A DNA stretch of 45,816 nt, from NCBI GenBank assembly GCA_937922045.1, contig CAKZXA010000059.1, positions 1-45,816 on the forward strand. Direction: 5' to 3'. This document shows, piece after piece, positions 1-45,816 of the stretch. The position numbers and the translations under genes are program-made. Position 1 is the stretch's first letter. Each line of letters begins with the position of its first letter. The notes under the pieces are model-generated. The model worked only from the letters and a program-made list of their open reading frames with translations. It did no database searches and was not told where the DNA came from. Origin of the DNA: an uncultured Acidimicrobiales bacterium. Its GTDB lineage: Bacteria > Actinomycetota > Acidimicrobiia > Acidimicrobiales > SZUA-35.

Positions 1-15
1 CAGACCGAGGTAACG

Positions 16-645
16 ATGAGCGAAGCCGACAACAAGCCAAATGATGAGCAACAAGATGAAGCTGGAAACGCTGAATCGGGGAACGAGCCTCGCACCAAAC
101 GACCCTATGATCGCGACGAACTCGTTTCGGCTCCGTCGCTCGTGTTGGTCACAACCGGCGACGGTAAGGGCAAATCAACCGCAGCCTTTGGCACCATCCT
201 GCGGGCCCTGGCCCAGGAATGGCCGGTAGCCGTCGTCCAGTTCCTGAAGAGCGGCAACTGGAACACTGGCGAAGAAAAGATATGCCGCGGTCTCGGCGTC
301 GAGTGGTTCTCCGCTGGCGACGGCTTCAGCTGGGAATCCGAGGACATCGACGAGTCCCGAGCGAAAGGCGTGGCCGCTTGGCGATTCTCTCAAGAGCTGC
401 TCGCCGCCGGCACGCACCGTCTCGTCGTGCTCGACGAGATCAGCTACGCCATGACCTGGGGCTGGATCGATCCGGGTGAGGTAGCCACCGCTCTCGTCAA
501 CCGGCCGGAGAAGACAAGCGTCTTTCTCACCGGCCGGAACATGGACGACGAAGTCATCAAGGTGGCCGACACGGTCACCGAGATGGTTAACGTGAAGCAC
601 GCCTTTGAACGTAAAATCAGGGCCAAGAAGGGCATCGACTTTTGA
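16..645 (+). CDS. cobO: Cob(I)yrinic acid a,c-diamide adenosyltransferase
   Basis: Cytoplasmic enzyme that moves the adenosyl group of ATP onto the cobalt of corrinoids in adenosylcobalamin synthesis and salvage. The 209-residue protein has a charged, disordered N-terminal 35 residues, then the P-loop GDGKGKST (about residues 48-55), the AVVQFLK segment and the VVLDEISYAM stretch typical of the CobO/CobA (BtuR) family. The length matches the family. The ATG at 16 follows a GAGG Shine-Dalgarno-like run inside the 15 bases visible upstream. Its TGA (643-645) overlaps the TTG start of cobQ, so the two are likely translationally coupled. Any upstream genes or riboswitch lie outside the window. 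Assignment is confident. Confidence 0.95.
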   Translation: MSEADNKPNDEQQDEAGNAESGNEPRTKRPYDRDELVSAPSLVLVTTGDGKGKSTAAFGTILRALAQEWPVAVVQFLKSGNWNTGEEKICRGLGVEWFSAGDGFSWESEDIDESRAKGVAAWRFSQELLAAGTHRLVVLDEISYAMTWGWIDPGEVATALVNRPEKTSVFLTGRNMDDEVIKVADTVTEMVNVKHAFERKIRAKKGIDF

Positions 646-2207
646 CACCTCAGTCGAGGTCGCTGCCCGATGGCGGCGCCCTACTGATCGTCGGTTCCAC
701 ATCCGGAGCTGGCAAGTCGACGGTCACGGCCGCTCTCGGCCGGTCACTCTCGCGCACCGGCAGATCGGTGGCACCGTTCAAGGCCCAGAACATGTCGAAT
801 CACGCCGCGGTTACAAGCGATGGCGGCGAGATAGGGCGAGCCCAGGCCATGCAGGCGGCCGCCTGTGGCGTAGCCCCCGATCGGCGCATGAACCCAATCT
901 TGTTGAAGCCGACATCGGATCAACGATCGCATGTCGTGGTGATGGGCGAGGAGTCTGAGCGAGTCGACGCCTGGTCCTACGGCGAGACAGCGGCCCGGCT
1001 CAAACCCGTTGTTCTGGATGCCTTCACCTCGCTCCGCCGAACCTACCCGTGGGTTGTGGCCGAAGGGGCAGGCGGGGCGGCCGAGATAAACCTGCTCGAA
1101 CGCGACCTCGTCAACCTTCCCCTCGCGGCGGCGGCCGGTGTGAAAGCCGTGCTGGTCGTCGACATCGACCGGGGTGGCGCCTTCGCCTCGGCGTACGGCA
1201 CGATCGAACTGGTGCCAGCGGCGCTGCGCTCGACCATCGGCGGCATCATCTTCAACCGCTTCCGCGGTGATGTTTCGCTGCTCGACGATGGCGTCGTTGA
1301 GTTGGAGCGTCGTAGCGGTGTTCCCGTGCTCGGCGTCTTGCCCGCCTTGGAACCCGCTCCACGCATCGGGCTGGAAGACTCGCTCGACATCGAAACGGGG
1401 CCACCGACCTACCCCACCACAAGCCACGAACAAACGTCACCAAAGCCGGTGCGGGTGGCGGGCATCCGCTTGCCTCACCTGGCCAACCCATCCGACGCTG
1501 ATCCTTTCGTCGTCGAACCCGACGTAGAGTTTCGCTGGGTTTCCACGCCCGGCGGTCTGGCTGAAACCGATCTCATCATCCTTCCTGGAAGTAGGGCGAC
1601 GGTAAGCGACCTCACCTGGCTTCGCTCATCGGGGATGAGCAGCGCCATCGAGCAGGCATCGCTCACGGGCAGCATCCTGCTTGGCTTGTGCGCTGGCTAC
1701 CAGATGCTCGGCACATCGATCATCGACGAGGTGGAGTCGGCGGCCGGGCACGTACCCGGGCTGGCGATGCTGAACACGGTGACCGAGTTCGACCGACCAA
1801 AGATCGTTCGAACCTCCAAAGGCCAGAGCGACTACGGCCCCATCGCTGGCTATCAGATCCGCTTCGGTCGCCCACGGCTCGGTTCGTCGAAGAGGGATCG
1901 TGCCGACGTCGTACCGTGGCTGGTCGTCGATGGCGAACCGGAGGGAGCCGCCGCTGCGCAGGGAACCGTCTTCGGGACGAGCCTGCACGGTCTCCTCGAC
2001 GCCGACGAGTTCCGGCACGGGTTCCTCGGCTACGTCGCCGAACGTCGGCAGCGGATCTATCAACCTTCCAGCCTCGGCTTCGGCACCGCTCTCGAAGACC
2101 ATCACGACCGCCTGGCCGATTGGCTCGAGGCCAGCGTGGACCGGGACGCTCTTGTCTCCCTGGCCGCCGACGCCGTGCCGGTAGGAGCCGAACCCGGATG
2201 GCGGTAG
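642..2207 (+). CDS. cobQ: Cobyric acid synthase (glutamine-hydrolysing)
   Basis: Amidates side chains b, d, e and g of adenosylcobyrinic acid a,c-diamide to give adenosylcobyric acid, using glutamine and ATP. The N-terminal dethiobiotin-synthetase-like domain carries GSTSGAGKST (about residues 18-27) and FKAQNMSNH. The C-terminal class I glutamine amidotransferase domain has GLCAGYQMLG with the presumed nucleophile Cys350, and a later GTSLHGLLD histidine motif. The length of 521 residues is normal. The start is TTG at 642 inside a TTGA overlap with the cobO stop; no other start keeps the P-loop domain whole. The 3' end overlaps the ATG at 2198 of the next reading frame by 10 bases. Confidence 0.95.
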   Translation: MTPQSRSLPDGGALLIVGSTSGAGKSTVTAALGRSLSRTGRSVAPFKAQNMSNHAAVTSDGGEIGRAQAMQAAACGVAPDRRMNPILLKPTSDQRSHVVVMGEESERVDAWSYGETAARLKPVVLDAFTSLRRTYPWVVAEGAGGAAEINLLERDLVNLPLAAAAGVKAVLVVDIDRGGAFASAYGTIELVPAALRSTIGGIIFNRFRGDVSLLDDGVVELERRSGVPVLGVLPALEPAPRIGLEDSLDIETGPPTYPTTSHEQTSPKPVRVAGIRLPHLANPSDADPFVVEPDVEFRWVSTPGGLAETDLIILPGSRATVSDLTWLRSSGMSSAIEQASLTGSILLGLCAGYQMLGTSIIDEVESAAGHVPGLAMLNTVTEFDRPKIVRTSKGQSDYGPIAGYQIRFGRPRLGSSKRDRADVVPWLVVDGEPEGAAAAQGTVFGTSLHGLLDADEFRHGFLGYVAERRQRIYQPSSLGFGTALEDHHDRLADWLEASVDRDALVSLAADAVPVGAEPGWR

Positions 2208-2509
2208 CCCCAACCCTGTTCCCACCGGCGCACGCCCATCTCGGGATTCTGCTTTGGCGATGGGACGCCCGGACGCGAACCCAGTCCTCAGCCGCGGTGG
2301 GAGGAGGCGCAACGGCGCCCCGATGGACGGTCAACATTCAAGTGCCGATGGACTACGACCGGATTGACCTGGCCGAACATGTCGACGCAACCGTCGGCGC
2401 GAGCAAGCCGACGTGGGCTGCGACCTTCGCTGGCAGCCGCTCACCTTGGAGAGCGAGGCTGGCGACCGCTGTTTGGCACGCTGTCTCCGCAGGACTAGAA
2501 CCGACGTGA
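2198..2509 (+). CDS. Shortened adenosylcobinamide amidohydrolase (CbiZ-like), internally deleted
   Basis: Intact CbiZ hydrolyses adenosylcobinamide to adenosylcobyric acid for corrinoid salvage. The 103-residue frame reads as three pieces of a CbiZ protein joined in order: an N-terminal piece (ILLWRWDARTRTQSSAAVGG, then VNIQVPMDYDRIDLAEHV, residues about 17-70), a middle piece (DATVGASKPTWAA) and a C-terminal piece (FAGSRSPWRARLATAVW). From memory of the family, about 220 residues are usual, so roughly half is missing at two in-frame joints. The ATG lies 10 bases inside the cobQ end, and the TGA overlaps the GTG of cobD. It could be a decayed gene, a deletion-prone assembly, or, less likely, a working miniature. 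Family assignment rests on recalled motifs, not an alignment. Confidence 0.6.
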   Translation: MAVAPTLFPPAHAHLGILLWRWDARTRTQSSAAVGGGATAPRWTVNIQVPMDYDRIDLAEHVDATVGASKPTWAATFAGSRSPWRARLATAVWHAVSAGLEPT

Positions 2510-3398
2510 GCCGGTTTGGCGGCGGGACCAGGACTGGTCGTCGACCCGTGGCTCATCCCGTCGCGCAGAGATGTTTCGCGGTTGCTCTTGGGCTGATCGC
2601 CGAGGCCGTGGTGCCATCTATACAAGCGTCGGCGTGGCCATGGGCTGGCTGGCGGGGGCCGCTGTCCGGTCTCCAACGGTGGCGGTCGCCGTGACGCTGG
2701 CCGGGAGCGAGCTGCGCCGCGTCGCCACATCTGTGGGGCGCAAGGCTGCGGTCGATCTGGCGGCGGCGCGGGCCGAGCTGCCATCGCTGGTGGGGCGAGA
2801 CCCCTCCGAGCTGAGCCAATCACAGATTGCGGCCGCCGCTATCGAGTCGGTAGCGGAGAACACGGTCGACGCCGTCGTCGCCCCGGTGTTCTGGGCCCTT
2901 GTTGCTGGCGCACCGGGGGCGGCCGCTTATCGGGCGGTCAACACGATGGATGCCATGGCCGGCCATCGGAACGATCGCTACGAGAGATTCGGATGGGCAT
3001 CGGCCCGGCTCGACGACGTGGCCAACTATCTGCCAGCTCGCCTTTTCGCCATCCTGATCATCGCCTGCCGACCCGGGCGTCGACACAGCATCCTGCGAGC
3101 AGCCACCGTCGATGGAGCACTCCATCCGTCACCGAACGCGGGAGCAGCCGAGGCTGCGGTGGCTGGTGCTCTCGGCGTGGAACTCGGGGGCCGACTCCGG
3201 TATGGACCACGGGTCGAAGACCGTCCAACGCTCGGCCAGGGGCCACAGCCCCAACCCGGCGACGTTGACGAGGCGGTCGCCCTGGTCGACCGAGCCGAGC
3301 GGCTGATGCTCGCCGCCATCCTCGCCGCCGGTTTTGTGGCTAGCGGACTCCCGACATCAGCAGGCCGATTTCGCCTACCGTGGCGTCGCCCCTCATGA
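2506..3398 (+). CDS. cobD: Adenosylcobinamide-phosphate synthase CobD/CbiB, 5' end frame-shifted
   Basis: Membrane enzyme that attaches (R)-1-amino-2-propanol or its phosphate to adenosylcobyric acid. From about 2585 onward the frame that is open from 2571 gives a good CobD: WADRRGRGAIYTSVGVA, ESVAENTVDAVVAPVFWALV, NTMDAMAGHRNDRYERFGWA, ARLDDVANYLPARL and SPNAGAAEAAVAGAL. The N-terminal part expected for CobD is spread over other frames. GTG at 2506 (GTGA overlap with the previous stop) leads into a frame with PVAHPVAQ, matching the HPV motif, and a third frame nearby reads AGPGLVVD. The gene as assembled therefore has at least two frame changes between 2506 and about 2590. The last 59 bases overlap the end of the converging ABC ATPase gene. 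Confidence 0.8.
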
Positions 3399-4887
3399 CC
3401 TCGCCCATCGCCTCGCCTTCGAGCAGCACTATGATGCGATCGGAAAGCTGCATGATCTCGTCGAGATCTTCGGAGATCAACAAGATGGCGGCGCCAGCCG
3501 CCCGCTGTCGTAGCAGTTGCTCGTGGATGTATTCGGCGGCGCCGATATCAACCCCGCGGGTGGGCTGAGCCACCACCATGGCTTCGGCTTCGGAGCTGAA
3601 CTCGCGGGCGATAACGACCTTCTGGATGTTGCCGCCGGAAAGGTTGCGGGTGGGTGTTTCAACGGTGGGGGTCTTCACTGCGTAGCGGTGGACCAGATCG
3701 GTGCAGCGTTCCTTGATCTTCTCAAGATTGAGAAACCCGCGCCGGGCGAAAGGCGGTTCCTTATAGCCGACCAGCATCAGGTTCTCGGCCACGGTGAAAT
3801 CGCCGATAGCACCGTCCTTCATGCGCTCTTCGGGGATGTAGGCCAACCCGTTGGTGCGCACCGATTTCGGCGTATGGTCCACAACCTCTTCACCGTTGAT
3901 GGCGATCGAGCCGGACACGACCGGCCGTAAGCCGAAGATGGCTTCGGCCAGCTCACGCTGACCGTTTCCCGAAACGCCAGCGATACCGACCACCTCACCG
4001 GCTCGCACCTCAAGCGAAAGACCCTTTACCGCATCGGTACCGCGGTCGCCTCGCACGTAGAGGTTGTCGACCTGGAGTTTGGCCGGGCCGACCTCGGATA
4101 CGCCAACATCTCGGGTCAGCGACACCGAACGTCCCACCATCAGTTCGGCCAAATGTTCCCGTGAGGACTCGGCCGGTGTCGTATGGCCTGACACCTCACC
4201 GTCTCGTAGCACGGTGACTTCGTCGGCCAGCTCCATCACCTCGTGAAGCTTGTGGGAGATGAAGATCAGGCCTCGGCCATCAGCGGTGAGCTGACGAAGC
4301 GTGGCGAAGAGATCATCGACTTCGGGTGGTGTGAGCACGGCGGTTGGCTCGTCCAACACCAGTAACTGGGCATCGCGATACAGGGCCTTGAGGATCTCGG
4401 CTCGCTGTCGCTCTCCGACCGCCAGCTGCCAGATATAGGCGTCGGGGTCGAGCTTCAGCCCGTACTGATCCGAGACTTCCGTCAGTCGTCGCCGGACCGG
4501 GCCCATGTCGGCCCGGCTCAGCGCTGGATGTAAACCGAGGGCCACATTCTCGGCCACCGTGAGGGTTGGGACCAGCATGAAATGCTGGTGGATCATGCCG
4601 ATGCCGTGGTTGATGGCGTCGGCCGGCGACATGATTTCAATGCGTTTGCCCTCGAAAAAGATCTCTCCCTCATCGGGCTGGTACAGCCCGTAGAGAATCT
4701 TCATCAAGGTGCTCTTGCCTGCACCGTTTTCGCCGAGCAGTGTGTGCACGGTTCCGGGCCGCACCGAGAGATCAACCCGGTCGTTGGCGATGACACCAGG
4801 GAATCGTTTGGTGATTCCCTTCATCTCCAACATGGGGGTGATCGATGGGGAAGTCGGTTTTGGCTCCGGAACCGTGCTCACTGACAT
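3340..4887 (-). CDS. BMP-type nucleoside/simple-sugar ABC transporter, double ATP-binding subunit
   Basis: Energises import of the substrate captured by the adjacent BMP lipoprotein. The protein has 515 residues with two ABC domains. The first has Walker A GENGAGKST (52-60), signature LAVGERQRAEILKAL and Walker B LLVLDEPTAVLTP. The second has a degenerate Walker A (GVSGNGQREL) and signature LSGGNIQKVVIARE, the usual asymmetry of the RbsA/MglA/NupO class. The ATG at 4887 lies 7 bases after the BMP gene stop, so it is the last gene of the importer operon. It converges on cobD with a 59-base antisense overlap. The substrate is probably a purine nucleoside or related compound, by family. Confidence 0.92.
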   Translation of the reverse strand: MSVSTVPEPKPTSPSITPMLEMKGITKRFPGVIANDRVDLSVRPGTVHTLLGENGAGKSTLMKILYGLYQPDEGEIFFEGKRIEIMSPADAINHGIGMIHQHFMLVPTLTVAENVALGLHPALSRADMGPVRRRLTEVSDQYGLKLDPDAYIWQLAVGERQRAEILKALYRDAQLLVLDEPTAVLTPPEVDDLFATLRQLTADGRGLIFISHKLHEVMELADEVTVLRDGEVSGHTTPAESSREHLAELMVGRSVSLTRDVGVSEVGPAKLQVDNLYVRGDRGTDAVKGLSLEVRAGEVVGIAGVSGNGQRELAEAIFGLRPVVSGSIAINGEEVVDHTPKSVRTNGLAYIPEERMKDGAIGDFTVAENLMLVGYKEPPFARRGFLNLEKIKERCTDLVHRYAVKTPTVETPTRNLSGGNIQKVVIAREFSSEAEAMVVAQPTRGVDIGAAEYIHEQLLRQRAAGAAILLISEDLDEIMQLSDRIIVLLEGEAMGEVMRGDATVGEIGLLMSGVR

Positions 4888-4894
4888 TCGGTGC

Positions 4895-5899
4895 CTACTG
4901 GCCGGTCTTGATGGAGCCGTCTTTCAGACCGGCGACCATATCTTCGCCGATCTGCTTGATCGCCCCGTCAAGCGGGTAGGCGTCGTTGAACTCGATCTCC
5001 AGACCACCGTTTTCCAGGGTCAGAAGGTGCGACTCGCCGCCGAGGTCTCCCTCATCGATACCGGCGATAATGTCTTCGAGAACGACCTCCCAGTGGTAGA
5101 CCTGGGAAGCGACCACGATGTCGGCGCCGAGGCTCGACTGGTTGGATTGGGTGCCGAACCAGGCAACGCCCTCGCTCTGGGCAACGCCGGTTGCACCGAC
5201 GACCATCTGGGCGGTACCGGTGAGGATGTCGGCACCGTTGGCCACGAAGGCCGTTGCCGCTTCCTGAGCCAGCGCCACGTCGGAGAACGACTCGATGTAG
5301 TTCACGTTCACCGCTATGCCCGGCGACTGGGCTTCAGCTCCAGCCTTGAAACCGTCGACGTAGAGCTTGGCGTCGCCAACCTCGATCGGACCGACAACGC
5401 CGATGTTCTGGGCCTCGCTGAGGGCGGCCGCCATGGCGCCCATGGCGTAGCCACCTTCATCTGACCGCACCGTGTAGGCCGACACGTTGGCCAGGCCGAA
5501 GGTGTTCACCTCCGTACCCCAGGCAAAAGCAACCTCAGGGAACTCCTTGGCGATCTCTTCCACCGGTGCGCCGTACTGCGACCCGTGAGCGATCACAAGG
5601 TCATAGTCTTCCTCGGCGTAGCCTCGCAGGGCGCTCGCCGCGTCCTCGACCACGAACAGGCCGGTGGATGACGCGATCTCGATATCACGAGATTCGCCGA
5701 CTCGGTTGACCGAATCGAAAATCGATTGGGTGAAGGCCACGTCGTTATCAGCCGACGGCGCCACGATGGCGACACGGAATGGACCAGCCTCATCACCACC
5801 ACTATCGCCACTGTCACCGCCGCCGCATGCGGCGAGCACCATGATCATCGCCGCCGTGAGGGCCAAGAGCTTGCCGATTACTTTCCCGCTGCTTTTCAT
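4895..5899 (-). CDS. BMP family substrate-binding lipoprotein of ABC importer
   Basis: Extracytoplasmic receptor of the importer. The start is placed at the ATG at 5899, because the sequence just upstream (ATGGAGGAAGAA) contains a strong GGAGGAA Shine-Dalgarno 5 bases away; the earlier in-frame ATG at 5911 overlaps that site. The signal peptide ends in the lipobox LAAC with Cys25, followed by a Gly/Ser/Asp linker. The body shows the BMP/PnrA-like fold: FRVAIVAPSADND, YDLVIAHGSQYG, FPEVAFAWGTEV, SDEGGYAMGAMAAALSE and GADILTGTAQM. Bmp/PnrA relatives bind purine nucleosides; the ligand here is inferred only. It lies 46 bases after the second permease gene. Confidence 0.92.
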   Translation of the reverse strand: MKSSGKVIGKLLALTAAMIMVLAACGGGDSGDSGGDEAGPFRVAIVAPSADNDVAFTQSIFDSVNRVGESRDIEIASSTGLFVVEDAASALRGYAEEDYDLVIAHGSQYGAPVEEIAKEFPEVAFAWGTEVNTFGLANVSAYTVRSDEGGYAMGAMAAALSEAQNIGVVGPIEVGDAKLYVDGFKAGAEAQSPGIAVNVNYIESFSDVALAQEAATAFVANGADILTGTAQMVVGATGVAQSEGVAWFGTQSNQSSLGADIVVASQVYHWEVVLEDIIAGIDEGDLGGESHLLTLENGGLEIEFNDAYPLDGAIKQIGEDMVAGLKDGSIKTGQ

Positions 5900-5944
5900 T
5901 TCTTCCTCCATTTCTCAGGCCTTGCTGAGAAGGTTTGGTTCGTC

Positions 5945-6877
5945 CTAGTTGGAACGATCGAAGGGCCGGGTCAGCGCGGCGGGCTGACCAACCCGATTGC
6001 TAATGAACACAAGTACAACGATGGTGAGTACCGCTGGTGCCATCGCGGCCAGGCTGGACGCCGAGCCGCTAATGATTCCCAATGCACCCCACTGGTTGAC
6101 CAAGGCCAACACGAAACCAAAGAGCAAGGAGCCGACCATTGCGCCGAACGGCCTCCATGCGCCGAAGTAGACCAACGCGATGGCGATGAAACCCCGACCG
6201 GCGGTGAGGTTCTGCTGAAAGTTGCCAACCTCCAACGCAACGACCGCTCCCGCCAGCGAGGCCAACACGTTGGCCACGATGATGGTGACCAGCCGGGTGC
6301 CGTTCACACTGACACCGAGCGTGTCGGCGGCCTCAGGCGTTTCGCCAACCGCCCGCACGTTCAGCCCGAAGGTTGTGCGGCTGATGAGATAGGTCATGAT
6401 CGGCACCAGCAGAAAGGCGCCATAGACCAGCGGGTTGTGCTGGAAGAGCACCTCGCCGATGACGGGGATGTCGCTCAAACCGGGGATGGGCCACGGCTCA
6501 AGCCGAGCGATGGGGATCGGGGTCCCTACCCATTTCTGAAAGGCCAGATCGGTAAAGCCCAGCCCGAAGAGGAATACGCCGATGCCACTAATGCCCTGCT
6601 CGGCCTGCATCACCAAGGTGACCACCGCATAGAGGAGGCCCATCACGATGCCGATGGCGATAGCGACCAGGAGCGCAAGGGGCTGGCTGCCGGCCTTGAG
6701 AACGGTGTAATAGGCGCCGAACGCACCGAGCAACATGACGCCCTCAACACCGAGATTGAGCACGCCCGAACGCTGGCCCAGCGTCTCACCCAGAGAAGCC
6801 AGAAGGAACGGGGTGGCCAACCGAATGCCGGAGGCGAAGGTGACGACCAGGGCCGACACGGTGAAGAAGTCGCCCAT
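5945..6877 (-). CDS. ABC transporter permease (second permease of BMP importer)
   Basis: Integral membrane channel subunit of the branched-chain/ribose permease superfamily (BPD_transp_2). The 310-residue protein has about eight to ten hydrophobic segments, with the conserved GLNVRAVGETPEAADTLG loop and the early LGETLGQRSGVLNLGVEG segment typical of the NupQ/YufQ type. The start is the ATG at 6877, which overlaps the TGA of the first permease gene as ATGA; an upstream start at 6925 would lie inside that gene and lacks support. The C-terminus ends close to the BMP lipoprotein gene, so the subunits should be made from one transcript. Confidence 0.92.
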   Translation of the reverse strand: MGDFFTVSALVVTFASGIRLATPFLLASLGETLGQRSGVLNLGVEGVMLLGAFGAYYTVLKAGSQPLALLVAIAIGIVMGLLYAVVTLVMQAEQGISGIGVFLFGLGFTDLAFQKWVGTPIPIARLEPWPIPGLSDIPVIGEVLFQHNPLVYGAFLLVPIMTYLISRTTFGLNVRAVGETPEAADTLGVSVNGTRLVTIIVANVLASLAGAVVALEVGNFQQNLTAGRGFIAIALVYFGAWRPFGAMVGSLLFGFVLALVNQWGALGIISGSASSLAAMAPAVLTIVVLVFISNRVGQPAALTRPFDRSN

Positions 6878-8031
6878 CAGGCCCGCTCCTTGCTGGTTTC
6901 GATGCCAACCCTGTCGTCGAACCATCGTTGCAGGCGTTCACGCAAACGCAGGCTGCCGACAACGAAGATCACCACCACACCGTTGAGAGCAATGATCATG
7001 GCCGAGGGAACTTGCACCGCTCGCTGCATAGCGATGCCGCCGTTCAACATGGCACCAAAGAGGAACGATGCAGGCACCGTCGCTAGGGGGTGAAGGCCGC
7101 CGAACAGGGCGGTCACGATCCCGTTGAAGCCAGCCGACTGGGTGAAACCGGCCGCGCCGCCTTCGCCGATCAGCCGGTGAGATTGGGAGCCGAACACGAG
7201 AACGGCACCGGCGATACCGGCACAGGCTCCGCTGAAGGCCAGGGCTTCAACAATGCTGCGTTGCACCGGCATACCGGCATAACGCGAGGCGTGCGGGTTG
7301 TGGCCGACGGCTCGTAGCCGCACGCCGAGCGTGGAGCGGAAGAGCAGGATGTAGGCGGCTACCGCCACCAGCAAGGCGATGATGAAGCCAAGATGGAGGC
7401 GGGTCCCCCCGGGCAGAAGAGGTAGGTCAGCGTTTTCGGAGAGCCGTTCGGTCTGCTGAATCTTCACGTCGCCTTCGGCGATCAGGAGATCCTGAAGGAG
7501 AAAGCTCAGAAAGTGAGCGGCGATGATGTTCATCATGATGGTGGACAGGATCTCGTTCACCCCGAGATAGGCCTTCAAACCTCCCGGTATCGCTCCCCAG
7601 ATGCCGCCACCGATGGCACCGGCGATCAGCACCATCGGGATCAGAATCGCGCTGGGCAGATCCGGAACGAGGAGTGCGGTCGAGGTCGACAGAATCGCGC
7701 CGGCGATGATCTGGCCCTCGCCACCGATGTTTATGACCCCGGCGCGAAAGGCGATACAGATGCCAACACCGACCAGCATGAGCGGCATCGCCTTGATCGC
7801 TGTGTCGGCCAGCTTGTCGGCACCGCCGAGTGAGCCGGTGATCATGGCCCGGTATCCCTCGATCGGGCTCGTACCCAAAGCCAGCAGCATGATGGCCCCA
7901 ACGGCCAAGGCAGCGGCGACGGCCAGAAGAGGAACGGCGAGGCCGACGAAGGGCCGTAGACGCGCCAATGATGATGCGGCGCTGTGCTCCAACTCCACTT
8001 CGGCGTCGTTTTTGACGCCACGTACCGTCAC
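6877..8031 (-). CDS. ABC transporter permease (first permease of BMP importer)
   Basis: First gene of the importer operon, of the NupP/YufP permease type. The protein is hydrophobic throughout, with segments near PFVGLAVPLLAVAAALAVGA, INIGGEGQIIAGAIL and GAIPGGLKAYLGVNEI, plus LRAVGHNPHASRYAG, the conserved cytoplasmic coupling loop. The start is chosen as GTG at 8031 (about 384 residues) because GGGGAG lies 5 bases upstream; a GTG at 8079 would add 16 charged residues without a visible ribosome site. The promoter must lie between 8032 and 8337, where it would be divergent from the lipoprotein gene at 8338. Confidence 0.9.
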   Translation of the reverse strand: MTVRGVKNDAEVELEHSAASSLARLRPFVGLAVPLLAVAAALAVGAIMLLALGTSPIEGYRAMITGSLGGADKLADTAIKAMPLMLVGVGICIAFRAGVINIGGEGQIIAGAILSTSTALLVPDLPSAILIPMVLIAGAIGGGIWGAIPGGLKAYLGVNEILSTIMMNIIAAHFLSFLLQDLLIAEGDVKIQQTERLSENADLPLLPGGTRLHLGFIIALLVAVAAYILLFRSTLGVRLRAVGHNPHASRYAGMPVQRSIVEALAFSGACAGIAGAVLVFGSQSHRLIGEGGAAGFTQSAGFNGIVTALFGGLHPLATVPASFLFGAMLNGGIAMQRAVQVPSAMIIALNGVVVIFVVGSLRLRERLQRWFDDRVGIETSKERA

Positions 8032-8337
8032 GCCATCTCCCCTGTGCGCTCTTTCCTTGTTTGTGCATCGACATCGCACTGTCGACGGCTGCCAGTGTGC
8101 TTGATGCTTAACAATCTGTCAACACAACGTTTCTCTGCACAGACTTGCGGCCTGCTCCGTGAGCGCTGGTGGCTTCGGGACCGTTACCTAGCCAAGAGGT
8201 CGCTGTGCCATACGACACACACGTGGGCTGGAACTCTTTTCCTAAAGCCTCCGTCTTACGAACTGTAACCAATTACCCCGTGTGGCCTGAAGACCGGTTT
8301 GGTCTTCTGGCGATGAGAGAAGCAGAGAAAATACACA
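8032..8337. other. Divergent intergenic region
   Basis: This 306-base stretch separates the leftward ABC importer operon from the rightward repeat lipoprotein gene and must hold both promoters. I see no RNA gene or convincing ORF in it. The part nearest the importer contains AT-richer runs (around 8100-8130, TGCTTAACAATCTGTCAACA). The part nearest the lipoprotein gene has a perfect hairpin (8289-8307). No confident -35/-10 pair was found. Confidence 0.5.
8289..8307 (+). promoter_or_regulatory. 5' UTR hairpin before lipoprotein gene
   Basis: GAAGACC (8289-8295) and GGTCTTC (8301-8307) are perfect inverted repeats around the 5-base loop GGTTT, 30 bases before the ATG at 8338. It could stabilise the mRNA leader or serve as a protein-binding site. 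It lacks a T-run, so it is not a standard terminator. Confidence 0.4.
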
Positions 8338-8868
8338 ATGAAACGTTTCACCCTGAACAAGTCGATCACTGCATTTGGACTCAGCTCGATGCTGGTCCTC
8401 GGCGCAGCCGCTTGTGGCGATGCCGATGAGGTCCTCGACAACGCAGCCGATGCCGCCGGTGATGTCGCAACCGACGCGGCCGATGCTGCTGGTGACGCCG
8501 CCGAGGCAACAGCCGACGCCGCAGGTGACGCTGCTGACGCAACAGCTGAGGCCGCTACCGATGCAGCCGACGCCGCTACCGACACCGCAGAAGAGATGGT
8601 CGAAGACGACACCATGGAAGAAGATGACGCCATGGAAGACGACGCCATGGAAGACGACGCCATGGTTGATGCCCTCAATCCGGCCGATGTCTCCGTCGAA
8701 GATCTCACCTCCGGTCTCGAGATTGCTGGCATCGCTGATGCCGGCACCGTCGCACAGACCATCAAAGACAATGCCCCATTCGCCGACGTTGACGCTCTTC
8801 GGGCCGCCCTTCCCGACGTTGACGACGCGACGTTCGAGCTGATCCAAAAGGTCATCTCGATCGGATAA
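8338..8868 (+). CDS. Ala/Asp/Glu-rich repeat lipoprotein
   Basis: The 176-residue protein has a signal peptide and the lipobox GAAAC with Cys26, so it should sit on the outer face of the membrane. Residues about 29-85 are a low-complexity array of ADAAGDAA-like units, which would form a long, acidic, amphipathic helix. Residues about 86-108 are MEEDDAMEDDAM-type tandem units of 5 residues (15 bases). The C-terminal 60 residues are non-repetitive and resemble a small helical pair: VEDLTSGLEIAGIADAGTV, then PFADVDALRAALPDVDDATF, a layout reminiscent of helix-hairpin-helix proteins. The function is unknown. The transcript ends at a strong terminator 42 bases downstream, so the gene is probably a monocistron. 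Confidence 0.85.
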   Translation: MKRFTLNKSITAFGLSSMLVLGAAACGDADEVLDNAADAAGDVATDAADAAGDAAEATADAAGDAADATAEAATDAADAATDTAEEMVEDDTMEEDDAMEDDAMEDDAMVDALNPADVSVEDLTSGLEIAGIADAGTVAQTIKDNAPFADVDALRAALPDVDDATFELIQKVISIG

Positions 8869-8909
8869 GTGCTAGTTCCCTAGCCAAAACAACCAAAACA
8901 ACCAAATCG

Positions 8910-8955
8910 AAGCCGTCGACTCCATGTCCCTCCGGAGTCGGCGGCTTCTTTTTTT
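8910..8955 (+). terminator. Rho-independent terminator of lipoprotein gene
   Basis: AAGCCGtCGACTCC (8910-8923) pairs with GGAGTCGgCGGCTT (8934-8947), one internal mismatch, 10-base loop, followed by CTTTTTTT. This is the clearest terminator in the window and separates the lipoprotein gene from the arginine operon. Confidence 0.9.
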
Positions 8956-8966
8956 GGCGGGTCGTA

Positions 8967-8994
8967 GGTTTAGGCCGGTCTCGGGTTTAGGCCG
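8967..8994 (+). promoter_or_regulatory. Direct repeats upstream of M20-astA-astB
   Basis: GGTTTAGGCCG occurs at 8967-8977 and again at 8984-8994, a 17-base period, about 35-60 bases before the first start codon of the arginine operon. The position suggests a regulator-binding site. A TATGTT (9015-9020) close to the ATG at 9027 could be a -10 box giving an almost leaderless mRNA. Both readings are inference. Confidence 0.4.
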
Positions 8995-9026
8995 CCACCG
9001 CCCCGTCCGACGGTTATGTTGTGTCC

Positions 9027-10274
9027 ATGGCCGTCAACGATGTCGCCACAACCGAACTCAAGCTGCGTCTGGGAAGCGATCTCGATCGGCTCACCGATGC
9101 AGTAACCGCGCTGGCCGAGGTGAACTCCGGCTCCTATAACCCCGACGGGGTCAATCGCTGCGGCGAACGTCTCGCCGAACTGTTAGCTGACCTGAACCCA
9201 GATCGAACCGAAGCGATCGATGTGGCTCCCGCGCTTGTCTTCGGTCCCGACGGGCAACGCAACGAGGCTTCGGTTGGTCGAGCCGTGCGCTCGACCAAAC
9301 GTCCGGATGCGCCCTTTCAGGTCTGCTTCTTTGGTCATGTTGACACCGTGTTCCCGGCCGAGAGTTCCTTTCAATCGGTCTCCCGTGACGGCACCATGCT
9401 GCGCGGCCCGGGCGTCGCCGACTGCAAGGGTGGTCTCGTCCTCGCTATCGAGGTGCTCCGCTACCTCGACACGGTCGACTGGGGCCAGCAGGTCGGTTGG
9501 CAATTTCTGGCCCTCTCCGACGAAGAGATCGGTTCGGCCAGTTCCCTTGGCTTGCTCGACGAGGCCGCAGCCAACCATCATCTCGGCCTCGGCTTCGAGC
9601 CCGCCTTGCCTTCGGGCGGTGTCGCTGGCGCCCGCAAGGGAACCGTGACCGCACACACCATCGTGTCGGGCAAGGCCTCACATGTGGGTCGAGCCCACCA
9701 CGAAGGACGATCAGCCATCCTGGCCCTCGCCCGTTTCATCCAGCGGGTAGAAGCCCTGAATGAACGTGAAGGCGTAACCGTGAGCACTGGCCGTATCTCT
9801 GGCGGCGGGCCTCTCAACGTGGTGCCCGACTTCGCTATCGGCAGCTACAACATGAGGGTGGAAACGACCGAAGACCGAGATTGGGTGAAGGCCGAATTTG
9901 AGAAGGCGGCGTCCGAGCTGCAGGCCGATTCCGAAACCACCCTTGCCTTGACGTGGGCTGGGGAACGCCCCCCGAAGGTTCGTACCAGCGAAATCGATCA
10001 GCTTCTGAGCGATGTGGGCGCAGCGGCCGAAGCTCTCGGTTTTGCCATGCCGGCTGAAGACACCGGTGGATGCTGCGATGGCAACAATCTGGCGGCGGCC
10101 GGGCTTCCAAACGTCGACAGCCTCGGCATCGCTGGAGGTGGTATCCACAGCAGCGATGAGTTCGCCGATGTGGCCAGCATCGCCGACCGGGCGCCCGTTG
10201 TGGCCGAGGTCGTCCGACGAGCCCTCATCCGGCATTCATCCGAGCGCCCTGACGCTGAAGGCAAGCCGCGATGA
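9027..10274 (+). CDS. M20 family metallohydrolase (DapE/ArgE/CPG2-like), putative succinyl-amino-acid desuccinylase
   Basis: Zinc amidohydrolase of about 415 residues. All expected M20 metal-site motifs are visible in order: GHVDTVFP, GPGVADCKGG, SDEEIGS, GFEPALPSG, and GGIHSSDEF near the C-terminus, with an intact dimerisation domain between (VSGKASHVGRAHHEGRSA). M20 enzymes remove acetyl, succinyl or glutamyl groups. The gene is first in an operon with astA and astB (the start of astA overlaps its stop as ATGA), so by context it may remove succinate from N2-succinylornithine or succinylglutamate. That substrate is inferred. The start is ATG 9027; a GTG at 9021 is equally possible. Confidence 0.88.
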   Translation: MAVNDVATTELKLRLGSDLDRLTDAVTALAEVNSGSYNPDGVNRCGERLAELLADLNPDRTEAIDVAPALVFGPDGQRNEASVGRAVRSTKRPDAPFQVCFFGHVDTVFPAESSFQSVSRDGTMLRGPGVADCKGGLVLAIEVLRYLDTVDWGQQVGWQFLALSDEEIGSASSLGLLDEAAANHHLGLGFEPALPSGGVAGARKGTVTAHTIVSGKASHVGRAHHEGRSAILALARFIQRVEALNEREGVTVSTGRISGGGPLNVVPDFAIGSYNMRVETTEDRDWVKAEFEKAASELQADSETTLALTWAGERPPKVRTSEIDQLLSDVGAAAEALGFAMPAEDTGGCCDGNNLAAAGLPNVDSLGIAGGGIHSSDEFADVASIADRAPVVAEVVRRALIRHSSERPDAEGKPR

Positions 10275-11329
10275 CGATGATGTTGCGCCCCGCTCGGCCC
10301 GATGATGCAGGCGCAATCTATGACCTGTTCGCCTCCAGCGCCGACGACCTCACGGGCATGACCTCCCTGCCGCAGACTATGACGGCTGCCGAGAAAATCT
10401 CTGAGGAAACATCGAACACGGTTGCCGAACTGGCAACCGGCTCTTTCGAAATGGTTGACGGTGAAACCAGGCGCCTCCTCTTTATCATCGTCGACACTGA
10501 GAGCGGCCCTAATGGTGAGGCAGATAGTGCTGCGGGCCCCGTTCTCGGCGTTACCGGCATGACCTTCAAAAAGGCGGTACCGAATCTCGCGGTCCGCGTT
10601 ACCACCTCGGGCGACGGCAAGGGTCTGGTCATGCAGTCCATGTCCTCGCTCTGGACACGGACCGAGCTCGACTCGAGCTATCTGGGGCCAAAAGCCAGAG
10701 GTCGGCGAGCCGGGACCTTGCTCTCTCGCGGTCGGTTCATGCTCTTGCAGATCGTGCGACGACAGGTCCCCAACCTTGTCGTGTCCCACCTGCGGGGAGT
10801 CTTCGACGAAGACGGCAACGCCCCCTTCTGGCGGTGTTTCGGCTTGAAGTTCGCTCCCGAGTGGCAGGCATCGCCCGATGCCGAGGCCGCTCTTGAAGCC
10901 GACCCGGCCTTGCTCGACGGTTTGGCTGGCCACATCCTTGAGCTGACCGCGCCCGTCCTCGACTCACTCGGCGCGGTGAACGCAGCATCGCTCCCCGCCT
11001 ACCACCTGCTCCGCAATGAGGGACTCGAACCGAACGGCATGTACGACCCGATCGATGGTGGACCGACGCTGGTGGCCGACATTTCACAGACCTCCTCGGC
11101 GGCCTATCGCCAGCATGGTCGGGCGGTGCTTGGCGATCCGGTCGAGCCGGTCGATGGACTCATCTCGGTCGCAACCGTCGACCGCTTCCGTGTCATCCGT
11201 GCCCCCTTCGACCTGACGGTAAGCAAACGTATCCGCCTCGCCCCGGCCCACGCTGCCGCTCTCGCGGTTCAGCCCGACGCCCTGCTAGCAGCCACCAAAC
11301 TCGGGCCGGTTGGGCGTACCAAACCATGA
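10271..11329 (+). CDS. astA: Arginine N-succinyltransferase
   Basis: First step of the arginine succinyltransferase pathway: arginine plus succinyl-CoA gives N2-succinylarginine. The 352-residue protein shows the AstA hallmarks: N-terminal LRPARPDDAGAIYDL, the SSYLGPKARGRRAGTLLSRG acyl-CoA-binding stretch, RGVFDEDGNAPFWRCFG, and IDGGPTLVADI. It overlaps the M20 gene upstream and astB downstream by ATGA, so expression of the three should be strictly coupled. The pathway is best known from Gammaproteobacteria; presence in an actinomycete-like background is notable. AstA can also act on ornithine in some bacteria (AruF/G), so the substrate range is open. Confidence 0.93.
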   Translation: MTMMLRPARPDDAGAIYDLFASSADDLTGMTSLPQTMTAAEKISEETSNTVAELATGSFEMVDGETRRLLFIIVDTESGPNGEADSAAGPVLGVTGMTFKKAVPNLAVRVTTSGDGKGLVMQSMSSLWTRTELDSSYLGPKARGRRAGTLLSRGRFMLLQIVRRQVPNLVVSHLRGVFDEDGNAPFWRCFGLKFAPEWQASPDAEAALEADPALLDGLAGHILELTAPVLDSLGAVNAASLPAYHLLRNEGLEPNGMYDPIDGGPTLVADISQTSSAAYRQHGRAVLGDPVEPVDGLISVATVDRFRVIRAPFDLTVSKRIRLAPAHAAALAVQPDALLAATKLGPVGRTKP

Positions 11330-12675
11330 CTTCGACATCACCACCCGACGCCAACGTTTTGGAGGTCAACTTCGATGGCCTCGTCGGGCCAACCCATAAC
11401 TATGCGGGGCTTTCGGTTGGCAATCTGGCATCGATGGGCAACGCCGGTTCGGTGTCGAGCCCACGCCAGGCCGCTCGCCAAGGCGTGGCCAAGATGCGCC
11501 ACCTCCACAACCTCGGCGTAGCCCAGGGCGTTCTACCACCACAGCAACGACCCGACCCGGCGGCGATCGAGGCCCTCGGCGCCGGATCGTTGGTGGAGCT
11601 GGCTCGCACCGCTCCAGGCTTGATTCCTTTGGTCATGTCGGCCTCGCCGATGTGGGCGGCCAACGCTGCCACCGTCTCGCCATCCACCGACACGGCGGAT
11701 GGCCGGGTTCACCTCACACCAGCCAACCTGTCGTCCACGCCTCACCGGTCGTTCGAGTCGGTTCAGACCTACCGCATCTTGCGCGCCATGTTCGCTGATG
11801 CGCAACGGTTCTGCGTCCACGCCCCGCTCCCCCTGGCGGCCGCCTTCGCCGACGAAGGGGCGGCGAACCATGGACGCCTCGCCCGATCCCACGGTGAGAC
11901 CGGCCTTCATGTCTTTGTCTTTGGACGCGAGGGCGACGAGCCTGTGAGCGTAGGCGGGTTCCCCCGGCGCCAGACCCATCTCGCTGGCGAGCTGATTAGC
12001 GCAAGCCATCGTCACGATCCTGAACGGGTTCTCTACCTACGCCAGTCGGCGGTTGCGATCGATGCTGGCGCCTTCCACAACGACGTCGTGTCGGTGATGA
12101 ACGAGAACGTGCTCTTCACCCACGCCGACGCCTTCGACGATCCTGGTTCCAGCTACAGCCAGATGGCTGATCTGCTCAGCGCTCTGGGCGGTGAACTGCA
12201 GGTGGTTGAGGTAACTGCCGACCATGTTTCGTTGAGCGACACGATCTCGTCGTATCTGTTCAATTCACAGCTTGTGACCTTGCCCGACGGTTCGGTGACC
12301 CTCATCGCTCCTGGCGAGGTTGGCGAAACAGCGTCGGCGGCCGCCTATCTTGATGCCGCGGTCGATGACCCGGGCAACCCGATCGCTTCGGTCCACCAGC
12401 TCGATTTGCGGGAGAGCATGCGCAACGGCGGCGGGCCGGCCTGTCTACGGCTGCGGGTTGCACTAAGCGCAACCGAACGAGCGGCGCTGAGCGGGCGGGT
12501 CCTGGTCGACGACGGCCTCCTCGACGAACTCGATTCGTGGATCGACCGTCACTACCGCGACGAGCTGCGGCCGGAGGATCTGATCGATCCCGACTTTGTG
12601 GCCGAGACGCTGACCGCGCTCGACGATCTCACCTCGCTGCTCCAACTCGGCGACCTCTACCCTTTCCAGCAGTAG
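11326..12675 (+). CDS. astB: N-succinylarginine dihydrolase
   Basis: Converts N2-succinylarginine to N2-succinylornithine, two ammonia and CO2. The 449-residue protein aligns by eye along the whole AstB family: EVNFDGLVGPTHNYAGLS, SASPMWAANAATVSPS, GRVHLTPANLSSTPHRS, DEGAANHGRL, GAFHNDVVSVMNENVLF and LRESMRNGGGPACLRLRV. The last holds the conserved Cys of the guanidino-modifying-enzyme fold. The C-terminal LGDLYPFQQ is also typical. The ATG overlaps the astA stop. It is the last gene of the operon; a converging gene ends 14 bases away. Confidence 0.95.
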   Translation: MTSTSPPDANVLEVNFDGLVGPTHNYAGLSVGNLASMGNAGSVSSPRQAARQGVAKMRHLHNLGVAQGVLPPQQRPDPAAIEALGAGSLVELARTAPGLIPLVMSASPMWAANAATVSPSTDTADGRVHLTPANLSSTPHRSFESVQTYRILRAMFADAQRFCVHAPLPLAAAFADEGAANHGRLARSHGETGLHVFVFGREGDEPVSVGGFPRRQTHLAGELISASHRHDPERVLYLRQSAVAIDAGAFHNDVVSVMNENVLFTHADAFDDPGSSYSQMADLLSALGGELQVVEVTADHVSLSDTISSYLFNSQLVTLPDGSVTLIAPGEVGETASAAAYLDAAVDDPGNPIASVHQLDLRESMRNGGGPACLRLRVALSATERAALSGRVLVDDGLLDELDSWIDRHYRDELRPEDLIDPDFVAETLTALDDLTSLLQLGDLYPFQQ

Positions 12676-12682
12676 GCGTCGC

Positions 12683-12699
12683 CGACGGCCTAGCCGTCG
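12683..12699. terminator. Possible bidirectional hairpin between convergent genes
   Basis: CGACGGC (12683-12689) and GCCGTCG (12693-12699) form a perfect stem around CTA, which is the stop codon of the leftward deacylase gene. It lies 8 bases past the astB stop. There is no T-run on either strand, so termination is only a guess. Confidence 0.35.
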
Positions 12700-13190
12700 A
12701 TCCGGTTGGCGAGGCCATCGACGACTTCGACGTTTGGATGAGCGGCCAGGGTGGATGGCGGCACCAGAAGCTTGCGATCGCGAGTGCCACCGCCGATGAT
12801 CAGCTTTTCTCGTTCCATCACCGCGGCGTCGATCCAGAGATTGAGTTCGGTGCTCGAACCGAAGGGGGTCACGCCACCGATCTCCATGCCGGTTAGTGCT
12901 TTGGTGTCGTCGGCCGAAGCGAACGACGCCTTGCGCACGCCCAGCTTTTTGCGAACCACCTTGTTCACGTCCAGACGGCAGTTGGCGAGCACGAGACACA
13001 TCACGTGCAGCGCGGGTTCGGCCTTGCCGGTGATGACGATGGCGTTGGCCGAATCGTTGGGCGAGTAACCGTAGGCCTCGCAGAATTGGGCGGTGTCAGC
13101 CAGGCCTGGGTCGCAGGGGACCAATTCGAAGTCGGCACCTTCGATCAGTCCGAGATCCGATAGCTGCGCGAGAACGGGGTCAGCACTCAT
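12690..13190 (-). CDS. YbaK/ProX-type aminoacyl-tRNA deacylase
   Basis: Small cytoplasmic protein of 166 residues in the YbaK/EbsC/ProRS-insertion family, whose members hydrolyse wrongly charged tRNAs such as Ala- or Cys-tRNA(Pro). Visible signatures are DVNKVVRKKLGVRKASFASA with the conserved Lys, TGMEIGGVTPFG (the GxxPFG loop) and LIIGGGTRDRKLLVP. The start is the ATG at 13190. It follows the phzF-like gene by 11 bases, so the two may share a transcript. The exact tRNA substrate cannot be read from the sequence. Confidence 0.88.
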   Translation of the reverse strand: MSADPVLAQLSDLGLIEGADFELVPCDPGLADTAQFCEAYGYSPNDSANAIVITGKAEPALHVMCLVLANCRLDVNKVVRKKLGVRKASFASADDTKALTGMEIGGVTPFGSSTELNLWIDAAVMEREKLIIGGGTRDRKLLVPPSTLAAHPNVEVVDGLANRIDG

Positions 13191-13201
13191 GGTTGGGCAG
13201 G

Positions 13202-14104
13202 CTAACCGAAGACGGAACCGTCGATGCAGGTGATGGCGTCGCCGCCAATCCAGATCTGCTCGTCGGCTTCGTCGACATAGACCCTGCCTTGACGGCCGAG
13301 AGCTGTGCCCTGAGCGGCCACATAGGGCGCCTCCAACGTGCCGTCGCCGAGGAGCCATTGGGCTAGCGCTGCGTTGAGTGATCCGGTGACGGGGTCTTCG
13401 CTGGCTGCGCCGTTCGAGCGGAAGAAGGCGCGAACCTCGATCGACGGTTCACCAGCGCCCGGATCGGTGGGGGTGCGTGCGCCGACCACGCCAACCTTGC
13501 TCGGTGCGTGTGATCCAACAACGCCTATCGGGTGGGGCCCGACAACGCCGATGTCGTAGGACTCGACGGCGGAGAAGTCGGGAGTGAGGGCCAGCACCTC
13601 GTCGGCCGAAGCCAGGCGAACCGCTATCCATCCGGGGCCGTTGTCGGCCCATTGGGCGTCGACGATGGCCTCTCGTTCGAGTCCGAGTACCTTGCAGACG
13701 TCGGACAGTTCCGATTCGGTCACCGGGCCGCCCTTGATCAGCGGTGGCGCGGCGAAGGCGAGACGGCTGCCGGTGCGCCGCAGGTTGACCAGACCGATGC
13801 CGCACTGTTGCACGATGCGGTCGGCTCGCTGAGGTTCGCCTCCGGCCTCAAGCCAGGCATGGCAGGAGCCAATCGTCGGGTGGCCAGCGAACGGCAATTC
13901 GATGGCGGTGGTGAAGATGCGTACCTGATAGTCGGCGGCCGGGTCGGTCGGGGGCAGCAGGAAGGTGGTTTCGCTCAGGTTGGTCCAGTGGGCGAAGCGT
14001 TGCATGTCTTCGGTGCTTAGCGACGATCCGTCCATCACCACCGCCACCGGATTTCCGCAATAGGGCTCGGCCGTAAAGACGTCTACCTGCTTGAAGGGGC
14101 GCAT
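13202..14104 (-). CDS. PhzF family isomerase-like protein with inserted repeat
   Basis: Protein of the diaminopimelate-epimerase fold. The N-terminus FKQVDVFTAEPYCGNPVAVV, the NLSETTFLLPP motif with the catalytic Glu, ELPFAGHPTIGSCHAWLE, and the C-terminal EDPVTGSLNAALAQWL are all present. Most PhzF relatives outside phenazine clusters have unknown substrates. Length 300 is about 20 residues above average, caused by an insertion around residues 190-215 in which GVVGPHP, GVVGSHAP and GVVGART follow one another, a small tandem expansion. The first 22 bases overlap the end of the sigma-factor gene, and the deacylase gene follows. Confidence 0.88.
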   Translation of the reverse strand: MRPFKQVDVFTAEPYCGNPVAVVMDGSSLSTEDMQRFAHWTNLSETTFLLPPTDPAADYQVRIFTTAIELPFAGHPTIGSCHAWLEAGGEPQRADRIVQQCGIGLVNLRRTGSRLAFAAPPLIKGGPVTESELSDVCKVLGLEREAIVDAQWADNGPGWIAVRLASADEVLALTPDFSAVESYDIGVVGPHPIGVVGSHAPSKVGVVGARTPTDPGAGEPSIEVRAFFRSNGAASEDPVTGSLNAALAQWLLGDGTLEAPYVAAQGTALGRQGRVYVDEADEQIWIGGDAITCIDGSVFG

Positions 14105-14706
14105 ACCCGGATGCTAGCCAACTCCTCGTCTGGTTCGATCTGGTCGAGGTAGGCCTGCCGCAATCTGGCGAGGCTGCGTCCCCGTTTCGGGCCGATGCTT
14201 CCGATCTGCCAGCCCAGCGATTTCGCCACCCGTCGGTACGACTGCTCCTCGACAAAAAGCATTTCGAGGAGCCGACGGTCGCTTGAGCTGAGCTGGTCGA
14301 GAGCCAAGTTCAGGGCGGCTCGTTCTTCGGAAAGGATCAGGTGTGAGTCCATTTCTGGCTCGGTTGAAGCCTGATCGGCGAGAAGCGCCATCGACGGCAT
14401 CTGGCGCGACCGAGCCCGCATGAGCGACATGGCATGGTTGCGGGTGATCACGCCCAACCAGGGCCTGAAGGCATGGCGCTCGCGGAGATCGGTGAGGTTC
14501 CGCATTGCCTTCATCCAGGCGGATTGAACACAATCGTCGGCCTCGTGGGCCGGCGTTCCCTGACGGCGAGCGATAGCGATCATGAACCGTTGATACCGGA
14601 TGAACAACTCGCCTTCGGACCGCCGACATCCGGCGAGGATCCGGTCGACGAGAAGGTCATCTGTCGTGTCCGCGACGTCTTCGCGAACCTCCATCGTGCG
14701 TGCCAT
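14083..14706 (-). CDS. ECF-type RNA polymerase sigma factor
   Basis: The 207-residue protein has a region 2 (ELFIRYQRFMIAIARRQ, HEADDCVQSAWMKAMRNLTD, FRPWLGVITRNHAMSLMR) and a region 4 helix-turn-helix (LSSSDRRLLEMLFVEEQSY, then RRVAKSLGWQIGSIGPKRGR). It lacks the long region 3 of primary sigma factors. The ATG at 14706 has an excellent GGAGGGAG site 5 bases upstream. No anti-sigma gene is adjacent; the upstream neighbour on the same strand is the membrane-anchored DUF1996 protein gene, 99 bases away. The 3' end overlaps the phzF-like gene by 22 bases. Confidence 0.9.
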   Translation of the reverse strand: MARTMEVREDVADTTDDLLVDRILAGCRRSEGELFIRYQRFMIAIARRQGTPAHEADDCVQSAWMKAMRNLTDLRERHAFRPWLGVITRNHAMSLMRARSRQMPSMALLADQASTEPEMDSHLILSEERAALNLALDQLSSSDRRLLEMLFVEEQSYRRVAKSLGWQIGSIGPKRGRSLARLRQAYLDQIEPDEELASIRVCAPSSR

Positions 14707-14765
14707 ACGTGCTCCCTCCGCAATACGGCTGCTGCCATGTGCGTTTGGGAGTTAGTGTGCAGGAC

Positions 14766-14778
14766 GGCCGTAACGGCC
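14766..14778. promoter_or_regulatory. Palindrome upstream of sigma-factor gene
   Basis: GGCCGT (14766-14771), A, ACGGCC (14773-14778) is a perfect odd palindrome in the 99-base gap between the DUF1996 gene stop and the sigma-factor start. It could be an operator for the sigma gene or a weak terminator for the upstream gene; no T-run follows. Confidence 0.35.
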
Positions 14779-14805
14779 TGATAACGACGAGCTGTAGCGA
14801 CCCGA

Positions 14806-16653
14806 CTAGGGCACGCAGTACGCAGCATCCTCGGTGCGCGAGAAGCTTCGACCCGAGTTGGGGCAGAGCTGGTTGAAGAGCTCGGCCGCTGGGATTTTGC
14901 GAGGCCCCTCATAGTTGGGGCGCAGCTTCAAGGCTGGGCCGTCGTAGGGGGCGAAGCCGTCTGGGCCGCCATCGGTGAGATAGCCGAAACCGCAGCCGCT
15001 GGCCTGCCCACTTGCGTAGTTGACGCAGTTATCGAGAAAGGCTTGGTTGGTTTCCTTGTGCCAGCCGCCCCACCAGTCGCCGTGGATCGAGGCGCCCTTG
15101 GAACCGCCGGCGGTGCCGAAGCTCGTCGGGTCGATGTCGGAGGAGAGGAACCAGTTGGCTGTGTTCTCACCGGGGTCGACGCGGTAGTTCACGAAGTATT
15201 CGAGGTTCGGCAGGTTGATGTTGTACTCGCCTCGGCAGTAGGCGCCATACCAGGCACCGTCAGCCAGACCGAAGTTGTCGATGTTGCTTGGGTCTTTGCC
15301 ATTCCAGCAGGTCGGGAACTTCACGTTGACTTCAAGCACCGACCAGTGGTTGGGATCATTGGTCCAGCGGTTGCCGTCGCAGCCCAACATGGTAAGGCTT
15401 TGCTCACCGAGCTGGGCGGAGAAGTTGTCGCTGCACACGTACGTGTACTTACCTTTGGTGCCACCGGCGCCCGGTTCGATGGCGTTGAGGTCTTGCTGGG
15501 CGATCATGGCCGCACCCTCGGGGTAGAGCTGCGCTCGGCCTCGGGTTTGCCCTTCGCCCTTGTAGTAGACGACGACCCGTTCAGGTACTCGAACGTTGCC
15601 CTTGTCGTCGAACATGGCAGGCACCCAATAGCCGGTGCGGTTGAGCTCCTGGCCGTTGCAGGTGCTGGAGCCGGAGTTGATGAGGGTGTCGTAGGTGCTG
15701 AAGGCGTTGACGTCGGTGTTGCCAAAGAACATGTGGAGGTGAGAGGCGCCGGGTTGGCCTGGGTAGATCAGTGGGTCGTCGTAGCCGAAGTGGCTGAACT
15801 CACAAGCCGTGCGGAACTGGCCGCCGGAAGCTATTGGGAAGGCGTGTTCGGAGTTGCCTGCAGGGTTGCCGAGATACTCCGAACGCGGGCCGTAGTGGTC
15901 GCTCGGGTTGAGATCGGCGGAGGGAGTCTTGGCGAAGGCGCTCCCGTCGTGGTTGGTGTTGCGCACCGAAAGCGACTTGATCATCGCCAGGTTCGATGTG
16001 TAGTCGCCCGATGTTGCGACGGCTTTGCCCTGCTCAGCGCTGCCCGAAGCGCCGTCGCCGAGTGCGGTTTCGTCGGCTGCGTCGGCTTCGTCACCATCGA
16101 TGCTTTCGACCAGCGGGGAGGAGAGCCCTTCGACAGTGAGCACCTCTGATGGATTCCGGACACGTAGCGAATCGTCGCCTGTCGTTGCCACATCGTCACC
16201 GTCACCGGTGAAGGTGCTGACCAGATCCGAAGGGGAGATGAGCAGTGAGAAAACCCAAAGCATGGCGGTGGCAGCCAGGGCGACAGCAAGCTTCGACAAC
16301 ACGGACGTGAGTTCGTTGCGGCGAAGATCAGACTCTTTGATCTGTTTGGCGAGCTCGATCTCTTCGACGGCGGAGGGGACGCTCAGGAGCCCTTCGCCGT
16401 CGGCTTGTATCAGCGGGTTGGTGTCGTCGTACTCGTAGTACTCGTAGGGAGTGCTGTGGTCGTCGTAGCTTTCGTCGTGGCCAAATTCGCCGTGGCCGAC
16501 GGTGTCGTATTCGACCGGGGAAAGGTACGGATCGACATACTCAAACTCAGCATCGGGGTGCTGGCCATCCAGGCGGTCGAGGTACGCCGAATACGCCTCT
16601 TCCTCTCCAGCTCCGCCTGATGCAGAGCCCCCGAACAACTCACGAAGCGTCAT
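14806..16653 (-). CDS. Membrane-anchored DUF1996 protein
   Basis: 615 residues. The N-terminal 110 residues are acidic and Tyr/Asp-rich (YEYYEYDDTNP) and probably cytoplasmic. One transmembrane segment follows (about 121-140, LAVALAATAMLWVFSLLI), then a Thr/Ser/Asp linker and, from about residue 270, a DUF1996 domain: ACEFSHFGYDDPLIYPGQPG, ASHLHMFFGNTDVNAFST, CNGQELNRTGYWVPAMFDDK and YFVNYRVDPGENTANWF. The topology suggests a cell-surface domain displayed on a single-pass anchor. DUF1996 also occurs in secreted fungal proteins with cell-wall or carbohydrate links; the function is not established. The start is ATG 16653, with a TAGTAT -10-like hexamer just upstream. Confidence 0.85.
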   Translation of the reverse strand: MTLRELFGGSASGGAGEEEAYSAYLDRLDGQHPDAEFEYVDPYLSPVEYDTVGHGEFGHDESYDDHSTPYEYYEYDDTNPLIQADGEGLLSVPSAVEEIELAKQIKESDLRRNELTSVLSKLAVALAATAMLWVFSLLISPSDLVSTFTGDGDDVATTGDDSLRVRNPSEVLTVEGLSSPLVESIDGDEADAADETALGDGASGSAEQGKAVATSGDYTSNLAMIKSLSVRNTNHDGSAFAKTPSADLNPSDHYGPRSEYLGNPAGNSEHAFPIASGGQFRTACEFSHFGYDDPLIYPGQPGASHLHMFFGNTDVNAFSTYDTLINSGSSTCNGQELNRTGYWVPAMFDDKGNVRVPERVVVYYKGEGQTRGRAQLYPEGAAMIAQQDLNAIEPGAGGTKGKYTYVCSDNFSAQLGEQSLTMLGCDGNRWTNDPNHWSVLEVNVKFPTCWNGKDPSNIDNFGLADGAWYGAYCRGEYNINLPNLEYFVNYRVDPGENTANWFLSSDIDPTSFGTAGGSKGASIHGDWWGGWHKETNQAFLDNCVNYASGQASGCGFGYLTDGGPDGFAPYDGPALKLRPNYEGPRKIPAAELFNQLCPNSGRSFSRTEDAAYCVP

Positions 16654-16726
16654 CAAACCGCAATACTACCGATCCGAGAATCCACATTGACACTCCACGC
16701 CAATCTTTTCAGCGCCTAACGCTCTG

Positions 16727-16750
16727 TAGCTCAGGTTCTAGCTCAGGTTC
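16727..16750. repeat. 12-bp tandem duplication
   Basis: TAGCTCAGGTTC is repeated exactly at 16727-16738 and 16739-16750, in the 261-base gap between the DUF1996 gene and tRNA-Ser. The rest of that gap has no gene that I can support. Confidence 0.9.
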
Positions 16751-16881
16751 GCGGCACGATCCGTCCGCGTCTGACCACGGCGTCGGCGGTGGCGACCGTC
16801 GCAAACTATCGCGCCCCGATCATCCGCCGCGTCTGCTCTGGAATCCGCCACAAACAGGCTGGCGCCCGCAGGTTCGCCAGC

Positions 16882-16887
16882 TACACT
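16882..16887 (+). promoter_or_regulatory. Possible -10 box of tRNA-Ser promoter
   Basis: TACACT fits the TANNNT -10 pattern and lies 27 bases before the mature 5' end of the tRNA. No clear -35 element is seen at 16-18 bases upstream. A small hairpin, ACCTC/GAGGT (16895-16909), lies in the leader. Confidence 0.35.
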
Positions 16888-16914
16888 GACGGACACCTCA
16901 ACACGAGGTCACCA

Positions 16915-17003
16915 GGAGAGGTGACAGAGTACGGCCGATTGTGCTTCCCTGCTAAGGAAGTGTCTGCGCAAGTGGACCGTGGGTTCGAATCCCACCCTCT
17001 CCG
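16915..17003 (+). tRNA. tRNA-Ser (anticodon GCU)
   Basis: An 89-base class II tRNA. The acceptor stem GGAGAGG (16915-16921) pairs with CCTCTCC (16996-17002), with discriminator G at 17003. The anticodon stem CTTCC/GGAAG encloses CTGCTAA, giving anticodon GCT at 16951-16953. The long variable arm has GTC/GAC ends, as expected for serine. The T-arm is GTGGG-TTCGAAT-CCCAC. The 3' CCA is not encoded (CACC follows), common in many bacteria. The gene marks the left edge of an accessory region that contains an integrase remnant. Confidence 0.96.
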
Positions 17004-17020
17004 CACCAAAAACACGCTTG

Positions 17021-17050
17021 AAACCCGCTCAATTGGGCGGGTTTCTTGCT
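17021..17050 (+). terminator. Terminator after tRNA-Ser
   Basis: AAACCCGC (17021-17028) and GCGGGTTT (17037-17044) pair around a short loop and are followed by CTTGCTGTTGTTGG, a weakly T-rich tail. Its position 17 bases after the tRNA fits a tRNA terminator. Confidence 0.75.
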
Positions 17051-17111
17051 GTTGTTGGTGAAGCAGGGCGGATGCTTGTGCCGACCCGGCGCAGGGGATT
17101 GTGAGGGGATC

Positions 17112-17142
17112 ATTCCGCTTCTATTCCGCATCTGGGCGGAAT
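17112..17142. repeat. ATTCCGC repeats near tRNA (possible integrase sites)
   Basis: ATTCCGC occurs at 17112-17118 and 17123-17129 (11-base period), and its complement GCGGAAT at 17136-17142. A second inverted pair, GCCGCA/TGCGGC, lies at about 17148-17169. Helically phased direct repeats beside a tRNA and an integrase remnant resemble recombinase arm sites, but they could equally be operators of the downstream gene. Confidence 0.35.
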
Positions 17143-17249
17143 GTCCGCCGCAGTTGCATATTTGCGGCAGGTATTTCAAACCATTTCGGTGGGCGGCGTG
17201 AGGTGCTAACAAGGTAAGCGCCGCAACCACCACAACTGAGGGGTCCACC

Positions 17250-18740
17250 ATGACTCAGATGCAACGTGCCCGCCTTATCCCCGTTTCTGGAATCAGCGGA
17301 AACGCTGAAGCCGAGCAACGGGCTACATCTGCACTTCTTGCCGTCATGACCACCGTTCGAGACTTCAGCAACGAGGTCCTAGGAAGTCTGGGAGCTTCAC
17401 GAGCTGGCAAAGCAACTGTCGAAACGTTCATCGAAGTCGAGGTCAAACTTCCCGACGGTTCAAAGGTGCGGCCAGATGGCCTCATTCGAGTGAGCTACGG
17501 AAAGTCTGAGTGGACAGCGCTCGTCGAGGTCAAAACAGGAACCGCAGAGCTAGGCGCCGATCAACTAAACAGCTATCTCGTGGCTGCAAAGGAAATCGGA
17601 GCCGATGAGGTGATCTCGATCTCTAACGAGATCGGCATTGCTGGCGCTCACCCAACCCCAGGACTCAAAGTCAGAGCAAACTCTCGAATCAAGGTCCATC
17701 ATTTCTCCTGGAGCCGGCTGCTTTCGATCGCAGTTCAATGCAAGGAACACACAGGCGTCGAGGACCCCGAACAGTCTTGGATCCTGGGTGAGCTCATTCG
17801 ATATTTGGAACACCCTTCCTCAGGGGTGACAAGCTTCGACGATATGGGTAAAGGCTGGAACGAAGTTCGAGACGGCATACGACGGGGCACGCTGCTGAAG
17901 ACCTCCGATGCACTTGATGACGTCGCCACCAAGTGGGACGAGCTGACCCGATACCTCGCCTTGCGCCTCAGCGCCGAGACCGGTGCCAGCGTTGTTCAGC
18001 TCTTGCCTCGATCCGAACGAGATCCGAAATCGAGGCTCCAGGCCTTGCGCTCGGAACTTCTCGACAGCGGTCAGATGTCGAGCGAAGTCCGTGTCCCGGA
18101 CGCCGCATCTGACATGACCGTTACCGCTGATCTCCGGTCAGGCCAGATCATCATTGAGGCATCGATCGACGCACCGGCCGATAAGAAAGGACGTGGTTCT
18201 GTCGGCTGGCTCACGAGGCAACTTCGAGACGCTCCACCAGACTTAAGAATCGAAGCGTTTGCCAAGAACGCTCGGACCCCAGCCAGTGCACAACTTGCCA
18301 CCGCCGCCTCCGATTCGAACAGTCTGATCGCCGAAGGCCAAAGCGATATCCGCCGCTTCCACCTATCGCTCTTCCGGGACGCTGGCAAGAGCAGGCGATC
18401 TGGCGGCCGCTCTCCCGGATTCATTACAACAGTCAACTCAGCAGTCGACGAGTTCTACCAACTGGTACTGCAAGACCTGACGCCGTGGGTAAGGTCCGCT
18501 CCAAAGGTTCATAGAAGTCCAGAGCCCGACACTTTCCCACAACCTGGAGAGCCTCAGCCCCTAGAAAGCGAACCGTCATCCGTCCCAAAAAGACGCGCCG
18601 ACGACTTGGGCAGCCCGGTGACCAGCGTCGCTGGAGATGTGGGCGTAGAGGCGGAGGACGAGCTTGGGGTCGGCGTGGCCGAGCCAGGCTTGGGCCGTGC
18701 GGAGATCGACGCCGTCGCTGACCCACTGGGTAGCAGCTGA
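17250..18740 (+). CDS. PD-(D/E)XK-type nuclease-fold protein, run-on C-terminus
   Basis: 496 residues. The N-terminal domain has the core RPDGLI (Asp76), WTALVEVKTG (Glu93-x-Lys95) and ADQLNSYLVAAKEIGADEVI, a PD-(D/E)XK restriction-like layout. Later parts (DPEQSWILGELIRYLEHPSS, DDMGKGW, VDEFYQLVLQDLTPWV) match, from memory, a conserved actinobacterial family of about 450 residues without established function, often auto-named stress response protein. The last 80 or so residues are different: from about 18576 the frame reads the antisense of an integrase remnant, so the native stop has probably been lost. GAGGGG before the ATG is a good ribosome site. A role in DNA defence or repair is only inferred. 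Confidence 0.82.
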   Translation: MTQMQRARLIPVSGISGNAEAEQRATSALLAVMTTVRDFSNEVLGSLGASRAGKATVETFIEVEVKLPDGSKVRPDGLIRVSYGKSEWTALVEVKTGTAELGADQLNSYLVAAKEIGADEVISISNEIGIAGAHPTPGLKVRANSRIKVHHFSWSRLLSIAVQCKEHTGVEDPEQSWILGELIRYLEHPSSGVTSFDDMGKGWNEVRDGIRRGTLLKTSDALDDVATKWDELTRYLALRLSAETGASVVQLLPRSERDPKSRLQALRSELLDSGQMSSEVRVPDAASDMTVTADLRSGQIIIEASIDAPADKKGRGSVGWLTRQLRDAPPDLRIEAFAKNARTPASAQLATAASDSNSLIAEGQSDIRRFHLSLFRDAGKSRRSGGRSPGFITTVNSAVDEFYQLVLQDLTPWVRSAPKVHRSPEPDTFPQPGEPQPLESEPSSVPKRRADDLGSPVTSVAGDVGVEAEDELGVGVAEPGLGRAEIDAVADPLGSS

Positions 18741-18974
18741 GTGCCGGAGGCCGTGGAACGTCAGGCCATCGAGGCCGAGTTCAACAACAGCCGGCTGAAA
18801 GACGAACCGGCGGAATGTGCTGCGACGCATCGGCTCACCCATCTCGGTGACGAACACCAGATCAGAAGGGCGACGGTCGTGCTCGGCGACGTGAGCCCGC
18901 AGCTCGTCGATCACGGCCAACCGGAGTCTTCGCCCAACTCGCCACTCCAAGACTTGCCGATAACTTGCGTTGAC
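18576..18974 (-). pseudogene. Truncated tyrosine recombinase (phage-type integrase), C-terminal half
   Basis: About 130 codons, open from a stop at 18975-18977. The sequence ELRAHVAEHDRRPSDLVFVT, then GLTFHGLRHSAATQW (the His-x-x-Arg pair) and AWLGHADPKLVLRLYAHI (the second His and the nucleophile Tyr) is the catalytic C-terminal part of a tyrosine recombinase. The first catalytic Arg region, the core-binding domain and any proper start are missing; the frame begins where the next leftward gene ends. It overlaps the run-on 3' end of the PD-(D/E)XK gene by 165 bases on the opposite strand. This fits the remains of an element integrated at the nearby tRNA-Ser. Confidence 0.88.
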
Positions 18975-19343
18975 CTACCGCGCGGCGGCAGCTGTTTCAA
19001 GATCTATCAAACTCGTCGATTCGATCCCATCGTCATCGCCAACAACGAACTCAACACTGACGATGACCGATTCATCCATCTCGTTGTGCACGTCCAAACT
19101 AATCGACCTGCTAACCAGCGTGAGTCGACAAGAGACATCCTTGTCGGCACATTCCATCTCCTCGATGACAAAGGTGCTTTCAGAAAGCGACGGAATGACT
19201 TCTCGTTCCAACGAGACCTCATCCGGGAATCCAAAAATCCCGTAGGCCACCAAGACAGCCGCATTGAACAAGATGTAGATGACAAGCGGTATAGCCGCTA
19301 CTCCAAGCAAACCGAGCAGAGCCGGTTTGACAACCTTCTTCAT
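18975..19343 (-). CDS. Small membrane-anchored protein, unknown
   Basis: 122 residues. I do not recognise a family. It starts MKKVVKPALLGLLGV with one or two hydrophobic segments (about residues 7-38), then an acidic extracytoplasmic-looking domain of about 80 residues with two Cys (ECADKDVSCRL) that might form a disulphide. An AGGAC sequence 5-6 bases before the ATG supports the start. The stop codon coincides with the left limit of the integrase remnant, so the integrase was probably cut here when this segment arrived. Expression is uncertain. Confidence 0.55.
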   Translation of the reverse strand: MKKVVKPALLGLLGVAAIPLVIYILFNAAVLVAYGIFGFPDEVSLEREVIPSLSESTFVIEEMECADKDVSCRLTLVSRSISLDVHNEMDESVIVSVEFVVGDDDGIESTSLIDLETAAAAR

Positions 19344-19486
19344 GAAAGTCCTCGATCAGCCAAGACTAGATCTAGGTAGTAGACCCACTTTCGATCGAAG
19401 ATATCCCCGGAAGTCGTCGCCACCACCACACGTGATACCAGAGTCGACGAAGCACCTACGCCAACCGGATGGACGCGCGACTTGTA

Positions 19487-19508
19487 CCGGTAGCACCCCG
19501 GTAGTACC
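19487..19508. promoter_or_regulatory. Tandem operator before vapBC
   Basis: CCGGTAGCACC (19487-19497) is followed at once by CCGGTAGTACC (19498-19508). The second contains the perfect palindrome GGTAGTACC and the first differs by one base. The pair ends 9 bases before the antitoxin ATG, where AGGA (19511-19514) is the ribosome site. The position is right for autoregulation by the antitoxin-toxin complex. Confidence 0.6.
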
Positions 19509-19517
19509 ATAGGATTT

Positions 19518-19754
19518 ATGCCAGTCAAGAAGTTGTCAGTAGCACTTGAGGATACGGTTGCCGACCGGGCAAGCGAGGCCGCCGAACGACACGGTCTTAG
19601 TCTCTCGGCGTGGCTCAACGCCGCGGCTGAACGCGCCCTCACAATTGACGCAGGTCTTGCCGCCGTTGCCGAATGGGAAGCCGAACACGGGACATTCACC
19701 GCCGACGAACTAGCGTGGGCGGACTCGACTCTCGACCAGCCTATATCTCGGTGA
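19518..19754 (+). CDS. VapB-like antitoxin
   Basis: 78 residues. The N-terminal part (KKLSVALEDTVADRASEAAE, then HGLSLSAWLNAAAERAL) reads as a ribbon-helix-helix DNA-binding domain: a short strand followed by two helices. The acidic C-terminal tail (EWEAEHGTFTADELAWADST) would wrap the toxin. It is followed after 1 base by a PIN-domain gene, the normal order for type II toxin-antitoxin pairs. Tandem 11-bp repeats directly upstream are its likely operator. Confidence 0.82.
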   Translation: MPVKKLSVALEDTVADRASEAAERHGLSLSAWLNAAAERALTIDAGLAAVAEWEAEHGTFTADELAWADSTLDQPISR

Positions 19755-19755
19755 C

Positions 19756-20136
19756 ATGGCCGGCCTAACCTATGACGCCGGGGCCCTGGTAGCGGCCGAC
19801 AGATCCGATCGCCGGCTCTGGGCACTGCACAAAAGAGCACTGGAGCGCGGACGCGTTCCGACGGTACCTGCTGGAGTCTTAGCGCAGGGCTGGCGAGGTG
19901 GGCCTCAAGCCCAGCTGTCAAGATTGCTGAAGGGTTGCCGGATTGAGCACCTTGACGAGTCTCGCGCTCGAGCTGCGGGTGCTGCATGCGGAATAGCTAA
20001 GGTTTCCGACATCGTGGACGCCGCCGTTGTTGTTGGAGCCGCAGCTCGGGGGGACGTGGCGATCACCAGCGACCCGGCTGATCTCTCGCACATCGCCGAC
20101 GCGCTCGCCCTGTTCCTTGAGATCGAGCGAATCTAG
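19756..20136 (+). CDS. PIN-domain ribonuclease toxin (VapC-like)
   Basis: 126 residues. Acidic metal-binding positions of the PIN fold are visible: Asp7 (TYDAGAL), Asp88 (SDIVDAAVV) and Asp106 (ITSDPADL). The segment VPAGVLAQGWRGGPQAQLSR is typical of actinobacterial PIN toxins. As a VapC it would cleave tRNA or rRNA when freed from the antitoxin; the target cannot be predicted. The start lies 1 base after the antitoxin stop. Its stop codon lies inside a hairpin (20134-20159). Confidence 0.85.
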   Translation: MAGLTYDAGALVAADRSDRRLWALHKRALERGRVPTVPAGVLAQGWRGGPQAQLSRLLKGCRIEHLDESRARAAGAACGIAKVSDIVDAAVVVGAAARGDVAITSDPADLSHIADALALFLEIERI

Positions 20137-20159
20137 GGGTTCGAACTTTGAGTCCCCTA
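20134..20159. other. Hairpin overlapping vapC stop, T-arm-like
   Basis: TAGGGG (20134-20139) pairs with CCCCTA (20154-20159). The loop begins TTCGAA, so the left half resembles a tRNA T-arm. It may end the vapBC transcript or be a worn attachment-site remnant. The gap 20137-20390 contains nothing else I can name except the inverted repeat at 20350-20365. Confidence 0.3.
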
Positions 20160-20349
20160 TAGAAAGTCAAGTCCTTTCTTGAGGTTTCTGGGCTGCGATG
20201 GGTTTGGATAGCTGGCGGAAAAGTTCGCGAGGTCGCCTGTGGTGATGAGAGCCTCAGCAGCGGTGTCCGTCACACTCCAGAGAGTCCCGCATCTCTGGGC
20301 ATGACCCCCAAGAGAGGTTGCTAGTTCGAGGCGCCCTCTCGATGTGTCT

Positions 20350-20365
20350 TGGCGCGACCGCGCCA
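20350..20365. promoter_or_regulatory. Inverted repeat before AraC-family gene
   Basis: TGGCGC (20350-20355) and GCGCCA (20360-20365) are perfect inverted repeats with a 4-base spacer, ending 25 bases before the ATG at 20391. This is a possible autoregulatory or repressor site. Confidence 0.35.
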
Positions 20366-20390
20366 GTTCTCTCGCCTACGCTCGGGTTGC

Positions 20391-21131
20391 ATGTACGACC
20401 CGGTGAAGGACGGCGTCTCGAAGACAACTGAATCTGTGGTGTACACCGAGGCCCGGCCGCCGGCCGCACTCGACGAGCTGGTGCACTGCTTTTGGGAGTT
20501 GAGGACCGTCGGCGACCTAGTCGACGGCTTCAGGCTGCACGCCATGCCGGATGCCTGCGTCAATTTGCTGTTTGATCAGATCGACACTCGCATTGCAGGC
20601 GTGACCTTGCTCCACACAGCTCACGCGACACTCGATCTGGGGCGGTCGTTTCGCTACGCTGGTATCCAGTTCTTCCCCGGGGTGTGGCGCGGCGACCGGG
20701 ATGCCACGGTCGATCATTACGTTGGTGAGCCGTACGAGGGTGATCTGCCGCTCGTCGAGGTGAGTAGGGCAGCAGCCGGTTTCGATTTCGACGGGAAGGT
20801 GACGGTGTTCGCCGAATTCGTTGAGACCCTCCGCGATGATGGCTTCGTCGTTCCGAATCCGGTGACCGCAGCGATTCTGACGAATCTTGATGAGATACAC
20901 AGCGTCGGCGACATGGCCAGGGCAGCTGCGCTGTCTCCCCGTCAGCTTCAGCGGGTGTTGAAAGCGACCACCGGCTTCTCGCCGCACGACTTGTTGAAGG
21001 TGCTGCGGGTGCAGCACTCGTTTCGGCAGGACTACCTGCTGTCGTTCGCTGACCAGTCGCACTTCACGCATTCGTTCCGCAGGCTGACCGGCTACACGCC
21101 GGGCCAGTTCAAGAAGACGTTCGATGTCTGA
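20391..21131 (+). CDS. AraC family transcriptional regulator
   Basis: 246 residues from the ATG at 20391; an upstream TTG at 20349 would add 14 basic residues. The N-terminal 150 residues (AALDELVHCFWELRT, YAGIQFFPGVWRG) look like the effector domain common in actinobacterial AraC proteins. The C-terminus has two helix-turn-helix motifs: VGDMARAAALSPRQLQRVLK and FADQSHFTHSFRRLTGYTPG. It probably controls the VOC protein gene that starts 83 bases downstream on the same strand. The ligand is unknown. Confidence 0.9.
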   Translation: MYDPVKDGVSKTTESVVYTEARPPAALDELVHCFWELRTVGDLVDGFRLHAMPDACVNLLFDQIDTRIAGVTLLHTAHATLDLGRSFRYAGIQFFPGVWRGDRDATVDHYVGEPYEGDLPLVEVSRAAAGFDFDGKVTVFAEFVETLRDDGFVVPNPVTAAILTNLDEIHSVGDMARAAALSPRQLQRVLKATTGFSPHDLLKVLRVQHSFRQDYLLSFADQSHFTHSFRRLTGYTPGQFKKTFDV

Positions 21132-21214
21132 TATCTACAATCTTTGCTGCGCTCCCTCCGCTTTAGTTGTCAACGAAGGCACACCGCCTTCGTACCTCCT
21201 GAAGGGACAAACTC

Positions 21215-21592
21215 ATGCGGAAAATTGGTTGGTTCGATATCTACGTCGAGGACATGGAGCGAGCACAGGCGTTCTACGAGACGATGCTCGACACCACACT
21301 GTCGTCGATGGACGACCCGAACGATCCGACGGTCCAGATGCGGGCCTTCGGTGACGACTTCATCTCTCACGGAGCTGGCGGAGCGCTGGTCAGGCTCGAG
21401 TACACCCAGCCAGGTCCAGGCGGCTCAATGGTCTACTTCTCCTGCGATGACTGCGCTGTGGAGGAGGCTCGAGTGTCGGCGGCGGGCGGTTCGGTAGTGC
21501 GACCGAAGTTCTCGATCGGCAGCCACGGCTTCGTGTCGATCATCGCCGACTCCGAAGGCAACATGGTCGGTCTTCACTCCGTGACCCAGTAA
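21215..21592 (+). CDS. VOC family (glyoxalase-like) protein
   Basis: 125 residues with two βαβββ modules: KIGWFDIYVEDMERAQAFYE at the N-terminus and the ending FVSIIADSEGNMVGLHS, which gives the usual metal-site Glu. Members include antibiotic-resistance proteins and isomerases; small stand-alone forms like this one, called PhnB/DUF-type, mostly lack known substrates. The AAGGGA ribosome site is well placed. Gene order suggests control by the upstream AraC protein. Confidence 0.87.
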   Translation: MRKIGWFDIYVEDMERAQAFYETMLDTTLSSMDDPNDPTVQMRAFGDDFISHGAGGALVRLEYTQPGPGGSMVYFSCDDCAVEEARVSAAGGSVVRPKFSIGSHGFVSIIADSEGNMVGLHSVTQ

Positions 21593-21755
21593 ATACTCAC
21601 TCGGCAGCTTCGAGCGATGAACGATACCCTTTCTCGGCGCCGAGTTAAGGTGGGGTCCGCTCCCCCAAGTCGCCTATTCAACAATCGTCGTTTGGCGCTG
21701 TGGATACCGCAACCGACTTTGGCCCCCTCGCTGTGGGTTCCATCGGAGCAGTAAC

Positions 21756-22698
21756 TTGCGACTGGCCGGAAACGTCGACGGCCGCAAAACCGATGTCCCC
21801 CGGCAGGCAGAAAATCAGATCCAGGCCCCTGACCAGAAAGAACCAACGACGGAAAACGATCTGGTGGCCGCACTCTGGAATTGGCGCGAACAGGTGGCGC
21901 GCAAGCCAGTGAGCCAACTCTGGCGGCGATGGCACGGCGAGCAAGAGCCACCCCATCAGTATCGAGTGTTGATTAGCCATCAAAACGAGAAGGTGAGGTG
22001 GCTATCAGTTCCGGTCGTAGATCCTCAACCTCTGGTGAAAGCAATCACCGCTGTTCGTCGCGATCTCGGGAAGACCGAGCCGAGTGGCAGCGAACAAGAA
22101 GTTCAGCCGCAACCTCGATGGTTCGTTCTAGCACTCTGGTCTGCGCCTCTACTCCCCATCGCCGTGACGCTATGGCTTCGACACACATACTGGCTGTGGA
22201 TCCTCCCTATCGCAGCGCTCGTTCCGTATGCTCTCATCGGCGTCGCCGCAATCGGAGTGCTGACCACTCAGCGGTCGGATCCAAACCTAGCCAGGGCAAA
22301 CACAACGGTCGGCTACGTAACCGGTCATAAGGATCTCGGTAACCGGTCATAAGGATCTCGCCACGGGTCGCGCCTTCTCCACATTCCTTCATGAAATCGA
22401 GATAGCCACGAGCGGCCCGACAGCAATCGTCAGTCCGGACGCTGGAGATCGATGCCGCTGCCCATTGCCCATCGGCACTCCGGTGGCGGCCCATCCAGCC
22501 TTCGACAGCATCAGCGGAGCTGAGAAGTATGCCACGTATACGTTCTATAGCCACGGTCGGCACGACGGCGAACTATTCGCACTTGCAATCGCATCGCACC
22601 AAATCAACCATAGGCGAACTCCAAACCACACCGCCATCGACCACACCAGGAAGCGACGGGAGCTGTTGAAGAACAGCACCTATCCTGCAAGATCTTGA
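21756..22698 (+). pseudogene. Two-TM membrane protein gene broken by a 22-bp duplication
   Basis: As assembled, a TTG start at 21756 (GGAG 7 bases upstream) gives 198 residues ending at TAA 22350-22352. The stop lies inside the second copy of a perfect 22-bp tandem repeat (22317-22338, 22339-22360). Removing one copy restores the frame, which then stays open through 22465 to the TGA at 22698, giving about 306 residues. The protein has a soluble N-terminus (WNWREQVARKPVSQLWRRW), two close hydrophobic segments (about residues 122-168) and a soluble C-terminal domain (TYTFYSHGRHDGELFALAIA). I do not recognise the family. It could be a true frameshift mutation, a switchable locus or an assembly error. 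Confidence 0.65.
22317..22360. repeat. 22-bp perfect tandem duplication
   Basis: The unit beginning GTAACCGGTCATAAGG and ending ATCTCG occurs at 22317-22338 and 22339-22360 with no mismatch. Because 22 is not a multiple of three, it shifts the reading frame of the surrounding membrane-protein gene. Confidence 0.97.
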
Positions 22699-22708
22699 TC
22701 GCTCTCCT

Positions 22709-22818
22709 ACGTGGCCGCCGGCGGCGACTTCAACGCCTCAATCGCCCACCGCGATTTCCGAGAACTGGTCGGCGACCACCGCGGCATCTCCGCAAAGATC
22801 TGGACTGCGACGAGCTGA
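22709..22818 (+). pseudogene. Possible remnant of an endonuclease/exonuclease/phosphatase domain
   Basis: One frame of this short stretch reads VAAGGDFNASIAHRDFREL and stops after TATS, similar to the GDFNA motif of EEP-family nucleases/phosphatases. No start codon context or further domain parts are visible. The rest of the gap 22699-22912 shows nothing I can name. Confidence 0.25.
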
Positions 22819-22912
22819 CGGTCATCACGGCTACGGCGAAACAGCGTCATACTTGGCAGGCCACAAAAGATTCATGATATGAGACCGGACGACGCCGCCG
22901 GAGGTCCATCCA

Positions 22913-23827
22913 ATGGAACACAACGCCTTACCACCCCCGCCCCGTGGGTTTCCACCACCACCCCGAGCGCCCGAGCCGATGCAACCGGCTAGAGCAGACA
23001 ACGACTTTTTCGAGTGGTGTAAAGACCTGCACGACAAACAGTACCGCTGGGCCCCGCACTGGAGACTGGGGTGGTGGGCCGTTCTTCTCCCCGTCGCCAC
23101 ATGGTGCTGGGCATCAACATTGCGATCAGGTCCGCCCCGCCAGGCCGGGCTCGCCTTCGCCGGTTTTCTCGCACTCGTCTTCACGTTGATTGCGGTCGCC
23201 GACCAGCAACCTTCAACGACTCAAGCGATCGCGGCGGACGAAGGTTCAGTCACTTCTAACAGCGTGACGACCGCAGCATCTGACGCGTCGACAACGTCGC
23301 GTGAAAGCACCAGTCTCAAGGTTCAGGCATTTGCAGCGGTCGCAGACACTGCAGCGACCGCAGACCTTCCATCGGCCGAAACCCTGGAACCAGCACCCCC
23401 CACGCTGAAGGCGTCGACGTCTACGACGGCGGCAGCAACATCTCAGCCACCAACGACAACTGCGCCAACGACCCGAGCCCCGACGACGGCAGCGCCAACA
23501 ACCGCAGCGCCAACAACCACAGCGCCAACGACAACCGCGGCGCCGTCAACCCAGCCACCAACGACGGCAACCACAACCCAGCCACCAACAACCTCAACCC
23601 CAGCGACAGCCGCCCCAACCGTGGCATCAACCGCCGCGCCGACGACAGCAGCGCCCGTCAGCGATTGCCATCCCGCCTACGGCGGCTGCATCCCGTATGC
23701 CCCAGGTGATGCATACAACTGCGGTCAACTCTCGCCTTCCCAGAAACCCGTCCACGTCAAGGAGATCGGGAACGACCCGTACCGCCTCGATGCAGACAGC
23801 GACGGGGTTGGCTGCGAGGCTGGGTAG
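22913..23827 (+). CDS. Membrane protein with Thr/Pro-rich stalk and Excalibur domain
   Basis: 304 residues. A Pro-rich cytoplasmic start (LPPPPRGFPPPPRAP) is followed by two hydrophobic segments (WWAVLLPVATWCWAS, then GLAFAGFLALVFTLIAVA, about residues 53-95), a long Ser/Thr/Ala/Pro stalk (to about residue 250) likely to span the cell wall, and a C-terminal Excalibur-type calcium-binding domain: YNCGQLSPSQKPVHV, then DPYRLDADSDGVGCEAG with the DxDxDGxGCE signature. GGAGG lies 8 bases before the ATG. The role may be cell-surface calcium binding or nuclease-like, since Excalibur domains often accompany secreted nucleases; none is present here. Confidence 0.85.
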   Translation: MEHNALPPPPRGFPPPPRAPEPMQPARADNDFFEWCKDLHDKQYRWAPHWRLGWWAVLLPVATWCWASTLRSGPPRQAGLAFAGFLALVFTLIAVADQQPSTTQAIAADEGSVTSNSVTTAASDASTTSRESTSLKVQAFAAVADTAATADLPSAETLEPAPPTLKASTSTTAAATSQPPTTTAPTTRAPTTAAPTTAAPTTTAPTTTAAPSTQPPTTATTTQPPTTSTPATAAPTVASTAAPTTAAPVSDCHPAYGGCIPYAPGDAYNCGQLSPSQKPVHVKEIGNDPYRLDADSDGVGCEAG

Positions 23828-23844
23828 TCCATACCTCCCAAAGC

Positions 23845-24162
23845 TCAGGCTTGATCTGGAGCCAGCCGGTTGGCGATCGCAGCTCGCAGTTGGTCGAGCG
23901 TGGGGCTTCCGGCCGGCCCGGTCGGCGTTTGATAGATCCGGCACGACAGTCCGACTGGCGCATCGGCCGCTGCAAAGAGGTCGTCTCCATCGGCCAGAAT
24001 GCTCGGTGAGCCTCGGAACCGGAGCCGCTCGGCGTCCTCTGGATTTTCTACTCGTTGGCGAACGATCACGATGTCATCCAACTCAGCGTCGAGTTGATTC
24101 AGGTGCCGATCTGCCTCGACCCAGCTCGGGCAGTCATCGAAGTACAGCAAGGTGATCTCCAC
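23845..24162 (-). CDS. Thioredoxin-fold small protein
   Basis: About 105 residues from GTG 24162 (an ATG at 24189 is also possible). ITLLYFDDCPSWVEADRHL shows a thioredoxin-like strand with a single Cys where CxxC would be, then RGSPSILADGDDLFA with the cis-Pro-like SP, and GLSCRIYQTPTG. It fits the small glutaredoxin/thioredoxin-like proteins annotated as thioredoxin family in Actinomycetota, some found with mercury or arsenic genes. With only one Cys in the first site it is unlikely to be a standard dithiol oxidoreductase. It converges on the Excalibur gene with a 17-base gap. Confidence 0.72.
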   Translation of the reverse strand: MEITLLYFDDCPSWVEADRHLNQLDAELDDIVIVRQRVENPEDAERLRFRGSPSILADGDDLFAAADAPVGLSCRIYQTPTGPAGSPTLDQLRAAIANRLAPDQA

Positions 24163-24265
24163 ACATCCAACGATAGGCGGGAGATACATCGAGTGTGCCG
24201 ACACAAAATTGTGGACCTAGCGTTGTGTTGCGAACGTTTGTTCGGTATTATTGGGGAAGTTGCAG

Positions 24266-25510
24266 ATGAGCTCTGCACTTCGGAACTGGGTTCCCCTTCA
24301 CTGGTCTCACCGTCTTGGCGGTCTCGTGAGTTCCACCTGCTCTCTCCATTTGTTAGATGCGGCGCTCGATGCCGTGCTGGCCGAACCGTTATCCGCGGTG
24401 GGTGCCGTTGCCTTGGCCGAACGGGCCCGCCGGTTGCAGATCATCGCGGCCCGCCTCGATGCCGCCCTAGCGACAACACTCGTTGCCGCCTCCTCCGCAC
24501 TCGAAGCTCCCGAAGCCATGCGCAGCCTGGGCTACCGAACTCCTGAACAGTACGTGACCGACCGAGCCCGGGTCGATGGACGAAGCGTTCGAGCAGCTGG
24601 TCGCCTCGGCCGATGGCTACTCGACTTCCCCGTTCTGGCCCAGGCCTTTGAGATCGGTGGCATGTCCTCGTGTCATCTCAACGCGCTGTGCAAGATCACA
24701 AACGAGCGCACCCGTTTCCGCCTCGTCGAAAACCAACAGTTCTTCGTCGACACCGCTAGCGCATGCGACTTCAACGACTTCACTCGGGTCGTGCAGTACT
24801 GGCTCAACGCCGCCGATCCCGACGGCGCTGAGCCTCGGGACCAGGTGGCCAAAACCGGGCTCTGGTATCGGCGGCACCATGACGGAGCGTTGTCGGGCCG
24901 CTTCTTCCTTGACCCCCTCACCGCCCAAGCGTTCAGGACCGCCCTTGAAAACGAGTCGCAACGGCTATTCCGAGCCGACGCCGAGGGTGGCACCGAGCGC
25001 CACGCGTCCCGCCGAGACGCAGCGGCCATGGTCAACCTGGTACTCAATGGCACCTCGGCCGGCGCATCACCATCGGTAACACCCCTCGTGCACATCGTGA
25101 TGTCGGAGTCGGTGGCAGAAGGACTGCTCGCTCGGCTAGGCGACCCCTCCATCCCGCCGCCGGAGATCGCTTTCGACAAGATCGACGGGCGCTGCGAGTT
25201 CATCGACGGCACCCCACTCCACCCGAACCTGGCCGTGGCCGCTTTAGCGGCGGCTCGGCTCCGACGTGTCATCCTGGATGCCGATGCCAAACCGGTCGAC
25301 GTCTCAGTACGCACCCGAGGGTTCCCACCGTGGATGAAACATCTGTTGTTGATCCAGGCACGTGGTCGATGCCGCTCTCCGGGCTGCGACGCTCCCTTCC
25401 CCTGGCTACAAGCCGATCACATCCAACCCGTCTCTGCAGGAGGCGCCACCGTGTTGTCAAACGGGCAAATCCTTTGCGATCCCCACAACAAATGGAAGGG
25501 CGTGGCCTAG
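24266..25510 (+). CDS. DUF222 / HNH endonuclease-domain protein (13E12 type)
   Basis: 414 residues. The N-terminal two thirds is DUF222-like (LLDAALDAVLAEPLSAVGAV, LGYRTPEQYVTDRARVDGRS, GRFFLDPLTAQAFRTALENE). The C-terminus is an HNH nuclease: RCRSPGCDAPFPWLQADHIQ, then LSNGQILCDPHNKWKG, with zinc-type Cys pairs and the His-Asn-His core. Such genes are multi-copy and associated with mobile or repeat DNA in actinobacteria (REP13E12 in mycobacteria). The ATG at 24266 has GGGGAA 7 bases upstream. Its presence at the end of the tRNA-flanked accessory region fits a mobile history. Confidence 0.9.
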   Translation: MSSALRNWVPLHWSHRLGGLVSSTCSLHLLDAALDAVLAEPLSAVGAVALAERARRLQIIAARLDAALATTLVAASSALEAPEAMRSLGYRTPEQYVTDRARVDGRSVRAAGRLGRWLLDFPVLAQAFEIGGMSSCHLNALCKITNERTRFRLVENQQFFVDTASACDFNDFTRVVQYWLNAADPDGAEPRDQVAKTGLWYRRHHDGALSGRFFLDPLTAQAFRTALENESQRLFRADAEGGTERHASRRDAAAMVNLVLNGTSAGASPSVTPLVHIVMSESVAEGLLARLGDPSIPPPEIAFDKIDGRCEFIDGTPLHPNLAVAALAAARLRRVILDADAKPVDVSVRTRGFPPWMKHLLLIQARGRCRSPGCDAPFPWLQADHIQPVSAGGATVLSNGQILCDPHNKWKGVA

Positions 25511-25559
25511 ATGGCAGGAAGACCAGATGACCAGAAGAACTGACGGCTATCGTTCGGTC

Positions 25560-26432
25560 ATGACTGTTGCGATGATCACAGGCGCCAATTCAGGAATCGG
25601 TCGAGCGGCTGCGGTCGACCTCGCCGCCAAGGGGTGGACCGTCTACGGATCGATGCGAAGCCTTGACAAGGGCGCCAAGCTCCACGACATGGCCCAAGCC
25701 GCTGGGGTGCAGGTTCACCCAGTCGTGTGCGACGTGAGCGACACCGATTCGGTCAATCAGGCGGTAGCCGAGATCACCAACGCGTCCGGCGGTATCGACG
25801 TGCTCATCAACAACGCCGGGGTTGGCGGCAACGGTGTGTTGGAAGAAACCCCGCTCGACGTCTATCAAGACGTAATGGACGTCAATGTCTTTGGCATCGT
25901 TCGGTGCTGCCAGGCCGTACTTCCCCAGATGCGCGAACGGGGAGCCGGATGCATTATTAATGTGTCGTCGGTAGCAGGCGTCATCGCCGCAATCGCCCAG
26001 TCACCCTATGTGGCGTCAAAGTGGGCGGTCGAAGGGTTAACCGAAGGTCTGGCCCAAGAGGTCGCGGGCCACGGCATTCGGGTGGCCATGATCGAGCCGG
26101 GGATTGTACGAACCGCGATCATGGCGAAGAACACCGACGCCCCGAACGTGAGCGGCGCGTACGACGCTGCCTATCGTCGCCTCTTTGCGTTCTACGCGGC
26201 TGGGTTGCAGGCTCCCGGTCTACCGTCCGAGGTCGCCGACGTGATCTACGAAGCAGCTACCACCGACGATCCCAAACTTCGCTATACCTGCGGATGGGGC
26301 GGGCCGGAACTCACCACGCGACGGCCACAAATATCCGACGAAGATTGGGTCGCCCTCGGCGCTCTCGAAGACGACGCTGCGTATGCAGCAAGGTTCTCTG
26401 AGCTGTTCGGTCTAACGATCGCCGCCGAGTGA
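25560..26432 (+). CDS. Short-chain dehydrogenase/reductase
   Basis: 290 residues. The classical SDR signs are present: ITGANSGIGRAAA (TGxxxGIG cofactor loop), VCDVSDTDS, INNAGVGG, NVSSVAG with the catalytic Ser, and YVASKWAVEG (Tyr-x-x-x-Lys). The Arg-rich site after the first strand (GSMRSLDKG) suggests NADP(H). The start is taken at ATG 25560; ATG 25527 in frame is an alternative. The last codon is 7 bases before the nitronate monooxygenase gene, so the two form a small operon. The substrate is not predictable. Confidence 0.9.
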   Translation: MTVAMITGANSGIGRAAAVDLAAKGWTVYGSMRSLDKGAKLHDMAQAAGVQVHPVVCDVSDTDSVNQAVAEITNASGGIDVLINNAGVGGNGVLEETPLDVYQDVMDVNVFGIVRCCQAVLPQMRERGAGCIINVSSVAGVIAAIAQSPYVASKWAVEGLTEGLAQEVAGHGIRVAMIEPGIVRTAIMAKNTDAPNVSGAYDAAYRRLFAFYAAGLQAPGLPSEVADVIYEAATTDDPKLRYTCGWGGPELTTRRPQISDEDWVALGALEDDAAYAARFSELFGLTIAAE

Positions 26433-26439
26433 TGCCAGC

Positions 26440-27546
26440 ATGACCGTAACCAGCGAAAGACTCCATAATCAGCTCTGCCAGGACCTGGGCGCCCACGTGC
26501 CGATCTTCGGCTTTACGCATTCGCTCGATGCGACCATCGCTATCTCGAAGGCGGGCGGCGTCGGCATCTGGGGTGCCACCCGTTCAACCCCCGACGAGAT
26601 CGAGGCTGGCGTCACCCGCATGGCCGCTGAACTCGGCGATCTCCCGTATGGCCTCGACCTCGTCATTCCGCCCAACATGCCCGAGCGTGACAACCGGCCT
26701 GAGATCGAGGCCGCTATACCCGACGAGCATCGCCAATTCGTGGCTGGGCTGCGGGCCAAATATGGCGTGCCCGACGATGGCGAGCCTGGTATGCGCTCCA
26801 GGTTCGTTCGCAGCGAGGACATGGCGCGAGCCCAAGTCGATGTCGTCATGGACTCCCAGATCAAGGTCTTGGCCCTCGGCATCGGTAGCCCCGAATGGGT
26901 GATCGGCCCGGCCAAAGAACGAGGCAAGACCCTGGTTAGCCTCGTCGGCCAGCCGAAGCACGCCGAACGGGCCATCCAGGCTGGAGCCGACATCCTCGTG
27001 GCCCAGGGAACCGATGCCGGCGCCCACACCGGCCCGATCGGCACCTTCTCGCTCGTACCCCAAATCGTCGACATCGGAGCCGCTAACGGCATCCCGGTGG
27101 TAGCAGCCGGCGGTGTCGCCACCGGCCGCCATATCGCCGGCGCCCTCGCCCTCGGCGCGGTTGGCGTTTGGGTTGGCACGGCGTGGCTCTTCTGCGCCGA
27201 AGAACATCTCGCACCCGAGACCCAGGCCAAGCTGCTCGCTGCCGGGTCGGCTGATGCCGTGATCTCTCGGGCCGATTCAGGCAAGACGCTCCGCCAAATT
27301 CGCACCTCCTGGACCGATGAGTGGGCGGCGGCCGAAGCCCCGGAGCCACTGAAGATGCCCTACCAAGACATCCTGGTCGGCGACCTGCTCGGCCAGATCG
27401 ATCGACACCGGGTGAAACCGCTGATGCATAGCCCCGTCGGCCAAAGCGTTGCCTACTTCGATGAGCCGACGACAGTGGCCGAGGTCATGGCCCACCTTGT
27501 CGACGATGCCGAAGCCGCCCTAGGACGACTCGACGCGATCACCTAG
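26440..27546 (+). CDS. Nitronate monooxygenase (2-nitropropane dioxygenase family)
   Basis: 368 residues, FMN-dependent TIM barrel. Signatures are AGGVGIWGAT near the N-terminus, ADILVAQGTDAGAHTGPIG with the catalytic His environment, and PVVAAGGVATGRHIAGALAL, then GAVGVWVGTAWL for FMN phosphate binding. The family oxidises nitroalkanes/nitronates, but many members near SDR genes act in other catabolic routes. It lies directly after the SDR gene. The C-terminal helical extension (SYDEPTTV-like, residues 330-368) is typical. Confidence 0.9.
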   Translation: MTVTSERLHNQLCQDLGAHVPIFGFTHSLDATIAISKAGGVGIWGATRSTPDEIEAGVTRMAAELGDLPYGLDLVIPPNMPERDNRPEIEAAIPDEHRQFVAGLRAKYGVPDDGEPGMRSRFVRSEDMARAQVDVVMDSQIKVLALGIGSPEWVIGPAKERGKTLVSLVGQPKHAERAIQAGADILVAQGTDAGAHTGPIGTFSLVPQIVDIGAANGIPVVAAGGVATGRHIAGALALGAVGVWVGTAWLFCAEEHLAPETQAKLLAAGSADAVISRADSGKTLRQIRTSWTDEWAAAEAPEPLKMPYQDILVGDLLGQIDRHRVKPLMHSPVGQSVAYFDEPTTVAEVMAHLVDDAEAALGRLDAIT

Positions 27547-27557
27547 GCTTGACCGGC

Positions 27558-27878
27558 ATGGGAGACGTCACCGTTCACATCGAAGGGCCAGATGCCGCCG
27601 AGCACGGCGCTGCGCTCCGAGCCGACCTAGGCTACCCGGAGGTCGAAAACGACGGCCCCGAACTGGAGTCGCTCGGCGTCGATCCGGCAACGCTGATAGC
27701 CGTTGGCGGTGCAGCGGTCAAGGCCGCAGCCACGATCTGGCGTTGGTGGCAAGGCCGTCAGGAACTCCCGAATGTACAGGTCGAGATCTCGCTGCCCGAT
27801 GGCACCCAGGTGCGGCTCAACGATGTGAGCGAGGAACAACTCGCCATCATCCTGAACCGCCACCTTGGCTCAGAATGA
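27558..27878 (+). CDS. EACC1-like small protein
   Basis: 106 residues. DPATLIAVGGAAVKAAATIW is a hydrophobic or amphipathic helix, followed by a strand-rich end, NVQVEISLPDGTQVRLNDVS. The layout (acidic start, Gly/Ala helix, WxxGR, VxVEIxxPDG) resembles effector-associated constant component 1 (EACC1), known from actinobacterial conflict systems. No caspase-like or other effector gene is adjacent. The start is ATG 27558, or TTG 27549. The stop overlaps the apt ATG (ATGA), so it is co-translated with adenine salvage genes. Confidence 0.55.
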   Translation: MGDVTVHIEGPDAAEHGAALRADLGYPEVENDGPELESLGVDPATLIAVGGAAVKAAATIWRWWQGRQELPNVQVEISLPDGTQVRLNDVSEEQLAIILNRHLGSE

Positions 27879-28444
27879 ATCCGGGCCTTGATCTGGCGAC
27901 CCTCAAAGAGAGGGTCGGAGCGATCCCTGACTTTCCACAACCCGGCATCGTCTTTCGAGACATCACCACGCTGCTGGCCGACGGCGCATCGTTCGCGGCA
28001 ACGATCGACCACCTCGTCGAAAGCGTCATCGCCGAGACTTCCGACATCGACGCCGATCGCATCGATGGTTTCGCCGGGATCGAATCTCGGGGCTTCATCT
28101 TCGCTGCCGCCTTGGCCTACCGGCTCAACACGGCCATGATCGCCGTCCGCAAGCCGGGGAAACTACCTCGCCCGACACTGTCGGTGGATTACACCCTGGA
28201 ATATGGGACCGACCAACTTCACGTCCATCGAGACGACGTACCCAACGGCGCCAACATCATCATCGTCGATGACCTCATCGCCACCGGCGGCACGGCGGTG
28301 GCGACAGCACAACTGCTTCGCGAGGCCGGAGCCGTCGTGGATCATGCCCTGTTTGTCATCGCCTTGACCGAGCTGCCCGGTTTGGCCGCTTTGGCCGACG
28401 TCTCTGTCAACGCTCACCATCTCATCGGCTTCGGAGGCCACTGA
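27875..28444 (+). CDS. apt: Adenine phosphoribosyltransferase
   Basis: Forms AMP from adenine and PRPP. The 189-residue protein shows DFPQPGIVFRDITTLL, GIESRGFIFAAALAYRL, VRKPGKLPRPTLSVDYTLEY and the PRPP-binding IIIVDDLIATGGTA. The start is ATG 27875, which overlaps the previous stop; longer frames begin inside the EACC1-like gene. The mtnN-like gene begins 2 bases after its stop. Together they recover adenine released from methylthioadenosine and S-adenosylhomocysteine. Confidence 0.95.
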   Translation: MNPGLDLATLKERVGAIPDFPQPGIVFRDITTLLADGASFAATIDHLVESVIAETSDIDADRIDGFAGIESRGFIFAAALAYRLNTAMIAVRKPGKLPRPTLSVDYTLEYGTDQLHVHRDDVPNGANIIIVDDLIATGGTAVATAQLLREAGAVVDHALFVIALTELPGLAALADVSVNAHHLIGFGGH

Positions 28445-28445
28445 G

Positions 28446-29150
28446 ATGCCAGCGCCCAAACGAATCGGACTGGTGACCGGTGTCAAGGCCGAACAGGACG
28501 CGCTGCTCCCCGATCACCCCCGCACGAGTGAGGCCATCACGAGTCTCACATCTAATCTCACCATCAACCGCATCACCGCTGACGGCCATACCTTCTATTG
28601 TTGTACCCCCGGCATCGGCAAAGTGAACGCCGCTCTGGCGGCCGCCACGCTGGCTAGCCGTTTCGACATCGACCTTCTGGCCATCATCGGCACCGCGGGC
28701 AAGATCGATCCGACCGCATCCGGTGGCGCCCACCTCCTTCACGAGGCTGTACAAGCCGACTACGGCGCCTACCGAGACGGTCGCTTCGTTCACTACCGCG
28801 CCGGGGAGTTGCCGCTTGGCCCTGCCGACGACGCCCCCTTTGTCTCAGCGTTGGCCGCGACCATGCTGATCGCAACGCCAGACCTACCCCACGCCCGTAT
28901 CGCCACCGGCGACAGCTTCGTCGAGGACGCCGAGCGGAGCAACGCTCTGGCCCAAGCCACCGGTGCATCCCTTGTCGACATGGAAACCGCAGCGATAGCC
29001 CAGGTGGCCGAACGGTTGGGGATCGATTGGTTAGCGGTCAAGGCCGTAAGCGACGACGCCAACCAGGATTCAGCCACCGACTTCGCTCAACAGCTGGCAG
29101 TCGCTTCCCGCCAAGCAGCCGACCTGTTCCAACAGCTGCTCGGTATCTGA
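28446..29150 (+). CDS. 5'-methylthioadenosine/S-adenosylhomocysteine nucleosidase-like protein
   Basis: 234 residues of the PNP_UDP_1 fold. It has TPGIGKVNAALAAATLAS, IIGTAGKIDPT, ATGDSFVEDAE, VDMETAAIAQVAERLG (the Met-Glu ribose-binding site) and AVKAVSDDA with the catalytic Asp. These fit MTA/SAH nucleosidase better than phosphorylases of the same fold. The neighbouring apt gene would reuse the adenine product. The gene is the last of this unit; a 98-base gap with a palindrome and hairpin separates it from coxM. Confidence 0.87.
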   Translation: MPAPKRIGLVTGVKAEQDALLPDHPRTSEAITSLTSNLTINRITADGHTFYCCTPGIGKVNAALAAATLASRFDIDLLAIIGTAGKIDPTASGGAHLLHEAVQADYGAYRDGRFVHYRAGELPLGPADDAPFVSALAATMLIATPDLPHARIATGDSFVEDAERSNALAQATGASLVDMETAAIAQVAERLGIDWLAVKAVSDDANQDSATDFAQQLAVASRQAADLFQQLLGI

Positions 29151-29165
29151 ACCCCGATCGACGTG

Positions 29166-29177
29166 GGCGTTAACGCC
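29166..29177. promoter_or_regulatory. 12-bp palindrome upstream of cox operon
   Basis: GGCGTTAACGCC is a perfect 12-base palindrome, 72 bases before the coxM start and 15 bases after the mtnN stop. It is a candidate operator for the CO dehydrogenase operon. Confidence 0.5.
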
Positions 29178-29200
29178 GTTCCCCGGCTAGTGTGAACTCT

Positions 29201-29224
29201 GGCACATCCTCTTTCCGATGTGCC
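29201..29224 (+). promoter_or_regulatory. Perfect 8-bp hairpin in cox leader
   Basis: GGCACATC (29201-29208), loop CTCTTTCC, GATGTGCC (29217-29224). It lies 24 bases before the coxM ATG and just before the AAGGGGA ribosome site. It is possibly a regulator site, or an RNA hairpin controlling translation or ending the mtnN transcript; no T-run follows. Confidence 0.5.
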
Positions 29225-29248
29225 TTCACAACTTAGAAGGGGAACTCG

Positions 29249-30139
29249 ATGCAGGTACCTGCACCCTTCGTGTATGAGCGAGCAACCAGCGTGCAAGACG
29301 CGCTAGCCCTACTCGCCAAACACGGACCCGATGCTCGACTCGTTGCTGGTGGACACAGCTTGCTTCCGATGATGAAGCTTCGTTTCGCCGACCCGGCCGC
29401 TCTAATCGACATCAACTCGATCGATGGGCTCGACCAGATCAGCGTCGCCGATGGCATCATGACGATCGGGGCGATGGTCACCCACGCCCAGCTCTTAGCT
29501 TCGGATGTGGTGGCGCAACATTTTCCGATGTTGACCGAAGCCGAACGAGTCATCGCTGATCCGGTGGTGCGCAACAAGGGAACGGTCGGCGGCTCGCTCT
29601 GCCAAGCCGATCCAGCCGAAGACCTCTCGGCCGCCTTAGGCGCTCTGCGGGCGTCGGTCACCACCATCGGTTCCGGCGGCTCCCGCAGCATCCCGGTACG
29701 TGAACTCCACGACGGCCCGTACCAGACCGTGCTCGACGAAAACGAAATGGTCACCGAGGTAACGGTCCCGCTGCCTTCGGGCAGTTCGTCCAGCGCTTAC
29801 GAGAAACTCGAACGCCGCGTCGGCGATTGGGCCATAGCGGCATCGGGTGTTTCGGTCAGCGTCGCCGATGGCGTCATCTCCGAGATCGGCATCGGGCTCG
29901 CCGCAGTCGAAGCTCCCAACATGGTTGCCGCCGACGCCGAGGACGCGGCCCGAGGCCAAGTCCCTAGCGCCGAACTGATCGAACGCATCGGCGAACTGGC
30001 AGCCGAGGCCACCGATCCAAACACCGACCAGCGCGGCCCAGCCGACTACAAACGTCACCTCGCCGGCGAACTCACCAAGCGGGCGCTACGCAGAGCCCTA
30101 ACCAACGCCGGTGCCCTCACCAACGAAGGAGCCCTCTGA
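29249..30139 (+). CDS. coxM: Aerobic CO dehydrogenase, medium FAD subunit
   Basis: Passes electrons from the iron-sulphur subunit to quinone or another acceptor. The 296-residue protein has AGGHSLLPMMKLRFADP and MTIGAMVTHAQLL for FAD, GTVGGSLCQADPAEDL, and the CODH flavoprotein C-terminal domain. The C-terminal tail holds a near-duplicate (ALTNAGALTNEGAL, an 18-base imperfect tandem repeat). The ATG at 29249 has AGAAGGGGA 5-10 bases upstream. The coxS start overlaps its stop by one base (TGATG). The order M-S-L is that of form I operons. Confidence 0.94.
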   Translation: MQVPAPFVYERATSVQDALALLAKHGPDARLVAGGHSLLPMMKLRFADPAALIDINSIDGLDQISVADGIMTIGAMVTHAQLLASDVVAQHFPMLTEAERVIADPVVRNKGTVGGSLCQADPAEDLSAALGALRASVTTIGSGGSRSIPVRELHDGPYQTVLDENEMVTEVTVPLPSGSSSSAYEKLERRVGDWAIAASGVSVSVADGVISEIGIGLAAVEAPNMVAADAEDAARGQVPSAELIERIGELAAEATDPNTDQRGPADYKRHLAGELTKRALRRALTNAGALTNEGAL

Positions 30140-30656
30140 TGACAGACCTGGCAGAAACTCCCGTGTCCCTTCCGACCACGGAGGTGTCGCTCACCATTAA
30201 TGGTGAAGCCGTCACCCGCACCGTCGAGTCACGTACCCTCCTCATCCACTTCATTCGCGATCATCTCGACCTCACCGGCACCCACTGGGGCTGCGACACA
30301 TCCAACTGTGGCGCGTGCGTGGTTTGGGTCGACAAGAAGCCCGTGAAATCATGCACCATGTTGGCGGCCATGGCTGGCGGCCACGAGGTACGCACCGTCG
30401 AAGACCTCGAAGGGGCCGACGGCCTCGACCCGGTACAGGAAGGCTTCATGCAGTGCCACGGCCTGCAGTGCGGTTTCTGCACCCCGGGCATGTTGATGGT
30501 GGGGCGGGCCCTGCTCGACGAAAACCCCAACCCGAGTGAAGACGAGATCCGCGAAGCGATCTCTGGCAATCTGTGCCGCTGTACCGGCTACGAAAACATC
30601 ATCCGATCCGTCCGCTGGGCCGCTGAAGCCGGCACCAGCGAGAATGGGGCAAGCCA

Positions 30657-30660
<4 letters not shown>
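30139..30660 (+). CDS. coxS: Aerobic CO dehydrogenase, small [2Fe-2S] subunit
   Basis: Carries two [2Fe-2S] clusters between the molybdenum site and FAD. The plant-type ferredoxin motif CDTSNCGACVVW with a fourth Cys at KSC, and the second-cluster motif CGFCTPGM with CRCTGY, are complete. It is 173 residues, normal for the family. It is coupled to coxM (TGATG) and coxL (ATGA). Confidence 0.95.
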
Positions 30661-33078
<2,418 letters not shown>

Positions 33079-33086
<8 letters not shown>

Positions 33087-33990
33087 GGGTCGGGCTCAGG
33101 AACTGAGAGGACAGCGGGCGGCCTTCGTTTCGGCCACTGTTGTTCGGGCTGAAAAGCCCACCTCGGCCAAGCCCGGCGATTCGGCCATCGTCCTCGCCGA
33201 CGGAACCATCGAAGGTTTCGTCGGCGGGGTGTGCGCCGAAACGTCGGTTCGGGCCACGGCCCTCAACTGCCTGAGCAGCAGCACCTCGGTGCTGCTCCGG
33301 ATCGTGCCATCGGGGGTCGACGCCACCGCTGATCCTGTCGGGGTCAACACGGTAGAAAACCCCTGCCTGTCAGGCGGCACGCTGGAGATCTTCATGGAGC
33401 CTGTCGTACCTCCCGCCCTGGTCTATGTGATCGGGTCGGGGCCAACCGCCCTCGCCCTCGGTCGAGGTGGTTCGTCATTCGGGTTCGATATCCGAGTGCT
33501 CGATACCCTCCCCGAGCCTCTCCCCGATGACACGGCGGCCATCATCGTTGCCTCTCACGGCCGGGGGGAGGAACAAGCTCTCACCCTGGCCCTCCAAGCT
33601 GATGTCACCTATGTCGGCCTCGTGGCCAGCAGGCGTCGCGCCCAAGCAGTGCTCGACGGCCTCGATCTCTGCACCGGCCACACCTCGCGAGTCCACGCCC
33701 CCGCTGGCCTCGACCTCGGCGCACAAACGCCTGAGGAGATCGCTCTTTCGATCTTGGCCCAGATTGTGGATGAGCGACCTCGACCAGCACGAGACACATC
33801 ATCGGCCGCCGACGCATCCAATGGGCCAGCGGCCGCCACGATGGCGGTAGACCCGGTTTGTGGGATGAAGGTCGCTGCGGTGTCCGCTTCGTACAACGTC
33901 GAGCACACCGGCACCAGCGTCTACTTCTGCGGGCCGGGCTGTGTCGACGCCTTCCGAGCCAATCCTGCCGCCTATCCCTTGTCGAGCTAG
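33079..33990 (+). CDS. XdhC/CoxF-type maturation protein fused to a YHS domain
   Basis: 303 residues. Residues 1-115 match XdhC_CoxI (SATVVRAEKPTSAKPGDSAI, then GFVGGVCAE). Residues 115-235 form the Rossmann-like XdhC_C domain (LVYVIGSGPTALALGR, AAIIVASHGRGEE, YVGLVASRRR). After a linker, residues 255-303 form a YHS domain: DPVCGMKVAAVSASYNVEH, then YFCGPGCVDAFRANP with CxxxC. XdhC relatives help load or sulphurate the molybdenum cofactor; YHS domains bind metals, often copper. A role in Mo-Cu site assembly is inferred. It overlaps coxL by 8 bases; a converging gene ends 6 bases away. Confidence 0.88.
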
Positions 33991-33996
33991 CGCCGC

Positions 33997-36900
33997 CTAT
34001 CCCGATCGGATCCGTTGGAGATCGGAAGCGGTTCTATCCCTCCAGAACGGAACCCCGGCCCGGTCGGTCTGATCGACCGCCGCTTGGAGCAGAGCCTGCG
34101 GGTCGCCGTTGCCGGTCAGGGTTGCGGCCAGGCCCAGGTAGCGATCCACCGGGCCGAGGTGGGCTACACCAACACCGAGGATGATGGCTTGTCCCGATCG
34201 GATCTGCAGGATCTCTTCGCCAACTTCGGCTGCTTCACGATCACCGACGATCACCGCGGCCTCGATCAGCAGGGCGGCGGCCGGCGGCAACCAGAGAATC
34301 CGTTGACTGTCGGCGAGCATGTCGATCACCATCTTGATCTGATCTCGCGCCCGCTCTATGTCTCCCACCCACGCCGCGGCGTAGGCCTCAGCTGCCTCCC
34401 AACCAACGTTGACCGCTATCTCCTTCTTGTAAACATCGAGCAGGGCAAGAGCTTCGCCCAGGCGACCGCCAAACCACTTCTCGGCGTAGAGCTGAACACC
34501 CCAGGCGTCGAACACGTCTGGAATACCCCAACCCATACCGCTCACCCGGGCCGACTCAGGGGTGGCATCCGGCCTGTCGAAGCCCCCTATCCCAACCTCG
34601 TTCATGGCCGCGGCCAATACTTCTAGCGACCATCGATTCCGTGGGCTTCCGTGGTGATGGATCGCCGCCGCAGCAGCCGCGTAGCCCTTGCTGACCGCGT
34701 CCGGGCGTTGCTCGGCCAGTGCTGCCGTGGCTGCTCGAAACAGGATCGATGCCCGGAGCGATGGCGAAACCGCCTCCTCGGCCAACTGCAACAGGCGTTC
34801 ATAGATCAGAGCGCCCGAGCGGCCGATCGCTTCAAAGGATACGACGGAGAGCTGGAGCTCGACCCAGTCCTGAGGATTGGTTTCTCGCCAAGTCGGGTCG
34901 ATCGAAGCGACCAGCTCGGCTTCCTGCGCGGCGTCATCGTTCAGACGGCAAAGTCGAATCTTCCAACGGGCCAAACGAGCCGGCGCCAGCGTTGGGGCCC
35001 GTTCAAGATCGACCAGGTTCAGCATGTCGAGCCGGTCGCTCTCCCCACCCACGTATTCGCCCGACGGGAGGCCAGCGACCGCGGCCTCGAACATGGCCTC
35101 ATGATCGTTTTGCGATCGGGCAAGATCGAAGCCGAGACGCCGGTAGTAGCGAGCGCGGTCCAAATCTCCTTTCCGAGACGATGCCGCGGCGAGCCGCAGG
35201 AGAACATCAAGCCGAAAGCGATCACCATCAAACTGACTGGCAAACTGACTGGCAAACTGACTGCGCTCGGCTGAGGTCGCGTTGGCTGCCTCGTCGTCCA
35301 ATCTGGCCAGCACCGCCTCCAACCCGGTCACCATCTCGCTGAAGGCCTGCCGACCCTCGAACTCTTCGACCGCATCGAGGAGCAGGCGAACGGCCTGGGC
35401 CGTCTCAAGGTGATGGCCGGCATCGAGCACGTAGCGCATCGTCGTGACCCCACCTCTCGATGTCTCGAGCGCCAGCTGGCCACAGACGATAGGGCGAAGC
35501 AGCCTGACCTGGCGGCTGAAGAAACCGAGCGTGAGCAGATGATCGAAGCGCCAACTCCTGCCGTCGGTGATGCAAAGTGCGGCATCGGCAGCCTCTCGGA
35601 GGCGCTCGACCACCCACGCCTCGTCTCGGTCGACCACATAACCGATCAGAGCCGGGTCGAACTCCATGCCGATGATGGCGGCCACCGAGAGAATCTGGCG
35701 GAGCTCAGCATCGCCAACCTTGGCCGCAAGGTGTTGAGCCAGGTTGGCTTCAGGTTCAACCGAGTCAGGCAATCGGGTGATCTCAAGGCCGCGTTGAGCG
35801 TCCCGACTCAAGGTCGAGGCGATCATTGTGTTGCCTTGTGAAAGAGCGAGCACCTGCTCGGCGAAACCTCGGCGCACGATAGGAGCTTCGTCGGGGTGGT
35901 CGAGAGCGACCAATTCATCGATGTCATCAAGACTGAGAGGTTCGAGGCACACCGTGGTAACGGCATCGCCCAGCGACCTGACGGTCTCAGCCCATTGGGT
36001 TGGTTCCTCAGGTCGCTCTGGTCGGGAGGCAAGAACGAACAACACCTCGGATCGTTCAGGCAGTGTGGCCAGATAACGGATGAGAGCGATGAGCTGGCTA
36101 TCAGCATTGTGCATGTCGTCCAGAATCACCACGACGCTGCCCTGGCGGTTCAGGCCCGACAGGCGATCCTGAACCCGCTGCCAGAACCGGGAACGACCGT
36201 GCTCATAGTCGGCGCCTCGTTCGAGCAGCCTCACGTCTTCAGCCAATTCGGGTAACGCTTGCAGCAGAGCCCCATAGACCGAACCGGAAGCACGGTCGCC
36301 GCCTGAACCGTCGACTCGACCTACCCGAACGACCAGGTCAGCACCGTCGAGAGAACCGAACACCTTGGCCAGAAGACTCGACTTGCCAACGCCAGCCTCA
36401 CCCTCCACCAGCCAGAACCTGCTGCCTAACATCCCGCCCTCGAGGAAGTGGTCGCGCGCCTGCATCATCGCGCTCACGGCCTCCTCGTGGCCGACGAACC
36501 GACGTGCTTCGGGCAAGGTCATCGCCTGCTCGGCAACCGAATCGGGGATCGACGCTGAGGGGTGCGTCGCGGCCAGCATGGTGGCGTCGTGGTTGAGGAT
36601 GGCCAATTCGATCTTGTCGATTTGGGTGCCAGCGGCGAGCCCAAACTCGTCGAGCAGATGGGACCGGCATCGCTTGATCACGTTGAGGGCCGCCGGTTGA
36701 CGTCCGAGCCGATACAGAGCGGCCGCCGTTGTGGCAGCCAGCGTTTCGTCGTAGGGGTCTCGCTCCATCTCTTCGAGCAGCAGGGGCAACCCTTCGTCGC
36801 CGAAGGCTGGTGTGATCATCGAACCGAATCGTATGAGGCCACGTCGATGGCTCTGCCCCAACTGTTCCGAGGCGAATCCAACAACGGGTGGCACCTCGAC

Positions 36901-37290
36901 AAGGCCAGCGAAGGGGTCGGACCAACGCTTGAGCGAATCCAGCAGCTCGACAGGATCGTCCAGCTCGACACCGACGGCAAAGGACCAGACATCCACATCA
37001 CAAGCGGTCTCGTCGAGAGCGTACCGTTCCCCCTGCACGATCAGTGGTACGTCATCATTAGCGGCAGCTAACCGTTGAGCCAGCCGCCGGATACGCATGA
37101 CCGCAGCCTGATCTCCGCTCGCCTGAGGGTTGCCGGCGAACAACTCTTGGTAGAGGCGGGCCCGTGTGCACCCTTCTGGCCCGACCGCAACTAGGGTGGC
37201 CAACGCCACCGCCTGGGTTGGGGTCAGTCGAACATGTTTGCCGTTCACCGCAAGCCTCACTGAACCCAAGCATGTTGCGGTCGCCGTCAT
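33997..37290 (-). CDS. Large BTAD/AAA ATPase transcriptional regulator
   Basis: 1,097 residues from ATG 37290 (TTG 37344 would add 18). The N-terminal winged-helix part (LGSVRLAVNGKHVRLTPTQA) and the bacterial transcriptional activator domain (LLLEEMERDPYDETLAATTA, then ALYRLGRQPAALNVIKRCRS) resemble SARP regulators. A STAND-like ATPase follows: GEAGVGKSSLLAKVFG (Walker A) and VVVILDDMHNADSQ (Walker B). The rest is TPR-like helices. No C-terminal LuxR domain is seen. It contains a 12-base tandem repeat (SQFASQFASQFDG). Its 3' end meets the cox operon, so cox control is possible but unproven. Confidence 0.85.
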   Translation of the reverse strand: MTATATCLGSVRLAVNGKHVRLTPTQAVALATLVAVGPEGCTRARLYQELFAGNPQASGDQAAVMRIRRLAQRLAAANDDVPLIVQGERYALDETACDVDVWSFAVGVELDDPVELLDSLKRWSDPFAGLVEVPPVVGFASEQLGQSHRRGLIRFGSMITPAFGDEGLPLLLEEMERDPYDETLAATTAAALYRLGRQPAALNVIKRCRSHLLDEFGLAAGTQIDKIELAILNHDATMLAATHPSASIPDSVAEQAMTLPEARRFVGHEEAVSAMMQARDHFLEGGMLGSRFWLVEGEAGVGKSSLLAKVFGSLDGADLVVRVGRVDGSGGDRASGSVYGALLQALPELAEDVRLLERGADYEHGRSRFWQRVQDRLSGLNRQGSVVVILDDMHNADSQLIALIRYLATLPERSEVLFVLASRPERPEEPTQWAETVRSLGDAVTTVCLEPLSLDDIDELVALDHPDEAPIVRRGFAEQVLALSQGNTMIASTLSRDAQRGLEITRLPDSVEPEANLAQHLAAKVGDAELRQILSVAAIIGMEFDPALIGYVVDRDEAWVVERLREAADAALCITDGRSWRFDHLLTLGFFSRQVRLLRPIVCGQLALETSRGGVTTMRYVLDAGHHLETAQAVRLLLDAVEEFEGRQAFSEMVTGLEAVLARLDDEAANATSAERSQFASQFASQFDGDRFRLDVLLRLAAASSRKGDLDRARYYRRLGFDLARSQNDHEAMFEAAVAGLPSGEYVGGESDRLDMLNLVDLERAPTLAPARLARWKIRLCRLNDDAAQEAELVASIDPTWRETNPQDWVELQLSVVSFEAIGRSGALIYERLLQLAEEAVSPSLRASILFRAATAALAEQRPDAVSKGYAAAAAAIHHHGSPRNRWSLEVLAAAMNEVGIGGFDRPDATPESARVSGMGWGIPDVFDAWGVQLYAEKWFGGRLGEALALLDVYKKEIAVNVGWEAAEAYAAAWVGDIERARDQIKMVIDMLADSQRILWLPPAAALLIEAAVIVGDREAAEVGEEILQIRSGQAIILGVGVAHLGPVDRYLGLAATLTGNGDPQALLQAAVDQTDRAGVPFWRDRTASDLQRIRSG
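35230..35262. repeat. 12-bp in-frame microsatellite in regulator gene
   Basis: AAACTGACTGGC is repeated at 35230-35241 and 35242-35253, with a third partial copy to 35262. In the protein it gives a FASQ tetrapeptide array between TPR-like helices. Copy number could vary without breaking the frame. Confidence 0.95.
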
Positions 37291-37398
37291 CGATTCAGGG
37301 TAGTTGACATCCGGTGGTGGACCCAAAGAAGAATGAATCCGCAAGCCGAGTTCGCCTTTAGCTTGCAGCGTTGGTGTAATAGCCGGGTGACCGAGCCG

Positions 37399-38664
37399 AT
37401 GAACATTACCGACATGGCCGATAGGGCAACCCCGAGTCCGCTTTGGAGTTCCGCCTTCCGCCGATTCCTCGGCGCCGTCGTGCTCACCTCGATCGTGAAC
37501 GGCACCACTCGCTTCGCTTTTGTTTGGGCCATGGGTGAACTAACGAGCTGGGGACCCGCCATCGGCCTCTTGGGCATCATGATCGGGCTTCCTTCGCTGC
37601 TCACCGCTCCCTTCGTCGGCGGCCTGGCCGACCGCTTCGATCGACGATGGGTGGCAGCAGGTGCAGCGGCATTGATGGCCGTTGCTTGTGCCGCGGTTGG
37701 TGCCGTCCTGGCCGCCGACCTCGTCGGTCCCGTCGGCCTCGGTATCGCAGGCTTGCTCGTGTCAATCCCTGTGGCCGCGATTCTGCCCCCGATCCAGGCG
37801 ATGGTTCCCTCGTTGGTGCCTCCCGACCGGCTCATGAACGGTGTTGCTTTCCAAAGCCTGGCGATGCTCTCGGCCATGGCCGGGGGCTTGCTCGTTGCTG
37901 GTGTCGTCATCCGCAACTTCGGCACACCGGTGCTGTTCTTGCTGATGGCGGTGATTGGGCTCGTCTCTTCGGCCCAGCTCTTGACCCTTCCCGCTTCCGC
38001 AGGCGATACCGGCGACCAGGGCCAGCAGCCAGCCCGAGGGTGGACGGCCATCAAGGAAGGGCTGACCTACGCCCGGGCCGATCCAATCATCCCGGTACTC
38101 ATCGGGGTAGCTGGCGTGCTCGGCCTCGGCGGCGCGGGCGCCGGGCTTCTCATTCCTCGCTTCGCTGAGAAGGTGCTCGGCTCTGATGCTCTCGGGGCAG
38201 GAGCGATGAACGCAGCCATGGCCTTCGGCCTGATCATCAGCGCCAGCGCGTTAGCGTCTCGCCCGATGGTCGCTCGCCCCCGTCGGCTCGTGGCCTTGGT
38301 GTCGATCGCCATCGCCGGGCCAGGCCTGATAGCGATCGGCTCGGCCAGGACTCTGCCTCTGGCGATGATCGCCTGTCTTGTTTGGGGTCTCGGTGGCGGC
38401 ATCGTGACCACGTTGCAACGCACCGTGATCCAGCAACGAACGGCACCAGAGGTCATGGGGCGCATCATGGGCCTGGCCACGATGGCCCAGTACGGAACCT
38501 TCCCGCTAGGCGCCCTGCTCGTCTTCCTCGTTATCGGACCGCTGGGTGTGGCCAACACGATGATCGCCATCGGGGCGGCGATGTTTCTCGTCACCCTCTA
38601 TTTGGGCAGCCGCCTGATCGCCCTGGAGCGAATCGAGGCGGCACCGCCCAAGACCACGGACTAG
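37399..38664 (+). CDS. MFS transporter (MFS_3 / DHA3-like exporter)
   Basis: About 421 residues from ATG 37399; ATG 37333 (443 residues) and GTG 37387 are in-frame alternatives, none with a strong ribosome site. It has around eleven or twelve hydrophobic segments and the family loop after helix 2, GGLADRFDRRWVA, plus GRIMGLATMAQYGTFPLGAL near the C-terminal half. DHA3-type proteins export drugs or siderophores; the substrate is unknown. It is divergent from the BTAD regulator with a gap of about 110 bases or less, so the two may share a control region. Confidence 0.88.
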   Translation: MNITDMADRATPSPLWSSAFRRFLGAVVLTSIVNGTTRFAFVWAMGELTSWGPAIGLLGIMIGLPSLLTAPFVGGLADRFDRRWVAAGAAALMAVACAAVGAVLAADLVGPVGLGIAGLLVSIPVAAILPPIQAMVPSLVPPDRLMNGVAFQSLAMLSAMAGGLLVAGVVIRNFGTPVLFLLMAVIGLVSSAQLLTLPASAGDTGDQGQQPARGWTAIKEGLTYARADPIIPVLIGVAGVLGLGGAGAGLLIPRFAEKVLGSDALGAGAMNAAMAFGLIISASALASRPMVARPRRLVALVSIAIAGPGLIAIGSARTLPLAMIACLVWGLGGGIVTTLQRTVIQQRTAPEVMGRIMGLATMAQYGTFPLGALLVFLVIGPLGVANTMIAIGAAMFLVTLYLGSRLIALERIEAAPPKTTD

Positions 38665-40025
38665 CCGCAGTATTCAGAAACCTCTATCCAATCCACTTCC
38701 ATGCGAACTGTGTTGGATGATGAATGCTTCCAGTTGTCGAGCTGGATGGCAACGAAATGATCGACGTCGGGAATCACGTTGTCGTCGGAACGCTCCTTGA
38801 CCACGTATTCCTTCCAGTTCTGATCTCCAGGGCCTTCACGGACGATGCGGATCTGATCCGGCGTCCACTCCATCGTCATGATCTGCCACTGGGTGCCATC
38901 GGCGTAGTGAGGAAGCCATGCCTGCTGTGTCGGCCGGTTGGTGTCCTGGAACGGCTCATGGATATAGGAGAAGAAAGGCTTGCGACTCGGGTCGCCCCAG
39001 CCGGTTTCGTACATGTTGTTTTCGCCGTCTCGGGGCTGATTGCCGGAGGCTGGCCAGGTGAGAATAACCCCGCTTGTGGCCTTGTTGTAGTCGGCGTCGG
39101 TGCGCACCCGGAACCGGTAACGTCCGTAGGTCTGCGATTGCTTGAGGCTCATGCCGCCGGAGACCAGGACACCGTCGCTGTTGTTCTTCGCCGTCATTAT
39201 CAGCTTGCCGTCGCGCACCGATATCGCTGATGGGCGGCGCAAACCATACCCGGCGTTACCCACGCTGTTATACGGCGTCCACTGGGACCCGAGTGATGAG
39301 CCGTTGAAGTCGTCACGGAACACCTGACGGAAGCATGTACCACCGCCGTTGTTGGCACCGCTGCTGAGGGTGAACGAGCCGGTGGTCGTTCGGCCACTTT
39401 CCAGGCAGAAGCTGTCGTTCTGGTAGCGCTTGTTGCCACTGAAGGTGGATCCCGCCGGAGCAACGCCCGTGGCGATGTAGCAGCCCACGTTGAGTTGGCT
39501 CTGGTAGGTTCCGTCGGCCTGGGTATAGATGCTGTACAGGAAGCCGGACTTGGAATTGTCGGCACCCATCCTGAACAGATCGACCTGCACACCCTTGACA
39601 CCGCTTCCCGCGGCGTTCACCACGGTGGTGCGATAGGTTCCCTTGTCGTTTGCCCGGGATTGGAGCTGGCCATCGATTCGGGTGCCAGAACCCCGACTGA
39701 AGCATGTGCCGACCTGCCGGTACTTGCCGCTGGCGAACCGATCGCCGTCTGGTGCAATCATGACCACCGAATAGCAGCCGCCATTGGGAATATCAAAGGA
39801 ATAGGCACCAGATCCGTCGCTTCTGGTGGAACGGAGATAATTCAAACGGTTGCCATTCTGATCGGCCTCGAAAAGGTCGATAGAGACACCGCTTCGGCCG
39901 ACGGCGTCTAGATTCGACACCTTCCCACCGATTCCGTTCGACTCATTTGCTATCGCACCAGATGGTGTCATCAGCAGCAAAGCCGCCGCAAAGAGAGTTA
40001 TAAACACATATCGTCGCCGTGCCAT
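38661..40025 (-). CDS. Secreted GH16-like protein with N-terminal CnaB/SpaA-like repeats
   Basis: 454 residues from ATG 40025, where GGAG lies 5 bases upstream. A signal peptide (FITLFAAALLLMTPSGAIA) is followed by two β-sandwich repeats of about 95 residues (NLDAVGRSGVSIDLFEADQN; VNAAGSGVKGVQVDLFRMGA), each with GSGAYSF/DGTYQSQ and GCYxxxxxAPxG patterns. The C-terminal domain resembles GH16 (VFRDDFNGSSLGSQWTPYN, YGRYRFRVRTD, HYADGTQWQIMTMEWTPDQI). The catalytic motif, normally ExDxxE, reads ENNMYE (39006-39023), so the central Asp is Asn. Activity may be lowered or lost. It converges on the MFS gene and overlaps its end by 4 bases. Confidence 0.82.
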   Translation of the reverse strand: MARRRYVFITLFAAALLLMTPSGAIANESNGIGGKVSNLDAVGRSGVSIDLFEADQNGNRLNYLRSTRSDGSGAYSFDIPNGGCYSVVMIAPDGDRFASGKYRQVGTCFSRGSGTRIDGQLQSRANDKGTYRTTVVNAAGSGVKGVQVDLFRMGADNSKSGFLYSIYTQADGTYQSQLNVGCYIATGVAPAGSTFSGNKRYQNDSFCLESGRTTTGSFTLSSGANNGGGTCFRQVFRDDFNGSSLGSQWTPYNSVGNAGYGLRRPSAISVRDGKLIMTAKNNSDGVLVSGGMSLKQSQTYGRYRFRVRTDADYNKATSGVILTWPASGNQPRDGENNMYETGWGDPSRKPFFSYIHEPFQDTNRPTQQAWLPHYADGTQWQIMTMEWTPDQIRIVREGPGDQNWKEYVVKERSDDNVIPDVDHFVAIQLDNWKHSSSNTVRMEVDWIEVSEYCG

Positions 40026-40140
40026 GTTCGCTCCGCCTAGAACTCGTGGTGAACTCGTGGTCAAGTTGGATTAGAAGTAGGCCAGCGTAGCTTGTCCATC
40101 CAACCACACCACGCATTCTTCCCAAACATTGTGGGAGCAT

Positions 40141-41124
40141 TTACCCAAGGCCCGCCGAGCGGTTCGGCCGATCAATTCGGGCTTGTAGATGAGGTTCGCC
40201 CCACTCTACGAGTTCATGTTCTCGCCTGAATCCAAGATGCTCAAGAACCCGCAGCGCTGCATGGTTGTCGACGTGGGTCACAGCGATAATCGAAGGAGCA
40301 TCGCTCGCAGCCCAGGCCCAGTCCAGCACCGCCCGAGACGCTTCAAGCGCATAGCCCTGACCCCAGAACTCGGGTAGGAGGTGACACGAGAGTTCGAGTT
40401 CACCGCGCCAGTCTTCGAGCTCGACCATGCCGATTCGTTGGGCCAGCGGGTCGCTTCTGCCGGTGGAAACAGCCTGAGGATCCTTCAACCACACAACGAA
40501 GGTTCCCCATTGGGGAGCCAGTGAATGCGCCTTCACCCATTCGACGACAGCGAAGGATGCCGGACCTCCGAGGTAGGACCGGGTGTTCGCATCGGTCAGG
40601 AGTTCGGCGATGAAGAAGTTGTCGGCCGCCACCGGCGGACACAACTCCAGTCGTTCGGTAGCGATGGCCTCCTTCGTCCAGACGAGATCCAACCAGAGCG
40701 TCGTGTCGGTCTCGTCGACCTCGATGACGTGGAAGCCACTTGCCTCGTAGAGGGCGATGGCATCGGTCCAAGGGTTGTCGGTACTCACCACCACTGCGAA
40801 GTAGCCCCTGCTCCTCGCCCGATCTACCAACCCGGCAACGATCGCTCTCGCTACACCGCGCCGACGGTGAGCGGCTGCCACCGAAAGTCGAAGCACACGT
40901 CCGAGGCCGTCGGTCTCGGCGACCAACGCCCCAATGCCAACAACCTCATCATCGACGACCGCTACCAGGACATCCCCACCCATCGCCACATAGCTGGCGT
41001 GAAGATCATCGGTGTCGGGGTTTACGTCGGGGTCGAAATCGCTTCCCCAGCGATCAGCGAGTCCAGCCTGAATGATGGCCCGTGACGACTCCTGATCGGA
41101 GTGGACGAAATCTCGGATGACCAT
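40141..41124 (-). CDS. Double GNAT acetyltransferase
   Basis: About 327 residues with two acetyltransferase domains. The first (residues 1-150) has RLSVAAAHRRRGVARAIVAG, the acetyl-CoA pyrophosphate loop, and ALYEASGFHVI. The second (about 155-320) is of the RimJ/RimL type: TERLELCPPVAADNFFIAEL, then LLPEFWGQGYALEASRAVLD and ALRVLEHLGFRRE. The substrates are unknown. The start is chosen at ATG 41124 because AGGG lies 9 bases upstream; GTG 41130 is possible. It follows purK on the same strand by 40 bases and may be the tail of the pur operon. Confidence 0.88.
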   Translation of the reverse strand: MVIRDFVHSDQESSRAIIQAGLADRWGSDFDPDVNPDTDDLHASYVAMGGDVLVAVVDDEVVGIGALVAETDGLGRVLRLSVAAAHRRRGVARAIVAGLVDRARSRGYFAVVVSTDNPWTDAIALYEASGFHVIEVDETDTTLWLDLVWTKEAIATERLELCPPVAADNFFIAELLTDANTRSYLGGPASFAVVEWVKAHSLAPQWGTFVVWLKDPQAVSTGRSDPLAQRIGMVELEDWRGELELSCHLLPEFWGQGYALEASRAVLDWAWAASDAPSIIAVTHVDNHAALRVLEHLGFRREHELVEWGEPHLQARIDRPNRSAGLG

Positions 41125-41164
41125 CTCCACCGGCCCTACCGTACTCGTCGGTCACGACCCGTCT

Positions 41165-42274
41165 TCAACCCTCGGTACGACTGAGCCTCGTGGCGTGGCC
41201 CATCTTGCGGCCGGGCCGAGCCTCGGCCTTGCCATAAACGTGGACCATCCAGTCGCCTTCGATCAGCATCGAACGGACACGTTCATCGGTGGCACCGAGC
41301 AGGTTTTCCATAACGGCATCACTGTGTCGGGTGCCAGCGCCAAGCGCCATGCCGAGCACGGCCCTCACGTGCTGCTCGAACTGAGAACAGACACACGCCG
41401 CCTCGGTCCAGTGGCCACTGTTGTGCACACGGGGGGCGAACTCGTTCACGATCAACGACCCGTCTCGACCCACAAAGAATTCGACACCGAGAACACCAAC
41501 ATAGTTGAGAGCATCAAGCATGCGTGCCGTTGCCTCCCCTGCTCGTTGGATCGTTTCAGGATCGAGACCACAGGGCACCTCGGATCGGGCCAAGATCCCG
41601 TCGACATGAGAGTTTCGCGCCGGATCGTACAAGCGCACCTCACCATCGATGCCGCGAGCACCGATGACGGAGATCTCGCATTCGAAATCTACGAATCCTT
41701 CGATGATCAGAGGCACCGATCCGAGTTCGGTAAACGTGTCGGACGGGACCGGCTCGCCTTCGGTCAACCGACGCTGACCCTTGCCGTCGTAGCCGAGACG
41801 CCGGGTCTTGATCACAACACCGGAAACGCCTTCGCCGCTCAGCTCCTCGATCCCCGTCACGAGCTGGGCCTGTGAAGCGGCAGGGCGGAAAGGAGCTACC
41901 GCCAGGCCCGTCGACATGATGAAACGTTTCTCGTCCAGGCGGTCCTGCGAGATCGACAACGCCTCGGGACCGGGCCGCAGCTTGCCGTCGGCGGCCAACG
42001 CCTCGAGACCTTCGGCTGGAACATTCTCAAACTCGTAGGTCACAACATCACATCGCTGGGCCAGGCTCGCCAACGCCGACAGATCGTCGTAGGCGGCAAC
42101 GAGCTGCTCGTTGGCGACCTGGGCTGCCGGTGCGTCGGGGGCCGGATCCAGGATGACGACCTTCACACCAAGCCGGGCCGCCGCCATCGCCAGCATCCGC
42201 CCCAGCTGGCCACCGCCGACGATGCCAAGCGTTACCGGGTGACGTGTTACCGGGTGATCCTGCGAGATGTTCAT
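41165..42274 (-). CDS. purK: N5-carboxyaminoimidazole ribonucleotide synthase
   Basis: ATP-grasp enzyme that carboxylates AIR in purine synthesis. The 369-residue protein has [85 protein letters not shown] and [12 protein letters not shown]. The N-terminus has a small duplication (HPVTRHPVT, a 15-base DNA period at about 42230-42258). The ATG overlaps the purE stop (ATGA), as in many purEK operons. Confidence 0.95.
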
Positions 42275-42762
42275 CGGTCGTCGAGCGGGAACTCGGCGAC
42301 GCCGCTCGATTGCTCGTCCCGGTAGGCATCGAGTCGTTGGGCCAAGCCATCGTCGGTCAAGGCCAGCACAGCCGCCGCCAGCAGGGCGGCGTTGATTGCC
42401 CCGGCGCGGCCGATGGCCAAGGTTCCGACGGGGATACCGGCTGGCATCTGCACGATCGACAACAGTGAATCCTGCCCCGATAGGGCTTGGGACCGAACGG
42501 GAACACCGAAGACCGGAAGGCGTGTCATCGATGCTGTCATGCCTGGCAGGTGGGCGGCTCCTCCAGCCCCGGCGATGATCACCTTCAACCCTCGTTCGGT
42601 GGCGGTGGAGGCAAAGTCGACCAACCGCTGAGGTGTTCGATGCGCCGACACGATGCGGGCCTCGTGGGATATTTCCAGGGCCTCCAACGTGTCGGTGGCG
42701 TGGCGCATCGTCTCCCAGTCCGACTGGCTTCCCATTAGTACGGCGACGGAGGGCTGGCTCAT
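42271..42762 (-). CDS. purE: N5-carboxyaminoimidazole ribonucleotide mutase
   Basis: 163 residues. The class I PurE signature runs [16 protein letters not shown], then [39 protein letters not shown] and [20 protein letters not shown], with the catalytic His in SAHRT. The start is ATG 42762; an upstream start at 42792 adds 10 residues without support. It acts directly before purK product use: it rearranges N5-CAIR to CAIR. It lies 48 bases after the SirB1-like gene on the same strand. Confidence 0.95.
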
Positions 42763-42810
42763 GCCCACAGAATACTCAGACCTGCTACCCATACCTGCGA
42801 CTCATACCTA

Positions 42811-43674
42811 CTAGTTGCGGTGGGCGACGAGGCGCTCGATCATTTGGCCGTAGGAGGCTGCATTGTCGGGATCGAGTCGTTGGAGCTGTTCGAACTGAGC
42901 CGCCGACGCATCGTGGCGCCCCAAGGCACCGAGCAGGCCTGCGTATCGGCGTCGATCGTCGGTGGTTGTCCCGTCGAGCGAGAGCCGAAGCCCCAACACC
43001 CCAGCGAGCTGTGACAACATACCGAGACGCTGGTATGCGTTCGAGAGGTTGTTGAGGGTGCGCAGGGCGATGTCGTGGGCCGACATCGGCAACAGCATCT
43101 CGGCCCGCAGGCCGAGGCCGGGCTGCACCTGGTCGAGGAGGCCAGCCAGATCTTTCATTCCTAGCGGGCTCCCTGCGGCGAACGGATCAAAGAATCTGTC
43201 GGGCATGCGATTGTCGGTGGCACCGTGGCCGAGGAGAACATGACCAGGAAAGCCGACCACCGCCATCGTGCCCCCCGAGCGACGCGAGATCTCGGAGGCT
43301 ATGACGGCCAGTGAGAGAGGGATGCCTCGTCGATGCTCAAGCACCCGATGAATCAGGGAATTCGCCGGCTCGTAGTAGTAGCGGGCGTTGCCGATGAAGC
43401 CCAGGGTGGTGAAGACATAGCCGATCAGTTCATCGGCGTCCCCCGACCCTGGCACGGCGGCCGCCAACTCATCGAGGTGTTCGACCACCTGGGCGACCGG
43501 CCAAGAGGACGGGTCAAGGCGGGCGATATGAGCGAGGATCAGATCGAGCCGTTCAGGCGACGAGCGCAAGAGCTCATTCAACTCAGCACTCAGATCAGCA
43601 GTGAGGTCAGCAGTCAGACCAGCGTTGGGATCGGGATCGTTCTCGTCCTCACTTTCAGCGCTGGCCACAATCAT
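42811..43674 (-). CDS. SirB1-type transglutaminase-like/TPR protein
   Basis: 287 residues. The central domain, YYYEPANSLIHRVLEHRRGI, then PLSLAVIASEISRRSG, VVGFPGHVLLGH and RFFDPFAAGSPL, is the SirB1 N-terminal (transglutaminase-like) fold. The C-terminal part (ALRTLNNLSNAYQRLGML, LGRHDASAAQFEQLQRLDPD) has TPR-like helices. The enzymatic function of this family is not established. The N-terminus has a short repeat (GLTADLTADLSAEL). The start is ATG 43674; longer frames would run into the antisense of the agmatinase gene. Only 24 bases separate its start from that divergent gene. Confidence 0.85.
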   Translation of the reverse strand: MIVASAESEDENDPDPNAGLTADLTADLSAELNELLRSSPERLDLILAHIARLDPSSWPVAQVVEHLDELAAAVPGSGDADELIGYVFTTLGFIGNARYYYEPANSLIHRVLEHRRGIPLSLAVIASEISRRSGGTMAVVGFPGHVLLGHGATDNRMPDRFFDPFAAGSPLGMKDLAGLLDQVQPGLGLRAEMLLPMSAHDIALRTLNNLSNAYQRLGMLSQLAGVLGLRLSLDGTTTDDRRRYAGLLGALGRHDASAAQFEQLQRLDPDNAASYGQMIERLVAHRN

Positions 43675-43698
43675 CAACCGTACTAGCATCGTTGTTCG

Positions 43699-44730
43699 AT
43701 GGACCAAGATAAGCTCAACGCCCTCAGAGCCACGTACGAAAACAGTTCTGGAGACGACGTCTCCGGCAAGTTCGCCAAGGTGATCGAGGCCGTCTACGAC
43801 GCCCCGGGCGAACGGAGCCTTCCCTACGCTGGCATCCCAACCCTTCTCGACACACCGATCGCCGAGTCGGCTGCCGGTCTCGATGTGGCCTTGCTCGGCG
43901 CCCCTATGGATCTCGGCGTCACCAACCGACCGGGTGCCCGCTTCGGGCCGCGGGCGTTGCGAGCTATTGAGCGAGTCGGCCCCTACAACCACGTACTCGA
44001 TGTGGTTCCCACCAGTGAGCTTCGCTGTGCCGACATTGGCGATGTGCCCTTCCGTTCTCGCTACAGCCTGGAGGAGTCACTCGAAGATATCGAAGCCTTC
44101 GTTCACGATGTGGTAGGCGCTGGCGCTAAGCCGCTAACCGCCGGTGGCGACCATTCAATCAGCTACCCAATCCTCAAGGCGGTGGGCTCGGATCGAGCCA
44201 ACGGGCCGGTTGGGCTGCTCCATATCGATGCCCACTGCGACACCCAGGGCGCCTTCGACGGATCCAAGTTTCATCACGGCGCCCCTTTCCGGCTGGCCAC
44301 CCTCGATGGGGTGATCGACCCCGAACGCACCGTGCAAGTCGGGATCCGGGGCAGCGCCGAATTCGCTTGGGAGTTCTCCTACGCCGCTGGAATGACCGTG
44401 ATCCATATCGAAGATTTCGCTGCGGCCGGCGTGGATGCGGTGATCGAGCAATGCCGTGGTGTTCTTGGGGAAGGGCCGGTCTATGTCTCGATCGACGTTG
44501 ACGGCATCGACCCCGCGTTCACGCCCGGCACGGGCACCCCGGAGGTCGGCGGGTTAACGCCACGCGAGGTGCAGGCGCTTCTGCACGGCATGGCGGGTAT
44601 GGAGGTCGTCGGCGGTGATGTGGTCGAGGTGGCTCCCCAGTACGATCCATCAACCAATACAGCCCATGTGGCCGCCCAGATGATGTTCGAGGTCCTGTCC
44701 CTGATGGCTCTCGGACCAGTAGCGCAATGA
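43699..44730 (+). CDS. Agmatinase/ureohydrolase family protein
   Basis: 343 residues. The Mn-binding motifs of the arginase superfamily are complete: AGGDHSISYP, LHIDAHCDTQ and SIDVDGIDPAFTPGTGTPE, with GLTPREVQ following. The family cuts urea from agmatine, guanidinobutyrate or guanidinopropionate; the substrate cannot be chosen from sequence alone. PTNRPGARFGPRALR-type substrate-loop residues (VTNRPGARFGPRA) are standard. Together with the M20-astA-astB operon it suggests that arginine-derived guanidino compounds are used. Its end overlaps the thioesterase gene start (ATGA). Confidence 0.9.
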   Translation: MDQDKLNALRATYENSSGDDVSGKFAKVIEAVYDAPGERSLPYAGIPTLLDTPIAESAAGLDVALLGAPMDLGVTNRPGARFGPRALRAIERVGPYNHVLDVVPTSELRCADIGDVPFRSRYSLEESLEDIEAFVHDVVGAGAKPLTAGGDHSISYPILKAVGSDRANGPVGLLHIDAHCDTQGAFDGSKFHHGAPFRLATLDGVIDPERTVQVGIRGSAEFAWEFSYAAGMTVIHIEDFAAAGVDAVIEQCRGVLGEGPVYVSIDVDGIDPAFTPGTGTPEVGGLTPREVQALLHGMAGMEVVGGDVVEVAPQYDPSTNTAHVAAQMMFEVLSLMALGPVAQ

Positions 44731-45182
44731 GCGAGACACCGAGCGAATCAAGCGAGCAGCGCTGGCCTGCTATCGATGGGGTAACGCCCGATTCGGTGAA
44801 CGCTTTCGCTCATGAACAGTGGCCGTCGAATCCAAATCTGGCTCATTGTCTCGAGGTCTCAGGCCGTCACGCTGTTGTGCATGTTCCGGTCCTGCCGGAA
44901 ACCCTTCGGCCTGGCGGTTTCGTTTCGGGTCCAACCCAGTTCGCGGCTGCCGATGTGGCCTTGTGGTACGCATGTTTTGGTGCGATTGGGCTTGAGGCGA
45001 TGGCCCTCACGAGTGAGCTGTCGATCCGGTTCCTTCGCCCGGCCATCGGGGATTCGCTCCACGCCCGCGCCGACCTGAGCAGTGTTGGCGGGCGGCGTCT
45101 CGCAGGGTCGGTGACCGTGTGGACCAACGATATGGATCGGCCGACATCGATCGCTCAAGGCACCTACATGGCACCTCGCTGA
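44727..45182 (+). CDS. PaaI-like hotdog-fold thioesterase
   Basis: 151 residues. GGFVSGPTQFAAADVALWYA is the long central helix of the hotdog fold with the Gln/Asp region used in catalysis, and LTSELSIRFLRPAIGDSLHA is the next strand pair. It probably hydrolyses an acyl-CoA; the substrate is unknown. The start overlaps the ureohydrolase stop by 4 bases, so both are made together, though a metabolic link is not obvious. A hairpin follows directly. Confidence 0.82.
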   Translation: MSETPSESSEQRWPAIDGVTPDSVNAFAHEQWPSNPNLAHCLEVSGRHAVVHVPVLPETLRPGGFVSGPTQFAAADVALWYACFGAIGLEAMALTSELSIRFLRPAIGDSLHARADLSSVGGRRLAGSVTVWTNDMDRPTSIAQGTYMAPR

Positions 45183-45215
45183 CCCACCCAGCGATTTGCC
45201 CAGTGGGGGGTCTTT
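45181..45215 (+). terminator. Likely terminator after thioesterase gene
   Basis: GACCCACCCA (45181-45190) pairs with TGGGGGGTC (45204-45212) with one bulged A, and TTT follows. It overlaps the last bases of the thioesterase stop codon. Confidence 0.6.
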
Positions 45216-45272
45216 CCGTCATTAATACACTTTTGAACTAGTACGAATGGCTTAGGGAAGCGAGGCGACCGG

Positions 45273-45816
45273 GTGAGATTGCTACGGGTCCTGCGTAGTG
45301 TTGGGTTCATCGGTGCCGCGGTCATCGGCTCCGTGGTCATCGCCGCGGCGACAACGATCGTGGCTGCGCCTGCTGGCGCCCAATCCCTTAGCTGTTCGGT
45401 CCAGAACACCCGAGACGGCGTGGTCCTGGTGTCGTGGAACGACATCGGCGCAAGCGGCTACGACGTCATCGAAGACAACCAGCCAAAACGCTGGGTCACC
45501 CGCACCACCTACGAAGACACCTCGCCCGGCGCCAGCTACAAGATCGTGGCCTTCGGCAACGGCACCGACTGGACCACCACCACCTGCACCAACCCCCGAA
45601 CAACACTCCGATGCTCGCTCACCCGCCAAAACGGGACAGCCACCCTGCAATGGACCAACATTGGCGCAAGAGGCTACGACGTCATCGAAGACAATCAGCC
45701 AAAGCGTTGGGTCACAGGCACCTCCTACCGCGACACATCGCCGGGCAGCGAGTACCGAATCATCGCGTTCGGCAACGGCACCGACTGGACCAGAGCCCGC
45801 TGTATCGAGGATGACC
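45273..45816 (+). CDS. Secreted tandem-repeat protein (partial, runs off window)
   Basis: A GTG at 45273 opens a frame of 181 codons that continues past the window end. A signal peptide (FIGAAVIGSVVIAAATTIVA, then APAGAQS) is followed by β-strand-rich repeats of 72 residues (216 bases): GYDVIEDNQPKRWVT recurs at DNA positions about 45456 and 45672, each repeat ending FGNGTDWT and a Cys. The repeats look like fibronectin-III or small β-sandwich modules with a disulphide. More repeats probably lie beyond the edge. The function may be surface adhesion or glycan binding; neither is proven. Confidence 0.78.
   Translation, partial: MRLLRVLRSVGFIGAAVIGSVVIAAATTIVAAPAGAQSLSCSVQNTRDGVVLVSWNDIGASGYDVIEDNQPKRWVTRTTYEDTSPGASYKIVAFGNGTDWTTTTCTNPRTTLRCSLTRQNGTATLQWTNIGARGYDVIEDNQPKRWVTGTSYRDTSPGSEYRIIAFGNGTDWTRARCIEDD

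Follow-up and report, generated by a model that had tools for sequence, protein, structure and literature searches.

What does an M20 metallohydrolase do when its gene shares an operon with astA and astB alone? The operon lies in a 45,816-nucleotide stretch of DNA from an uncultured Acidimicrobiales bacterium (the window, in what follows). An earlier note on this DNA proposed a short cycle of AstA, AstB, and M20 alone, in which M20 cuts N2-succinylornithine to ornithine and succinate. Our analysis indicates that the M20 enzyme probably fills the gap at the end of the AST pathway; a novel shortened route is the less likely reading. We regard it as likely that M20 is a nonorthologous replacement for AstE; if it cuts N2-succinylglutamate in place of AstE, then the full AST pathway operates, with astD and a transaminase gene unlinked to the operon.

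A compact operon of three genes

The operon consists of the M20 gene (9027 to 10274), astA (10271 to 11329), and astB (11326 to 12675), all on the plus strand and joined by ATGA start/stop overlaps at 10271 to 10274 and 11326 to 11329. A possible second start for the M20 gene is a GTG at 9021, six bases 5' of the ATG at 9027. The intrinsic terminator of the gene 5' to the operon (8909 to 8955, plus strand) consists of a 15-pair hairpin that leads into a run of seven T; it parts the operon from that gene and ends 71 bases ahead of the M20 ATG. RNA folding gave the terminator −29.7 kcal/mol with a z of −4.4, and none of 200 shuffles matched its fold. A simple terminator scanner also picks this site, but its total for the region (3) is no more than shuffles yield (3.2). 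At the other end, a converging open reading frame (12690 to 13358) lies 14 bases past the end of AstB. The earlier note's account of a three-gene operon between a strong terminator and a converging gene is thus borne out.

The AstA encoded here is divergent. It passes the Pfam AstA cut-off (113 versus 29 bits) but stays far below the NCBIfam AstA equivalog cut-offs (80 of 391 bits), with 21 to 26% identity to the AstA proteins of E. coli, Pseudomonas, Legionella, and Sphingomonas; its partner genes and conserved motifs agree with the assignment. The idea that it has lost an essential histidine, at the position of E. coli AstA H229, which we take to be an active-site residue, was dropped because two AstA proteins outside the divergent group (L048 and L137) also carry Asn at that site. 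AstB matches Pfam AstB at 579 bits and NCBIfam NF009789 at 571 bits (cut-off, 452), and it falls just below the cut-off of TIGR03241 (527 versus 538). A dead AstB is unlikely, judging from its sequence, because the catalytic residues are retained, namely, the triad E177-H251-C373, presumably equivalent to that of E. coli AstB.

The M20 protein and its closest relatives

The M20 protein belongs to NCBIfam NF005602 (PRK07338, "hydrolase"), passing the cut-off with 385 versus 357 bits and covering profile positions 15 to 397 of 409. Its Pfam domains are Peptidase_M20 and M20_dimer, and the Pfam search gave no match to PF04952 (AstE/AspA). It is therefore not an AstE by family, and an AstE-like function is only proposed for it. 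Alignment to carboxypeptidase G2 located five residues that we take to be metal ligands (H104, D132, E167, E191, and H374) and E166 as the presumed catalytic glutamate. The earlier claim of an M20 enzyme with all of its metal ligands is upheld, and all six residues are identical in 90 of 90 aligned M20 sequences.

The best sequence relative among solved structures is carboxypeptidase G2 (E value, 7e−50; next, 2.5e−28), an enzyme that releases glutamate. Fold comparison ranks it first too (Z score, 42.9), followed by a putative acetylornithine deacetylase (36.0), the best DapE (35.3), and E. coli ArgE (33.4). The presence of acetylornithine deacetylases among these relatives is a point in favor of the short cycle. 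DapE and ArgE themselves were rejected as identities for the window protein, as evidenced by scores of 65/304, 55/284, and 36/362 bits against DapE models and 42/298 bits against ArgE.

Beyond the metal site, the M20 alignment contains five near-invariant basic residues, R203, R222, R277, R314, and K317, of which R314 aligns with R324 of carboxypeptidase G2, presumably part of that enzyme's glutamate site. The conserved residues are the same in loci with and without astD, which argues against the short cycle. A broad N-succinyl-amino-acid desuccinylase, cutting both succinylglutamate and succinylornithine, with the presence of astD deciding which of the two is relevant, would account for both kinds of genome. 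We consider such breadth quite improbable, as the conserved basic cluster suits a substrate with three carboxylates, and a side activity on succinylornithine would be expected to short-circuit AstC and AstD wherever they are present.

The rest of the pathway in the same genome

Within the window, no match to astC, astD, or astE lies beside the three genes, an absence that favors the short cycle. The genome to which the window belongs (G000) nevertheless encodes an AstD on another contig (G000:C89:12329-13744), which passes two cut-offs (591 versus 579 bits, and 602 versus 514 for NF006992) and is unlinked to the M20-astA-astB operon. The earlier description of M20 as standing in for astC, astD, and astE therefore applies to the immediate neighborhood of the operon but not to the genome, where astD is present. 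The genome also encodes an ArgD-type transaminase within an argC-argB-argD-argF cluster. This protein passes the cut-off of TIGR00707, the acetylornithine/succinylornithine family (436 versus 410 bits), and reaches 337 of 610 bits against the astC model, under its cut-off; an AstC function for ArgD is our assumption from TIGR00707 membership.

AstE, by comparison, went undetected in this genome, with no match to PF04952 and a best TIGR03242 score of 19.8 bits against a cut-off of 305.65; the assembly is 96.9% complete, and a missing contig is possible. The earlier note had named co-regulated astC, astD, and astE in the same genome as evidence against its short cycle, and what we found is astD and a transaminase without astE. 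Outlets for free ornithine also bear on that cycle. Ornithine aminotransferase was over its cut-off in none of 14 genomes searched, this one included, and no cyclodeaminase-family protein was found in this genome at an E value of 1e−20. A route from arginine to ornithine and succinate without AstC and AstD is thus unsupported here, and as a general account of the operon, we judge it improbable.

Gene neighborhoods in other bacteria

Linkage of M20 to astA and astB recurs in Acidimicrobiales, Alphaproteobacteria, Legionella, and other Gammaproteobacteria. Among 90 M20 loci, 80 of which are the best 80 of 572 scan matches, astA and/or astB is near M20 in 87, astD is within 7 kb of M20 in 62, both astC and astD are near M20 in 5, and an AstE match of at least 40 bits is found in none. 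These frequencies are biased because the query alignment behind the scan consisted of AST-linked M20s and only the best 80 of 572 matches were used. The frequent presence of astD argues against the short cycle. The linkage, together with the ATGA overlap in the window, also argues against an M20 gene that is merely a neighbor with another task, such as peptidase activity or folate/dipeptide hydrolysis; despite the diversity of M20 enzymes and an NCBIfam name that says only "hydrolase," we give that idea hardly any credence. What stands of the earlier proposal is that M20 belongs with AstA and AstB, most likely as an N-succinyl-amino-acid desuccinylase; N2-succinylornithine as its substrate is unsupported.

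An alphaproteobacterial sample that was not chosen by M20 contained AstB in 12 of 289 genomes. In 9 of the 12, or 8 of 11 once the seed genome G448 is set aside, an M20 over the cut-off lies within 4 kb of AstB. In sphingomonads with the three-gene operon, an AstD over the cut-off lies away from the operon in all 10 tested. A search of 38 genomes, including 35 with M20 beside ast genes, turned up no AstE over the cut-off; a single weak match scored 31.7 bits. Under the short cycle, succinylglutamate would therefore be left uncut. The missing AstE is no proof by itself, however, because two alphaproteobacterial genomes (G564 and G668) carry astA-astD-astB with neither M20 nor AstE.

Caulobacter vibrioides, a control genome, has AstB and AstD over their cut-offs, an NF005602 match at an E value of 1e−60, and no AstE match; NF005602 matched at this E value in four control genomes, one of them (not specified which) over the cut-off. 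A cross-check on plasmids agrees with this picture, though weakly: the 5 records with M20 beside AstB are all absent from the 60 of 64 AstE matches listed, whereas of 39 other AstB records, 22 are among those 60 of 64, and 17 are outside them and lack an adjoining M20.

Variation among Acidimicrobiales

Of 396 genomes scanned across the phylum, the one to which the window belongs is alone in having NF005602 over the cut-off; many further matches score below it. Close relatives show other arrangements. G416, from the window's family, has M20-astA-astD-astB, and its M20 is 60 to 61% identical to that of the window. G396, from the window's genus, has astC-M20-astA-astD-astB; that M20, however, shares just 34% identity with the window protein, and in the tree it sits among proteobacterial M20s on a long, unsure branch. 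G415, also from the window's family, has no M20 at an E value of 1e−60 and carries an AstE-like gene split into two pieces at contig ends (281 and 68 bits, versus a cut-off of 305.65). Nothing above 43 bits was found for AstE in the other 11 genomes searched alongside it, and AstC was over its cut-off in none of 12 genomes searched. In G399, a single M20 match (238 bits) does not adjoin astAB and was taken for another M20 protein.

The earlier note had suggested searching related genomes for the block and for astC, astD, and astE. The M20-astA-astB block occurs in eight Acidimicrobiales genomes, and the window's own genome has AstD, but in four of the eight no AstD comes close to the cut-off, namely, G397 (96% complete, 8% contamination), G406 (98% complete), G417 (86% complete), and G445 (completeness not given). 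In these four, either another aldehyde dehydrogenase does the work or the route differs. All four encode cyclodeaminase-family proteins, which would suit a short cycle, as do four AstD-bearing genomes (G401, G403, G405, and G416). M20 might thus have shifted to N2-succinylornithine in the AstD-less group, giving a three-enzyme cycle from arginine to ornithine, succinate, and ammonia, with ornithine passing to the cyclodeaminase-family enzyme. Because half of the eight lack a recognizable astD, this stays a minor possibility there, although we think it unlikely.

A proposed route for arginine succinylation

We propose that the operon supplies three of five AST activities. As inferred from their families, AstA would succinylate arginine, and AstB would convert N2-succinylarginine to N2-succinylornithine, two ammonia, and CO2. 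The ArgD/AstC-type transaminase and AstD, whose genes are found elsewhere in the genome, would then yield N2-succinylglutamate. Gene context and kinship point to this compound as the M20 substrate, which the metalloenzyme would hydrolyze to glutamate and succinate by means of a metal-ion pair and a catalytic glutamate, with R203, R222, R277, R314, and K317 perhaps gripping its three carboxylates.

The last AST step looks missing, with AstE under the cut-off, in the Caulobacter, Brevundimonas, Kordiimonas, sphingomonad, and Legionella genomes searched and in most Acidimicrobiales here. If correct, the assignment of NF005602 would close this gap in many bacteria with a metal enzyme unrelated to AstE, and a family whose sole name is "hydrolase" would gain a function. 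Succinylglutamate desuccinylase would then have two independent origins, the second of them in the branch of M20 that contains carboxypeptidase G2. Our searches of the open-access literature yielded neither an assay of an NF005602 enzyme nor a description of an M20 enzyme in the AST pathway; subscription journals were mostly outside our coverage.

Comparison with known systems

The canonical AST pathway uses AstD and an ArgD/AstC-type transaminase, both of which are also encoded in the window's genome, and the AstA and AstB catalytic residues are common to the window, the E. coli astCADBE locus (L046), and the P. aeruginosa aruC-aruF-astA-astD-astB-astE locus (L047). The window's genome differs in lacking AstE, in having M20 in its operon slot, and in its unlinked astD and argD. 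AstE (TIGR03242, PF04952) catalyzes the reaction proposed here for M20, from N2-succinylglutamate to glutamate and succinate, but it belongs to the AstE/AspA family.

Carboxypeptidase G2 (1cg2, 6xj5) resembles the window M20 in sequence, fold, metal ligands, and the R314/R324 pair. However, the two share only about 21 to 23% identity, their N-acyl groups differ, and carboxypeptidase G2 has no basic residue opposite R203, R222, or K317 in the alignments. The glutamate carboxypeptidase model NF004788 gives the window M20 169 of 349 bits. DapE, the succinyl-diaminopimelate desuccinylase, and ArgE share with it the M20 fold and the hydrolysis of N-acyl amino acids, but they are farther off in fold, and it scores far under their cut-offs. 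Finally, Bacteroides BT3549 is a predicted N-succinylcitrulline desuccinylase (PMC7311316). It resembles the proposed case of the window M20 in that a DapE-like enzyme would have taken on an arginine intermediate that carries a succinyl group, although BT3549 is biosynthetic and its proposed substrate is succinylcitrulline.

An operon headed by an M20 hydrolase

Three forward-strand genes in the window encode an M20 metallohydrolase (9027-10274; NCBIfam NF005602 "hydrolase," 385 bits against a cut-off of 357), the arginine N-succinyltransferase AstA (10271-11329), and the N-succinylarginine dihydrolase AstB (11326-12675). The genes overlap by ATGA at both junctions. On the 5' side, 71 bases separate them from a hairpin (-29.7 kcal/mol) with a run of seven T behind it; on the 3' side, 14 bases separate them from the end of a converging ORF. 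The ORFs and coordinates thus bear out the earlier note's description of a three-gene operon with ATGA overlaps, an upstream terminator, and a converging downstream gene. Directly 5' of the terminator, ORF 8338-8868 has a very repetitive middle rich in Ala, Asp, Glu, and Met.

AstB clearly belongs to its family and retains the catalytic residues. AstA is a divergent member of its own family, 21 to 26% identical to the AstA proteins of E. coli, Pseudomonas, Legionella, and Sphingomonas. It falls in a group of Acidimicrobiales sequences (with those of loci L049-L051, L054-L056, L058, L129, and L130) that have Asn at the position of E. coli AstA H229. Two genomes of the window's family, G396 and G415, have an AstA nearer to the proteobacterial kind.

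The rest of the pathway

The earlier note also gave AstA and AstB no partner other than the M20 enzyme. This is true of the operon but false of the genome (4.88 Mb, 96.9% complete, with the window as contig C59), because AstD is encoded on contig C89, flanked by opposite-strand ORFs (591 bits, cut-off 579; 602 bits, cut-off 514), and an acetylornithine/succinylornithine-family transaminase lies in an argC-argB-argD-argF cluster on contig C18. AstE, the usual succinylglutamate desuccinylase, was not found in this genome with either of two models, nor was any PF02423 (cyclodeaminase family) protein at E 1e-20. Ornithine aminotransferase over cut-off was absent from all 14 genomes searched. Most likely, and we hold this with considerable confidence, the M20 enzyme replaces AstE as the N2-succinylglutamate desuccinylase.

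The three-gene form, M20-astA-astB, is present in sphingomonads and Acidimicrobiales. AstD over cut-off is encoded elsewhere in all 10 sphingomonad three-gene genomes searched (12 such loci, less L044 and L205), and at a further sphingomonad locus, L195, it adjoins M20. Among eight Acidimicrobiales three-gene genomes, AstD exceeds the cut-off in four (the window's, G401, G403, and G405) and is absent at that level from G397, G406, G417, and G445. The AstD-positive genomes show that an arginine succinyltransferase (AST) operon can take this three-gene form while astD is unlinked. The earlier note had proposed that M20 cuts N2-succinylornithine to ornithine and succinate, dispensing with AstC, AstD, and AstE; such a cycle is possible in the AstD-less Acidimicrobiales and unlikely in the window's AstD-bearing genome, and altogether we consider it improbable. 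G403 has two astD copies (L120 and L121), both over cut-off and neither adjoining the astAB operon. In G405, an aldehyde dehydrogenase gene (L053:12330-13799) lies directly 5' of M20-astA-astB; its best match is betaine-aldehyde dehydrogenase, below cut-off, and an AstD over cut-off is also present.

M20 neighborhoods across bacteria

We labeled 90 M20 loci by the genes within 7 kb, ignoring order and strand: the best 80 of 572 from a genome-collection scan with an M20 alignment, 3 plasmid loci, 6 sister loci, and the window. Within this set, 52 have astA, astD, and astB; another 5 have these three and astC; 20 have astA and astB; 5 have astA and astD; 3 have astA alone; 2 have astB alone; and 3 have no ast gene, several of the gene-poorer loci sitting on short contigs. 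An AstE match of 40 bits was found at none of the 90. Hosts include Maricaulaceae, Hyphomonadaceae, Brevundimonas, Kordiimonas, sphingomonads, Legionella, some other Gammaproteobacteria, and Acidimicrobiales. At L132:3815-7602, astA is missing and three consecutive genes encode a guanine-deaminase-like protein (340 bits, cut-off 375), the M20, and a protein resembling AstB. The arrangement recurs at L131/L057, with a similar-looking ORF upstream of the M20 and AstB-like genes. These AstB-like proteins keep the catalytic residues.

A sample chosen by AstB, meant to avoid the bias of an M20 query, found AstB in 12 of 289 alphaproteobacterial genomes. In 9 of these (8 of 11 minus the seed genome), an M20 gene scoring over cut-off lies no more than 4 kb from it. 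No M20 was found in the other three: G558, which has a lone divergent AstB, G564, and G668. AstE over cut-off was absent from all 38 genomes searched, these three included. In G564 (L233) and G668 (L234), astA-astD-astB occurs with neither M20 nor AstE found genome-wide, and a third desuccinylase is possible there.

Among the matches listed, the named relatives nearest to the window's M20 are Acidimicrobiales metagenome-assembled genomes. G416, of the window's family, carries M20-astA-astD-astB; its M20 is 60 to 61% identical to the window's, and the two fall together in a strongly supported clade of 12 sequences from Acidimicrobiales (SH-aLRT 100). G396, of the window's genus, carries astC-M20-astA-astD-astB (AstD at 576 bits, slightly below cut-off). 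The M20 of G396 shares just 34% identity with that of the window. In the tree it groups with proteobacterial M20s, on a branch that is long and unsure, and it may therefore have been acquired separately. In G415, where no M20 was found, an AstE-like gene is split between two contig ends: one piece follows astA-astB, and the larger one (281 bits, cut-off 306) lies on a different contig. L049 (genome G399, 83% complete) has astA-astB close to the window's and no adjoining M20.

A probable glutamate-type site with other charges

By sequence, the solved structure closest to M20 is carboxypeptidase G2 (CPG2; profile E 7e-50, next best protein 2.5e-28). Foldseek also ranks CPG2 first (E 2e-34), and VIA-align superposes the AlphaFold model (mean pLDDT 94.7) on it with Z 42.9 and rmsd 4.0 over 383 residues, ahead of a putative acetylornithine deacetylase (Z 36.0), DapE (Z up to 35.3), and E. 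coli ArgE (Z 33.4). The predicted metal ligands H104, D132, E167, E191, and H374 and catalytic E166 are identical in 90/90 M20 sequences, as are R203, H219, R222, N264, R277, and K317; R314 is kept in 89/90. Loci that have astD and loci that lack it keep identical residues at these positions, and the simplest reading is therefore a single reaction for all members of this hydrolase family.

In sequence alignments with positions counted by hand, M20 H219, N264, R277, and R314 align with CPG2 H229, N275, R288, and R324, which we take to be the CPG2 substrate site. M20 R203, R222, and K317 have no basic counterpart in CPG2, and CPG2 K208, presumably the residue binding the glutamate side chain, has none in M20. 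N2-succinylglutamate bears three carboxylates, and the pattern fits a putative glutamate-type site with other positive charges, suited to that substrate. No description of an M20 enzyme in AstE's place was found in the open-access literature searched. What would be new here is the nonorthologous replacement of one AST enzyme by a member of a family that carries a name and no assigned function; the remaining pathway is the known AST.
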